Shown piece after piece: positions 1 through 49,669 of a DNA stretch of 49,669 nucleotides. Numbering within the stretch: the stretch's first letter is position 1; every line of letters begins with the position of its first letter. The stretch lies in the NCBI GenBank assembly GCA_001767435.1, contig MEKT01000198.1, forward strand, positions 1 through 49,669, given 5' to 3'. The notes below the pieces were generated by a model, which was not told the origin of the DNA, did no database searches, and saw nothing but the letters and a program-made list of their open reading frames with translations. The stretch is from Acidobacteria bacterium RIFCSPLOWO2_02_FULL_65_29. GTDB lineage: Bacteria; Acidobacteriota; Vicinamibacteria; Vicinamibacterales; CAVVIG01. Made by a program: the position numbers and the translations under genes.

Positions 1-828
1 CAGTCGGCCATCTCGCGCCAGATCTCGCTGCTCGAAGACGAGCTCGGCGAGCCGCTCTTTCAGCGCGCCGGCCGCCGCGTGCGGATGACGCCGGCGGCCG
101 AGAGCCTCGTGAAGCTCGGCCAGCGCGTCTTCCAGGACGTGCGCGACACGGTTGGCGCGATCACCGATCGAACGCGCACGCTCAGAGGCATGCTCCGCCT
201 GGCCGGCGGCATGACCGTTTGTCTGTACGTCTTTCCGCCACTGTTGCGGCGCCTCAAGCGCGTTCACCCGCAGCTCGATATACGGCTGACCGTGGCAGTC
301 AAGGTCCGATCGGTCGAGGAAATTCGCGCCGGGCGCGTGGACGCCGGCCTGCTGACGCTGCCGGTCGAGGAATCGGATCTGGTGACGGTGCCCGTGCTGC
401 GGGAGGAGCTGCTCATCCTCACCATGCCCACGCATCCCTTCGCGAAGAAACGGAAGATTCAACCGTCGGAGCTTTCGGGCCTGCCGTTTGTCCTCTTCGA
501 GCCGGGCTCGGCCACGCGGCGTGTGATCGATTCGTTTTTCGTGACGGAAAAAGTCGAGCCGACGGTGGTGATGGAAACCGAGAACGTCGAGATCATCAAG
601 GCAATGGTCAAGACCGGCCTCGGCATCGGGATCGTGCCGTATCAGGCGATCGCGCGGGAAGTGCGCGCGGGACAGTTCTTCTGCGCGCGCGTCGAGGGTC
701 ACGAGCTCGTGCGTGAAACCGGATGGGTCTACGCGCGCGCCAACCGCGTGCCGCGCATGATTCAGGAGCTGCTGACGGCGTTCGATGCCGTCAAGGCCAG
801 GCTGCAACTGTCGCCGCGGCGGTTGTGA
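1..828 (+). CDS. LysR-family transcriptional regulator (5' partial)
   Basis: The reading frame is open from the first base, so the gene starts before the window; about 275 residues are visible. The first residues (QSAISRQISLLEDELGEPLF) are the recognition helix and start of the linker helix of a LysR winged helix-turn-helix. The rest is the periplasmic-binding-protein-like co-inducer domain, with the typical subdomain text GRVDAGLLTLP and a final GLGIGIVPYQAIA. Only roughly the first 20-25 residues are missing. LysR proteins usually control a divergent neighbour; that neighbour would lie upstream and is not visible, so the ligand and regulon are unknown. The gene is convergent with the sensor kinase on the minus strand, and a REP-like palindrome sits just after its stop. 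Confidence 0.93.
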   Translation, partial: QSAISRQISLLEDELGEPLFQRAGRRVRMTPAAESLVKLGQRVFQDVRDTVGAITDRTRTLRGMLRLAGGMTVCLYVFPPLLRRLKRVHPQLDIRLTVAVKVRSVEEIRAGRVDAGLLTLPVEESDLVTVPVLREELLILTMPTHPFAKKRKIQPSELSGLPFVLFEPGSATRRVIDSFFVTEKVEPTVVMETENVEIIKAMVKTGLGIGIVPYQAIAREVRAGQFFCARVEGHELVRETGWVYARANRVPRMIQELLTAFDAVKARLQLSPRRL

Positions 829-837
829 AGGCGCTTG

Positions 838-888
838 GCGCCGCCGTGTAGTCGTAGTGCAGGACTTCAGTCCTGCCTGCCGCGGCGC
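838..888. repeat. REP-like nested palindrome, copy 1
   Basis: The core is the perfect 18-bp inverted repeat GCAGGACTTCAGTCCTGC at 859-876. It is flanked by an outer pair of GC-rich arms, GCGCCGC (838-844) and GCGGCGC (882-888). The same core and arm layout recurs at 18858-18908. It lies between convergent genes (LysR and a sensor kinase), where a hairpin in either transcript could stall polymerase or protect 3' ends. There is no T-run, so it is not a classical intrinsic terminator. Confidence 0.75.
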
Positions 889-900
889 GCGTGCAGGTCC

Positions 901-930
901 GAGCCCCGAGTCCCTAGCCCCGAGTCCCGA
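901..930. repeat. Heptad array, GAGYCCC family
   Basis: About four tandem 7-bp units read on the plus strand as GAGCCCC, GAGTCCC, TAGCCCC and GAGTCCC. The sensor-kinase stop codon (914-916, minus strand) and its last few codons (residues IGTRG) lie inside the array, so the repeat supplies the end of the protein. The same unit family recurs in reverse complement at 35815-35838. Confidence 0.7.
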
Positions 931-2491
931 TTGTGAATTGAAACACCGTCCGTCCCGGTTGGCTCGTCACCGACACCCTGCCGCCGTGCCGTTCGACAAT
1001 CGCCTTGACGATGGACAATCCCAGGCCGCTGCCGCCCGACGCGCCCTGCGCGCGCGCCTGCTCGGTCTTGTAGAACCGATCGAAGACGTACGGCAGGTGC
1101 TGCGCGTCGATGCCCGGTCCCGCGTCCGTCACGCTGATCGTCACGCCTGATCGCTCGAGGCCGAAGGCGCCGGCCTCGCGGCGCGGGTGCGTCCTGAGCT
1201 CGATGTTGGTGCCTGACGGCGCGTACCGCAGCGCGTTGGCCGCCAGGTTCTGGAGCGCCTGCTCCAGGCGGTCGCGATCGCCGCGCACAACCTCGGCGCC
1301 TGGCTCGATCACGTCCGTGATGCCGACGCCGGCCTCGCGACACGCGTGCTCGTGCCTGGCTCGTACGCGCTCGAACAGCTGATCGACCGGCACGTCGCCG
1401 ATGGACAGGTCGCCGCCGCCGCCTTCGAGCCGCGCGAGATCCAACAGATCGCGGATGAGGCGCTCGAGCCGGGCCGTCTCGTCGCCGACGATGCCAAGGT
1501 ACCGCGCGCGGGTGGCCTCGTCGCCCACCAGTTCCGGCATCTTGAGCGTCTCGAGATACCCGCGCATCGCCGTCACCGGCGTGTTGAGCTCATGCGACAC
1601 ATCGGCGAGGAGCTGCCGGCGCGCGCGATCCGCCGCCGCGAGCGCGTCGGCCCGCGCCGCCAGGTCATCGGCCATCGCGTTGAACGCGCTCGCCACCGCC
1701 GCCACCTCGTCGCCGCCGCGCACCGGCGCGCGTGCGGACAGATCGCCGCCGCCCAGACGCCGTGCGGCGTTCTCGACGCCGCGCAGGCGTCGGCGCGCCG
1801 GTCCGAAGATCACCAGGGCCGCCACGAGCCCGCCGGCCACCAGGACGCCACCGGTCACGAGCGCGAAGGTGGGCGCGTAGCGCGACAGAAGGAAACTGAA
1901 TGGCGCGCGCGGCGGCACGACGACCACGCCGGCCACCTCATCGTTCAGCACGACGAACGCCGGACGCATCCGGAAGCCCGGGCCCGGGCCGAACCCGCGG
2001 CCGCCGGGCGTGGCACCGGGCCGAGGACCGGGGAAGGGACCGAGACGAGGCACGGTCCCGGAGTCCGGTCCAAGGCTCCCGCGGCCAGGCTCGGGGCCGC
2101 CCGGCGTCGCGCCAGGGCTGGCTCCCGGATCGAAGCCGCCGCGGCCGCGTCCGAAGCGGCCGCGGCCGAACCGATCGAAGCCGGGCGGCGGCCGCCGCTC
2201 GAGCATCGCGCGCGCCTGCGCGAGGAGCTCATCGGGAAGCTTTCCACCGTTCCCGGCCAGGCGCCCATCGGTCATCAGCACGAGAACGGGATGCGCGTCG
2301 CGACCGTACTCCTCGCCGACGAAGCGCGCCAGATCGAGCGCCGGCTCTCGCTCGAGCGCCGCCGAGATTTCCGCAGCCACTGTTTCGGCGAATCGTTCTG
2401 GAGGCTGTCCCGGCGCGGTCGGTCCCGTGCGCGACGCGACCCAGAGAAAGAGCAGCGCCTGCACAACGAGCATCGCCGCGAGGCACACCAT
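914..2491 (-). CDS. Membrane sensor histidine kinase (HAMP-HisKA-HATPase)
   Basis: Predicted inner-membrane two-component kinase of 525 residues. An N-terminal membrane segment (about 1-20) is followed by an extracytoplasmic loop that is strikingly Gly/Pro/Arg-rich (about 105-177, with [12 protein letters not shown]). A second membrane segment lies at about 205-230, then HAMP (about 235-288), HisKA with the phospho-acceptor in VSHELNTP (about 300) and the ATPase with N-box [11 protein letters not shown] and G-boxes DAGPGID and GSGLGLSI. No response regulator is adjacent, so the partner is unknown. The frame stays open upstream of the ATG, to a CTG at 2536 that overlaps the TGA of the DnaA-like gene (CTGA); starting there would add LTWYRSLFWRTALGF, a more usual kinase N-terminus. 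Translational coupling to that gene is likely. The C-terminus runs into a heptad array. Confidence 0.93.
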
Positions 2492-2532
2492 GAAGCCAAG
2501 CGCGGTTCGCCAGAAGAGGCTGCGGTACCAGG

Positions 2533-2823
2533 TCAGAGGTTTTCCTGCTCCTCCTCCTCCTCATCGCCGAAGCCGGCCACGATGAAGCGGATCATGGTAT
2601 CGGAGCGGTTGAGCGCCACGAGCGCGCGATCGATCTCGTCGCGATAATGGGTTTCGATGTGGCGGCGAATGGCCTCGGAACCGATCCAGACGTTGATCTG
2701 ATCGCCCGAGTCGCCGGCGTAACTGGTCGACCCAAACCACCGGCGGAAGTCTTCCGCGTCGAGCTCGGCCCGGACTTTCTCGAGCACGAGCTCCCAGCTG
2801 TTTTGATCGCCAGCACGTTCCAT
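2533..2823 (-). CDS. Stand-alone DnaA domain I-like protein
   Basis: This 96-residue protein resembles the N-terminal domain of the replication initiator DnaA. It keeps the W...L..V..EL....F..WF pattern at residues 9-30, then a strand-rich segment with INVWIGSEAIRRHI and YRDEIDRAL, as in DnaA domain I. The AAA+ and DNA-binding domains of DnaA are absent, and the protein ends in an acidic tail (DEEEEEQENL). In DnaA, domain I mediates self-association and contacts with helicase and regulators, so a free copy could act as a competitor or adaptor; that is inference. It is followed by the sensor kinase with a possible CTGA overlap. No Shine-Dalgarno sequence is visible before the ATG. Fold assignment is by eye. 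Confidence 0.75.
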   Translation of the reverse strand: MERAGDQNSWELVLEKVRAELDAEDFRRWFGSTSYAGDSGDQINVWIGSEAIRRHIETHYRDEIDRALVALNRSDTMIRFIVAGFGDEEEEEQENL

Positions 2824-2954
2824 GGAAATTTCAGAGTTCAGAGTTCAGAGCTCAGATTTGAAATGCCCGGTCCGCTGCCAGAAATCTGAAGTCTGCAATC
2901 CCACTCTCAACTCCAACTCTGAACTCTGAAGTCTGAAGTCTGAAGTCTGAAATT
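2824..2954. repeat. Heptad array forming a long imperfect hairpin (TCTGAAG / TCAGAGT)
   Basis: The whole spacer between the RRM stop (2955) and the DnaA-like start (2823) is low-complexity. The left part has units TCAGAGT and TCAGAGC; the right part has TCTGAAG repeated in register about four times. The two halves are approximately reverse complementary, and both ends carry GAAATTTCA, so the transcript could fold into one long imperfect hairpin. It directly abuts the RRM stop codon. Confidence 0.75.
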
Positions 2955-3566
2955 TCACTCTTCTGTCTCCTTGTCCTTGTCCTTGTCCTCTTCCTCTTTC
3001 GGCTTGCTCGTCGCGAAATCGTCGATGTCCGGCACGGCTTCATCCCCCGCGTCGGCATCGTCGAGCGTGAAGGAGCGCCCGGTGACTTTCATCGGGATGG
3101 GTCCGCGCGGGCGATCGGCGTCCTTCTTCTTGGCCTTCGAGCCAGGGCCACGCTGCGGTTTCGCGTCGGGCCCGAAGTTACGGTTGCGCGACGAGGGTGG
3201 CGCGGCAGGGTCGAAGGGCCGCTGGGCGCCGCCAAACGATCCCGGAGGACGCGGCGCGAAGCCGCCCGGACGCGGGCCCGAGAAGCCGCCCGGACGCGGG
3301 CCGCCGGGCCCGCGATCCTCACGCGCGCGCGCTTCGCTGACGGCGAGCGGCCGTCCGTTGAACGCCTGGCCGTTGAACTTCTGAATCGCCTGCTCAGCGT
3401 GTGAGCGCTCCAGGAACTCGACGAAGGCGAATCCGCGAGGCCGGCCCGTCTCGCGATCGACGGGCAGCACGACCTGCGACGGCGGGGCGACCGCGGCGAA
3501 GTAGGCGCGCAGCTCCGCGTCGGTTGTGGTGTACGACAGGTTGCCGACAAAGAGACGAACAGCCAA
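2955..3566 (-). CDS. RRM-domain RNA-binding protein with Gly/Pro/Arg-rich tail
   Basis: This is a 203-residue bacterial RNA-recognition-motif protein. Residues 1-80 form one RRM with RNP2 LFVGNL (5-10) and RNP1 RGFAFVEF (about 45-52). The rest is low-complexity: an RGG/PGG-like stretch (GGPRPGGFSGPRPGGF), a Lys-rich patch, then an acidic DKDKDKETEE end. Small RRM proteins bind single-stranded RNA and often affect mRNA stability or cold adaptation; the target here is unknown. The start is a TTG at 3566 preceded by AGGAGAG at about 8 nt, which decides the start. It is the first gene of a minus-strand run RRM, DnaA-like, sensor kinase. The disordered tail suggests multivalent RNA contacts (inference). 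Confidence 0.92.
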   Translation of the reverse strand: MAVRLFVGNLSYTTTDAELRAYFAAVAPPSQVVLPVDRETGRPRGFAFVEFLERSHAEQAIQKFNGQAFNGRPLAVSEARAREDRGPGGPRPGGFSGPRPGGFAPRPPGSFGGAQRPFDPAAPPSSRNRNFGPDAKPQRGPGSKAKKKDADRPRGPIPMKVTGRSFTLDDADAGDEAVPDIDDFATSKPKEEEDKDKDKETEE

Positions 3567-3685
3567 TCAACTCTCTCCTAGCTTGTGAGCAGTTTGCGGG
3601 AGACCGAGAGGAACGGTAGGGAACGCAAGCACACTCTGGCAGACTGGAATATTGGGTGGGAAAACCTTACCTGAAGTCGCCCGTT

Positions 3686-3706
3686 CCCGCAAGCGGGCGC
3701 TATAGT
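3686..3706 (+). promoter_or_regulatory. Possible promoter region of the M28 peptidase
   Basis: A -10-like TATAGT lies at 3701-3706, just after a small inverted repeat CCCGCAAGCGGG (3686-3697). No good -35 hexamer is visible at the usual spacing. The 190-nt spacer separates divergent genes and must hold both promoters. Confidence 0.3.
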
Positions 3707-3756
3707 AGGGCGTCAGCCGCTCGGGATCCCGCGCGCGGGGCGGCAGGAAGGGCCGG

Positions 3757-5415
3757 ATGATGAGGCGTCGGATCGGCGCGTGCGTGTTGGCGGGGCTTCT
3801 GGCAGGTCTGGCGCCCGTGGCGGGAGCCCCCGGCGCGGCCTCCATCAGCGTCGACGACCTGAAGACGTGGCTCACATACATCGCGTCGGACGAGCTGCAG
3901 GGCCGGGACACCTATTCGGCCGGGCTGGGCCTCGCGGCGGGCTACATCCAGGAGCATTTGCGCCGGTTCGGTGCGGAACCCGACGGTGATCCCGGCCAGT
4001 ACCTCCAGGCCGTGCGCGTCCTTGGCGTGAAGGCGACGAGCCGATCGTCGGTGACCGTCAAGGTCGGCACCGAGACACGGACGTTCAAGGACGGCGAGGG
4101 CGTGACGTTTCCGAGGAACGCCGGCGCGACGCGCACCTTCACGGTGGACCGCGTCGAGTTCGCCGGTTACGGACTGGACGTGCCGGCGGCGAACCACATG
4201 GACTACCGGGGCAAGGACGTCACGGATGCCGTGGTGATCTTTCTGGGTGCGTCGGGCCCGCGCGGCGTGGAGAGGTCCACCTACGGGCGTGTGTTCGCCG
4301 GCCGCAATCGCTACGCCACGGATCAGAAGCGGGCGGCCGCGAGCATCGGTCCCGAGGGGTCCGTGGCGGGTCGGGGCCGGGGCGCCGGCGCCGACAGAGG
4401 GCCGGGGCGAGGGCGTGGGGCGTCGACGCCCGATTTCACGACGGCCCAGCGGCTCGATCGACAGGCTGCGCCGAGCCTGACGGCGAGCGACGCGTTCTTC
4501 ACGTTCCTCTTCAGCAGATCGAACGCGAAGTACGAGGACCTCACCCGTATGGCCAAGGCGCGCGGCGCGCTGCCGTCGTTCAGGCTGGACGGCGTATCGA
4601 TCACGTTCGACATCGATGTGAGCTACGAGGTCGTCCGCACGCAGTTGACCCACAACGTGGTCGCCGTGATCGAGGGCGGCGATCCCCGCCTCAAGCACAC
4701 CTACGTGGCGTTTGGCGCTCACTACGACCACGTGGGCTATTCCGACGGACAGCCAGGCGGGCGGCCGCCGGGCCGCGTGGCGTCAGACGCCTCGGCCGAT
4801 CGCATCTGGAACGGGGCCGACGACGACGGGTCGGGAACCGTGGCGCTGATGGCGCTGGCGAAAGCGTTTGCCGAAGGGCCGCGGCCGAAGCGCTCGCTGC
4901 TCTTCGTCTGGCACGCCGGCGAGGAGCGCGGCCTGCTGGGATCGCGCTACTTCGCCGACTATCCCACGGTGCCGATGGAGAACATCGTGGCGCAGCTGAA
5001 CGTCGACATGATCGGGAGGAACCGCGACGACAAGCCGGAGGAATCGAACACGGTGTACCTCGTGGGGTCCGATCGCATCAGCAGCGAGCTGCACGAGATC
5101 AACCGCGAGGCGAATCGGGCGCTGGTCTCGCCGCTCACGCTCGACTACGAGATGAACGACCCGGCCGATCTCGAGCAACTCTACTACCGGAGCGATCACG
5201 ACAGCTACGCGGCCACCGGTATTCCCGTCATTTTCTTCACGAGCGGCCTTCACGCGGATTACCACGCGAACACCGACGAGGTGTCGAAAATCGAGTTCGA
5301 GAAGCTGGCGAGCATTACGCGGCTTGTGTACGAGACCGGCTGGCGCGTGGCGAACCTCGACCACGCCCCTGCGAGGGACAACAAGGGTCCGCGCGCCGGC
5401 AGGGAGACGCGGTGA
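3757..5415 (+). CDS. Secreted M28-family zinc aminopeptidase
   Basis: This is a 552-residue exported metallopeptidase. A signal peptide covers about residues 1-27 (cleavage near AGAPGAAS). The M28 catalytic domain lies at about 300-530 with the zinc and catalytic motifs in order: HYDHVGY (about 322), NGADDDGSGT (about 352), HAGEERG (about 385), NVDMIGRN (about 414) and the final histidine region in SGLHADYHANTDE (about 493). A Gly/Arg-rich low-complexity loop (GRGRGAGADRGPGRGRG) sits near residue 205 ahead of the catalytic domain. The family removes N-terminal amino acids from peptides outside the cytoplasm. The ATG at 3757 is preceded by GGAAGGG. The next gene is a second peptidase, suggesting a peptide-degradation unit. 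Confidence 0.94.
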   Translation: MMRRRIGACVLAGLLAGLAPVAGAPGAASISVDDLKTWLTYIASDELQGRDTYSAGLGLAAGYIQEHLRRFGAEPDGDPGQYLQAVRVLGVKATSRSSVTVKVGTETRTFKDGEGVTFPRNAGATRTFTVDRVEFAGYGLDVPAANHMDYRGKDVTDAVVIFLGASGPRGVERSTYGRVFAGRNRYATDQKRAAASIGPEGSVAGRGRGAGADRGPGRGRGASTPDFTTAQRLDRQAAPSLTASDAFFTFLFSRSNAKYEDLTRMAKARGALPSFRLDGVSITFDIDVSYEVVRTQLTHNVVAVIEGGDPRLKHTYVAFGAHYDHVGYSDGQPGGRPPGRVASDASADRIWNGADDDGSGTVALMALAKAFAEGPRPKRSLLFVWHAGEERGLLGSRYFADYPTVPMENIVAQLNVDMIGRNRDDKPEESNTVYLVGSDRISSELHEINREANRALVSPLTLDYEMNDPADLEQLYYRSDHDSYAATGIPVIFFTSGLHADYHANTDEVSKIEFEKLASITRLVYETGWRVANLDHAPARDNKGPRAGRETR

Positions 5416-5428
5416 AGGCCATTCGAAA

Positions 5429-5455
5429 CCACGAAGGCGCGAAGACACGAAGAAG
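5429..5455. repeat. Octad array, CACGAAG family
   Basis: Three 8-bp units (CCACGAAG, GCGCGAAG, ACACGAAG) and a partial fourth begin 13 nt after the M28 stop. The same unit occurs at 39372-39395, and a 7-bp version at 26573-26600. Confidence 0.65.
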
Positions 5456-5473
5456 TCTTGTCCGGGTGATCAC

Positions 5474-6604
5474 CTGACGATTCGTGGCTGTCGTGACGTC
5501 TTGGTTGTATGTGGCGCAGTCGCGGCTTGCGCGCTCGCGACACCGGCCGCGCAATCGAGGCCCCGTGCCCGCGATCTCGGCATCGCGCCTGGCGTCTACC
5601 CACCCGGCGCGCTCAACGCGATGACCGACGTCGCCGGCGTCCGCGTCGGTCACACGACCATCGTCCGCGGCGATGACGTGCGCACGGGCGTGACGGCGAT
5701 CCTGCCGCACGAAGGGAACCTCTTTCAGGACAAGGTCGCGGGCGCGGTCTTCGTGGGCAATGCGTTCGGCAAGCTGGCCGGATCCACGCAGGTGGAGGAG
5801 CTCGGCACGATCGAGACGCCAATCGTGCTCACCAACACGCTCGCTGTCGGCGTGGCCATCGACGCCGTCGTGCGGTACACGCTCACGCAGCCGGGGAACG
5901 AACAGGTGCGATCGGTCAACGCGCTGGTTGGCGAGACGAACGACGGCGGCCTGAACGACATTCGCGCGCTGCCGGTCACGACCGCCGACGTGGTCAATGC
6001 GATCCGCGGCGCGTCGGCGGGAGCCGTGCCGGAAGGCTCGGTCGGCGCGGGCACCGGCACGGTCTGCTTTGGCTGGAAATGTGGCATCGGGACTTCGTCG
6101 CGCCGCGTGCCGGCCGGGTACACCGTCGGCGTGCTCGCGCAGACCAACTTCGGCGGCAACCTGACGATTGGCGGCGCCCCGATGTGGCGGATGCTGCAGC
6201 CGCCGCGCGCCGGGGGCCGCGACGCGACGCCTGCGCCGGGCGACGGCTCGTGCATGATCGTCGTGGCCACCGACGCGCCCATCGACGCGCGAGACCTCGG
6301 CCGGCTAGCCGCGCGCGCCGTGTTCGGTCTGGCGCGGACCGGGTCGTCCTACAGCAACGGCAGCGGCGATTTCGCCATCGCGTTCTCGACCTCGCCCGAG
6401 ATGCGAAGCCGGTTCGGCGCCACCGGCGTGCGCACCCGGCAAATCCTGCCGCCCGACGCGATGTCCCCGCTCTTCGAGGCCGCGCTCGAGGCCACCGAAG
6501 AAGCCGTCTACAACTCGCTCTTACAGGCGACGAATGTGGAGTCGAAGTTCGGCCGAGCCGAGGCGATTCCCATCGACCGAGTCCGGCCGCTCATCGCTCG
6601 CTAA
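5474..6604 (+). CDS. P1-family (DmpA-like) peptidase, probably exported
   Basis: This matches the DmpA / L-aminopeptidase D-esterase family, N-terminal-nucleophile hydrolases that cleave themselves ahead of a catalytic serine. The family core is visible: ITDVAGVRVGH-like start (MTDVAGVRVGHTT), NALVGETNDGGLND, then the self-processing site in KCGIGTSSR (about residues 203-211), GYTVGVLAQTNFGG and a C-terminal FSTSPEMR. No ATG fits. I chose CTG at 5474, preceded by GGGTGAT, because it gives a sensible signal peptide (basic start, then VLVVCGAVAACALA). A TTG at 5501 is the alternative. The longer open frame back to 5324 runs through the upstream gene and the repeat and is not credible. The end at 6604 is firm. 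Confidence 0.85.
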   Translation: MTIRGCRDVLVVCGAVAACALATPAAQSRPRARDLGIAPGVYPPGALNAMTDVAGVRVGHTTIVRGDDVRTGVTAILPHEGNLFQDKVAGAVFVGNAFGKLAGSTQVEELGTIETPIVLTNTLAVGVAIDAVVRYTLTQPGNEQVRSVNALVGETNDGGLNDIRALPVTTADVVNAIRGASAGAVPEGSVGAGTGTVCFGWKCGIGTSSRRVPAGYTVGVLAQTNFGGNLTIGGAPMWRMLQPPRAGGRDATPAPGDGSCMIVVATDAPIDARDLGRLAARAVFGLARTGSSYSNGSGDFAIAFSTSPEMRSRFGATGVRTRQILPPDAMSPLFEAALEATEEAVYNSLLQATNVESKFGRAEAIPIDRVRPLIAR

Positions 6605-6686
6605 GGGTCCACCCTCGCGCCCAGTCGGGCGGGCGCCTCGACACCAAGATGTCCGCCTTATTCTGCGGATGGCCTAACGCGATAGA

Positions 6687-7859
6687 ATGGCAGGAACGTT
6701 ATTGACGCGCCCGCTCTTCATCATCTTCCTGACGATCTTCGTCAATCTCGTCGGGTTCGGCATCATCATCCCCCTGCTGCCGTTCTACGCGGAGACGTTC
6801 GGCGCCTCGCCGTTCGACATCGGCCTGCTCTTCGCGGTGTTTTCCCTCTGCCAGCTGTTTGCGGCGCCGGTGCTCGGCGACTGGTCCGATAGATATGGCC
6901 GCCGGCCCATCCTCGTGTTGAGTCTGGCCGGCACGGTCGTCAGCTTCGTCATGCTCGCGCTCGCTCAGAACGTCGCCATGCTCTTCCTGGCGCGGGCGGT
7001 CGACGGCTTGTCGGGCGGCAACATCTCCACCGCCCGCGCGTACGTGGCCGACGTGACCGAGCCGAGCGATCGCGCGCGCGCCTACGGGCTCATCGGCGCG
7101 GCGTTCGGCCTCGGGTTCATTCTGGGCCCGGCCCTGAGCGCCGTGCTGGCGACGATCAGTATCACGACGCCCATCTGGGCGGCGGCCGGACTCACGCTCG
7201 CCGCCACGGTGATGGCGTGGCTGTGGCTTCCTGAGACGGTGCATCGCGCGAATGCCGCAACGGGGCTGCCGTTCCGACATCTCGCGGCGATGCTCAAACG
7301 GCCGGGCCTTCGCCGAGTGCTCGCGATCGATTTCAGCTACTGGTTCGCCTTCGCCGTGTTTCAGACCACGTTCGCGCTCTTTGCGTCGAGGCGCTTCAAC
7401 TTCGACGCGTCGCAAACTGGCTACTTCTTCGCGGGGTTCGGCGTGCTCGGCGCCGTCGTGCAGGGCGTATTGATCAGGCCCATCGTGAGCCGGTTTGGCG
7501 ACAAGCGAACCTTCATGGTCGGACTGGTGTGCGGGGCCGTCGGGCTCGTGGCGACGACGCTCGCGCACTCGGTCACGCTGTTTGCGCTCTCGCTCGTGCC
7601 GCTCGCGCTGGGCATCGGCTTCGGACATCCAACGATGACGAGCCTCGTGAGCCGCGCGGCCCGAGGCGACGAGCAAGGCCGCGTGCAGGGCGCCGCGAGC
7701 GCGGTCGAAAGCCTCGGGCGGACGATCGGTCCGGTCTGGGGGAGCGCGTCGCTGCAGCGGTTTGGCGAAGGGATGCCGTACGTCACCGCCGCCGGACTGT
7801 TGGTGATCACACTCCTGCTGAGCATCGGATATCAGGTGACGGAGGCAGTCGACAACTAG
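6687..7859 (+). CDS. MFS drug-efflux transporter (TetA-like)
   Basis: This is a 390-residue major facilitator with about 12 membrane segments. The N-terminus (FVNLVGFGIIIPLLPFYAE) and motif A in loop 2-3 (GDWSDRYGRRP, about 66-76) are typical of the TetA / multidrug proton-antiporter branch. A motif C-like glycine/proline pattern lies in segment 5 (AFGLGFILGPALS). The substrate cannot be read from sequence. ATG 6687 has no clear ribosome site; a TTG at 6702 preceded by AGGAAC is an alternative start. No cognate TetR is adjacent. The stop is followed within 3 nt by a heptad array. Confidence 0.92.
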   Translation: MAGTLLTRPLFIIFLTIFVNLVGFGIIIPLLPFYAETFGASPFDIGLLFAVFSLCQLFAAPVLGDWSDRYGRRPILVLSLAGTVVSFVMLALAQNVAMLFLARAVDGLSGGNISTARAYVADVTEPSDRARAYGLIGAAFGLGFILGPALSAVLATISITTPIWAAAGLTLAATVMAWLWLPETVHRANAATGLPFRHLAAMLKRPGLRRVLAIDFSYWFAFAVFQTTFALFASRRFNFDASQTGYFFAGFGVLGAVVQGVLIRPIVSRFGDKRTFMVGLVCGAVGLVATTLAHSVTLFALSLVPLALGIGFGHPTMTSLVSRAARGDEQGRVQGAASAVESLGRTIGPVWGSASLQRFGEGMPYVTAAGLLVITLLLSIGYQVTEAVDN

Positions 7860-7862
7860 CAG

Positions 7863-7899
7863 TCAGCTCTCAGCTTTCAGCTCCCAGTCGTCAGCTCTC
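7863..7899. repeat. Heptad array, TCAGCTC family
   Basis: Five 7-bp units in register (TCAGCTC, TCAGCTT, TCAGCTC, CCAGTCG, TCAGCTC) start 3 nt after the MFS stop codon. There is no coding potential. Confidence 0.7.
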
Positions 7900-7930
7900 A
7901 CATTAACTACCGTTGAACGTCACGAGCGCG

Positions 7931-7957
7931 TTGCTCACGGCGCGGATGGCGTATACT
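7931..7957 (+). promoter_or_regulatory. Possible promoter of the cyclase-family gene
   Basis: A good -10 (TATACT, 7952-7957) has a weak TTGCTC at 7931-7936 upstream with a short 15-nt spacer. It lies about 100 nt before the ATG at 8054. Confidence 0.35.
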
Positions 7958-8053
7958 CCACGCGAACCTGAATCGATCTCTTTCTCTTGAAACCGGGGCA
8001 ACCGGCATCGGTCGTTCGCGCTTGCTTTGCAGCTGCGCAGCGTCGGAGGACAC

Positions 8054-9040
8054 ATGGCGAGAAGGATATCAGTCGGAATCGTTGCCGCCGTCGTCCTGGC
8101 GATGGCGAATATCGAGACCCCCGCAGTGCAGCAGGCGTCTCCACCGGACCAAACCGTTACCGCGGAACAGTACGAACAATGGAAGAAGGACCTGTCCAAC
8201 TGGGGCCGGTGGGGGAAGGACGACGAGGTCGGCACGGTCAACCTCATCACCCCGGCCAAGCGGAAACAGGCGGCCGCTCTGGTGAAGGACGGGGTTTCGG
8301 TGTCGCTGGCCGCGGATCCCGACACCGAGAAAGCCGTCGACAATCAGAACCCGTACGAACATGCCATGCTGGGCATCGGCTCGGATCGATGGGGTGTCGC
8401 CTACCACGGCGTGGCGCACACGCACCTCGATTCGCTGGCCCACATCAACGCGAACGGCGTGTTCTACAACGGCTACAAGCCGGATCCCGAAGAGGTGAAA
8501 AAAGCGAACCGGCATTTCAAGAATTCGATTGACCGGTTGAAGAGCGGCGTGTTCACGCGGGGCGTTCTCATCGACATCCCGCGGCTGAAAGGGGTGCCGT
8601 ATCTCGAGCAAGGCACGCCGATCTACGTTGCGGACCTCGAGGCCTGGGAGAAACGGGCAGGCGTCAGAGTCGGGGCGGGCGACGCGCTGTTCATCCGCAC
8701 CGGCGTCTGGGCGAGGCGAAAGGCGGCCGGCCCGTACGCGCGGGGCCGGAACGCCCGGGATGCCGGCCTCGATCCCTCGGTCATCCCGTGGTTGAAGCGA
8801 CGCGATGTTGCGATCATGGGCAGCGACCACCCGCAATACGTGTCGCCGTCGGCGATTACGGCTGCCGCGCACGATTTCTCCCTGGTGTACCTCGGGATCC
8901 ACCTGCTGGACAACTGCGACCTCGAGGCGCTCGGCGAAGCGGCGGCTGCGCGGAAGCGATGGGACTTTCTGCTCACGATGGCTCCTATTCCGGTGGTCGG
9001 GGGAACGGGTTCTCCGATCAATCCGATCGCCACCTTCTAG
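8054..9040 (+). CDS. Cyclase-family metal-dependent hydrolase (kynurenine-formamidase-like)
   Basis: This is a 328-residue protein of the cyclase / arylformamidase family, which hydrolyses amide or ester bonds with a metal held by an HxxxH/D cluster. The signature is HGVAHTHLDSLAHI at about residues 118-131. An N-terminal segment (residues 6-28) looks like a signal peptide, so it is probably exported. ATG 8054 is preceded by GGAGGA. Known members act on N-formylkynurenine, isatin or creatinine-like substrates; nothing here selects one. It precedes the TonB-receptor block by about 140 nt and could belong to it, but the gap suggests a separate promoter. Confidence 0.88.
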   Translation: MARRISVGIVAAVVLAMANIETPAVQQASPPDQTVTAEQYEQWKKDLSNWGRWGKDDEVGTVNLITPAKRKQAAALVKDGVSVSLAADPDTEKAVDNQNPYEHAMLGIGSDRWGVAYHGVAHTHLDSLAHINANGVFYNGYKPDPEEVKKANRHFKNSIDRLKSGVFTRGVLIDIPRLKGVPYLEQGTPIYVADLEAWEKRAGVRVGAGDALFIRTGVWARRKAAGPYARGRNARDAGLDPSVIPWLKRRDVAIMGSDHPQYVSPSAITAAAHDFSLVYLGIHLLDNCDLEALGEAAAARKRWDFLLTMAPIPVVGGTGSPINPIATF

Positions 9041-9182
9041 GTTCATGAGCGTCATCGTCGCGCTTGACGGGGTTGACCCGACAAGCGACACTCATCTCGT
9101 TTCCGTCAACAAAGGGCCGCGTGTGGAGACGCGTGTCGTGGTTTGAGCGTTCAAGCCAGGTTTGCATTTCAAAGGGGGCGAC

Positions 9183-12104
9183 ATGGAGCGTCGGCAATGG
9201 ACAACTCGGATCATCGTCGGCCTCGCAAGCCTTCTGCTGCTGCCATCGACGGGAGCAGGGCAGGCGGCGAGCGGCCTGACAGGAGTTGTGCGAGACACCA
9301 CCGGCGGCGTGCTACCGGGCGTGACGGTGGAAGCCGCCAGTCCCGCGCTGATCGAGAAAGTCCGAGTGGGCGTGACCGACGATCAGGGCCGCTACAACAT
9401 CATCGACCTGCGGCCGGGCGTGTACACCGTCACCTTCAGCCTGGCCGGTTTCAGTACGGTGAGGCGCGAGGGCATCGAGCTCCCGGCCGCGTTCACGGCT
9501 ACCGTCAACGGGGACCTGCGTGTGGGCAGCGTCGAAGAGACGATCACCGTTTCCGGGCAGGCTCCTACGGTAGACATGCAGAGCGTGCTCCGGCAAAACG
9601 TGCTCTCGACCGAGCTGATGGACTCGCTCCCCAGCCTCCGGACGCCGCAGAGCTTTGTCCCGTTCATCCCGGGAGTCCAGGGAGGTCTTGGCCAGATTGG
9701 GCGCGATACTGCCGCACTGTCCATCAACGGGGGGCGCACCGGTGAAGCCAACGTCGGCCTCGACGGCGTCGCCGACCATACGTTGCAGGGCGCGGGTGGC
9801 GGAGCCTTCACTTACTACATCAACCAGGCCATGGTGCAGGAGGTGGCCGTCTCGATCGGGGGCCATTCGGCCGAGCAAGGGGCCGCCGGAATCTTCACGA
9901 ACCTCATTCCCAAAGAAGGGGGCAACCGGTTCTCGGGAATGCTCTTCTATGGGTATGGGAACGAGAGCCTGCAGTCGGACAACCTGACCGACGCGCTGCG
10001 GGCCAAAGGTCTGACCGCCGTCAACTCGCTCAAGAAAATCTGGGACGTCAACCCCGCCTGGGGTGGGCCGATCGTTCAGGACAAACTCTGGTTCTTCAAT
10101 GCCTTTCGCAATTGGGGATCGGTGAACTATCTGGCTGGCCTGTATTTCAATGCGACGCCCCTGGCTTGGACCTACACACCTGATAGGAGCCGCCAGGCCG
10201 TCACCGAAGTCTGGGACAAGAGTGTCAATCTCCGATTGACGTGGCAGGCGTCCCAGAGGAACAAGATTGGCCTGTTCTGGGATCACCAGCCGCACTGCAC
10301 GTGCCACCGGAACTTCAGCGCGACGGTCTCGCCCGAGGCGACACAATTCGGGTTGTGGAAGCCGAACGGCTTCCGGCAGGCCAGTTGGAAATACACCGCC
10401 AGCAGCCGACTCTATGTCGAAGCCAGCATCTCGCAGACCTTCTCGAATTGGAAGACGAACCCGCAGAGACTGGGGCTCGATCAGGCCGTGGCCGAGGACA
10501 CGATCTCGGTGACGGCGCAGCAGGGACCTGTCACGGTGTACCGAGCCGCGACCGATTTCGGCGATAACATCAACTTCCCGATCACCCAGAAGGCGTCGGT
10601 CGCCTACGTCACTGGTTCGCATTCCTTCAAGACCGGCTACAGCCTCTTCGGAGGCACGCGCCGAAATATCAGCCACAGAGGCCAGTCGATCTCGTATCGG
10701 GTCGGTAACTCGACCACCGGTGTGTTCAACCTGCTCACGCAGTGGGCGACACCGTATGAAGTGAAGAACGAGCTGCTGGACCTGGGGATCTTCGTCCAGG
10801 ACCAGTGGACCGTCCGGCGCCTGACGCTCAACCTCGGGCTCCGCTACGATTATGCCAGTGGGAGTGTACCGGCCCAGTCGTTGCCGGCGACCAGGTTCCT
10901 GCCCGCGCGCAGCTTCCAGCCCGTGAGCGATATTCCGAAGTGGCACGATCTGTCGCCGCGGCTTGGCGGAGTGTACGACCTGTTCGGCGACGGCAAGACC
11001 GCCCTCAAGGGACACCTGTCGCGGTACACGGCCGGGGCGACGCTCGGCATCACCCAGGCGCTCAACCCGATCGCCGCATCGGTCCTGAGCACTACCCGAA
11101 CCTGGGGCGATTCGAACGGCAACGCCTTCCCCGACTGCAACCTTCTGAGCCCCGATGCGAACGGCGAGTGCGGGGGGATGAACAATCGGGCCTTCGGCCA
11201 GCCCAATGCCAGGGTGACGCGCTATGACGATGACGTGCTGGCTGGCTGGGGCAAGCGCGGCTACAACTGGGAAGGCGCGGCGTCGATTCAGCGCGAGATC
11301 TTCAATGGAACGTCGGTCACCTTTGGCTACCTGCGGCGCTGGTACGGCAACTTCACCGTGACCGACAACCTGGACTGGGAGCCGGCAGACTACGAGACGT
11401 ACTGCATCGCGGCTCCGTCCGGTTCGGGCCTGCCAGGCGGTGGCGGCTATCAGGTCTGCGACCTCTGGGATATCAAACAGGACAAATTCGGCCGGGTGAA
11501 CGACTTCGTGACCTTCGCGGAGAATTTCGGCACCCAGCGCGAGGTGTTCGACGCGTTCGACCTGACGCTCAGCTCGCGTTTCGGGAGCGGCGCACAGCTG
11601 TCCGGCGGGCTGAACAGCGGGCGCACGACGCTCGATAGTTGCTTTGTCGTCGACTCTCCCACTCAGCGGTTCTGCAAGACTGTGACCCCGTTCATCGATC
11701 AGTTCAAGCTGCTCGGCTCGTACCCGTTGCCGTGGAACTTTCAGCTGAGCGGCGTCATCCAGAGCGTGGCCGGCCCTCAGATCACGGCGAACTTCGTCGC
11801 AGGCAACGCCTTGATTCGCCCCACGCTGAACCGCAATCTCTCGGCGGGCCCGAACGCCAACGTCACGGTCAACCTCATCGAGCCGGGTACGAGCTACGCT
11901 GATCGTGCGACGAATGTCGACCTCCGTCTCGGACGGCGATTCCGGCTAGGGGTTGCGCGCATCATGGGCAGCGTTGAACTGTTCAACGTGTTCAACAGCA
12001 GCGGAATCCTTTCGCACCAGGTCACGTATCCGACGAACTGGCAGCGTCCGACGAACATCCTGGTCGGGCGCTGGATGAAGTTCGGAGTCCAGGTGGATTT
12101 CTGA
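9183..12104 (+). CDS. TonB-dependent outer-membrane receptor with carboxypeptidase-like N-domain
   Basis: This is a 973-residue outer-membrane transporter. A signal peptide (1-28) is followed by a carboxypeptidase-regulatory-like beta-sandwich (about 32-115: LTGVVRDTTGGVLPGVTVEA ... GRYNIIDLRPGVYTV). Next comes a plug domain (about 125-250, LDGVADHTLQG, GIFTNLIPKEGGN) and a long beta-barrel ending in the typical aromatic terminus VQVDF. This architecture is abundant in Acidobacteriota and Bacteroidota for uptake of large organic substrates. ATG 9183 has AAGGGGG upstream. It heads a co-directional group with NIPSNAP, NTF2-like, ankyrin, DUF1592 and DUF1552 proteins, which suggests uptake followed by periplasmic oxidation. 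The ligand is unknown. Confidence 0.95.
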   Translation: MERRQWTTRIIVGLASLLLLPSTGAGQAASGLTGVVRDTTGGVLPGVTVEAASPALIEKVRVGVTDDQGRYNIIDLRPGVYTVTFSLAGFSTVRREGIELPAAFTATVNGDLRVGSVEETITVSGQAPTVDMQSVLRQNVLSTELMDSLPSLRTPQSFVPFIPGVQGGLGQIGRDTAALSINGGRTGEANVGLDGVADHTLQGAGGGAFTYYINQAMVQEVAVSIGGHSAEQGAAGIFTNLIPKEGGNRFSGMLFYGYGNESLQSDNLTDALRAKGLTAVNSLKKIWDVNPAWGGPIVQDKLWFFNAFRNWGSVNYLAGLYFNATPLAWTYTPDRSRQAVTEVWDKSVNLRLTWQASQRNKIGLFWDHQPHCTCHRNFSATVSPEATQFGLWKPNGFRQASWKYTASSRLYVEASISQTFSNWKTNPQRLGLDQAVAEDTISVTAQQGPVTVYRAATDFGDNINFPITQKASVAYVTGSHSFKTGYSLFGGTRRNISHRGQSISYRVGNSTTGVFNLLTQWATPYEVKNELLDLGIFVQDQWTVRRLTLNLGLRYDYASGSVPAQSLPATRFLPARSFQPVSDIPKWHDLSPRLGGVYDLFGDGKTALKGHLSRYTAGATLGITQALNPIAASVLSTTRTWGDSNGNAFPDCNLLSPDANGECGGMNNRAFGQPNARVTRYDDDVLAGWGKRGYNWEGAASIQREIFNGTSVTFGYLRRWYGNFTVTDNLDWEPADYETYCIAAPSGSGLPGGGGYQVCDLWDIKQDKFGRVNDFVTFAENFGTQREVFDAFDLTLSSRFGSGAQLSGGLNSGRTTLDSCFVVDSPTQRFCKTVTPFIDQFKLLGSYPLPWNFQLSGVIQSVAGPQITANFVAGNALIRPTLNRNLSAGPNANVTVNLIEPGTSYADRATNVDLRLGRRFRLGVARIMGSVELFNVFNSSGILSHQVTYPTNWQRPTNILVGRWMKFGVQVDF

Positions 12105-12131
12105 TGGATCGGTGAAAAAGGAGCGTACTCA

Positions 12132-12587
12132 ATGTTGAAGTGGAAGATTCTGGCGTGCCTGGGTGTCGCGTGCGGCGTCGGCGGCGTCGGCTGGGGCTAC
12201 GCGCAGCAGCAACAGAACACCGGCTTTTTCGAGCTGCGGATCTACACGGCCCTGCCCGGCAAGCGAGATGCACTCGCCGCACGCTTCGCGAACAGAACAG
12301 CCGCCATTTACGCGCGGCACGGCATCACGAACGTGGGCTATTGGATTCCACAGACGTCGGATCCCGAGGCCGGCATTTCGGCCGAAAACACGTTTATCTA
12401 CATGCGTGGGTACCCGTCGCGGGAAGAGCGCGACAAGCGTTTGAAAGCGGCGCACGATGATCCGGAGTTCGGGGAAGTCGTGACCACCCAGGAACGGAAT
12501 CCCGTGACGAAGCTGATTCAACGCGTCGACTCGGCCGATCTGGTGCCGAATACGACGAAGTGGTCGGCCATCACCGTTACGCCGTAA
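12132..12587 (+). CDS. Exported NIPSNAP-family protein
   Basis: This is a 151-residue protein. A signal peptide occupies about residues 1-25, then a dimeric alpha-beta barrel of the NIPSNAP type begins with FFELRIYTALPGKRDAL. The family is found next to oxidative and degradative genes, but its biochemical role is poorly known. ATG 12132 follows AAGGAG at 8 nt. It is 27 nt downstream of the TonB receptor and is probably cotranscribed. Export of a NIPSNAP domain fits a periplasmic job on the imported substrate (inference). Confidence 0.88.
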   Translation: MLKWKILACLGVACGVGGVGWGYAQQQQNTGFFELRIYTALPGKRDALAARFANRTAAIYARHGITNVGYWIPQTSDPEAGISAENTFIYMRGYPSREERDKRLKAAHDDPEFGEVVTTQERNPVTKLIQRVDSADLVPNTTKWSAITVTP

Positions 12588-12612
12588 GTCACGTTGCACT
12601 TGCGAGGACGCC

Positions 12613-13164
12613 ATGCATGTCCGTCTGATCGTCACGACGTTGTTTGTCATCACCACGTCGATGTCTGCGCAGCAGCCGCCGGAAGGGACTGCCCGGTCGG
12701 CGGGTACATCGGCCGAGCTAGCTCCGCCAACTCCTGCCGAGGCCGCCGCGATCGCCGAGGTCCTGTCTTTCGAGAAGACCATGGAAGAAGCCGTCGTACG
12801 GGGCGACGTCGCATTTCTGGCAACGATCCTGCCCGCCGATTTCCGGTTCACACATGGCGATGGCTGGACCTCCGGTGGCGCCCCTCTTCGCGTGGACAAC
12901 AAGGAGGCGTGGCTCGCGGCCGTCGGGAAGCGGCCGTACCTGACGCGGGATCTCGACGCGGTGAACGTCGAGCTGCACGGCGACATCGCGATTACGTACG
13001 GACGATACAAGATGAAGCAGACGTCCTCGCCCAACAGGGGCGACACGTCCGTCTGGTTCGAGAGGGTCTACGCCAAGCGGAATGGCAAGTGGATGTACCT
13101 GTCCCACCGTACCGTGCATGGTCCGCTTCGCGACGAGGGCCAGGCGTCCACCAGCGCGCGGTGA
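12613..13164 (+). CDS. Exported NTF2-like (DUF4440) protein
   Basis: This is a 183-residue protein with a signal peptide (1-18) and an NTF2-like cone fold: long first helix EAAAIAEVLSFEKTMEEAVVRGD, then FLATILPADFRFTHGDG, and the terminal strands GDIAITYGRYKM and TSVWFERVYAKRNGKWMYLSHR. This matches DUF4440 / SnoaL-like proteins, which can be isomerases, hydratases or binding proteins. No catalytic residue can be assigned. It lies 25 nt after the NIPSNAP gene, with GCGAGGA as ribosome site, in the same operon. Confidence 0.85.
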   Translation: MHVRLIVTTLFVITTSMSAQQPPEGTARSAGTSAELAPPTPAEAAAIAEVLSFEKTMEEAVVRGDVAFLATILPADFRFTHGDGWTSGGAPLRVDNKEAWLAAVGKRPYLTRDLDAVNVELHGDIAITYGRYKMKQTSSPNRGDTSVWFERVYAKRNGKWMYLSHRTVHGPLRDEGQASTSAR

Positions 13165-13167
13165 GTC

Positions 13168-13187
13168 GGCCGGTTTGGTGACCGGCC
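13168..13187 (+). terminator. Stable hairpin after the NTF2-like gene
   Basis: A 7-bp stem GGCCGGT / ACCGGCC with loop TTGGTG starts 3 nt past the stop codon. There is no T-run, so it may be a Rho-assisted or attenuating structure that divides the TonB-receptor group from the ankyrin / DUF1592 group. Confidence 0.45.
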
Positions 13188-13313
13188 TCAACTCAGTGGC
13201 GCGTCACCGAGACTTAGCGTGTGGAGCTGCCTGAAATCAGGGATTTACCGAGAGACAAGCCCGGCTAAGGTTTGGCGACTGGGGGCGGTGTCCGAGAGAG
13301 CGCGAGGAGCGAA

Positions 13314-14831
13314 ATGAGCAGCAAGTCGGCCCTTCCGGCAGGATTCGTCATCCTGCTGATTTCCTTCAGCAGCCTCGCGGCTCTCGCCGCCGACCAGCGG
13401 CTCATCCAGGCCGTGCGGCGCGGATCGATGGAGACGGCGCGCGAGCTGATCAAGCAGCGCATCGAGGTGAACGCTCCGCAATCCGATGGCACGACGGCGC
13501 TGCACTGGGCCGTCGAGGTCGACAACCGCGAGATGGTGTCGCTGCTCGTCGGCGCTGGTGCGGATGTGAATGTCGCCAGCGACTTCGGTGTGACGCCTCT
13601 GGCGCTGGCCAGCAGAAACGGCAGCGCGGCCATCGTCAGCATTCTGTTGCGGGCCGGCGCCAACGTGAACACGGCGCTGCGGACGGGAGAAACGCCGCTC
13701 ATGACGGCCGCACGCACTGGACGTGCAGAGGTCGTGGACGCGCTGCTGGAAGCCGGTGCCAATCTGAATGCCAAGGAACCCGAAGCCGGTCAGACGGCCC
13801 TGATGTGGGCGATTGCCGAGGGACATACCGAGGTCGTGCGTACGTTGATCACGCACGGAGCGAATGTGCGCGAAGCGTCGCGGCGCGGCTTCACACCACT
13901 GCTGTTCGCGGCGCGCAACGGCGACGTCGAGACGACGCGGGCGTTGCTCGCCGCTGGCATCGACGTGAACGACGCCTCTGGCGACGGCACGACGGCGTTG
14001 ACGATTGCCACGATTCGGAGTCAAGTCGCCTACGCGAAATTCTTGCTCGATCTGGGGGCCGATCCGAACAAGGGTCCAGGGTTCACGCCGATCCACTGGG
14101 TCGTTGGTGATTGGGACGTCGAGCTCGCCGGCGACAAGACGCATGTGAGGCCCGAAGGGACGGAGTGGGACCTCACGCTGCCGCTGAAAGGAAAGGCCCG
14201 GCTGGACTACCTGACGTTGCTGCTCGATCGCGGCGCCGACGTGAACGCCAAAGCCCAGTCGACGCCCCGCGTCGCGGTGGGTACGGGTGGGGGCGGTCGT
14301 GGTGGCGGCGGTCGCGGCGGGAAGACCGAAGGCGCGACGGCGTTCTTCATGGCCGCCCAGTTGGCTGATGTTCCCCTGATGCGGTTTCTTCTTTCGAAGG
14401 GCGCTGATCCGCTGGCGAGGACCGCTCGAAATGTGTCGCCGTTGATGGCCGCCGCGGGCGTCGACTCCAATACGGAGATCGGCTATACCGGCGTCGCCGA
14501 GGCCGACGCGGTGGAAGCGATCAAGCTCTGCCTCGAGCTGGGCGACGATGTCCACACGGTCAGCACGTACGGCGAGAACGCGCTGCACGGTGCGGCGTAC
14601 CGGGGAAACGCGGGCTCGAACAAGATCGCCCAGTTGTTCCTGGATCGCGGCGTCCAAGTCAACGTGATCAACAAGCGGGGCTGGTCGCCCGTGACGCTGG
14701 CCGAAGGGATCTACACGAACAACAGCAATAGTCGGAATCCCGATCTCGAGCGTCTCCTGCTCGAGCACGGCGGTCGGCCCAGTCCGCCCGGCATCGAACG
14801 CGACGCGTACGCGGTCATTGTCGAGCGCTAG
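13314..14831 (+). CDS. Exported ankyrin-repeat protein
   Basis: This is a 505-residue protein with a signal peptide (about 1-26, VILLISFSSLAALAA) and about ten ankyrin repeats, with motifs such as GTTALHWAVEVDNREMVSLL and GADVNVASDFGVTPLALA. A Gly/Arg-rich insert (GTGGGGRGGGGRGGK, about 323-337) breaks the array. Exported ankyrin proteins beside DUF1592/DUF1552 genes probably act as protein-binding scaffolds in the periplasm; the partner is unknown. ATG 13314 has GAGGAG 4 nt upstream, which decides against the earlier start at 13272. The DUF1592 gene begins 13 nt after its stop, so the two are almost certainly cotranscribed. Confidence 0.92.
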   Translation: MSSKSALPAGFVILLISFSSLAALAADQRLIQAVRRGSMETARELIKQRIEVNAPQSDGTTALHWAVEVDNREMVSLLVGAGADVNVASDFGVTPLALASRNGSAAIVSILLRAGANVNTALRTGETPLMTAARTGRAEVVDALLEAGANLNAKEPEAGQTALMWAIAEGHTEVVRTLITHGANVREASRRGFTPLLFAARNGDVETTRALLAAGIDVNDASGDGTTALTIATIRSQVAYAKFLLDLGADPNKGPGFTPIHWVVGDWDVELAGDKTHVRPEGTEWDLTLPLKGKARLDYLTLLLDRGADVNAKAQSTPRVAVGTGGGGRGGGGRGGKTEGATAFFMAAQLADVPLMRFLLSKGADPLARTARNVSPLMAAAGVDSNTEIGYTGVAEADAVEAIKLCLELGDDVHTVSTYGENALHGAAYRGNAGSNKIAQLFLDRGVQVNVINKRGWSPVTLAEGIYTNNSNSRNPDLERLLLEHGGRPSPPGIERDAYAVIVER

Positions 14832-14844
14832 CACAGGTGGGCAC

Positions 14845-17439
14845 ATGACGATGTCATTGAGATCGCGGGCACTTCTTGCTGCGGTTGCTGGAATCGGGCT
14901 CACTGCAGTTGGCGTCGCTCGCTCGGAACGGGGTATCGGCGCGGTGGCTGCCGCATCATCCTCCGCGACGCTCTCGGCGTCAGCCCGGATCGCGGCACCC
15001 GTGATCGCCCAGGCGTCGACGTCCGCCCGCCAGACGTCGGCTGTGCCGTTCGACCGCGCGTTCCTCGATCGGTATTGCGTGAGCTGCCACAACGAAAAGC
15101 TGAAAGCAGCGGGCAAGGCGTCGGCCAACCTCGCGCTGGACGAGAAAGGTCTCGACCAGATCGGCGAGCACGCCGAGGTCTGGGAGAAGGTCGTGCTCAA
15201 GCTGCGCAGCCGCGAAATGCCGCCGCCAGGATCGCGCCGGCCCGATGAAGCCGCCTACGCCGGGGCCGTGAGGTCACTCGAGACGGCCCTCGACGGGGCC
15301 GCCGCCGCCCGTGGAAACGCCGGTCGAATCGCCGTTCATCGTCTGAACCGCTCGGAATATGCGAACGCCGTTCGGGACCTGCTGGCGCTGGAGATCGATG
15401 CGCCGACGCTGCTCAGTCCCGATGAAACCGGCTACGGCTTCGACAACATCGCCGACGTGCTGACCATCTCGCCGGGCCTGCTGGATCGCTACAAGCTCGC
15501 GGCCTGGAAGATCAGCCGGCTGGCGGTTGGCGATCCGACGATCCGGCCGTCCGTCGAAACCTACAAGGTGTCGCGATTCATCGACCAGGACTATCGCGTG
15601 AGCGAGGACCTGCCGTTTGGCTCCCGCGGCGGTTCGGTGATTCATCACAACTTCCCGCTCGATGGAGAGTACGTGCTCCGGATTGGGCTCCAGAGGGCCT
15701 ACGCCGCCAACGTCATCAAGGGTCTTTCCCAACGCGAGGAGATTGACGTCCGGCTGAACGGCGAGCGGCTGAAGCTCTTTGCGATCGGCGGGGAATGCGT
15801 GGGATCCGAGGAGGCTCGGTGCAAGGAATTCCGCCCGAACATCAACGTCGCGTCCGGCGTTCGAGTCCTGCCCGCCGAGTACGACCTGTATGCAGACAAG
15901 GAGCTGGAAGTCCGATTCCCCGCGAAGGCCGGGCCGGCGACACTGCTCGTGTCGTTCGTGGACAAGAGCGCGGTGGCCACGGAGGGCGGCGGACAGGCTC
16001 GAAAGCCGCTGGGCGTCTGGCAGACCGACAACGCGTCCGGCATCATGAGCGTGGACAACGTCCAGATTGAGGGCCCCTTCGACGCGCGCGTGCCGGAAGA
16101 GACGGCGAGCCGCCGTCGGGTCTTCGTCTGTCGGCCGGCCGCGCGCCAGGATGAGGGAGTGTGCGCCAAGCGGATTCTGTCGACGCTGGCGCGGCGCGCG
16201 TATCGGCGGCCGGTGACCGGCAAGGACGTGGACGCGCTGCTTCGCTTCTACGAGAACGGCCGGGGTAAGGGAGGATTCGACCGGGGCATCCAGTTCGCCA
16301 TCGAAGCCGTGCTGATGTCTCCGAACTTCCTGCTTCGCGTGGAGAACGTCCCGGCGCGCTCGACGCCGGGGAGCGCGTATCAGATTGACGACCTCGATTT
16401 GGCCTCACGGCTGTCGTTCTTCCTCTGGAGCTCCCTCCCCGACGAGGAGCTCCTCGACGTGGCGGCCGCGGGGAAGCTCAAGAACGCGCGCGTCCTCGAG
16501 CAACAGGTTCGACGGATGCTGGCCGATCCGAAATCCAGGGCGCTGGTCGACGGTTTCTTCACGCAGTGGCTTTCTCTGCGGGATCTCCAGAACGTGGCGC
16601 CGGATCCGGCCCTGTACCCGGACTTCGAGGAGAACTTGCGGAACGCGTTTCTGGAGGAAACGCTGCTGTTCATCGAAAGCCAGCTGAACGAAGATCACGG
16701 CGCGACCGAGCTGCTGACGGCCAACTACACGTTCCTCAACGAGCGTCTGGCCAAGTTCTACGACGTCCCGCACGTGTATGGCGCCCGATTCCGCCGAGTG
16801 GAACTGACCGATCCGAACCGCGCGGGGTTGCTGGGGCACGCGAGCATCCTCACGGTCACGTCCTATTCGACCAGAACATCGCCGGTCGTTCGCGGGAAAT
16901 GGCTGCTGACCAACATTCTCGGTTCGCCGCCGCCGGCGCCGCCCCCGAACGTGCCCGCGCTCGTCGAGAATGGCGAAGCAGGCGCGGCTCCCTCCTCCGT
17001 GCGCGATCGCATGGCGCAGCACCGCAGCAGCGCGATCTGCGCGAGCTGCCACAGACGCATCGATCCGATGGGCTTTGCGCTCGAGAATTTCAGCGCCATC
17101 GGCAGGTGGCGCACCACCGAGTTCGGGTTGCCGATCGATCCGACGGGTGCGTTCCCGGATGGCACCGAGTTTGCCACGCCGGCCGAGTTCCGAAAGGCGC
17201 TGCTCAAGCAGAGCAGCGAGTTCGTCAGAACCCTGACGACGAAGCTGCTGACGTACGCCGTCGGGCGCGGAGCGACGTACCAGGACATGCCCGCCGTGCG
17301 AGCCATCATGCGGGAGGCCGCATCGAGTGACCATAGGTGGTCGGCGCTGATTCTCGCCGTGGTTCGGAGCGCGCCGTTTCAGATGAATCGGGCGCCCGAG
17401 CCGGAATCAGCACGCGACCGCGTCGCGTCCGCGAGATAA
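14845..17439 (+). CDS. DUF1592/DUF1588/DUF1585 multidomain protein with two CxxCH motifs
   Basis: This is an 864-residue exported protein of the group first noted in Planctomycetes and common in Acidobacteriota. A cytochrome-like N-domain carries CVSCH (about 78-82). It is followed by DUF1587 (RLNRSEYANAVRDLLALEID), an insert, DUF1595 (RRAYRRPVTGKDVDAL), DUF1592 (LASRLSFFLWSSLPDEEL), DUF1588 (RAGLLGHASILTVTSYSTRTSP) and DUF1585 (LTYAVGRGATYQDMP). A second CASCH lies at about 731-735. The two CxxCH motifs imply covalent haem and an electron-transfer or oxidative role; no enzyme activity is established for the family as far as I know. ATG 14845 has AGGTGG upstream. The partner DUF1552 gene follows 16 nt later. 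Confidence 0.93.
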   Translation: MTMSLRSRALLAAVAGIGLTAVGVARSERGIGAVAAASSSATLSASARIAAPVIAQASTSARQTSAVPFDRAFLDRYCVSCHNEKLKAAGKASANLALDEKGLDQIGEHAEVWEKVVLKLRSREMPPPGSRRPDEAAYAGAVRSLETALDGAAAARGNAGRIAVHRLNRSEYANAVRDLLALEIDAPTLLSPDETGYGFDNIADVLTISPGLLDRYKLAAWKISRLAVGDPTIRPSVETYKVSRFIDQDYRVSEDLPFGSRGGSVIHHNFPLDGEYVLRIGLQRAYAANVIKGLSQREEIDVRLNGERLKLFAIGGECVGSEEARCKEFRPNINVASGVRVLPAEYDLYADKELEVRFPAKAGPATLLVSFVDKSAVATEGGGQARKPLGVWQTDNASGIMSVDNVQIEGPFDARVPEETASRRRVFVCRPAARQDEGVCAKRILSTLARRAYRRPVTGKDVDALLRFYENGRGKGGFDRGIQFAIEAVLMSPNFLLRVENVPARSTPGSAYQIDDLDLASRLSFFLWSSLPDEELLDVAAAGKLKNARVLEQQVRRMLADPKSRALVDGFFTQWLSLRDLQNVAPDPALYPDFEENLRNAFLEETLLFIESQLNEDHGATELLTANYTFLNERLAKFYDVPHVYGARFRRVELTDPNRAGLLGHASILTVTSYSTRTSPVVRGKWLLTNILGSPPPAPPPNVPALVENGEAGAAPSSVRDRMAQHRSSAICASCHRRIDPMGFALENFSAIGRWRTTEFGLPIDPTGAFPDGTEFATPAEFRKALLKQSSEFVRTLTTKLLTYAVGRGATYQDMPAVRAIMREAASSDHRWSALILAVVRSAPFQMNRAPEPESARDRVASAR

Positions 17440-17455
17440 GGAAAGGTTGGACACC

Positions 17456-18811
17456 ATGAGTGCCAAGGTCGTCACCAGAAAGCACCTGCAGCGTCGGACG
17501 TTTCTTCGTGGCTTCGGAGCCGCCGTGGCGTTGCCGCTGCTCGATGGGATGCTCCCTGCTTTTGCTGCCGTCCCGAAACCCGCCCGGCGCCTCGGGGTCA
17601 TCTACCTGCCAAACGGCATGAACATGATTGAGTGGCGGCCGAAAGCCGTGGGCGCGGCGTTCGAGTTTCCGTCGACGCTCACGCCTCTCGCGCCGTTCCG
17701 CGACAAGCTTCTCGTGCTGTCCGGCATGTCCAATGCCGAAGCCGATCCTCTGCCTGGAGAGGGCCTGGGTGACCATTCCCGAGCGCAAGCCGTGTTTCTG
17801 ACGGGCGTTCATCCCAGAAAGACGGAAGGGACCGATATTCGCGCCGGTATTTCCGCCGATCAAATCGTCGCCCGAGAGCTCGGCAGGGAGACCGAGCTGT
17901 CCTCGCTCGAGTTGGGTCTCGAGGCCGTCGACCTGGTCGGCGGCTGTGAAGACGGCTACGCGTGCGCATACAGCGGCGCAGTGGCCTGGCGCAGCGAAAC
18001 CATGCCGCTGCCCGTACTCGCTCAGCCACGCGCCGTGTTCGAGCGACTCTTCGGGGCGGGCGATGGCACGGACCGCGAGAGTCGGCTGAGCCGCATCGAG
18101 ATGGAACGCAGCATCCTCGACATGGTCTCCGACCAACTGACCAGTCTGAGGAACAGACTCGGACCGAGCGATCGTGCGAGAATCACCGAATATTTCGACT
18201 CGGTCCGCGACATCGAGCGGCGCATTCAGCGGGCGGAGGAACAGAGCGGACGAGGGGACTTTCCGGAGATCCAGCAGCCGGGCGGCATTCCCGACACGTT
18301 CGAAGAGTACGCCAAGCTCATGTTCGACCTGAACGTGTTGGCGTTCCAGACCGACCTGACGCGTATCTCCACGTTCCTCATGGGCCGCGAAAAGACCGGC
18401 CGGACGTATCCAGAGATCGGGGTGCCCGATCCGCACCACCCCATCTCCCACCATCAGAATCGTCCTGAAATGCTCGACAAGGAAGCGAAGATCAACGCGT
18501 TCCACATGAAACTGTTCGCGCATTTCCTGCAAAAGCTGCAGTCGACGCCTGACGGCGACGGCTCCCTACTCGATCACTCGCTCATCGTCCAGGGAGCGGG
18601 GATGAGCAACAGCGACATCCACTACCATCACGACCTTCCGATGCTGCTGGCCGGTGGAGGGGCGGGCCACGTCAAGGGTGGGCGGCACCTGAAGTTCGGC
18701 GAGGAGACGCCGCTGTCGAACCTGTGGCTGACCCTGATCGACAAGATGGGGCTTCCCATCGACCGCTTCGGCGACAGTAACGGCAAAATCGACTTGCTTT
18801 CCGATGTCTAG
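17456..18811 (+). CDS. DUF1552-family exported protein (Tat substrate)
   Basis: This is a 451-residue protein beginning with a twin-arginine signal (LQRRTFLRGFGAAVALPLLDG), so it is exported folded, probably with a cofactor or metal. The body is DUF1552 (GVIYLPNGMNMIEW, LSGMSNAEAD, and a C-terminal HHDLPMLLAGGGAG), related to alkaline-phosphatase / sulfatase-like folds. DUF1552 genes nearly always accompany DUF1592 genes and the products probably work together; the reaction is unknown. ATG 17456 (AAGG at 17443) is chosen over a TTG nine bases earlier. The final line of the block before the REP element is its stop at 18811. Confidence 0.92.
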   Translation: MSAKVVTRKHLQRRTFLRGFGAAVALPLLDGMLPAFAAVPKPARRLGVIYLPNGMNMIEWRPKAVGAAFEFPSTLTPLAPFRDKLLVLSGMSNAEADPLPGEGLGDHSRAQAVFLTGVHPRKTEGTDIRAGISADQIVARELGRETELSSLELGLEAVDLVGGCEDGYACAYSGAVAWRSETMPLPVLAQPRAVFERLFGAGDGTDRESRLSRIEMERSILDMVSDQLTSLRNRLGPSDRARITEYFDSVRDIERRIQRAEEQSGRGDFPEIQQPGGIPDTFEEYAKLMFDLNVLAFQTDLTRISTFLMGREKTGRTYPEIGVPDPHHPISHHQNRPEMLDKEAKINAFHMKLFAHFLQKLQSTPDGDGSLLDHSLIVQGAGMSNSDIHYHHDLPMLLAGGGAGHVKGGRHLKFGEETPLSNLWLTLIDKMGLPIDRFGDSNGKIDLLSDV

Positions 18812-18857
18812 CGGGCGTACGGGGAACTCCTAATCCCGGAAGGCACTTGAGTCGACG

Positions 18858-18908
18858 TACCGCCGCCCACGTCGCGCAGGACTTCAGTCCTGCCCTCCAG
18901 CGGCGGTA
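18858..18908. repeat. REP-like nested palindrome, copy 2
   Basis: The same 18-bp core as at 859-876 (GCAGGACTTCAGTCCTGC, here 18876-18893) is enclosed by outer arms TACCGCCGC (18858-18866) and GCGGCGGTA (18900-18908). It lies between DUF1552 and the MBL-fold gene, so it could separate their transcripts or stabilise the upstream mRNA. Confidence 0.75.
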
Positions 18909-18948
18909 GATCGAAAGAGTTGCGCTACACACGATGAGGAGGCGGTTC

Positions 18949-20052
18949 ATGAAGGCGCGCACGATGGCATTTATCCTGGCGCTCACGATGCCGGCGTGGC
19001 TCGTTTACGCCGCTCGAGCACAAGGCGTTGGCCGTCAAGGCGCCGGAGGCCGAGGTGTCGCGGAGCCGTCGCCGTACCCGGTGACCCAGGGCAAAGAGTC
19101 CAGGTTCGAGAAGATCGCGGAGGGCGTTTACCTCGCCACGGGATCGAGCGGTGGCAGTAGCCCGGTCATCGTCGGCGACCGTGAGGCGCTGATCATCGAC
19201 ACGAAAACGACCCCCGCGGCGGCGCGAGTCTTCCTCGAAGATGTCAAGCTGGTCACCAACAACAAACCCCTCCGGTACGCGGTCAACAGCCATTATCACT
19301 ACGACCACGTCGATGGCAATCAAGTGTTTCGGGCGGCTGGTATCGACGTGATTGGGCACGAGTTCGTCAAGTTTTCCATCGACAATTTCGACATCCTGCA
19401 CCGCGAGCCGTACATGACGTCGCAGGTCGTCAACGGAACGAGGCGGATCGAAATCGCTCGGAGAAACCTCGCGGAGGAAAAGGATCCGCAGAAGAAGCCG
19501 GCGCTCGAGGCGACGGTCGCTGCGGCGCTCAAGACGTGGAACGACTTGCAGGAAATCAAGCCGACCGCTCCTAATGTGACCTTCAAAGACAAGAAGGTCA
19601 TCGATCTGGGAGGGCGTGAAGTTCATCTGTTGTTCCTTGGCCGAGGTCACACGAACGGCGACACCGTCGTGTATCTGCCCAAGGAAAGGATTGTGTGTAC
19701 AGGCGACTTGATGGAGACCGGCCCGGCCTACATGGGCGATGGGCAGTTTGATGAATGGATCGCCACGCTCGAAGTCCTCAAGAACATGGATTTCCAAATC
19801 GTTCTGCCGGGCCACGGTCGGCCGTTTACGGACGGCAAGCAGCGCATCACCGCGTATCAGGGCTACCTGCGAGACGTCGTGAGGCAGGTTGACCAGTTCC
19901 GCAAGCAGGGCATCCTGGCGGAGGAAGCCGCGCAGAAAGTGGATCTCTCGGCCTACCAGCAGTGGTTCCCGAATACGGCGCGGCCGGGTGCCGAGCTCCG
20001 CGGGATCCGTCACATCTACGAGTGGCTGTACGACCAGGAGCACAAGAAGTAG
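18949..20052 (+). CDS. Exported metallo-beta-lactamase-fold hydrolase
   Basis: This is a 367-residue protein with signal peptide (about 1-23, ending ARAQ). MBL-fold metal motifs occur in order: HYHYDHVDG (about 114-122, the HxHxDH cluster), GRGHTNGD (about 230), TGDLME (about 251) and a final PGHG (about 286). The long helical segment at about 160-205 resembles insertions in alkylsulfatase- or quinol-type MBL proteins. It is a dizinc hydrolase of unknown substrate. ATG 18949 has the strong ribosome site GAGGAGG, favoured over ATG 18934, which overlaps that site. It is co-directional with the DUF1592/DUF1552 block but separated by a REP palindrome. Confidence 0.9.
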   Translation: MKARTMAFILALTMPAWLVYAARAQGVGRQGAGGRGVAEPSPYPVTQGKESRFEKIAEGVYLATGSSGGSSPVIVGDREALIIDTKTTPAAARVFLEDVKLVTNNKPLRYAVNSHYHYDHVDGNQVFRAAGIDVIGHEFVKFSIDNFDILHREPYMTSQVVNGTRRIEIARRNLAEEKDPQKKPALEATVAAALKTWNDLQEIKPTAPNVTFKDKKVIDLGGREVHLLFLGRGHTNGDTVVYLPKERIVCTGDLMETGPAYMGDGQFDEWIATLEVLKNMDFQIVLPGHGRPFTDGKQRITAYQGYLRDVVRQVDQFRKQGILAEEAAQKVDLSAYQQWFPNTARPGAELRGIRHIYEWLYDQEHKK

Positions 20053-20073
20053 TGGGCCGCGATTTCTTCACAG

Positions 20074-20087
20074 TCTCTGATCTCTGA
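20074..20087. repeat. Short heptad pair TCTCTGA
   Basis: Two perfect 7-bp units lie in the 39-nt spacer between two convergent genes, 21 nt after the MBL stop and 4 nt before the permease stop. Confidence 0.5.
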
Positions 20088-20091
20088 AACG

Positions 20092-22497
20092 TCAGTTGTC
20101 CCTGAGCGCTTCCATCGGATCGATGCGCGCGGCGCGAAGCGCCGGCACGCCGCACGCGGCGAACGCGACGAGTCCAAGCAGGACCACGACACCTGCGAAG
20201 GTCAACGGATCGGTGGCGCCGACGCCGTACAAGAGCGCGCTCATGGTGCGCGTGCCGGCCCACGCCACGCCGAGGCCGATCGTCAGACCGAGCGCCGTCA
20301 GCCCGAATCCCCGCGCCACGATCATCCGCACGACGACTCCGGCGCTCGCGCCGAGCGCGATGCGCAGGCCGATCTCGCGGCTGCGTTGTGCGACGCCGTA
20401 CGAGAGCACGCCGTACAACCCGAGCGCCGCGAGGAGCAGCGCCAGCCCCGCGAAGATGCCGACGAGCGTAGTCTGCTGTGTGCGATCGACGACGTCGAGG
20501 TCGACGATTTCTTCCATCGTCCTGATCGCGGCGACGGGCTGCTCGGCGTCGACGTCGGCAATGACGCGGCGAACGGCAGGCGCGAGGGCCAGCGGATCGC
20601 CGGCGGTCCGCACAGCCAGATGTTCGGGGAACCAGGCGGCCAGACCCTGCGCATAGGGCGCGTAGGTACCGGGCTTCATCTCGAGCCGGTACCCGCGCTC
20701 GCGCACGTCCTTGACGACGCCGACAATCGTGCGCCATGGCGCGTCTGTCGCGCCGTAGCTCACGCGGTGGCCGAGCGGGCTCTCGCCAGGCCAGTTGAGG
20801 CGTGCGAAGGTCTCGTTGATGACGACGACCGTCGGCGCATCGCGTCCGTCGCGCTCGTCGAGCAGCCGTCCTTCGACCAGCTCGACGCCGATGGTGTTCA
20901 GGTAGTCGGCCGTGCAGGCACGGAACAGCGAATCCTGGCCCGGCACCGGCACGCGCCCCTCGATGCGGTAGCTGTTCGTATTTCCGATGCTTTGAAACGG
21001 CAGGGTGGAGACGTACGCCGTGCTTTCGACGCCGGGTAGTGCACGAACGCCGGCCAGGACCCGGTCGTAGAACGCGAGCCGCGCCACCCCGTCCTGATAC
21101 TTGGCATTGGGCAGCGTGGTTCTGAGCGTCAGCAGGTGGTCGGCGCGAAACCCGACGTCGATCTCACGGAGATTGGCAAGCGTGCGAAACAACAGCCCTG
21201 CGCCCACCAGCAGCACGAGCGTCGCCGCAACCTGGGCTACGACGAGCGCGTCGCGAGTGACCGCCCGGCTGCTGCCGACGCCCGCGCGTCCACCGCGCTG
21301 CAACGTGTCGTTGATCGACGAGCGAGCCGCGTGGATAGCCGGCACGATACTGAAGACGACGCCGGTGACGATCGACAGGAATGCCGTATACGCGAGCAGC
21401 CGCGGATCCAGCCGCGACGCCGCCAGCGCAGGCATGCTCGTCGGAACCATCGCGGCCAGGATCGACATGCCCGTGGGGGCAATCACGAGTCCAATCGAGC
21501 CGCCGGCCATCGCCAGGAGCATCGCTTCGGCGAGCATTTGCCGAACCAGGCGCCGGCCGCTGGCGCCCAACGCCGCGCGCACAGCCATCTCGCTTCTGCG
21601 GCTGATTGCGCGAGACAGGAGCAGGCTGGCGACGTTGGCGCACGCAATCAGGAGCACGCACCCGGAGGCGCCGAGCAGGACGATGAGCTCGAGGCGGGTG
21701 TCGCCGAGCACGTCCTCTTTGATCGGTACGACGACGGCGCCCAGCCGTCCGTTGCTGTCGGGGAATTCGCGGGCGAGCCGGCCGGCCACGTCGCGCATGT
21801 CCTCGCGGGCCCGCTCGAGCGTGACGGCCGCCTGAAGGCGCGCGACGACATTGAGATAGTGCGAGTTCCGCATGGCCGCCTGCGCCGGAGTGAACTGGAT
21901 GGGCGCCCAGAAATCCATGTTGCGATTGCGAAACACGAACTCCCTCGGCATCACGCCGATGATCGTCCGCTTGCTTCCGTTCGTCATGACGTCGGTGCCC
22001 ACGATGGCGGGGTCTCCGGCGTAACGCCGCTGCCACAGGCCGTAGCTGATGAGGACGACCGGCGCGCCGGTCTGATCTTCCCGCTCGGTGAACGTCCGTC
22101 CGAGGACGGGTGCGACGCCCAGCACGGCGAAGAAGTTCGCCGTGACGCCTCGCCCGACGACCTGCTCGGGTGGACCGTCGGTTGTCAGGTTGAGCGACAT
22201 GCCGCGCGTGGCCGCCATGTCGGTAAAGACCCGATTCAGCTGTTTCCAGCTGAAGTAATTCGCCGGCGCGGGAGTGTTGCGCGGGAAGCTGACGTAGCTG
22301 GCGTCCTCCCACACCGTCACAACGCGATCGGGGTCGGCGTACGGCAGAGGCCGGATCAGGACCGAATCGACCACCGAGTAGATCGCCGTATTGGCGCCGA
22401 TGCCCAACGCCAGCGTGCCGATGGTGGTCAACGTGAAGATCGGCGACTTGCGCAGAACGCGCAGGCCGTATCGGAGATCCGTCAGGAGGCCGTCCAT
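20092..22497 (-). CDS. MacB/FtsX-type duplicated ABC permease (ADOP-like)
   Basis: This is an 801-residue inner-membrane protein with two FtsX-type transmembrane halves and two large periplasmic (MacB_PCD) domains: a first segment near 20-45 (FTLTTIGTLALGIGANTAIY), core membrane bundle at about 270-420 (ACANVASLLLSRAISRRSEMAVRAALG), second periplasmic domain about 450-640, and the C-terminal bundle ending PALRAARIDPMEALRDN. This matches the duplicated orphan permeases expanded in Acidobacteriota. No ATPase gene is adjacent, as is usual for the orphan type. The function is probably mechanotransmission or efflux rather than classical import (family knowledge). Convergent with the MBL gene. Confidence 0.93.
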   Translation of the reverse strand: MDGLLTDLRYGLRVLRKSPIFTLTTIGTLALGIGANTAIYSVVDSVLIRPLPYADPDRVVTVWEDASYVSFPRNTPAPANYFSWKQLNRVFTDMAATRGMSLNLTTDGPPEQVVGRGVTANFFAVLGVAPVLGRTFTEREDQTGAPVVLISYGLWQRRYAGDPAIVGTDVMTNGSKRTIIGVMPREFVFRNRNMDFWAPIQFTPAQAAMRNSHYLNVVARLQAAVTLERAREDMRDVAGRLAREFPDSNGRLGAVVVPIKEDVLGDTRLELIVLLGASGCVLLIACANVASLLLSRAISRRSEMAVRAALGASGRRLVRQMLAEAMLLAMAGGSIGLVIAPTGMSILAAMVPTSMPALAASRLDPRLLAYTAFLSIVTGVVFSIVPAIHAARSSINDTLQRGGRAGVGSSRAVTRDALVVAQVAATLVLLVGAGLLFRTLANLREIDVGFRADHLLTLRTTLPNAKYQDGVARLAFYDRVLAGVRALPGVESTAYVSTLPFQSIGNTNSYRIEGRVPVPGQDSLFRACTADYLNTIGVELVEGRLLDERDGRDAPTVVVINETFARLNWPGESPLGHRVSYGATDAPWRTIVGVVKDVRERGYRLEMKPGTYAPYAQGLAAWFPEHLAVRTAGDPLALAPAVRRVIADVDAEQPVAAIRTMEEIVDLDVVDRTQQTTLVGIFAGLALLLAALGLYGVLSYGVAQRSREIGLRIALGASAGVVVRMIVARGFGLTALGLTIGLGVAWAGTRTMSALLYGVGATDPLTFAGVVVLLGLVAFAACGVPALRAARIDPMEALRDN

Positions 22498-22543
22498 GTC
22501 GCCATTAGACGACGGGCGCCGGCGGTTGGTTGACGACGAACCC

Positions 22544-24388
22544 CTAGGCGAGCGCTGGTGAGGGTTCGACCGACGCGGCGATGGGCAGATAGATATTGAA
22601 TGTCGCGCCCTTGCCTGGCTCGCTCACCACGGTGATGTGTCCGCCGCTCTGTTTCACGATCCCGTAGACGATCGACAATCCGAGTCCCGTGCCCTTGCCC
22701 GGCTCTTTGGTCGTGAAGAAGGGCTCGAAGAGCCTTGCGCGCGTCTGTTCGTCGATGCCGGTGCCGGTGTCGCTGACGCTCAGCCGCGCGTACCGTCCGG
22801 GGCGTCCGTCGGCTTCGGCCATCGCCTCCGCTTCGTCGAGCTCGAGCTCTTCGACCTTCAGCGTCAATCGGCCGCCATCGGGCATGGCGTCGCGCGCGTT
22901 GACGACGAGATTGAGCACCACCTGCTCGATGTGCGCTTGGTCGGCAACGACGAGCGTCGGCTCGGTTGGCCGGATGCTGACGAATTCGATCTCGGGTCCC
23001 ATCAGACGGCGCAGCATCGTCTCCATGTTGCCGAGCACGTCGCCAAGCGCGAAGAGCTTCGGGCTCGTCGCCTGGCGCCGGCTGAGGGCGAGGAGCTGCC
23101 GTGTGAGGCTCGCGCCGCGCTGAACCGACTGTTTGATTTCCTTCGTCTCGTCGTGGGCCGGATCGCCGGGCGTCGTCTCCATGAGGAGCAGGTCTGCCGA
23201 TCCCATGATGCTCATCAGGATGTTGTTGAAATCGTGCGCCAGGCCGGCGGCCAGTCGTCCGATGGCTTCGAGTTTTTGCGACTGGCGCAGCCGTTCTTCG
23301 ATGGCGCGGCGCTCCGTAATGTCGCGGATGAACCCGGTAATGGCGCCCTTGTCTCCGCCGAGCCGCGCCGCCGTCAGCTCGACCGGGAACTCCGTGCCGT
23401 CGCCCCGTTGGGCCAGCATCTCGAACTGCGCGCCTGTCAGTGGGCCCTCGCCCTTCAGCATGTAGTCGCTGAAGGCCTTCATGGCCATCGCGCGCCCTGC
23501 GGGCGGCAACAGCATCTCGATGGATTTGCCGAGGATGTTCATCCGCCGGTGCCCGAACATCCGCTCGGCCGCCGGATTGAATTCGCGAATCGCGAACTGA
23601 TGGTCCATCGTGACAATGGCGTCGCTCGCGGCGTCGAGAATGGCGCCTTGCCGCGCCTCGGTTTGCGCACCCGCGCGATACACCCTGTAGGTGAGATAGA
23701 GCGGCGCGGCCGCCAGGAGCAGGGTGAGCCAGTACCCGGAGCGCTCGGTCACGGCAATGACCACCGCGGCCGCTGCCACGCCCAGGACGTAACTGCTGAG
23801 GCTCGGCAGGAAATCGGTCTTCCACACGTGCCACGCGTTCTGGCTCGTGGTGAGCGCAATCGCAACCGCGATTGGCGCGGTGTTGACGAGGAAATAGGTG
23901 AGCGCCATGCCGGTGAGCGGCGCCAGGACACCGATGTCGCTCAGGTCGGGCTCGGACGTGCCGCCGAGGCGCTGATACACCTGTCCGGCGGCCTGCACCG
24001 TCAGGACCAGGCACGCCATGTTGAAGAGCGTCCGGTACGCCGGGTTTCGCGTCCGCGAATTCAGGTTCGTCTGGCTCCAACCGCTCGCCGCGCCCACGAT
24101 CATCGTGGCGTGCGGGCCGCGCAGGATGAGCGATGCGATGTCGACCACGTAGGACACCGACATGTTCGATCCGCTGGCGATCGGGAATTGGACCTTGAAG
24201 GCGGACGTCAACGACGAGAGGAGCACGAAGAAGAGCAGTGAGAGCGGCGGCGAGAGCGACTCGGGATGCCGTGCAAGCATCAGTGCCAGGGTCACGGCGC
24301 CGAGGACGATGACCCCGACGATGTACCAGCGTGCGCGAGGCGACAGGTCTCGCAGCAAGACGTTTTCAGTATAATCCGGAGTTGACAA
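22544..24388 (-). CDS. Membrane PAS-domain sensor histidine kinase
   Basis: This is a 614-residue kinase. Six to eight membrane segments fill residues 20-230 and resemble MASE-type sensory modules. A PAS domain lies at about 245-360 (DAIVTMDHQFAIREFNPAAERMFG), then HisKA with the acceptor in LAHDFNNILMSIMG (about 383) and HATPase with NLVVNARDAMPDGG, DTGTGID and GKGTGLGLSI. The HDFNN motif is typical of NtrB/FixL-like hybrid-family kinases. No regulator is adjacent. The start is uncertain: TTG 24388 follows a stop at once, but a possible minus-strand -10 (24368-24373) lies inside that reading; a TTG at 24358 would then be the start, with almost no leader. Regulation probably shares the operator region with the efflux operon. 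Confidence 0.9.
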   Translation of the reverse strand: MSTPDYTENVLLRDLSPRARWYIVGVIVLGAVTLALMLARHPESLSPPLSLLFFVLLSSLTSAFKVQFPIASGSNMSVSYVVDIASLILRGPHATMIVGAASGWSQTNLNSRTRNPAYRTLFNMACLVLTVQAAGQVYQRLGGTSEPDLSDIGVLAPLTGMALTYFLVNTAPIAVAIALTTSQNAWHVWKTDFLPSLSSYVLGVAAAAVVIAVTERSGYWLTLLLAAAPLYLTYRVYRAGAQTEARQGAILDAASDAIVTMDHQFAIREFNPAAERMFGHRRMNILGKSIEMLLPPAGRAMAMKAFSDYMLKGEGPLTGAQFEMLAQRGDGTEFPVELTAARLGGDKGAITGFIRDITERRAIEERLRQSQKLEAIGRLAAGLAHDFNNILMSIMGSADLLLMETTPGDPAHDETKEIKQSVQRGASLTRQLLALSRRQATSPKLFALGDVLGNMETMLRRLMGPEIEFVSIRPTEPTLVVADQAHIEQVVLNLVVNARDAMPDGGRLTLKVEELELDEAEAMAEADGRPGRYARLSVSDTGTGIDEQTRARLFEPFFTTKEPGKGTGLGLSIVYGIVKQSGGHITVVSEPGKGATFNIYLPIAASVEPSPALA

Positions 24389-24395
24389 GTATCAA
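24368..24395 (-). promoter_or_regulatory. Possible divergent promoter of the PAS kinase
   Basis: On the minus strand TTGATA (24395-24390), a 16-nt spacer and TATACT (24373-24368) form a near-consensus promoter. Its -35 lies within the left half of the 22-bp palindrome, so a repressor bound there would affect both directions. Confidence 0.5.
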
Positions 24396-24411
24396 ACACG
24401 TGTTTTATACA
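24382..24411 (+). promoter_or_regulatory. Consensus promoter of the efflux operon
   Basis: TTGACA (24382-24387), an 18-nt spacer and TATACA (24406-24411) form a strong sigma70-type promoter, 15 nt before the HlyD ATG at 24427. Confidence 0.75.
24389..24410. promoter_or_regulatory. 22-bp palindromic operator, probable TetR/CecR-like site
   Basis: An inverted repeat with 11-bp half-sites and one mismatch covers 24389-24410; its core AAACACGTGTTT (24394-24405) is perfect. It fills the space between -35 and -10 of the efflux promoter, the classic position for a repressor. The TetR-family gene at the end of the same operon is the likely ligand (inference from autoregulation in the family). Confidence 0.7.
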
Positions 24412-24426
24412 TATGTTTGAGACACC

Positions 24427-25467
24427 ATGGCCAAGCGATTGATCGTGCTGCTTCTGGCCGCCACCGCAGGCACTGGCGCCTATACGTATTTCAACCGGCC
24501 TCCCACCTCCCTCGTGCTCACCGGTATCGTCACCACCCATGACGTGGTCGTGAGCTCGCAGATTGGCGGCAGACTCGAGCGACTCGCCGTGCAGGAGGGC
24601 GACACGGTCACCCGGGATCAAGTACTGGCCGTGATCGCCCCCGACGAGCTCAGGGCGGAGAGCTCGTACGCCTTGGCCAATGCGCAGGGCCTGTCGTCGC
24701 AGGTGCAGGAGGCCGCGGCGGCCTTGCGCTTCGAGCAGAAGCAGACGGTGGAACAGATTCGGCAGGCCGAGTCGAACGCCGCGGCCATCGAGGCGCAGCA
24801 CGCGGCGGCGGTGGCGGACTCCGAGAACGCTCGGCTCAATTTCGAGCGCACCCGCAGCCTGTCGGCGCAGGAGCTGGCGCCGGCGTCCCAGCTCGACCAG
24901 GCGCGCACGGCGTATGAGGCGGCACAGGCGCGCGTGGATGGGCTGAACAGGCAGGTCGACGGCCAGCGGGCAGCCGTGGCGCTGGCTCGTGCCAACAGCG
25001 AGCAGATCGCCGCGAAGGAGAGTCAGGTGCAGGCGAACGAGCACCTGCAGGCCGCGGCCGACGCGCAGCGCACCAAGGCGGACGTCCGCCTCGCCTATTC
25101 CGAAATCCGGGCGCCGATCGACGGAATTGTCGACGTGCGAGCCGCGCGCACGGGCGAGGTGGTGAACCCGGGGCAGCCGGTCGTGACGCTGATCGATCCC
25201 GACGACCTCTGGGTCCGGGCGGACGTCGAAGAGACCTACATCGATCGCGTGAAGAATGGCGACTCCCTGACAATCCGGCTGCCCTCGGGCGTCGAGGTCC
25301 AGGGGGTCGTGTTCTACCGCGGCGTCGACGCGCAGTTCGCGACGCAGCGCGACGTGAGCCGGACCAAGCGCGACATCAAGACGTTCGAAATCCGGCTGCG
25401 GTGCGACAACACCGAACGGCGGCTCGCCGTCGGCATGACGGCGTACGTGCTGTTACCGCTTCAGTGA
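24427..25467 (+). CDS. HlyD-family membrane-fusion protein of an ABC exporter (YbhG-like)
   Basis: This is a 346-residue periplasmic adaptor anchored by an N-terminal membrane helix (about 4-20). A lipoyl-like half-domain (GGRLERLAVQEGDTVTRDQVLAV) leads into a long alpha-helical hairpin (about 75-205, many Gln/Glu/Ala), then the second lipoyl half (IRAPIDGIVDVRAARTGEVV) and a beta-barrel domain (WVRADVEETYIDRVKNGD). Such proteins link an inner-membrane ABC pump to an outer-membrane exit duct. No TolC-like gene is in the window. It is the first gene of the operon HlyD, ATPase, permease, TetR, the layout seen in Escherichia coli ybhGFSR with CecR. Confidence 0.93.
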   Translation: MAKRLIVLLLAATAGTGAYTYFNRPPTSLVLTGIVTTHDVVVSSQIGGRLERLAVQEGDTVTRDQVLAVIAPDELRAESSYALANAQGLSSQVQEAAAALRFEQKQTVEQIRQAESNAAAIEAQHAAAVADSENARLNFERTRSLSAQELAPASQLDQARTAYEAAQARVDGLNRQVDGQRAAVALARANSEQIAAKESQVQANEHLQAAADAQRTKADVRLAYSEIRAPIDGIVDVRAARTGEVVNPGQPVVTLIDPDDLWVRADVEETYIDRVKNGDSLTIRLPSGVEVQGVVFYRGVDAQFATQRDVSRTKRDIKTFEIRLRCDNTERRLAVGMTAYVLLPLQ

Positions 25468-25550
25468 CAGGGCACAGGGCAGACAAAGGGCAAAGGGCAG
25501 AGGGCAGACTGCGCAAGCTGATGGCTGAGAGCTGATGGCTGAGAGCTGAC
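25468..25550. repeat. Two heptad arrays inside the efflux operon
   Basis: Immediately after the HlyD stop, units of the form NAGGGCA run to 25508. From about 25516 a second array alternates GCTGATG and GCTGAGA in strict 7-bp register up to the ATPase ATG at 25551. The last unit merges with the start region, and there is no separate Shine-Dalgarno sequence, so the repeats occupy the ATPase translation-initiation region. Confidence 0.75.
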
Positions 25551-26540
25551 ATGAGTGCAATCGACGTTCGAAACATCGTCAAGACATTCGGCGACTTCAC
25601 CGCCGTCAAGGGCATCAGCTTCACGGTGGAGAAAGGCGAGATCTTCGGGCTTCTGGGCCCGAACGGCGCCGGCAAATCGACGCTCATCCGCATGTTGACG
25701 ACGCTTCTGCCGCCGACCTCGGGGACGGCGCTCGTGAACGGATTCGACGTCGTGAAGCAGGCCGATGGCGTGCGCCATTCGATTGGCGTCATCCCGCAGG
25801 CGATGACGAGCGACCTCGAGCTGAGCGTCGAAGAGAACCTCATGTTCTACGCGAAGCTCTACGGCGTGCCGCGCGAGAAACGTGCGCGCCTGATGGCCGA
25901 GCTCCTCGACGCCGTCGAGCTGACCCAGTGGCGCGACAAGCAGGTCAAAAAACTCTCGGGCGGCATGCGGCGCCGCGTGGAAATTGCCAGGGGTCTGATG
26001 CACGAGCCGCGCATCTTCTTTCTCGACGAGCCGACCACAGGCCTCGATCCGGTGTCGCGCGTCGCGGTCTGGGAGATGCTCAGGAAGATCAAAGCGCAGC
26101 GCGATCTGAGCGTGCTCATCACGACGCACTACATGGACGAAGCCGACAAGCTCTGCGACCGGATCGCCATCGTCGATCACGGCGAGCTGAAGGCGCTCGA
26201 CTCGCCGCTGACGCTCAAGGCGTCGATTCCGGGCAAGAACATGCTCGAGGCGAGCTTTTCGCCAGTGCCGTCGGATTGGGAAGGGACGCTCCGGATTCTC
26301 CCAGGCGTCGAAGAGGTGACGCGCCACGACAACGTGTTCCGTCTGGCGTCCACCAACGGTCCGGCGACGACGATGGCGCTCATGGAGCGCGCGGAACGCG
26401 CGCAGGTGGCGGTGCAGTCGCTCGGGGTCCAGAGCACGACGCTCGACGACGTGTTCGTGCATTACACGGGACGGGCGCTGCGCGACGCGTTGCAGGAGGC
26501 GTCGCCGCAGGACAGTCCGTTCATGATCAGGAGAGGCTAG
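25551..26540 (+). CDS. ABC exporter ATP-binding subunit
   Basis: This is a 329-residue ATPase of the drug/ABC-2 exporter class. Walker A GPNGAGKST (about 36-44), Q-loop in IPQAMTSDLELS, signature LSGGMRRRVEIARGL (about 133-147), Walker B IFFLDEPTTGLD (about 154-165) and the switch histidine in ITTHYMDEAD are all intact. A C-terminal regulatory extension of about 80 residues (DUF4162-like) follows. It powers the ABC-2 permease encoded next. The start lies at the end of a heptad array without an obvious ribosome site, and the stop TAG is part of the next array. Confidence 0.94.
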   Translation: MSAIDVRNIVKTFGDFTAVKGISFTVEKGEIFGLLGPNGAGKSTLIRMLTTLLPPTSGTALVNGFDVVKQADGVRHSIGVIPQAMTSDLELSVEENLMFYAKLYGVPREKRARLMAELLDAVELTQWRDKQVKKLSGGMRRRVEIARGLMHEPRIFFLDEPTTGLDPVSRVAVWEMLRKIKAQRDLSVLITTHYMDEADKLCDRIAIVDHGELKALDSPLTLKASIPGKNMLEASFSPVPSDWEGTLRILPGVEEVTRHDNVFRLASTNGPATTMALMERAERAQVAVQSLGVQSTTLDDVFVHYTGRALRDALQEASPQDSPFMIRRG

Positions 26541-26600
26541 AGGCTAGAGGTTGGGGACCCTGAGACCTGACCCACGACGCACGGAGCACGAAGAACGTGG
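26534..26600. repeat. Heptad arrays between ATPase and permease genes
   Basis: AGGCTAG occurs twice in tandem (26534-26547) followed by AGGTTGG; the first unit contains the ATPase stop codon TAG (26538-26540). After a short gap, CACGACG, CACGGAG and CACGAAG (26573-26593) form a second array of the CACGAAG family just before the permease. Confidence 0.7.
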
Positions 26601-26614
26601 AACGACGAGGTTTC

Positions 26615-27730
26615 ATGCAACGAACGTGGGCCGTCATCGACCGTGAGTTGCGCCGGTTCCGGCGCAGCCCGATGCTGATCGTCATCTCGATGGTCTTTCC
26701 CATCGTACAGCTCGTCGTCCTGGGCTACGCGTTTGGCGGCAACGTCAAGCACCTGAAGGTCGGCATCGTGGATCAGGACCGCGGGCTGCCGGCGGTGAAA
26801 ATCCGGGAGCTTGCCGGTGCGGTGGCGGCGGGCTCGCAGACCTTCGAAACGTCCGACTACAGCGATTCGGGCAAAGCGCTCGACGATCTGCGCAACGGTC
26901 GCATCAACGGCGTGCTCACCATTCCGCCGGATTTCTCGCGCCGTGTGCACGCGAAGAACCAGCCGCAGGTGGCGCTCATCGAGGACAACACCGACAACTT
27001 CGTGTCGGCCACGCTCGTGGCCACGGTCGGCAACTTGATGTCGGCTTTCAACAAAGATGGTCCGACGACCAAACGCATTCCCGGCGAGGCCACGCTCGCC
27101 GTGGTCGAGGTCTATCCCTACGTGCCCTACGTGCAGTACCTGCTGCCGGGCTCGGTCGTGATGTCGATCTTCATGATGGTGATGATCGGCGGCGGCATCA
27201 TCTTCATCGACGACAAGGCTCGCGGGCTGCACGAAGGATACCTGGTGACGCCCATCACGAAGCTCGAGCTGATTGCCGGCTTCAACATTTCCGGCACCAT
27301 CAAGGCGGTGCTCGCGGGTGCGTCCATTATGATCGTGGGGTCGCTCATCGCCGGCATTCCGAATCCGCTCGATCCGATGCGGATGATTCGAATGCTGGCC
27401 GTGATCACGGTCACGGCGTTCGCCCTCATCAGCATGATGTTCCTGCTGATGGTCCGCGTCACCGATCCGCTGATGCCGCGCGCCATGTTCGGCGTGCTCA
27501 ACACGCTCCTCTATTTCCCGAGCGGCGCGGTGTATCCGCAGCAGGGCTTCCCGGTCTGGATGCACTGGATCGCGGTCGTCGATCCGTTCACCTACGCCGT
27601 TCACGCGTTCAAGAGCCTGCTGCTCAAGAACACGGGATTCGGCGCGATCGGCTTCGACCTGCTCTACCTGACGGTGTTCTCCGCCATCGCGATGACGGCG
27701 GCCACGATGCTGTTCAAGAGGACGCTGTGA
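26615..27730 (+). CDS. ABC-2 type transporter permease
   Basis: This is a 371-residue permease with one N-terminal membrane helix (MLIVISMVFPIVQLVVLGYAF), a periplasmic loop of about 130 residues (VKHLKVGIVDQDRGLP), and five further membrane helices from about 175 to the end, including the PSGAVYPQ segment typical of ABC2_membrane. There is only one permease gene, unlike the two (YbhS, YbhR) of the E. coli system, so a homodimer is likely. ATG 26615 has GAGG 4 nt upstream; a GTG at 26597 is less likely. The stop overlaps the TetR start (GTGA). Confidence 0.93.
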   Translation: MQRTWAVIDRELRRFRRSPMLIVISMVFPIVQLVVLGYAFGGNVKHLKVGIVDQDRGLPAVKIRELAGAVAAGSQTFETSDYSDSGKALDDLRNGRINGVLTIPPDFSRRVHAKNQPQVALIEDNTDNFVSATLVATVGNLMSAFNKDGPTTKRIPGEATLAVVEVYPYVPYVQYLLPGSVVMSIFMMVMIGGGIIFIDDKARGLHEGYLVTPITKLELIAGFNISGTIKAVLAGASIMIVGSLIAGIPNPLDPMRMIRMLAVITVTAFALISMMFLLMVRVTDPLMPRAMFGVLNTLLYFPSGAVYPQQGFPVWMHWIAVVDPFTYAVHAFKSLLLKNTGFGAIGFDLLYLTVFSAIAMTAATMLFKRTL

Positions 27731-28356
27731 GCGAGCGCGACGCGGAAACGCGCACCCGCCTGCTGGCCGCCGCCGCCCGCCTGTTTGCCGCGCGCGGGTT
27801 CAACGACGTCACGGTCCGTGAGATCTGCCGGGCGGCTCGCGCCAACGTGGCCGCCGTGAACTATCACTTCGGCGACAAGCTTGGCCTGTACCGCGAGGTG
27901 CTCGCCAAGGCCATCGGGACGATGCAGGCGACGACCGAGGCGGCGCGCCAGGCCGGCGCCGGGCTCCCGGCGGAACAGAAACTCCGCACCTACGTGCGGG
28001 TGTTCCTGCAGCGCGTCGCCGGACACGGCACCGACGCGTGGATCCACCAGTTGATGATGCACGAGATGGCCGACCCCACGCCGGCCATCGACCTCGTCTT
28101 CGACCAGGTGGTTCGTCCGCGTCTCGCGTACGTGAGCGACGTGGTGGCCGAGATCCTCCACCTCGAGGCCGACAACGAAGAGGTGCAGCGATCGGTGCTG
28201 AGCATTCAGGCGCAGTGCCACGCGGCGATGCCCAACCCGATGTCGAAGCGCCTCGTGCGCGATCTCACCGCCGGCACCTCGCTCGACGATCTGGCCGACC
28301 ATATCGCCAAGTTCTCGATCGGCGGCCTGCACGCAGTCGCCCGGCAGACTACCTGA
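27727..28356 (+). CDS. TetR-family repressor of the efflux operon (CecR-like)
   Basis: This is a 209-residue regulator. The N-terminal HTH is clear (FNDVTVREICRAARANVAAVNYHFGDK), with the NYHFGDK recognition end common to the CecR/DUF1956 branch; the C-terminal helical domain also resembles DUF1956. The GTG start overlaps the permease stop by 4 nt (GTGA), so it is translated with the pump. By analogy with CecR of E. coli, which controls ybhGFSR, it probably represses its own operon through the palindrome at 24389-24410 and releases it on binding a drug-like ligand (inference). Confidence 0.93.
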   Translation: MSERDAETRTRLLAAAARLFAARGFNDVTVREICRAARANVAAVNYHFGDKLGLYREVLAKAIGTMQATTEAARQAGAGLPAEQKLRTYVRVFLQRVAGHGTDAWIHQLMMHEMADPTPAIDLVFDQVVRPRLAYVSDVVAEILHLEADNEEVQRSVLSIQAQCHAAMPNPMSKRLVRDLTAGTSLDDLADHIAKFSIGGLHAVARQTT

Positions 28357-28386
28357 ACGGGTAGTGCGCGGTCCGCGCGGCCGTCC

Positions 28387-28392
28387 TACGAT
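28387..28392 (+). promoter_or_regulatory. -10-like box of a possible leaderless HtrA mRNA
   Basis: TACGAT lies 6 nt before the ATG at 28399, so transcription would start at or next to the start codon. No Shine-Dalgarno sequence is visible. Confidence 0.4.
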
Positions 28393-28398
28393 CGACGC

Positions 28399-29352
28399 AT
28401 GGGCGCCGCCAGCCTTCCCGACGATCGCGATCTTCTCGACAGTTATTCCCGGGCGGTCATTCACGCGGTGGAGCGAGCCGGGCCCGCCGTCGTCAAGATC
28501 GACGCTGACGCCCGGGCCACCGGATCGGGCTTCCTGTTCGCGCCCGATGGGCTCATCGTGACCAACAGCCACGTCGTGACCCGCGCGCGCGCGATGACGG
28601 CCGCGCTTCCCGATGGTTCGACCGGCCGGGCCGATCTCGTGGGCGAGGATCCGGACACGGACCTGGCGGTCCTGCGAGTGAACATCGGCGGGACCCTGCC
28701 GTGGGCGCGCTTCGGCGATTCCTCGGCGCTCAAGCCCGGCCAGGTCGTCGTCGCGATCGGCAACCCTTACGGGTTTCAACACTCGGTCACGAGCGGCGTC
28801 GTCAGCGCCCTCGGGCGATCGATGCGGACGCGATCGGGGCGCCTGATGGAAGACATCGTGCAGACCGACGCCGCTCTGAATCCCGGCAACTCCGGCGGCC
28901 CGCTGGTGACGACGAACGGATCGGTCGTGGGCGTGAACACGGCGGTGATCCTGCCTGCGCAGGGGCTGTCGCTGGCAATCGCGAGCAACACGGTGCAGTT
29001 CGTCGTGTCGGCGCTCCTGCGCGAGGGGCGTGTCCGCCGAAGCTACATCGGCGTCACGGGGCAGAGCGTGCCACTTCCACGCCGGCTTGCGCGCGTGCAC
29101 CAGCTCGCCGCTTCGTCCGGTGTCCTGGCCGCGGCGGTGGAGAAGGGCAGCCCAGCCGAGAAGGCGGGCCTGCGGGCGGGCGACATGATCCTGTCGCTCG
29201 GCGATCGGCGAGTGGGCGGCGTCGACGATCTGCTGCGGATTCTGACCGCGGATCGCATCGGCTCGTCGATGCCGATGACAGTCCTGCGCGGTACGGGCCG
29301 CCGGCAGCTGATCGTTGTGCCTGCGGAAAGAAGATCAACAGGTAACAGGTGA
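28399..29352 (+). CDS. HtrA-like serine protease with PDZ domain, no signal peptide
   Basis: This is a 317-residue S1C protease. The catalytic triad is intact: His58 in TNSHVV, Asp88 in DTDLAVL and Ser165 in GNSGGP. A single PDZ domain covers about 212-310 (IGVTGQSVPLP, GSPAEKAGLRAGDMILSLG). DegP/DegS/HtrA proteins are normally exported or membrane-anchored, but no signal peptide or membrane helix is visible, so it may be cytoplasmic. It is convergent with the LuxR and pseudo-HtrA genes, whose product is its closest relative in the window. The TetR gene ends 42 nt upstream, but the possible leaderless promoter suggests separate expression. Confidence 0.92.
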   Translation: MGAASLPDDRDLLDSYSRAVIHAVERAGPAVVKIDADARATGSGFLFAPDGLIVTNSHVVTRARAMTAALPDGSTGRADLVGEDPDTDLAVLRVNIGGTLPWARFGDSSALKPGQVVVAIGNPYGFQHSVTSGVVSALGRSMRTRSGRLMEDIVQTDAALNPGNSGGPLVTTNGSVVGVNTAVILPAQGLSLAIASNTVQFVVSALLREGRVRRSYIGVTGQSVPLPRRLARVHQLAASSGVLAAAVEKGSPAEKAGLRAGDMILSLGDRRVGGVDDLLRILTADRIGSSMPMTVLRGTGRRQLIVVPAERRSTGNR

Positions 29353-29364
29353 CTCCAGCCGCGC

Positions 29365-29838
29365 TCACACCGCAATGAGTCCCCGGCGAATCGCGCGGCG
29401 CACCGCGTCCGTGCGGTTTCTCGCCGGTAATTTGCCGCAGATCGACGCCACGTGGAACTTCACGGTCTGATCGCTGATGCCGAGGCGGGCGGCAATGGCC
29501 TTGTTCGGCAAACCTTCGGCGAGGAGCTCGAGGACCTCGATCTCGCGGGGCGTGAGGGGCTCGTCGGCCGGTTCGCCGCGGGTCGAGCGCGCCGGAACAA
29601 GAATGGCGTCGGCCACGCTCGCACGCGCGCGCGCTTCCGCGAGCGTCTCGCATTCCTCAGAGATCACGATGCGCTCGCCCAATCTGCCGGCGAGGGCCGC
29701 ACGTTCCGCCGGTCGACCGACGAGGATTACCCTGAGCAGCCCGTGGTGAACGTCCGGCGTGGCATCGAGACCGGCGAGGCGTCCCGCCGGCAAGGCGCGA
29801 CGACCGAGAATACCGGGAGCAGCTGGCTGCGAAACCAT
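29365..29838 (-). CDS. LuxR-type regulator with shortened receiver-like domain
   Basis: This is a 157-residue protein with a C-terminal GerE/LuxR HTH (LTPREIEVLELLAEGLPNKAIAARLGISDQTVKFHV). The N-terminal half looks like the first part of a receiver domain (LLRVILVGRPAERAALAGRL ... ADAILVPA) but stops around strand 3: the phospho-acceptor Asp and conserved Lys are missing and only about 50 residues separate it from the HTH linker. ATG 29838 (GGTGAAG upstream) is preferred to a longer frame that would overlap the pseudo-HtrA gene. It follows that gene by 59 nt on the same strand, probably as one operon. Regulation by protein contact rather than phosphorylation is inferred. Confidence 0.85.
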   Translation of the reverse strand: MVSQPAAPGILGRRALPAGRLAGLDATPDVHHGLLRVILVGRPAERAALAGRLGERIVISEECETLAEARARASVADAILVPARSTRGEPADEPLTPREIEVLELLAEGLPNKAIAARLGISDQTVKFHVASICGKLPARNRTDAVRRAIRRGLIAV

Positions 29839-29897
29839 GTCTTCACCGCCGAGGATCCCTCGACTGGGACGCGGAGAGAACGTGGCGTTCCTCGAGG

Positions 29898-30797
29898 CTA
29901 GTGTGTCGGTCGTTCTCCAACGGTAATCAGGACCTCCAACCACGCCGGGCCGCGACCCACGCCGAGCGCTACCGTGCGGCCGATGCGTTCGGCCACGAGC
30001 AGCTCCAGCAGGTCTTCGGGAGTCGCCACGGCGTGGCCGTCGAACGTCGCGAGGACGTCTCCCACCATCAGCCCGGCCACGGCGGCGGGACTGCCGGGTG
30101 TGACGCCGACGACCAACAGCGCCTGTTCGCGATCACCCTGCCGGCGCTGGGCGTCGGTCAGCCGCACCGGCTGGCTCGCAAGACCCAGATAGCCTCTCTT
30201 CAGGCCGCCCTGCCCGAGTACTGCCTCTGCCGTACGCCAGGCGATCGCCGCCGGAATCACGACCTCGAACCCTCGGATCGTAGACGCCGTCGTGATACCG
30301 ACAAGGGCACCGCTCGTGTCCGCGAATGCACCGCCCGCGAACCCATCATGCATCGGCGCCGTCGTCCGAATCACCTGTTCGATCGCGCGCCGCCGCCCCG
30401 TCTGCAACGGCCCGCCGATCACTGCAACGATGCCCGCGCTGGCCGTGACGGCGTTGCTCCAGGACCGCGCCACGGCCACCGCGAAGTGCCCGACCCGTGC
30501 CGGCACCTGGCTCAGACTGGCCGGGGTTACGCCAAGGCCGCTTACCTTTAAGACGGCCAGGCTGGTCGCGGGGTCCCATCCCGCCAGCTCCGCCTCAAAT
30601 GTTTCGCCGTCGTGGCGGCGGACGCGGAAGCTATCGCCCCGGCCGAGTGCCGAGGCGGTGGTGACCACGACGTCGTTCGCGTACACAACACCGCTGGCCG
30701 GCCGACGCCGGCCCTGCACTTGGACGACGGCAGGCGCGACGGCGGCTACAGCATCGGCCAGGCCACTTGAGAGACTCATGAGTAGTGAGGGGTCCAT
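29898..30797 (-). CDS. Catalytically dead HtrA-like pseudoprotease with PDZ domain
   Basis: This 299-residue protein has the trypsin-2 plus PDZ layout and aligns along its length with the HtrA at 28399-29352, including the end of the PDZ (GSPAAVAGLMVGDVLATFDG). All three catalytic positions are changed: His to Ser49 (VVTTASALG), Asp to Ser79 (DPATSLAVL) and Ser to Ala154 (DGFAGGAF). I checked these codons on the DNA; the frame is open with no damage, so the loss looks selected, not decayed. It has no signal peptide. A pseudoprotease could regulate or scaffold the active paralogue, or sense misfolded peptides for the LuxR protein encoded downstream (inference). Confidence 0.9.
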   Translation of the reverse strand: MDPSLLMSLSSGLADAVAAVAPAVVQVQGRRRPASGVVYANDVVVTTASALGRGDSFRVRRHDGETFEAELAGWDPATSLAVLKVSGLGVTPASLSQVPARVGHFAVAVARSWSNAVTASAGIVAVIGGPLQTGRRRAIEQVIRTTAPMHDGFAGGAFADTSGALVGITTASTIRGFEVVIPAAIAWRTAEAVLGQGGLKRGYLGLASQPVRLTDAQRRQGDREQALLVVGVTPGSPAAVAGLMVGDVLATFDGHAVATPEDLLELLVAERIGRTVALGVGRGPAWLEVLITVGERPTH

Positions 30798-31006
30798 GTC
30801 CGCATCGTGTCAGATGGCCGCGCGGGGCGGATCACCCGATCGGGGAGTACTTCACACGTGCCAGATGGAACCAGATCACGACGAATCAAATCTTCGCCTA
30901 CGCGCTGTCCTATCGCATTCCACAGATCGTGATCGTCTTGTCGCGGAAGCCGAGGCGGACAAGGGCTTGTCAACCGTTCCGAAGAACATGTGACGTACCA
31001 TTGGGC

Positions 31007-31948
31007 GTGAGCGATTCTCGCTGGGTCGTCGCGCCGAATGACGAGGGCGGCCGACTCGACAAGTTTCTGGCCGCGCCCGAGCGTCTGGGAACCCGCGGGC
31101 GCGCAGCCGATGCGCTGGATCGCGGCAAAGTGTTTCTGAACGACAGCGAGGCGGCGCCTGCCGATGCCGGCCGACGTCTTGCCGCGGGCGATCGCGTCCG
31201 CGTCTGGATGGACAGACCCGGCTCGGCGCGTCGCCAAGGGCCGCGCGCGGCCCGGCCCGGCGAGCTGAGCATTGTGTATGAAGACGAGGTCCTGGTCGTG
31301 GTGAACAAGCCGGCTGGGTTGCTCGTGGTGCCTCTGGCGAGCCGGAGCGACGCCCCGTCCGTCGAGGACGAGCTCGTGCACCATTTGCGTTCTCGCGGCA
31401 AGCGCCGGCCGCTCGTCGTGCACCGGATCGATCGCGACACGTCGGGGCTCGTCGTGTTTGCAAAGCGTGCCGACGCACAGGCCCGGCTGAAGGATCAGTT
31501 CAGGCGGCACGAACCCGAGCGAGTCTATCTTGCTGTCGTGCAGGGCCATCCTGCGCCGGTCCAGGGCGTCTGGCGCGATCGCCTCGCGTGGGACAGGAGA
31601 GCGCTCGTTCAGAAGGCCGCCCACCCCCGCGAGCCCCGGGGCGCCGAGGCCATCAGCCGCTATCGGGTCGTGGAGCGTTTTCGAGACGCGTGTTTAATCG
31701 AAGTCGCGCTTGTGACCGGCAAGCGCAATCAGATTCGTCTACAGGCGAGGTTGCACGGCCACACGTTGGTGGGCGAACAGTTGTACGTGCAGAGATCCGA
31801 TTCGGCCCTTGGGGTCCCGTTTCCGAGGCAGGCCCTCCACGCCTATCGGCTGGTGTTTCGGCACCCGGCGAATGGCGGCCGGCTCAGTTTCGAGGCGCCC
31901 CTGCCCGGCGACCTGGTCGGGCTCCTCCAGGGCTTACGGCTGAGCTAA
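31007..31948 (+). CDS. RluA-family pseudouridine synthase
   Basis: This is a 313-residue RNA-modifying enzyme. The catalytic motif HRIDRDTSGLVVFAK (about 137-151) has the invariant Asp. The N-terminal 65 residues resemble an S4 RNA-binding domain (GGRLDKFLAA ... GKVFLNDSEA), as in RluC/RluD. The end TGKRNQIRLQARLHGHTLVGE is the conserved C-terminal motif of the fold. It converts uridine to pseudouridine in rRNA or tRNA; which site cannot be told. I chose GTG 31007 because TACCAT lies 5 nt upstream and no Shine-Dalgarno sequence is present; the open frame runs back to 30785 without family similarity. Confidence 0.9.
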   Translation: MSDSRWVVAPNDEGGRLDKFLAAPERLGTRGRAADALDRGKVFLNDSEAAPADAGRRLAAGDRVRVWMDRPGSARRQGPRAARPGELSIVYEDEVLVVVNKPAGLLVVPLASRSDAPSVEDELVHHLRSRGKRRPLVVHRIDRDTSGLVVFAKRADAQARLKDQFRRHEPERVYLAVVQGHPAPVQGVWRDRLAWDRRALVQKAAHPREPRGAEAISRYRVVERFRDACLIEVALVTGKRNQIRLQARLHGHTLVGEQLYVQRSDSALGVPFPRQALHAYRLVFRHPANGGRLSFEAPLPGDLVGLLQGLRLS

Positions 31949-32018
31949 GGACCCGTCCGTCCTTAAACGAACCTTTCGGAGCCCGTGAGGGTCTAAAATA
32001 GGAGAAGGAATAAAACTC

Positions 32019-32162
32019 ATGGCCAAAAGAACCGCGACAACCCTTGTTTGTCCCCGTTGTGGTGTTCCCAGCGCCCGCGTGATCGGGCGTTCCGAGTCGT
32101 ACCCGGTCATCTACCTGCGTTGCGACGATTGCGGGAAGACCTCCGTCTCGCCTGAGCAGTAA
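32019..32162 (+). CDS. Small zinc-ribbon protein (47 residues)
   Basis: This short gene has a strong ribosome site (AGGAGAAGG, about 9 nt upstream of ATG) and encodes a 47-residue protein with two cysteine pairs, CPRC (11-14) and CDDC (35-38). The pattern is a single zinc ribbon. The N-terminus MAKRTATTLV is basic. The family is not recognised. It lies 70 nt after the RluA stop and could be cotranscribed; a TAAAAT at 31994 may be its own -10. Small zinc ribbons often bind RNA, ribosomes or RNA polymerase, but no role can be assigned. Ribosome site, codon use and motif spacing make it a real gene. Confidence 0.8.
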   Translation: MAKRTATTLVCPRCGVPSARVIGRSESYPVIYLRCDDCGKTSVSPEQ

Positions 32163-32478
32163 ACTCTCACGCGGTCCAACTCACGTGGGGCTCCGCCCCA
32201 CACGTGCGCGCCGAGGACCGCAATTCGGCGCTCTGACCGCCCCCGGACGAGACCAAGATCGCGAAAAGCCTCCTATCGCGGTCCAACTACTTGAGAGTCA
32301 TCGGGTTACAGAAATGGCACCTCGGGCACGCTGGTGTAACGCCCCGGCGCGCCCGCCGACCCATTCCTCGGTCCAGATATAACATGTAAACTATTGAAAC
32401 AGCATGAGTTAGGTTGATTTTTGCGATCACGGCACGATTCGCGCATTGCAGCCCGGTATCTCACGATCTGAGGCTGAT
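32163..32478. other. 316-nt gene-free spacer with direct repeats, hairpin and AT-rich island
   Basis: CGCGGTCCAACT occurs twice (32171-32182 and 32277-32288). Between them a hairpin GTGGGGC / GCCCCAC with a TCC loop (32186-32202) follows the zinc-ribbon gene and may end its transcript, although no T-run follows. From about 32375 the sequence becomes AT-rich (TATAAC, TTGAAA at 32394), the likely promoter zone of the pseudokinase gene. I see no coding sequence here. Confidence 0.5.
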
Positions 32479-34611
32479 ATGGATCGAGCTGTTGTTTTCG
32501 CGACCACTCCCGCGACGTCGGGCTTTCGCGACGGCCTGGGGGCGCGGCGCCACATAACAGACCCGTCCGGCAAGAACACGCTCGAGCTGCTGTGTCTGCG
32601 GAGCGAGCTGTCCACGGTGCCTTCCTTCGAGTTCGCGCTGCGTGAACGCGTGAGCCGGCTCGCCGCCTTCCGTCATCCTCAGTTCAGCCCGGCCCGCAGC
32701 GTCGAGCGATCCTCCGATATCGAATCCACATTGGCTCTTGTGTCGGAACGCGTCCTCCAGGGCGTCCGTCTTTCGGACCTGCTCGCGTCCGCCGAGCAGC
32801 GTCGGCTGGTGTTCGATATCACCGCGGCCCTCTGTCTGATTCGGCAACTCGTGTCCGCCGTTGGCGCGCTTCACGAGAGCGCACGCGATGTGGCGCACGG
32901 GGCGATCGGTCCGGAGCGGCTCGTGGTGACCAACGACGGCCAGCTCATGATCGTCGAGTACGGACTCGGCGCCGCGCTCGAGCAGCTCCGCTATCCGCGC
33001 GAACGCTACTGGACCGAGCTGCGCGTGGCGCTGCCTTCGTCTGCCGGGCTGCCTCGCTTCGATCAGCGCGGCGATGTCACGCAAATAGGCGTGGTCGCGT
33101 TGTCGCTCATCCTGGGTCGGCCGATCCGAGACGAGGAGTATCCCGCCCGGATCGCCGATGTGGTGGCGTCGGCATGCGCCGTTTCTCCACGCGGCGGTCT
33201 CGAACCGTTATCGCAAAGTCTCCGAGGCTGGCTCGGACGGGCGCTGCAGCTCGACGGTCGCACTTCTTTCACGACGGCCGCCGACGCGGCCGTCGAGCTC
33301 GACAAGGTGCTCGGCGAGGGCCAATACGTCGCGACGCCGGCGAACCTTGCCGCGTTTCTTGCGCGATACCACGGCACGGGATCGGACGTGACACCGTACC
33401 CGCCTCTGCCGATCGCCACGGCGGTCAGTTCGACGCCGACGCCGCCGCGCGGGACGCGGGCGCTTGTGTCGAGCGGTTTCGATCCGGACGCCATGACGCC
33501 GGCGCTCGGGATCCCACGGCCCGCCTTCGCCACCCTGACCCCATCGCGCGGCACCCCGATACCCACGCCGCTGATGGCATCTGTGGGCGCGAGCGCCGCG
33601 TGTGCCGATCCAGTCACGCCGCCTCGAGGGACTCCGCCGCTCGCGTCTTCGCGAACGCCAGGGCCGATGCCGATCCCATCTCCCACGCTGCAATTTCAGT
33701 CGTTCGCCGACGCGGTGACCGAGCCGACGCCAGTCATCGAGAGGACGCCATCCCGCGGCATGCCTCGCCCCTTGATTCCAGCGGCCGGGCTGCTAAGCCC
33801 CGCGCGGCCCTTGGTCCCGGCGCCGAAGCCGGTCGCGTCGGTCGAAAACGACTACGAGGAGACGCCGGAGCGGCAGTGGCCGAAGTTGGCGGCAGCGGCC
33901 GTCGTGCTCGTCGCGCTCATGACCGCAGCCGCGTTTGCCGGCAAGCGCGAGCCCATGCCCGCCGAGGCGGCTACAACCGGCACGCTGTCGATTCAGACGA
34001 ATCCGAGTGGCGCACAGGCGAGTGTGGACGGCCGCCCACGCGGCGTCACGCCCCTGACTCTCGAGTTGGCTGCCGGGCCGCACAAGGTGGAGTTGAAGGG
34101 GCCGGCAGGCTCACGAATCATCCCTGTGACGATTGCAGCCGGCACGCGGCTGGCCCAGTACCTCGAGCTGCCGCAGCCGGACTCGGGCGTACCGGTGGCG
34201 GGCTGGGTCGTCGTGACGTCGCCGATCGAACTGCAGCTCTTCGAGAACGACCGCCTGCTCGGTTCGAGCCGGAGCGATCGGATCATGGTGTTGGCCGGCC
34301 GGCATGACGTCGACCTCGTCAACCAGGAGCTTGGCTATCGCTCCACGCGCACGGTGGAGGTTGCCGCCGGCGCGGTGGCGCCCATAGCGGTCGAGATTCC
34401 CTTGGGTCTGATCGCGGTCAACGCGTCGCCGTGGGCCGAGGTCTGGATTGACGGCACGAAGGCCGGCGAGACGCCGATCGGGAACCTGTCGCTTCCGATC
34501 GGAACGCACGAGGTGGTCTTCCGCCACCCCGATTTCAGCGAGGAGCGGCAAGCGGCGGTGGTCACGCTCAAGGATGTGGCGCGGCTCAGCGTGGAATTCA
34601 AGAAGCCGTGA
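32479..34611 (+). CDS. Membrane pseudokinase with Thr/Pro repeats and C-terminal PEGA domains
   Basis: This is a 710-residue protein. Residues 60-290 have the outline of a Ser/Thr kinase, but the catalytic loop reads HGAIGPERL (about 139) instead of HRDLKxxN, and the DFG site is YGLG (about 160), so it should be inactive. A disordered Pro/Thr segment follows (about 315-450) with recurring TPPRGT / TPSRGTP motifs. One membrane helix lies at about 467-490 (LAAAAVVLVALMTAAAFAG), then three PEGA-like beta domains (SIQTNPSGAQASVDG; VVVTSPIELQLFENDR; VNASPWAEVWIDGTKAGETP). PEGA domains are extracytoplasmic surface or envelope-binding modules. The ATG at 32479 has GAGG upstream. It ends 3 nt from the convergent ankyrin gene. 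Confidence 0.87.
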   Translation: MDRAVVFATTPATSGFRDGLGARRHITDPSGKNTLELLCLRSELSTVPSFEFALRERVSRLAAFRHPQFSPARSVERSSDIESTLALVSERVLQGVRLSDLLASAEQRRLVFDITAALCLIRQLVSAVGALHESARDVAHGAIGPERLVVTNDGQLMIVEYGLGAALEQLRYPRERYWTELRVALPSSAGLPRFDQRGDVTQIGVVALSLILGRPIRDEEYPARIADVVASACAVSPRGGLEPLSQSLRGWLGRALQLDGRTSFTTAADAAVELDKVLGEGQYVATPANLAAFLARYHGTGSDVTPYPPLPIATAVSSTPTPPRGTRALVSSGFDPDAMTPALGIPRPAFATLTPSRGTPIPTPLMASVGASAACADPVTPPRGTPPLASSRTPGPMPIPSPTLQFQSFADAVTEPTPVIERTPSRGMPRPLIPAAGLLSPARPLVPAPKPVASVENDYEETPERQWPKLAAAAVVLVALMTAAAFAGKREPMPAEAATTGTLSIQTNPSGAQASVDGRPRGVTPLTLELAAGPHKVELKGPAGSRIIPVTIAAGTRLAQYLELPQPDSGVPVAGWVVVTSPIELQLFENDRLLGSSRSDRIMVLAGRHDVDLVNQELGYRSTRTVEVAAGAVAPIAVEIPLGLIAVNASPWAEVWIDGTKAGETPIGNLSLPIGTHEVVFRHPDFSEERQAAVVTLKDVARLSVEFKKP

Positions 34612-34614
34612 GGG

Positions 34615-35790
34615 CTACTTCTTCGCGCGCGCGTTCTTGAACAGCTCGACGACTTCCAGGTGCTGGCCCATCGCCGCCAGCGTCCACGCGCTCTGCCCGT
34701 CCTTGTTTCTGGTTTCCATGTCCGCGCCCTTGTCGAGGAGAATCTTGACGAGCGGGGCATAGCCCCACGCCGAGGCTTGCATCAGAGCGGTCATGCCTTT
34801 GTCGTCTGCGGCATTCACGTCGGCGCCGTTGGCCGCCAGAAACTGCACCGTGTCTTCGCAATTGCCTTCGGCGGCCATGGCAATGGTCGGCGCGCCCTGC
34901 ACGCGCGCGGTCGTCTTGGCGCCGGCGGTCATCAGGGCCTTGACAATCGGCGTATGGCAGCCGCGTGCCGCGTAGCCGAGCGCGGCATCGACGTTTTTCC
35001 GGAGCCCGGCTTTCAGCAGGAACTCGACAAACTGCGTGTGGCCGTTGGCCGCCGCGTAAGTGAGCGCCGTCGAGCCGCCCACGTCTTCGGCCGACAGGTT
35101 CGCCTTCCGAGCGAGGAGCGCCTGCGCGACGGCCGCGTCGCCGCTGAGCGCCGCCGCCATGATGGGCGTGCGCCCGGCGCTGTCGTTCGCGTTGGGGTCG
35201 GCGCCGCTGGCCAGCAGGATCGCGGCCGCGGCCGGGTAGCCGCCAAAGGCTGCCGCCGTCAGCGCCGTGGCGCCGTCCGCGTTGGCCGTGTTCACGTTCG
35301 CGCCGCGCGCCAGGAGCAGCTTGAGCGTCTCGAGACGGTTGGCCGAGGCCGCCGCCATCAGCACCGTCATGCCGCTCCGGTCCGTGCCATTGGGATCGGC
35401 GCCGCGCCCGATGAGCGCGTCGACGACAGAAGTGTGTCCCTGCGACGCCGCGGCCATCAACGCCGTCGCGCCGCTCTGATCCGTGGCCGACACATTCGCG
35501 CCGGCAGCGGCGAGCGCGCTGACGATCGCCGCGTGGCCGTGGAGCGCCGCGAGGCCCAGCGCGCTCGTTCCGGAGTCGGACACGGCATTGACGTTGGCTC
35601 GAGCGGCGAGCGCCTCCTGCACGCCAGCCAGATCGCCCAGCATCGAAGCCGAGAGCAGCCGCCGGTCCGGCGTATTTTCCGGCTCCGGCGCCGCCGCGGC
35701 GTCCTGGACGTCGGGATTCGGCCGGGCCGGCGGCGCGCCAGCCTGCGGCGCTTGCAGCGCCAGCACCATCATCGCGAGAGCGCAGAGCAT
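34615..35790 (-). CDS. Exported ankyrin-repeat protein
   Basis: This is a 391-residue protein with a short signal peptide (MLCALAMMVLALQAPQAGAP) and about ten ankyrin repeats from residue 45 to the end (GHAAIVSALAAAGANVSATD; SGMTVLMAAASANRLETLKLLL). Unlike the ankyrin protein at 13314, it has no Gly-rich insert. The role is probably protein binding in the periplasm. The start at 35790 is supported by TATACT 7 nt upstream on the minus strand, implying a leaderless transcript; the frame continues upstream to 35904 through a heptad array, which is not credible coding. The stop lies 3 nt from the stop of the pseudokinase-PEGA gene. Confidence 0.9.
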   Translation of the reverse strand: MLCALAMMVLALQAPQAGAPPARPNPDVQDAAAAPEPENTPDRRLLSASMLGDLAGVQEALAARANVNAVSDSGTSALGLAALHGHAAIVSALAAAGANVSATDQSGATALMAAASQGHTSVVDALIGRGADPNGTDRSGMTVLMAAASANRLETLKLLLARGANVNTANADGATALTAAAFGGYPAAAAILLASGADPNANDSAGRTPIMAAALSGDAAVAQALLARKANLSAEDVGGSTALTYAAANGHTQFVEFLLKAGLRKNVDAALGYAARGCHTPIVKALMTAGAKTTARVQGAPTIAMAAEGNCEDTVQFLAANGADVNAADDKGMTALMQASAWGYAPLVKILLDKGADMETRNKDGQSAWTLAAMGQHLEVVELFKNARAKK

Positions 35791-35797
35791 GGACGAG

Positions 35798-35803
35798 AGT
35801 ATA
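35798..35803 (-). promoter_or_regulatory. -10 box of a possible leaderless ankyrin mRNA
   Basis: TATACT on the minus strand ends 7 nt before the ATG at 35790, with no Shine-Dalgarno sequence. Confidence 0.5.
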
Positions 35804-35814
35804 CGCCCTCGGGC

Positions 35815-35838
35815 GGCTCGGGGCTCGGGACTCGGGAA
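35815..35838. repeat. Heptad array, GAGYCCC family (reverse complement)
   Basis: Three 7-bp units (GGCTCGG twice, GACTCGG) are the reverse complement of the family at 901-930. This array lies upstream of the ankyrin promoter, not after a stop codon, and is one of two positional exceptions. Confidence 0.65.
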
Positions 35839-36047
35839 GATTCGTCCGGCACAGCGAGGCACTCTCGGCGGCTTGAGGCGAAGCTTCGCTAGCGTGGACC
35901 ACACGAGCGTGCCGGCCCAGCCAGCCTGCGCCGGTTGCGGTGTCGTATCACCCTATGTCAGAATTTGTGAACGAGCCGGTCCGGTCACGGACCAAGCACT
36001 CGACGTTCATCATCAACCTATCGATTTCGAACGAGGAGACGGGATAC

Positions 36048-36461
36048 ATGCGTCGTGCATCGAATGCTGCGATGGTCGGATCGGTCCTGGCTTTTGTCGC
36101 TCTTGTGGCCGTGAGCCTGTCGGCCCAAGGCAACGGCGGCAGCGCCGAGGGCCGCAAGATGAAAAACCCGGTGGCATCGAGTGCGGCATCGATCACTGCC
36201 GGCAAGGCCGCCTATCAGAAGTATTGTCGCTTCTGCCACGGTGCCGAGGCGCTCGGCGACGGCCCGTCTGCGCCGAAGGACTCGCACCCCTCGGATCTCA
36301 CGGACAAGGTATGGACTCGGGGGTCGACCGACGGCGAGATCTTCGTGATCCTGCGCGACGGCGCCGGTCCAAAGTTCGACATGAAGGGCTTCAAGGGCCG
36401 GATGGCCGACACCGACATGTGGAACGTCGTCAACTTCATCCGCAGCATCGCGAAGAAATAG
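36048..36461 (+). CDS. Exported mono-haem cytochrome c
   Basis: This is a 137-residue protein with signal peptide (about 1-25, ending SLSAQG) and one c-type haem site CRFCH (about 61-65). A distal Met is available in GAGPKFDMKGFKGRM. The length and final helix (DMWNVVNFIRSIAKK) match class I periplasmic cytochromes c that pass electrons to oxidases. ATG 36048 has ACGAGGAG upstream. It stands alone between a divergent ankyrin gene and the MNT/HEPN pair and could accept electrons from the quinoproteins farther downstream (inference). Confidence 0.9.
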   Translation: MRRASNAAMVGSVLAFVALVAVSLSAQGNGGSAEGRKMKNPVASSAASITAGKAAYQKYCRFCHGAEALGDGPSAPKDSHPSDLTDKVWTRGSTDGEIFVILRDGAGPKFDMKGFKGRMADTDMWNVVNFIRSIAKK

Positions 36462-36504
36462 ACGCCCCGGCCAGGAAGACACGAAGGATCCGTTGACGTC
36501 GCTG

Positions 36505-36635
36505 TCGGCTCTCAGCCGTCGGTTCTCGGCCACGCCAGTCGACAATTGACAGTCGACAATGAACAGGTCCCTCAACTGTCAACTGTGAACGTTGGCTGTC
36601 AACCTCACTGATAGCTGATCGCTGATGGCTGACGG
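36505..36635. repeat. Composite heptad region, about 19 units of several families
   Basis: Successive blocks keep a 7-bp period while the unit changes: TCGGCTC-type (36505-36532), GTCGACA / ATTGACA (36538-36565), AACTGTC / AACTGTG (36574-36594) and CTGATAG / CTGATCG (36608-36635). The second and third blocks are partly complementary (GACAGT with ACTGTC), so they can pair. It starts 43 nt after the cytochrome stop. Confidence 0.78.
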
Positions 36636-36792
36636 CACCTCATCACGAGGGGCGTACGCTTGCCGACCGTCTCGAGGCGGGGGCGATTCCTGTCGTGAGG
36701 GGAATGGACGCGCGGCGGCAACGGCCGCCGTTGAAGTCGTGCGTTCTCGATGATTCCTATCGCGTTAGTCCGAGTCGGCCTGGCCGGGACGA

Positions 36793-36798
36793 TATACT
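36793..36798 (+). promoter_or_regulatory. -10 box of a possible leaderless MNT/HEPN mRNA
   Basis: TATACT ends 6 nt before the ATG at 36805, so the transcript should begin at the start codon. No -35 consensus and no Shine-Dalgarno sequence are visible. Confidence 0.5.
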
Positions 36799-36804
36799 AC
36801 GAGC

Positions 36805-37140
36805 ATGCAGGTGGCTTCGAACAGACGAGCGGCGCTGGCGGAGTTCGTGAAGCGGCTGCGTGAAGCCCTGCCTGCAAACCTGCAGGACGTGCGATTGTTC
36901 GGGTCTGAAGCTCGCGGTGAGGCGACGCCCGAGTCCGACATCGACGTGCTTGTCGTCGTCCAACCCGACCTGGAGCGCGTCCGGCTCGAGGACCGCATCA
37001 TCGATCTTGCGTTCGATGTCAATCTCGACTTCGGCGTCTACATCTCGCCCCGCGTGGTGACCCCCGGAATTCTGAACGATCCGGTATGGGGCGAGACGCC
37101 GTTCCTCAAGAACGTGGCCCAGGAAAGTATTCGGTTGTGA
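36805..37140 (+). CDS. MNT nucleotidyltransferase antitoxin
   Basis: This is a 111-residue minimal nucleotidyltransferase. The active-site signature LFGSEARGEATPESDIDVLV (about 31-50) has the GSxxRG helix and both metal-binding aspartates of DxD, so it is probably active. In the MntA/HepT systems the MNT protein neutralises the HEPN partner by transferring AMP to it. Its stop overlaps the GTG of the HEPN gene (GTGA), the usual order and coupling of such pairs. The region around it (heptad spacer on one side, pseudogene on the other) looks like accessory DNA. Confidence 0.92.
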   Translation: MQVASNRRAALAEFVKRLREALPANLQDVRLFGSEARGEATPESDIDVLVVVQPDLERVRLEDRIIDLAFDVNLDFGVYISPRVVTPGILNDPVWGETPFLKNVAQESIRL

Positions 37141-37526
37141 ACGCTCCCGACGCGCTTGCACGGCATCGAATGGCGCGCGCGCACGTGGCTCTCCAGGAAG
37201 CCGATGTGCTCATCGAGCAGCGACACTTCAATGGTGCGATGAATCGCGTGTACTATGCCGCGTTTTACGCAGCTCGCGCGGCGCTCGCGACTCGACGCCT
37301 TGACTCGTCACGGCACAGTGGAGTGATCGCGTTGTTTCAGGAACATTTCGTCCGCACGGGCATCGTTCCGACCGACGCGGCCCGCGCGCTGCCTCGGGCG
37401 TTCGAGAAGCGGCAGACGAGCGACTACGGGGATTTCAGCGAACCATCGAGTGACGAGGTTGTTTCGTTGCGCGACCAGGTTCACGCGTTCATTCGGTCGT
37501 GCGAAGCAGCCATAGGATGTCGTTGA
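37137..37526 (+). CDS. HEPN-domain toxin partner
   Basis: This is a 129-residue all-helical HEPN protein. The family helix NRVYYAAFYAARAALATRRL (about 37-56) is followed by SSRHSG, giving the R-x(4-6)-H RNase motif, so the toxin should be catalytically competent. HEPN toxins cleave RNA, often tRNA, when released from the MNT antitoxin. Start GTG 37137 overlaps the antitoxin stop by 4 nt. The frame continues upstream within the antitoxin gene but that is not credible. The pair may serve in phage defence or plasmid-like addiction; no phage gene is nearby. Confidence 0.9.
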   Translation: MNAPDALARHRMARAHVALQEADVLIEQRHFNGAMNRVYYAAFYAARAALATRRLDSSRHSGVIALFQEHFVRTGIVPTDAARALPRAFEKRQTSDYGDFSEPSSDEVVSLRDQVHAFIRSCEAAIGCR

Positions 37527-37552
37527 TCGCGGAGAGATGTTGACCCTGAGCC

Positions 37553-37899
37553 CATGCCGGGCTGCTGCGACGTTGTTTGCACAAGGATCGACGGCAGCGA
37601 TTGCAGGACATCGGCGACGCGCGAATCGAGCTCGACGAATCCGCAGCGCACGAGACTGCAACCACGCCGCTCCCAACACAAGCGCAGACTTCGCGAACAG
37701 TGCGTGGGCGATGGGCGGCCGCGTTGCTTACGGCAGGAGTGGCCGCGACCTTGATCACTCAGGCCGCATGGCCTGGAACCCGTGGCCCTATGCCGTTACC
37801 CGCGATGGGAATCGCTTTCTGATGTACGTCTCCGACACGAAGGCGCCGCCACCGAGCATCACCGTGGTCGTCAACTGGCCGGCTCTGCTCAAGCAGTAG
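37553..37899 (+). pseudogene. Remnant of a Ser/Thr kinase with TolB-like C-terminus
   Basis: Two pieces of one gene are recognisable. In frame 2 (37553-37765) LLRRCLHKDRRQRLQDIGDAR and the following membrane segment (WAAALLTAGVAATLITQAAWPG) match the end of the kinase domain and the anchor of acidobacterial kinase-TolB proteins. In frame 1 (about 37788-37899) VTRDGNRFLMYV and ITVVVNWPALLKQ match the very C-terminus of the same family. The catalytic domain (about 270 residues) and nearly all of the beta-propeller are gone, and the frame shifts between the pieces. It abuts the HEPN gene, suggesting the toxin-antitoxin pair arrived at, or outlived, a deletion here. Assignment rests on recalled family sequence. 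Confidence 0.72.
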
Positions 37900-37922
37900 C
37901 AGCAGCTAGGGTCGTCGTTTTC

Positions 37923-39320
37923 TTACAACGGATACGACAGCGTCGCGCCGAGAACGGTGACGAGTAGCAGGACAACCGGCGTCAGGACGAGAAACACGAC
38001 GAACGTGTAGCCCATCACGTCGCGCGCGTTGAGCTTGAAGAGTCCCAGAATCGGCAGCATCCAGAACGGCTGCACGAGATTGGCCAGCGCTTCGCCCAGA
38101 TCGTACGACGCGACGACCCATCCGAGATGCACCTTCAGCTCGTGCGCGGCGGCCATCACGTAAGGCGCCTCGATCACCCACTTCGACCCGCCTGACGGCA
38201 CGAACACGCCCAACACGGCCGAGTAGATCGCCACGAGCGGCGGAAACGTCGTCGGGTTCGACACGCTCACGAACAGATCGGCCAGCCGATCGTTCAGGTG
38301 CGTGGCCGTGATGATGCCGGCAATGCCCGCGTAGAACGGAAACTGCAGGATCACGCCCCAAACCGCTGGCGTCGCAGCCTGCACGGCGTGCATCAGTCGG
38401 GCAGGCGTGCGGTGCAGGAGGAATCCGGTCAGGAGAAACGCGAGATTGACGATGTTGAGGTTGATCGCGTTGAGCGGTTCCGCCACCTGGGAGAAGTAGC
38501 GCACCAGGTACCCTGCACCGAGCGCGACAACGAGCCAGGTGAGCAGCGGCGAGTGCTCGAGCCATGCGCCAGGTACTGGATGGGCGACCGGTTTCGGCGG
38601 TTCGATCTCGCGCTCGCCGAGATCGATCCCGAGATCGCGCGCCGTCTTGCCGCGCCCCGCCGGCGGCGTGGCCAGCCACATCACGGTGGTCACGACGATC
38701 ATCTCGACAACGACCGACACGAGGCTCTGCCAGAGGAAGATCGTGTCGCGGAACGGGATGATGCCGCCCGGCACGATTCCGTTGGCCGCCACGATGTCGC
38801 GGATCTCTGGCTGCAGCGCACCCGCCGTGGCCATCTGCAGAGCGGCCGAGCCGCTCAGACCCTGCGCCCAGACGCTGCCAATGCCGAGAAAGCTCGCGGC
38901 GGCGAGCGCGCGGTAATCGACGCCCTCGACACGGCGCGCCACCTCGCGCGCCAGCACCGCGCTGAACACGAGGCTGAACCCCCAGTTGAGCCATGAGCTG
39001 GCCAGCGCGAAGAACGTCACGAGCGCCACCGCGCCCTTTGACGTTGTCGGCCACGCCGCGACCGTGCGAATCACGCGGCCCATCGGCTGCGACGTCGCCA
39101 GCACGTGCCCCGTGATGATCACAAGCGACATCTGGAGCGTGAAGGGAATCAGCTCCCAGAAGCCCCGGCCCCACGCGTCGACCACCTGGGCCAGGGTCGA
39201 AGGCGTCGCGGTCAGGCCGGCGACAAAGACGATGAACGTGCCGAGGAGGGCGAAGACGAAGGCGTCGGGGACCCAGCGCTCGGTCCAGTTGGTGAGCGCG
39301 AGCGCCATCCGGGAAATCAT
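37923..39320 (-). CDS. AtoE-type short-chain fatty acid transporter
   Basis: This is a 465-residue membrane protein with about 11-12 helices. The start MISRMALALTNWTERWVPDAFVFALLGT and the segments TLQMSLVIITGHVLA and SWLNWGFSLVFSAVLARE match the AtoE / short-chain fatty acid permease family, which takes up acetate to butyrate-type acids. GGSKWVIEAPYVMAAAHEL near residue 385 is another family mark. No thiolase or CoA-transferase gene is near, so the cargo is not confirmed. The ATG is at 39320; the gene is divergent from the truncated quinoprotein, with a short octad array between them. Confidence 0.88.
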   Translation of the reverse strand: MISRMALALTNWTERWVPDAFVFALLGTFIVFVAGLTATPSTLAQVVDAWGRGFWELIPFTLQMSLVIITGHVLATSQPMGRVIRTVAAWPTTSKGAVALVTFFALASSWLNWGFSLVFSAVLAREVARRVEGVDYRALAAASFLGIGSVWAQGLSGSAALQMATAGALQPEIRDIVAANGIVPGGIIPFRDTIFLWQSLVSVVVEMIVVTTVMWLATPPAGRGKTARDLGIDLGEREIEPPKPVAHPVPGAWLEHSPLLTWLVVALGAGYLVRYFSQVAEPLNAINLNIVNLAFLLTGFLLHRTPARLMHAVQAATPAVWGVILQFPFYAGIAGIITATHLNDRLADLFVSVSNPTTFPPLVAIYSAVLGVFVPSGGSKWVIEAPYVMAAAHELKVHLGWVVASYDLGEALANLVQPFWMLPILGLFKLNARDVMGYTFVVFLVLTPVVLLLVTVLGATLSYPL

Positions 39321-39371
39321 GCGCGCGTAACCTTAGCATAGCGAAGCCGGCGCGGATGTTATGATCGCGAG

Positions 39372-39395
39372 CCACGAAGACACGAAAGCACGAAA
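39372..39395. repeat. Octad array, CACGAAG family
   Basis: Three 8-bp units (CCACGAAG, ACACGAAA, GCACGAAA) lie 12 nt before the ATG of the quinoprotein fragment. The family is the same as at 5429-5455. It lies between divergent genes, so it is an exception to the 3'-end rule. Confidence 0.65.
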
Positions 39396-39407
39396 AAGAC
39401 TGAACCT

Positions 39408-39836
39408 ATGAGGTGGCAGGCCCGACGCGCGTTCGCCATCTTGACACTCATCGCGGCGGCGGGTGTCTGGCCGATCGCGCAGCAGCGCCCGGTTCAGGCG
39501 CCTCCCGCGCCAAACGGCGAGTGGCCGAGCTACGGCGGCACCAACTGGAGCCAGAAGTACTCGGCGCTCGACCAGATCACGCGCGACAACTTCAAGAATC
39601 TGCAAATCGCTTGGACCTGGCGGACCCCGGACGTCGAGCTCGCCAAGGCCCTGGCCGATCGCATCGATCCCGCCTGGACACCCAACGGCTTCAAGGCCAC
39701 GCCCTCGTCACGAAGAAGACCAGGCCTCGTTTCCGGGTTACTCTATGCGCTGCTCCAGGCGGGGCAGGAGGTCGGACGCGCTTGCCAAACCGCAGACAGG
39801 TCATTGGCCATCTCGCCGGCGCTGGTAAAGCGCTAG
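39408..39836 (+). pseudogene. N-terminal fragment of a PQQ-dependent dehydrogenase
   Basis: The first 95 or so residues are the start of a secreted PQQ-dehydrogenase: signal peptide (1-27), then EWPSYGGTNWSQKYSALDQI and FKNLQIAWTWRTP, the first blade of the eight-bladed propeller. After FKATP (near 39705) similarity stops abruptly, and the frame runs about 43 residues of unrelated sequence to a TAG at 39834. A complete family member has about 650 residues (compare 43325-45301). The fragment keeps a good ATG and signal peptide and may still be translated but cannot form the enzyme. Confidence 0.8.
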
Positions 39837-39852
39837 CCGGCGCTGGGCTGTG

Positions 39853-41226
39853 ATGGCAGGGTCGACGCTTTCTCGGCGCGAGTTTCTCGCCGGCGCGGGC
39901 GGGCTGGCCCTGGCGCGATCGTCGGCCGTGGGGTCACAACAGCCGTCTCCGGTGCTCGCCGACTGGCCGGAATGGCGCGGCCGCGGGAGGCTCGGTGTCT
40001 GGATCGAAACCGGTATCCTCGATCGATTCTCCGAGAAGGGCCTCGATGTCCGCTGGCGCACGCCGCTCCACGCCGGATACGCGGGACCGTCGGTCACCGG
40101 CGGTCGCGTGTTCGTCACCGATTTTTCCGCGACCGGCGTGCTGCGGGGCATCGAGCGCGTCTCCGCGCTCGATGAACAAACGGGGCGCGTGCTCTGGTCT
40201 CGCCAATGGGAGGCAAGTTATCGCGGGCTGTCGGATGTGTGGGCCATCGGCCCCGCCGCCACGCCCACTGTGGACACAGTGGATGCCGATTGCGTCTACG
40301 TGCTCGGACGGGCTGGAGCTCTCTGGTGCCTGAAGGTCGACACCGGGGACATCGTCTGGCAGCGAGACTACGTCAAGGAATACGGTACAGAGCTTCCGGT
40401 TTGGGGCATGACGGGCGCGCCGCTCGTCGACGGCACGCGCCTGATTTGCCTCGTCGGCGGCGCGGCTGCCAATACGAAGGTCGTCGCGTTCGACAAGATG
40501 TCTGGAAAGGAACTGTGGCGTGCGCTGCCTGCCGACTCCGAACCGGGGTACGCGCAGCCGATCATCATCAACGCCGGCGGCACACGACAGCTGATCATCT
40601 GGCACCCTGCCTCGGTGTGCTCGCTCGATCCGGCGACAGGCAAGCTGCACTGGGAGCACCCCTTCAAAGTTGACTACGGCATGACGGTGCCGACCGCGGT
40701 GCACAGCGGCTCACGTCTCCTGGTCTCGTGTTTCTACAACGGCTCGATGATGTTATCGCTCGACGATCGGACTCCCACGGCGCGCGTGCTGTGGAAGGGC
40801 GCGAGCGACAGCGAAATTCAGACCGACGGCCTCCACGCCGTCGTCGCCACGCCGATCATCGAAGGCGACTACATCTACGGCCTGTGCAGCTACGGCCAGA
40901 TGCGGTGTCTCCGCGCCGACACTGGCGAGCGCGTGTGGGAGACGCAGGCGGTGACCGGCGAGAGAGCCCGATGGGCGTCCGGGCAGATCGTCCGCCACGG
41001 CGATCGCTACTTCATCAACAACGATCGCGGGGATCTGATCATCGCGCGCTTCACACCGCAGGGATATCAGGAAATCAGCCGCACGAGGCTCATCAAGCCG
41101 ACCGCCAACCCCGGCAACCGCCGAGCGCTCGGCGCGGTGACGTGGTCGCATCCGGCGTACGCCAACCGGCGCATCTACGCGCGCAACGACGAGGAGATCA
41201 TCTGCGCCTCTCTCGCGCGTGCGTGA
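39853..41226 (+). CDS. Exported PQQ-like beta-propeller protein
   Basis: This is a 457-residue protein with a twin-arginine signal (LSRREFLAGAGGLALA). The body is a seven- to eight-bladed quinoprotein-like propeller with repeats such as VSALDEQTGRVLWSRQW, VVAFDKMSGKELWRAL and CSLDPATGKLHWEHPF. Residues for PQQ and calcium binding of alcohol dehydrogenases are not evident, so it may be a non-enzymatic BamB-like or PQQ-like protein. The Tat signal suggests a folded or cofactor-loaded export form. Its stop overlaps the GTG of the MBL-fold gene (GTGA), so the two are coupled. Confidence 0.9.
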   Translation: MAGSTLSRREFLAGAGGLALARSSAVGSQQPSPVLADWPEWRGRGRLGVWIETGILDRFSEKGLDVRWRTPLHAGYAGPSVTGGRVFVTDFSATGVLRGIERVSALDEQTGRVLWSRQWEASYRGLSDVWAIGPAATPTVDTVDADCVYVLGRAGALWCLKVDTGDIVWQRDYVKEYGTELPVWGMTGAPLVDGTRLICLVGGAAANTKVVAFDKMSGKELWRALPADSEPGYAQPIIINAGGTRQLIIWHPASVCSLDPATGKLHWEHPFKVDYGMTVPTAVHSGSRLLVSCFYNGSMMLSLDDRTPTARVLWKGASDSEIQTDGLHAVVATPIIEGDYIYGLCSYGQMRCLRADTGERVWETQAVTGERARWASGQIVRHGDRYFINNDRGDLIIARFTPQGYQEISRTRLIKPTANPGNRRALGAVTWSHPAYANRRIYARNDEEIICASLARA

Positions 41227-42065
41227 TCGTCTGCGCGGCCCTCATCGCCGGATCCGTCATTGATGTGGGCCGCATTTCAATCTCGGTCTTCGCCGGGCAG
41301 CCCGCTCGATCGGACACCACCCTTCGCAGCCAGTCGCTCGACGTCTCCGACAACCTCTACTTGATCAGCGGCGGCGGCGGAAACTCGTTGATGATGGCCG
41401 GCGACGAAGGCGTCGTGCTGGTCGACACGAAGCGTGCCGGTTTCGGCAAGGCCCTGCTCGACATCGCCTCGTCCATCAGCGATCAGCCCCTGACGACGAT
41501 CATCCACACGCACGGCCATCCGGATCACACCGGCAGCACTCCCGAATTCACGGAGGCACGTCAGATTATCGGCCGCGATCGTGTGAGGGATCGACTGTCT
41601 CTCCTCGACGGCCGCGATCGCATCGAGTTGTACTACCTGGGCCGCGCACACACGAACGGCGACGTGGTCGTGACGTTTCCGGGAAAGCGTATTGCGCTCA
41701 TGGGCGATCTGTTCCCAGGGAAAATGGCGCCCTCCGTCGATGTCGCCAACGGTGGGAGCGGCGTCGCGTTTCCCGAGACGCTCACACGGGTCATCGAGGA
41801 GCTGAAGGGCATCAACCGCATCATCCCCGGCCACGCGGTTCCGCCGCCGGGAAGTCCCCTCCGTGGGTGGATGACGATGGCAGATCTTCAGGAGTACGCG
41901 GACTTCACCCGCGACTTTCTGGCCGCCGTGCGCGATGCGTTCGCGAAGGGCAGGACGGCCGACGAAGCCGCGGCCGGCCTCACGTTGCCGGACCGGTACA
42001 AGGCGTACGCCCTCGACAACGCGAAGGCGTACGTGCAGGCCGTCTACGGCGAGATCGAAAGATAG
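41223..42065 (+). CDS. Exported metallo-beta-lactamase-fold hydrolase
   Basis: This is a 280-residue protein. GTG 41223 overlaps the preceding stop (GTGA) and gives a hydrophobic N-terminus (IVCAALIAGSVI) that is probably a signal peptide. MBL metal motifs: HTHGHPDHTG (about 96-105), GRAHTNGD (about 140), MGDLFPG (about 160) and PGHAVPP (about 200). It is related to the MBL protein at 18949 (shared AHTNGD and YLGR text) but lacks its helical insertion. A di-metal hydrolase of unknown substrate, coupled to the PQQ-like propeller. Confidence 0.88.
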   Translation: MIVCAALIAGSVIDVGRISISVFAGQPARSDTTLRSQSLDVSDNLYLISGGGGNSLMMAGDEGVVLVDTKRAGFGKALLDIASSISDQPLTTIIHTHGHPDHTGSTPEFTEARQIIGRDRVRDRLSLLDGRDRIELYYLGRAHTNGDVVVTFPGKRIALMGDLFPGKMAPSVDVANGGSGVAFPETLTRVIEELKGINRIIPGHAVPPPGSPLRGWMTMADLQEYADFTRDFLAAVRDAFAKGRTADEAAAGLTLPDRYKAYALDNAKAYVQAVYGEIER

Positions 42066-42097
42066 ATCGACGATCTGCGGTGATCGTCGTCATGCCG

Positions 42098-43246
42098 CTA
42101 CTGCGCGCCGGTCGGTGGTTTGGCTCCAGGTCGCAGCAGGAGCTTCTGCACGCGCCAGTTGTTCATGTCCGCGATGAAAATGACATCCTCCGACGGGCAG
42201 GCGATGCCATGCGGCCAATTGAACTGCCTCGGTCCGCGCCCGGACTCGCCGAGCATTCCCAGAATCTGCCCATCGAGCGTCATCTTGTACAGGCGACCCG
42301 GCTCCGTATCGATCGCATAGAGATACTGCGTCGGTCCCGTCGTCGTGATGCAGAGGGCCCAGGGCGCCGGCGCGTCGGGCGGGTTCGCGGACAGATTCCC
42401 AAGGACGGGGTGCCGCGTCTTGTCGTACGCCGCGTTCAGCCAGATGACTTTCTTGAAGGTGCCATCGGCGTCGAAGACCTGGATGCGGCCGTTGCTACGA
42501 TCCGCCACGTACACATTTCCCTGTTTGTCTACCTGTAGGTTGTGTGGGACCCTGAACTGCCCCTGCTCGGTTCCGAAGGTGCCCCAGGATTTGATCCAGT
42601 CGCCGTTCTTGTTGAACTTCGCGACGCGCGAGTTGCCGTAGCCGTCGCTGATGAAGATGTTATCGTCGGCGTCCCACCCGACGTCGGTCGGTGCGTTGAA
42701 ATTGCCGTCGGTTGCCCGCGCCTGGGCGCCGACGACTCGGTGGTACTCGCCCTCGTAACCCTCGGGCCGGCGGCCCAGGTTCATGGTGACGTAGCCCGCG
42801 GGGTTGAACTTCATGATCGAGTTGGTCCCTTTGTCGACCACCCACAGGTTGTCGTACTTGTCGAAGCGCACCGAATGGGCGTACCCGAGGCCGTACACGC
42901 CCTTGCCGATCTCCCGGATGAACTTCCCGTTCGAGTCGAACTCCAAGACCTGCGTCGTGGCGTTGCCGTACAGCGGACCGGACGTCGCGGTGCCCGGATG
43001 GTTCAGCACGACGACATTGCCTTTGGAATTGACGGCCACGGCGAGGGCTTCTCCGAAGTTCTGATCCGGTGTGATCTTGAAGAAATTCGGGACGACCTCG
43101 AAAGGAATCAGCGGCACGTTATTCACGATGGGTACGGACTGATTGGGCGGCGGAGCCGGAGCCGCTCCCGGCTGGCCCCGCTGCGCATCGGCCGGGACGA
43201 TCGCCGCCACCGCGATAAGCGCCAGCGCCAGGAATGCCTTCTTCAC
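42098..43246 (-). CDS. Exported NHL-repeat six-bladed beta-propeller
   Basis: This is a 382-residue protein with signal peptide (1-22, ending PADAQ) and six NHL-type blades, e.g. AHSVRFDKYDNLWVVDKGTN, VPHNLQVDKQGNVYVADRSN and NWPHGIACPSEDVIFIADMN. Exported NHL propellers include lyases such as peptidyl-alpha-hydroxyglycine lyase and binding proteins; no catalytic set is evident. The start is GTG 43246, chosen for the strong site GGAGGT 5 nt upstream; the frame runs on to 43291 through the promoter. A perfect TATAAT lies upstream. Confidence 0.9.
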   Translation of the reverse strand: MKKAFLALALIAVAAIVPADAQRGQPGAAPAPPPNQSVPIVNNVPLIPFEVVPNFFKITPDQNFGEALAVAVNSKGNVVVLNHPGTATSGPLYGNATTQVLEFDSNGKFIREIGKGVYGLGYAHSVRFDKYDNLWVVDKGTNSIMKFNPAGYVTMNLGRRPEGYEGEYHRVVGAQARATDGNFNAPTDVGWDADDNIFISDGYGNSRVAKFNKNGDWIKSWGTFGTEQGQFRVPHNLQVDKQGNVYVADRSNGRIQVFDADGTFKKVIWLNAAYDKTRHPVLGNLSANPPDAPAPWALCITTTGPTQYLYAIDTEPGRLYKMTLDGQILGMLGESGRGPRQFNWPHGIACPSEDVIFIADMNNWRVQKLLLRPGAKPPTGAQ

Positions 43247-43276
43247 GTTGACCTCCAGAAGATCCGAAACCGCGCC

Positions 43277-43282
43277 ATTATA
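43277..43282 (-). promoter_or_regulatory. -10 box of the NHL gene next to an octad array
   Basis: TATAAT (minus strand, 43282-43277) lies 30 nt before the GTG. The octad array immediately upstream reads TTGAGG or TTGAGA every 8 bp on this strand, resembling repeated -35 hexamers; TTGAGA lies at 19-nt spacing. Confidence 0.55.
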
Positions 43283-43285
43283 AAT

Positions 43286-43317
43286 CCTCAACTCCTCAAG
43301 TTCTCAAATCCTCAAAT
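43286..43317. repeat. Octad array, CCTCAANT family
   Basis: Four 8-bp units (CCTCAACT, CCTCAAGT, TCTCAAAT, CCTCAAAT) lie 7 nt beyond the PQQ-dehydrogenase stop and just upstream of the NHL promoter. The larger array of the same family is at the other end of that gene. Confidence 0.72.
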
Positions 43318-43324
43318 CGTCGTG

Positions 43325-45301
43325 CTACGGCAGGCTGAGCGCCACGAATTCGGCCGGATGCTGCTGCCCGCCGATGGCAAAGGTGATGTACTGCTTGCCC
43401 TTGTGCAGATAGGTCATCGGCGCGCCGGTGGCGCCCGCCTCGAGCTTGGCGTCCCAGATCGTCCGACCAGTCGCCTTGTCGAGCGCGCGGACCATCGTTC
43501 CGCCGCCAAGCGGCGGCGTCCGCACGCTGATCTGATCGCCCTCGGTCACGAAGAGCAGCGTCTTTGTCACGAGCGGCGCGGCGCGCACGGCCTGGCCGAG
43601 CGGCGGCAGGTTGAGGTGCTTGATGGCGGGATGATCGCGCGGGCCGTTGCCGTTCGCCACCATCCAAACCTGTTCCCCCCGATTCAGATCGATCGCGGTG
43701 ACGCGACCGTATGGCGGCTTGAGCAGCGGCAGGCCGCGCGGCCCCTGGATGAGCTCGCGCGTCGACGCGCGGTACCGCAGGTTGGTCTGCTTGGGATCGC
43801 CCGGCAAGAGGTTCGAGACAAAAGGATTGGTCATCGACGGCACGTACAGCATGCCCGTCTCCGGATCGAACCCGGCGCCGGTCCAGTCTGCGCCGCCAAC
43901 TGAGCCGGGCACCTGGATCGTGCCTTTCTTATCGTTCGGGCCCTGGCCCGCCACCGACGGCGGTGTGAACACTGGCCCCGTGACGTAGTTCTTCACGATC
44001 TCGATCGCCTCGGCGCGCAGTTCCGGCGTGAAGTCGATCAATTGATCGATCGAAATGCCCTGCGTGTCGAAGGGCGGCGGCCTGGTGGGCACCGGCTGCG
44101 TCGGCGATGCCTTCTCGCCAGGCACCGTGGAGGATGGGGCCGGACGCTCTTCGATCGGCCACACCGGCTGACCGGTGACGCGGTCGAGCACGAACGCGAG
44201 CGATTGCTTGGTCACCTGCGCGACAGCCTTGATTCGCCTCCCATGCACCGTGATGTCGGCGAGGATCGGGGCCGCGGGGTTGTCGTAGTCGAACAAGTCG
44301 TGATGGACGGTCTGGAAGTGCCACACTTTCTTGCCGGTTGTCGCGTCCAGGCAGACGATCGATGAACTGTACAGGTTGTCGCCGAGGCGGTGGCCGCCGT
44401 ACATGTCGTTGGTCACGCTCGTCGTCGGCAAGTACACGTAGCCCAGCTCGTCGTCGGCGCTCATGAGCGACCAGACGTTGCCGGCGCCCGTGTACGCCCA
44501 GGATTCGCCTTCCCATGACTCCACCCCGGCTTCGCCTGCGCGCGGGATCACGCGCCAGATCCAGCGGAGCTTTCCCGTGCGCACATCGAACGCGCGCACG
44601 TCGCCAGGCTCGCCTTCCATCTTCGACGCCGAATCCTGATCGACCATCGACGAGCCCATCACGACGACGTCGCGGACGACGAGCGGAGCGGCGTTCCAGC
44701 GGTAGGTTCCAGCCAGCGGGCCCAGACCGGAGTTGAGATCGACACGGCCGCCGGCGCCGAAGCTGGTGAGGGGCGCGCCGGTTTTCGGATCGAGCGCGTA
44801 CAGATAGCGGCTGCGATAGGTCAGGATCCGCGCGGCGTTGTCTCCGGCCGTCCGGCTTCCCGGATCGGGAGACCAGTACGCGACGCCGCGGTTCGAGGTG
44901 CCGGGCAGGAGCGGCTCGGCGTCAGGCCGCTGGATCCACAGCGGACGTCCTGTCTCGGGATCGAGCGCTTCGACGAGGCCGACGCCGTTCGATGCGTACA
45001 GCACGCCGCCCACCATGATCGGCGTCGAGCGGAAATTATTCTGGAGCGTGAGCGCCGGATTCTTGGCGGTGATGCTTGGGTCAACCTGCGGATGCCGCCA
45101 CGCCACGCGCAGACGTCCGACGTTGGCGGCGTTGATCTGATCGAGCGGCGAGTACTTCATCGAGCCGTTGTCGCCCGAATACCGCCGCCACTCGCCGTTG
45201 GCCGTGTCGTTCGTCGCCGCGGGCAGTGAAACGACCGCGAGGGCCACGACCCCCGCCCCGCACGCCGCCGCCCATCGCCACCATCGCCAGCCGGTCGTCA
45301 T
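43325..45301 (-). CDS. Secreted PQQ-dependent dehydrogenase
   Basis: This is a 658-residue quinoprotein. A signal peptide or anchor covers about 8-30 ([17 protein letters not shown]). The propeller starts with [20 protein letters not shown], and tryptophan-docking repeats recur ([39 protein letters not shown]). The last text is typical of the glucose / membrane-type branch, HHDLFDYD and [14 protein letters not shown]. No CxxCH is present, so electrons leave through a separate cytochrome or quinone. The substrate is probably a sugar or alcohol. ATG 45301 has GGAG directly upstream and lies at the edge of an octad array; a second octad array follows the stop. Confidence 0.9.
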
Positions 45302-45425
45302 CTCCAAATCCTCAAATCTCTCCAAATCCTCAACTCCTCAAATCCTCAAGTCCTCAGGTCTCTCGAAATCCTCAACTCCTCAAATCCTCAAGTCCTCAAT
45401 TCCTCAATTCCTCAATTCCTCAAAT
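45301..45425. repeat. Long octad array, CCTCAANT family (15 units)
   Basis: Fifteen units, thirteen of them exactly or nearly 8 bp and two 10 bp, fill the space from the dehydrogenase start to 10 nt from a fragmentary quinoprotein stop. The variable base is mainly position 7 (A, C, G or T); CCTCAATT is repeated three times in a row. A block of four units is duplicated (from 45318 and from 45360), showing recent array growth. Confidence 0.85.
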
Positions 45426-45435
45426 TCCAGCATCA

Positions 45436-45508
45436 CTAGGGCAGCGACATCGCCACGAGCTCGCCGCGACGATCGGTCCATCCGGTGGCGACCACCATAT
45501 AACGCCAG
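45436..45508 (-). pseudogene. C-terminal fragment of a second PQQ-dehydrogenase
   Basis: On the minus strand a frame ending in TAG (45438-45436) encodes RYMVVATGWTDRRGELVAMS, then LP. This lines up with the end of the complete dehydrogenase ([21 protein letters not shown]). Only about 24 residues survive; upstream the sequence is unrelated. It shows that another quinoprotein gene once ended here, next to the octad array. Confidence 0.68.
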
Positions 45509-45555
45509 GGCAGTCCTGGGAAAGAAAAGGGGCAGGAGGATAGCCCGGCCGCACA

Positions 45556-45586
45556 TTGTCAATCGACCATCTCGCCCCCGTATAAT
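45556..45586 (+). promoter_or_regulatory. Promoter of the alpha/beta-hydrolase gene
   Basis: TTGTCA (45556-45561) and a perfect TATAAT (45581-45586) are separated by 19 nt. The start codon GTG is at 45633 with GGAG 6 nt upstream. Confidence 0.6.
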
Positions 45587-45632
45587 CAGTCCTACGTCGA
45601 AGCCCTTCCATCGCCGTTTCCTGGAGTCTTTC

Positions 45633-47114
45633 GTGGCCGTCGCAGCCGTCGCCGCGGCCGCCAGCCTGGTCGACGTGCGTGGCGCGACGGTGCCCATGCC
45701 CACCGTGACCGGGCCGCTCGGCGCATCAGCGGCTGGCGATCCAGCCCGTGACTACCCGCTCAACGCCAGTGTCGTCGATCTGAAGGGGCGCGGGTACCTC
45801 GAGCAGGAGTTCTTCATCGAGGGTACGGCGAGCCGATTCACGACTCCGCCGCAGGCGACCGGCACGGTCGTCGACGGTGGCCATCCGTACAAGACTCGGA
45901 TCATCGTGCGCCGGCCGGCCACGGCGGCACGGTTCAATGGAACGGTCCTCGTCGAATGGAACAACGTGACGGCGGGCCGCGACCTGGACATCGACTGGTT
46001 CCAGACCTACGACCACCTGACGCGATCCGGCTACGCGTGGGTTGGCGTGACGCCGCAGTGGGTTGGTGTCGGGGCGCTGAAGGCGTGGAGCCCGGCGCGC
46101 TACGGCACGTTGAACGTGACGCACGGTGGAACCTTGGCGAACGACGAGCTGTCCTACGACGTGTTCTCCCAGGCCGGCCAGGCCGTGCGAAACCCGGGGG
46201 ACGTGAATGTGATGGGTGGGCTCAGGGTCGAGCGCGTGTTCGCAACCGGCCACTCGCAGTCTGCCGGCCGCCTCGGCACCTACGTCAATTCCGTGCACCC
46301 GCTCGGCAAGGTGTTCGACGCGGTGATTCTGCACGGCGGCGGTGGCCGCGTGCGCGCCGATCTCGACATCCCCGTGTGGAAGCTGTTGGCGGAGACCGAC
46401 GTGCAGAACCAGGCGGCGAATCGGCAGCCCGACACGAAGCTGTTCCGCACGTGGGAAGTGGCCGGGAGCTCGCACGTCGACCTGCGGTTCAGAACCTACT
46501 CGACGCAGTTTGGTCCGAGGGATGGGAGCCCGACGGCTCCGGGGTTCGTGTCTGCCGCCTCGCGGGGCGCGCCGCCCTCCGGTTCAGCGACGGGTCCATC
46601 GCGCGGCGCGGCGGCTGGCGGAGTTCCCTCGCTCGGCGCTTCGCCCTCATCCGGTACGAGAGGGACGACGGGTGCCCCTGGCTGCGACCGGCCATCGTAC
46701 AGCCACATCCCGTTCTATCAAGTGTTCAACGCCGCCATCGATCACCTCGTGCGCTGGGCGAAGGACGGCACGCCGCCGCCAAGCGCACCGCCCCTCGAGA
46801 TCGCGACCGTCGGGCCGCCGGCGGTGATAGCGCGCGACGCCGACGGCAACGCGCTCGGCGGTATTCGCCTGTCGCAGCACGCCGTGCCGACCGCGGTGAA
46901 CACGGGTGTGAATACCGGTCCCGGCTTCTGCCGGCTCAACGGCTCGCACGAGCCGTTCACGGCTGATCGGCTCGCCTCGCTGTATCCCTCGCACGCAGCC
47001 TACGTCGGGGCGGTCAAAGAGGTGGCGGCGCGGAATCTCCGGGCTGGATACATTCTGAAGGTCGACGCCGACGCGACGATTGCGGAAGCGGAGCAGTCGA
47101 ATCTCGGACGCTAG
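45633..47114 (+). CDS. Exported alpha/beta-hydrolase domain protein
   Basis: This is a 493-residue protein with signal peptide (about 1-18) and the alpha/beta-hydrolase_10-type domain found in acidobacterial and actinobacterial esterases. The nucleophile elbow is GHSQSAG (about 203-209). Other family text includes GTVLVEWNNVTAGRDLDIDW and YAWVGVTPQWVGVG. A low-complexity Gly/Ser/Pro loop (about 305-350) interrupts the C-terminal half. GTG 45633 is chosen because it follows GGAG and gives a normal signal peptide; the open frame runs back through the octad array, which is not coding. Probably a secreted ester hydrolase of unknown substrate. Confidence 0.88.
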   Translation: MAVAAVAAAASLVDVRGATVPMPTVTGPLGASAAGDPARDYPLNASVVDLKGRGYLEQEFFIEGTASRFTTPPQATGTVVDGGHPYKTRIIVRRPATAARFNGTVLVEWNNVTAGRDLDIDWFQTYDHLTRSGYAWVGVTPQWVGVGALKAWSPARYGTLNVTHGGTLANDELSYDVFSQAGQAVRNPGDVNVMGGLRVERVFATGHSQSAGRLGTYVNSVHPLGKVFDAVILHGGGGRVRADLDIPVWKLLAETDVQNQAANRQPDTKLFRTWEVAGSSHVDLRFRTYSTQFGPRDGSPTAPGFVSAASRGAPPSGSATGPSRGAAAGGVPSLGASPSSGTRGTTGAPGCDRPSYSHIPFYQVFNAAIDHLVRWAKDGTPPPSAPPLEIATVGPPAVIARDADGNALGGIRLSQHAVPTAVNTGVNTGPGFCRLNGSHEPFTADRLASLYPSHAAYVGAVKEVAARNLRAGYILKVDADATIAEAEQSNLGR

Positions 47115-47339
47115 TGGCCGGAGCCTCCAGGGCCGCGACCCTTCCGCCCTTCGTCGAGCAGGGCGATTTTTGAAATCACGTCCTCAGATCGGCGACCGGC
47201 TCGGGAAGCCTCTCCAGTTCGTCCACCCGCTGCTCCAGGCGTCGTCGCGCCTTTGCCGGCGGGGCCCTCGCCCGTCTCGGTGCGACGCCGTGCAATGGGT
47301 CTGTGAAATGAAGAACAATAGGCCCCGGGATTCATATTG

Positions 47340-49669
47340 ATGATCGTCGCCGGCTGTGGCATTCGAGCCACGGCGCTGACTGCACTCTTAGCGCTTTCTT
47401 CCGCGTCTCCCGCCATCGCCCAGCAATCCGGCGGCGATGCCAGCGGAGATCCGCAAGCGCCCATAGCGCCCGCCGTCGTCTCACGCGGCGAGAACGGCCG
47501 AATCGTGGTGCGCGCCGTTCGTGTCGCACCGGCGATTCGCGTGGACGGCCGCCTCGACGAAGCGGTCTATGGGGCGACGCCCTCCATCGGCGACTTCATC
47601 CAGACGCTCCCGAACGAAGGCGAGCCGGCAACGGAAAAGTCCGACGTCTGGGTGCTGTACGACGACAACTACATGTACGTCACGTGCCGCTGCTGGGACT
47701 CGGCGCCGCCTGAAGAGTGGTTCGCCAACGAGATGCGGCGGGACGGCAACCAGATGCGGGACAACGACACGTTTGGCGTGATGTTCGACACTTTTCACGA
47801 CCGCCGGAACGCGTTTGTCTTCTACACGAACCCGCTGGGCGCCCTGTCAGACCAGACCTACACCGACGAGGGCAACCCGAATCGCGACTGGAATCCGGTC
47901 TGGGACGTGCGCACGGGGCGCTTCGAGGGCGGGTGGACGGTGGAGATGGCGATTCCGTTCAAGACACTCCGGTATACGTCCGGCGTCGCGCAGACGTGGG
48001 GAGTTCAGTTCCGCCGGTCGATTCGGCGCAAGAACGAGTGGGCGCACCTCGCGCCGTTGCCGGCGTCCCTCGGCGGGTCCACGGCGTGGTTTCGCGTGTC
48101 TGGCGCCGCGACGCTGGTCGGCCTCGACCTTCCGACCGCGAACAAGAATGTCGAGCTCAAGCCGTACGGTATCTCGCGGTTCACGACCGACCGGTTGAGG
48201 GCCTCGCCCGACGATTTCGAGGGCGACTTCGGCGTCGACGCGAAGTACGGCATCACGGCGAATCTCACGGCGGACGTCACCTACAACACCGACTTTGCGC
48301 AGGTCGAAGTCGACGAGCAGCAGGTGAACCTCACCAGGTTCGCGCTGAGCTTTCCCGAAAAGCGAGACTTCTTTCTCGAGGGCCGCGGCATTTTCGACTT
48401 CGGCCGCGGCGGCAACGTGTCGGGCGGCGGCACGAACATCCCGGGCGGGGGCGGGGGAGGCGGCGAGGGCGGTGCTGGCGGTATTACGCCTCAGCTGTTC
48501 TACAGCCGACGGATCGGTCTCAATCGCAACCGCGTGATTCCCATCGACGTCGGCGGACGCGTCACGGGCAAAGTGGGCAATACCAGCCTGGGCCTACTGA
48601 ACATTCAGACCGGCGACCACCCGGGGGACGATCAGGTGCCCGCGACGCCCACCACGAACTTCACGGTGGCTCGGGTGAAGCGCGATATCCTGCGTCGCAG
48701 CAGCATCGGTGCGCTCGTCACGAACCGGTCGAGCTCGGTCGCTGGCGACGGATCCAACCAGGCCGTCGGCGTCGACGGAGCGTTTTCGTTCTTTCAGAAC
48801 GTCGCGATGGGCGGTTACTACGCCCGATCGAAGACGCCGGACCTGGACAGGGACGCCGACAGCTATCAAGGCCGGTTCAACTACGCCGCCGATCGATACG
48901 GCGCGCGGGTCGAGTATCTGAAGGTGGGGGACCACTTCAATCCCGAAGTCGGCCTCGTCCGCCGCGACGATTTCAAGCGCTCCTTCGGGTCCGCCAGATT
49001 CAGCCCGAGACCGCGCGGGATCAGAGCCGTGCGCCGGTTCCTGTGGGAGGGCAGCTTCGAGAATTTCGAGAACGGAGCGGGGCTGACCGAGACGCGCGTC
49101 TGGACAGGCCGGTTCAACACGGAGTTCGAGACGAGTGACCAGTTCAACGCGGAGGTGAACAACAATCGCGAGCAGCTGGTGCAGCCCTTTGAAGTGGTCA
49201 GCGGCGTCGTCATTCCGGTCGGCGACTACCATTTCCGCGACGGCCAGGTGAGTTACTACTTCGGCCCGCAGCGGCGGATGTCCGGGAACGTCTCGCTCCA
49301 GTTCGGTCAGTTCTACGACGGCACGATCACGACGGTTGGTCTGTCGGGATCTCGCGTGTCGCTTCGGAGCCAGTGGTCGCTCGAACCGAGTCTGTCGATC
49401 AACCGCGTGAAGCTCCCGCACGGCGACTTCACGACACGGCTCTTGCGCCTGCGGACCGACTACGGGTTCTCGCCGCGGATGTTCACGGGCGCCCTGCTGC
49501 AATACAACTCGACCGACAACACGTTCAGCAGCAACCTGCGTTTTCGCTGGGAGTACCATCCCGGCAGCGAGTTGTTCGTTGTCTACACCGATGAACGCGA
49601 CACGAGCCTCGCCGGCTTCCCCGGCCTCAGGAATCGCGCGTTTGTGGTGAAGGTGAACAGGCTGTGGCA
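47340..49669 (+). CDS. DUF5916 outer-membrane protein with CBM9-like N-domain (3' partial)
   Basis: The ATG at 47340 opens a frame that continues to the end of the window (776 codons). A signal peptide covers about 1-27 (ending SPAIAQ). Residues 60-220 are a carbohydrate-binding-module-9-like domain (IRVDGRLDEAVYG ... WTVEMAIPFKTLRY). The rest is the DUF5916 beta-barrel region (DVTYNTDFAQVEVDEQQVNL, FPEKRDFFLEG), with a Gly-rich loop (GGGGGGGEGGAGG, about 375). The final visible residues RAFVVKVNRLW are the usual barrel end of this family, so only a few residues are missing. It is probably a surface binding or transport barrel; no enzyme activity is assigned. The 225 nt before it hold no clear gene. 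Confidence 0.9.
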   Translation, partial: MIVAGCGIRATALTALLALSSASPAIAQQSGGDASGDPQAPIAPAVVSRGENGRIVVRAVRVAPAIRVDGRLDEAVYGATPSIGDFIQTLPNEGEPATEKSDVWVLYDDNYMYVTCRCWDSAPPEEWFANEMRRDGNQMRDNDTFGVMFDTFHDRRNAFVFYTNPLGALSDQTYTDEGNPNRDWNPVWDVRTGRFEGGWTVEMAIPFKTLRYTSGVAQTWGVQFRRSIRRKNEWAHLAPLPASLGGSTAWFRVSGAATLVGLDLPTANKNVELKPYGISRFTTDRLRASPDDFEGDFGVDAKYGITANLTADVTYNTDFAQVEVDEQQVNLTRFALSFPEKRDFFLEGRGIFDFGRGGNVSGGGTNIPGGGGGGGEGGAGGITPQLFYSRRIGLNRNRVIPIDVGGRVTGKVGNTSLGLLNIQTGDHPGDDQVPATPTTNFTVARVKRDILRRSSIGALVTNRSSSVAGDGSNQAVGVDGAFSFFQNVAMGGYYARSKTPDLDRDADSYQGRFNYAADRYGARVEYLKVGDHFNPEVGLVRRDDFKRSFGSARFSPRPRGIRAVRRFLWEGSFENFENGAGLTETRVWTGRFNTEFETSDQFNAEVNNNREQLVQPFEVVSGVVIPVGDYHFRDGQVSYYFGPQRRMSGNVSLQFGQFYDGTITTVGLSGSRVSLRSQWSLEPSLSINRVKLPHGDFTTRLLRLRTDYGFSPRMFTGALLQYNSTDNTFSSNLRFRWEYHPGSELFVVYTDERDTSLAGFPGLRNRAFVVKVNRLW

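Follow-up and report, generated by a model that had tools for sequence, protein, structure and literature searches.

The intergenic gaps of the genome studied here carry arrays of 7- and 8-nt units far beyond chance, and many of these arrays are one arm of a quasi-palindrome. Whole-block differences between congeners at the same place were directly observed. Neither the palindromic pairing nor this presence and absence of blocks between species was among the observations of the first-pass annotation, which had described short-period arrays planted at stop codons. Across genera, a site is characterised by its period more than by its sequence. On balance, we lean towards reading many of the arrays as arms, or half-arm remnants, of small non-coding quasi-palindromic dispersed elements that would have been inserted in trans and reshaped by unit slippage.

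Periodic arrays in the window and in its genome

The window, the whole 49,669-nt stretch of DNA that was analysed, is contig C198 of a 5.5-Mb draft genome (G000; 239 contigs, 97% complete). It was studied together with 20 stretches of 20 kb from the same genome, 450 kb in all. Arrays were detected with Tandem Repeats Finder (TRF) and a purpose-made lag detector. Genes were called with a simple codon-usage caller, which gave 36 genes in the window; a Pfam family was found on the called strand for all 10 of these 36 that were checked. Eleven of the 12 arrays previously listed for the window were found again in place by one or other detector (Table 1), while the 14-nt array at 20074-20087 was reported by neither.

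The focal site is a nested palindrome with TCAGCCG-type units outside and CAGTCGA/TCAACTG units inside. Copies of it, loop included, lie at three other sites of the genome (contigs C74, C191 and C27) with 84-90% identity over 99-117 nt. The longest array of the window, 45305-45425, has a PQQ dehydrogenase gene on one side (43325-45301, minus) and an alpha/beta hydrolase gene on the other (45633-47114, plus); both assignments come from Pfam. A gene for a short protein with an RRM_1 RNA-recognition domain (2955-3566, minus) adjoins the palindromic TCTGAAG arrays.

Table 1. Repeat arrays of the window and the gene preceding the focal palindrome
Positions	Strand	Feature	Context or source
899..930	.	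CCGAGTC-type heptamers	over stop of histidine kinase gene 914-2491 (minus); TRF/lag detector, Pfam
2830..2951	.	palindromic pair TTCAGAG / CTCTGAA	gap 2824-2954; inverted-repeat score 25
5424..5453	.	CACGAAGA octamers	8 nt past stop of 3757-5415
7858..7900	.	TCAGCTC heptamers	overlap stop of 6687-7859
25467..25549	.	AGGGCAA and GCTGATG heptamer arrays	fill gap between HlyD-like and ABC transporter genes (Pfam)
26532..26604	.	AGAGGCT heptamers and degenerate period-7 stretch	over stop of 25551-26540
35815..35837	.	GGCTCGG heptamers	divergent gap, no stop
35940..36461	+	cytochrome c-type gene	Pfam Cytochrome_CBB3; stop 44 nt before focal element
36505..36531	+	outer left arm, TCGGCTCTCAGCCGTCGGTTCTCGG, period 7	TRF 36504-36531; pairs with right outer arm
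36533..36565	+	inner left arm, CAGTCGA/CAATTGA-type heptamers	lag detector
36572..36604	+	inner right arm, TCAACTG heptamers	reverse complement of inner left arm
36608..36636	+	outer right arm, CTGATAG/CTGATCG/CTGATGG heptamers	lag detector
39370..39396	.	CACGAAAA octamers	divergent gap, no stop
43282..43321	.	CAAATCCT octamers	between two minus-strand genes
45305..45425	.	CAAATCCT octamer array, 14.6 units	upstream of two divergent genes, not at stop

The 450 kb contain 241 intergenic gaps (about 46 kb), and 107 of them carried a period-7 or period-8 array. There were 176 such arrays against about 5 expected from shuffling: 111 of period 7 and 65 of period 8, where dinucleotide shuffles gave 2.2 and 2.7. 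The rise was smaller at periods 9, 11 and 12 (12, 18 and 11 arrays against 1.4, 1.5 and 2.0 shuffled), and with the lag detector periods 4, 5, 6 and 10 were close to chance in these gaps. The same detector returned 24 period-7 and 22 period-8 arrays from 400 kb of genes. Lags 7 and 8 gave base identities of 0.301 and 0.290 for tandem gaps, 0.338 and 0.333 for convergent ones and 0.305 and 0.283 for divergent ones; genes, at about 0.264, showed no rise. The lag-7/8 excess that the first-pass annotation had proposed to look for is therefore present in the gaps of this genome and absent from its genes. The arrays are real and widespread, and chance is excluded. The source being a 239-contig draft, single loci could still be misassembled; for the class, however, an origin in chance or assembly is refuted by the roughly 36-fold excess over shuffles and by similar arrays in relatives that were assembled independently and in distant phyla.

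Inverted repeats with a score of at least 14 were detected in 35 of the 94 array gaps of 40-420 nt, against 3.7 after shuffling. Gaps without arrays also showed some excess (22/105 against 7.7). The other 59 of the 94 array gaps had no strong inverted repeat, so that not every array is paired, and among 32 array gaps with such repeats that were inspected, seven proved to be N runs or non-array palindromes.

The earlier claim that no one repeat sequence accounts for the arrays holds, the unit varying while a period of 7 or 8 is kept. Among arrays scoring at least 10 in G000, counted by exact units, the AACTGTC class made up 19 of 102 with period 7 and the AAATCCTC class 25 of 57 with period 8. 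The 20-mer GAGGATTTGAGGATTTGAGG, from the GGATTTGA family, has 247 copies in G000 and 0-5 copies per genome among the 161 others searched from the order (any copy in 8/162). In the CACGAAG family six positions (TTCGTG) are near-constant and two vary. The sorting of units into 14 families was loose, allowing up to 2 mismatches in any rotation and on either strand, and was in part forced. The common units GGATTTGA, CAGTTGA, TAGTCGA, GAAGTTA and CACGAAG contain no run of three G; the minority units AAGGGCA and GGGACTC have one. Seven relatives were also sampled, six by 40-80 kb. Arrays with other units were found in the samples of G010 and G007, 6 and 2 arrays (fewer for the DNA sampled) in those of G013 and G003, and none in those of G015, G019 and G004, the last covering only 20 kb. 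The same units recur at many sites within a genome and differ between genomes, and unit number shifts by whole units.

Position relative to stop and start codons

Ten arrays had been described as beginning in or near the stop of a gene. Nine of them, a count that includes the unconfirmed 20074-20087, do lie at a called stop or no more than about 45 nt from one; the tenth, 45301-45425, lies between called starts. In the larger sample the bias is real: where a tandem gap measured 150 nt or longer, the array block sat closer to the stop than to the start in 22 of 25 cases. Where it measured 200 nt or longer, arrays covered 14% of the 10 nt next to the stop and 0% of the 10 nt next to the start. 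Arrays were present in 22 of the 38 gaps between convergent genes and in 18 of the 47 between divergent ones (p 0.08). Array frequency is thus not equal at starts and stops, but gaps bounded only by starts commonly hold arrays, and the expression 'planted at stop codons' is overstated. It is also weakened by an alternative that it overlooks, namely that a block inserted into a tandem gap is tolerated on the stop side.

In the four largest families the unit nearest the stop was strand-biased in the sense of the gene (GGATTTGA 15:2, TAGTCGA 14:5, GAAGTTA 12:3, CACGAAG 9:3); in the smaller families of G000 the strand was mixed near stops. A candidate rule, with octamers after TGA and heptamers after TAG or TAA, was rejected. 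It fitted the ribosomal operon table, where TGA preceded 27 of 35 octamer and 8 of 48 heptamer arrays (p 3e-8, operon cells not being independent), as well as G000 (17/22 against 14/48, p 2e-4), but failed in a third set, G043, G045 and G007 outside the operon (5/10 against 20/49, p 0.73). Four stop-codon differences between congeners agree with it (L2, L6, S5 and S11), and there are exceptions both among octamers, found after TAA (L36, G044), and among heptamers, found after TGA (S13, L4, G043). The association is regarded here as a property of some unit families, the GGATTTGA unit itself containing TGA, and not as a rule.

Ribosomal operon junctions and block differences between congeners

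The ribosomal operon was surveyed in 26 genomes of the family, giving 395 readable junction cells. A gap of more than 20 nt was present in 185 of these, and 106 of the 185 held an array with a period between 5 and 12: 48 arrays at 7, 35 at 8, 12 at 9, 7 at 12, 3 at 6 and 1 at 11. Hence hairpin blocks can be placed repeatedly in an essential operon, between a stop codon and the ribosome-binding site that follows, and be tolerated there. Five of the seven period-12 arrays lie in the S4-RpoA gap and probably come from a conserved GC-rich leader. This leader (CCCGCAGCCTT, CAGACCTGCGGCGGGAGG, GCAGGTCTGGAGGCCCGTCTG) precedes rpoA in the 15 genomes where S4-RpoA was read (for example at about 14110-14240 of L105) and is perhaps a structured RNA leader.

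Three junctions never held an array, L16-L29 (0/11), L24-L5 (0/12) and Adk-Map (0/24), and all are short or overlapping in every genome read. Protection by gene overlap alone is excluded by L4-L23, L6-L18, L15-SecY and IF1-L36, which have -4 overlaps in some genomes and arrays in others. Arrays restricted to a single genome were found at L23-L2 (1/10) and L29-S17 (only G000 of 11), and S5-L30 carries an octamer array only in G045 of 14 genomes, plus a period-9 array in G001.

Pairs of arrays at the same junction in different genera (periods 7-9) had the same period in 150 of 240 cases. This compares with 99.0 +- 7.5 when periods were shuffled within genomes and with 104.2 +- 8.2 when they were shuffled among arrays with the same stop codon, no shuffle in 5000 reaching the observed value in either test. 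When two arrays at one junction had the same period, their units were identical in 1.3% of cases and the mean unit distance was 0.359, compared with 0.386 within a genome and 0.419 otherwise, so that units show some likeness by site and some by genome. The earlier remark that the period is kept where the unit changes is supported in the operon, where between genera a junction shares its period far more than its sequence. Common descent with drift of the unit would give such a shared period, as would a preference of period classes for conserved gene ends.

Gain and loss of blocks were followed in three congeners, G043, G044 and G045, which share roughly 80-95% DNA identity. The alignments of G043 to G044 and G045, 243 kb summed over overlapping loci and less in unique sequence, contained 55 indel events. 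Fourteen were set aside (longer than 200 nt, or less than 25 nt net), and the 41 indels of 25-200 nt were classified. Arrays of period 7-9 were present in 23 of the 41, and 18 of these 23 had an inverted repeat. The array indels were intergenic in 21 of 23 cases, 18 of the 21 lying within 15 nt of a called stop codon; 2 of 23 fell inside genes, compared with 5 of the 18 indels without arrays. The counterpart of an array block in the other congener was no insert, another palindrome or other sequence. Read by parsimony, the differences suggest gain of blocks rather than loss.

At the rpsK-rpsD (S11-S4) junction, G043 has a palindromic GGATTTGA block of 101 nt, the first bases of which belong to the stop codon; in its place G044 has TAATG and G045 has no gap. 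Gap-free forms of this junction (gap 0 or -1) occur in 6 of the 26 genomes and gapped forms in the rest, and precise loss of the block is possible there. Changes in length by whole units were found at infA-rpmJ and rpmJ-rpsM (48 nt, or 6 octamers, and 8 nt). Blocks of the GTGACTG family that are missing from G045 differ among themselves in their loops and are therefore not simple copies of one master. Concerted change across an array, suspected by eye at rpsM-rpsK where one position differs between G043 and G044 in all five units, was rejected after a systematic test over 15 orthologous arrays (2.13 against 2.02 expected).

Other sequences also differ between these congeners. In G043, period-9 palindromes of the CCACGGAGGACACGGAGG type (contig C25, 13826-13927 and 17223-17357; L092) are absent or replaced in G045, as the 7/8 ones are. 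GC-rich palindromes of a different type, such as GCGGGTCCTTTTGGACCCGC and GCAGGCCTTCAGGCCTGC (G043; L105 5261-5331, L100 5249-5373 and 12973-13003), differ between congeners and have no 7/8 period. A Y1_Tnp-type transposase gene lies between two genes of G045 (contig C106, about 14121-14468; L142, L156), with none there in G043; it is flanked by CGGGAGTC/GACTCCCG, which resemble REP ends.

Possible origins of the arrays and comparison with known systems

In the reading that we lean towards, the element would be about 60-150 bp long and consist of 7-, 8- or 9-nt units (usually 3-6, sometimes 10), a loop and the reverse-complement units. Blocks would arrive through insertion in trans, in a MITE- or REP-like manner, would survive where they interrupt neither a reading frame nor the region of a start, and may often supply the gene with its own stop triplet. 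Later slippage in units would lengthen, shorten and diverge them; if it proceeds in whole units, the period is kept while the sequence drifts. Like MITEs, the blocks mostly have terminal inverted repeats, are short, non-coding and dispersed, and differ by presence and absence, but no target-site duplication was detected (3.29 flank matches against 3.48 when re-paired, for 34 palindromes of G000 array gaps, a few of them not array stems). Like REPs and REPINs they are palindromic, multicopy and intergenic, although not every array is paired. The cognate transposase family of REPs and REPINs, Y1_Tnp (PF01797; RAYT), had no match in G000, where a gene could be missed at 97% completeness, and matches in 18 of 27 genomes of the family.

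The chief rival is that the arrays arise locally and do not move: a hairpin or short repeat present by chance at a gene end would be expanded, 7-9 nt at a step, by replication slippage and by fold-back (template-switch) copying, the period being set by an enzyme or by the hairpin and the sequence being local. This accounts best for the period shared across genera at a junction whose units differ, and it agrees both with the whole-unit length changes and with the polymerase-contact slippage that has been suggested for heptamers (Rehm 2015, PMC4692102). Local seeding does not predict the recurrence of exact units at many loci of G000, with a 20-mer in 247 copies, nor whole palindromes where congeners have abutting genes, and we regard it as possible rather than probable. 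Bolder still, and in our view unlikely, is an element class defined by unit length and geometry, in which inverted arrays of 7-, 8- or 9-nt units would enter gene ends whole and the period would be inherited per site over genera while the unit sequence is free. Such a class, if true, would imply a nucleotide-counting copying engine in many phyla, be it a polymerase, ligase or end-joining step with a 7-9-nt footprint. Reverse transcription, which the first-pass annotation had offered, found no backing: RVT_1 (PF00078) had no match in the array-bearing G043, G044, G045, G007, G010, G041 and G012, some of these drafts being 82-91% complete.

Paired arrays might instead be selected protein-binding or nucleoid sites whose position reflects regulatory or topological use. 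Units that vary at fixed positions, as in the CACGAAG family, would suit this, as would the strand bias near stops in the four largest families and the same paired architecture in Geobacter. We nonetheless judge it improbable, because many relatives have no array at the same junction, other units replace it in sister species, and few or no arrays were found in the samples of several relatives. Selection for RNA structures at mRNA 3' ends, as terminators or stabilisers, had also been put forward earlier. The focal element does fold as a hairpin (36505-36640, -55.7 kcal/mol, z -3.9), and the strand of the units is biased with respect to the gene. In the stems of tandem array gaps (score at least 12, some stems non-array), however, G-U and A-C mismatches were equal (50 and 53) and thus give no sign of pairing selected as RNA. 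No intrinsic terminator (GC stem with T run) was found in 36400-36900, the one array region scanned, and no terminator-like T run at the focal element; Rfam gave no match in the window. With blocks inside the ribosomal operon, where termination would harm, and arrays in 18 of 47 divergent gaps, this origin appears very improbable.

The STRR sequences of cyanobacteria are intergenic heptamer tandem repeats. An excess of heptamer repeats in bacterial genomes is in print without an accepted cause, in the part of the account considered here (PMC4692102), and close precedents for the present arrays exist. In Geobacter metallireducens, paired tandem 7/8-mer sites of several classes have been described (GTTGCTYN, TCTCCGTSY and MTYCTGA; Aklujkar 2009, PMC2700814). 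These sites have 3-5 tandem octamers or heptamers, with pairs at variable distance; degenerate positions, opposite-strand pairing and several unit classes are common to both systems, and MTYCTGA resembles the TCTGAAG units of the window (PMC2700814). The Geobacter pairs are far fewer (24, 21 and 8) and were interpreted, as a hypothesis, as possible IHF/HU sites; the portion of that account considered here contains neither between-species presence and absence of blocks nor a link with stop codons (PMC2700814).

The second precedent is the GGGAATC / GGGGATT heptamers of Xanthomonas and Nostoc, which have period 7, are intergenic, lie in many cases 0-50 nt from stops on the coding strand, are under-represented between divergent genes and vary in length among species (Rehm 2015, PMC4692102). 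The arrays of G000 share the period of 7, the proximity to stops and the coding-strand bias. As far as the cited text goes, the Xanthomonas/Nostoc repeats studied are one G-rich unit family, treated as a quadruplex former and lying in regions of increased stability, unlike the many units, the periods of 7, 8 and 9 and the block differences between congeners found here (PMC4692102). The TAACTGA repeats of Beggiatoaceae, Cyanobacteria and Bacteroidetes are likewise intergenic heptamers, patchy across phyla and possibly spread horizontally, but consist of one unit that in the focal genome lies mostly just upstream of starts and was interpreted as a translational site (MacGregor 2015, PMC4679880, in the part considered). 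In the P6b stem of the Nostoc trnL intron, complementary degenerate 7-nt repeats show class replacement and steps of 7, at a single intron locus, unlike here (Kaasalainen 2015, PMC4476775, likewise in part). Mycobacterial MIRUs are short, apparently mobile and inserted at gene junctions with little effect on expression (PMC12548453), and the blocks at stop-start junctions of the operon are comparable in this respect. MIRUs, however, insert at start codons, with an ORF coupled to the next gene at -4 spacing, and the section of that source considered here mentions no 7/8-nt period (PMC12548453). A literature search, judged mostly by titles and the beginnings of abstracts and with most subscription journals outside its scope, returned no closer account of multi-unit palindromic arrays gained and lost as blocks at stops.

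The family provides fast-evolving data: at fixed junctions of the ribosomal operon one can read where blocks were gained or lost, how units changed and which period is present, and the rival causes (mobile palindrome, slippage, selected site) thereby become testable. Sequences of this kind are also found far outside it. Named genomes, a collection from which the window's own genome may be omitted, contain 58 stretches with a 28-mer of the GGATTTGA family. By their titles these are mostly Bacteroidota, with Thiomargarita, Clostridium, Methanogenium, Verrucomicrobia, Gemmatales, Cedecea, Sutterella and one Acidobacteria bin also represented; the Acidobacteria contig had no BLAST match among the loci of the family with which it was compared. 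In 13 of the 58, a simple motif test places an inverted partner no more than 160 nt away.
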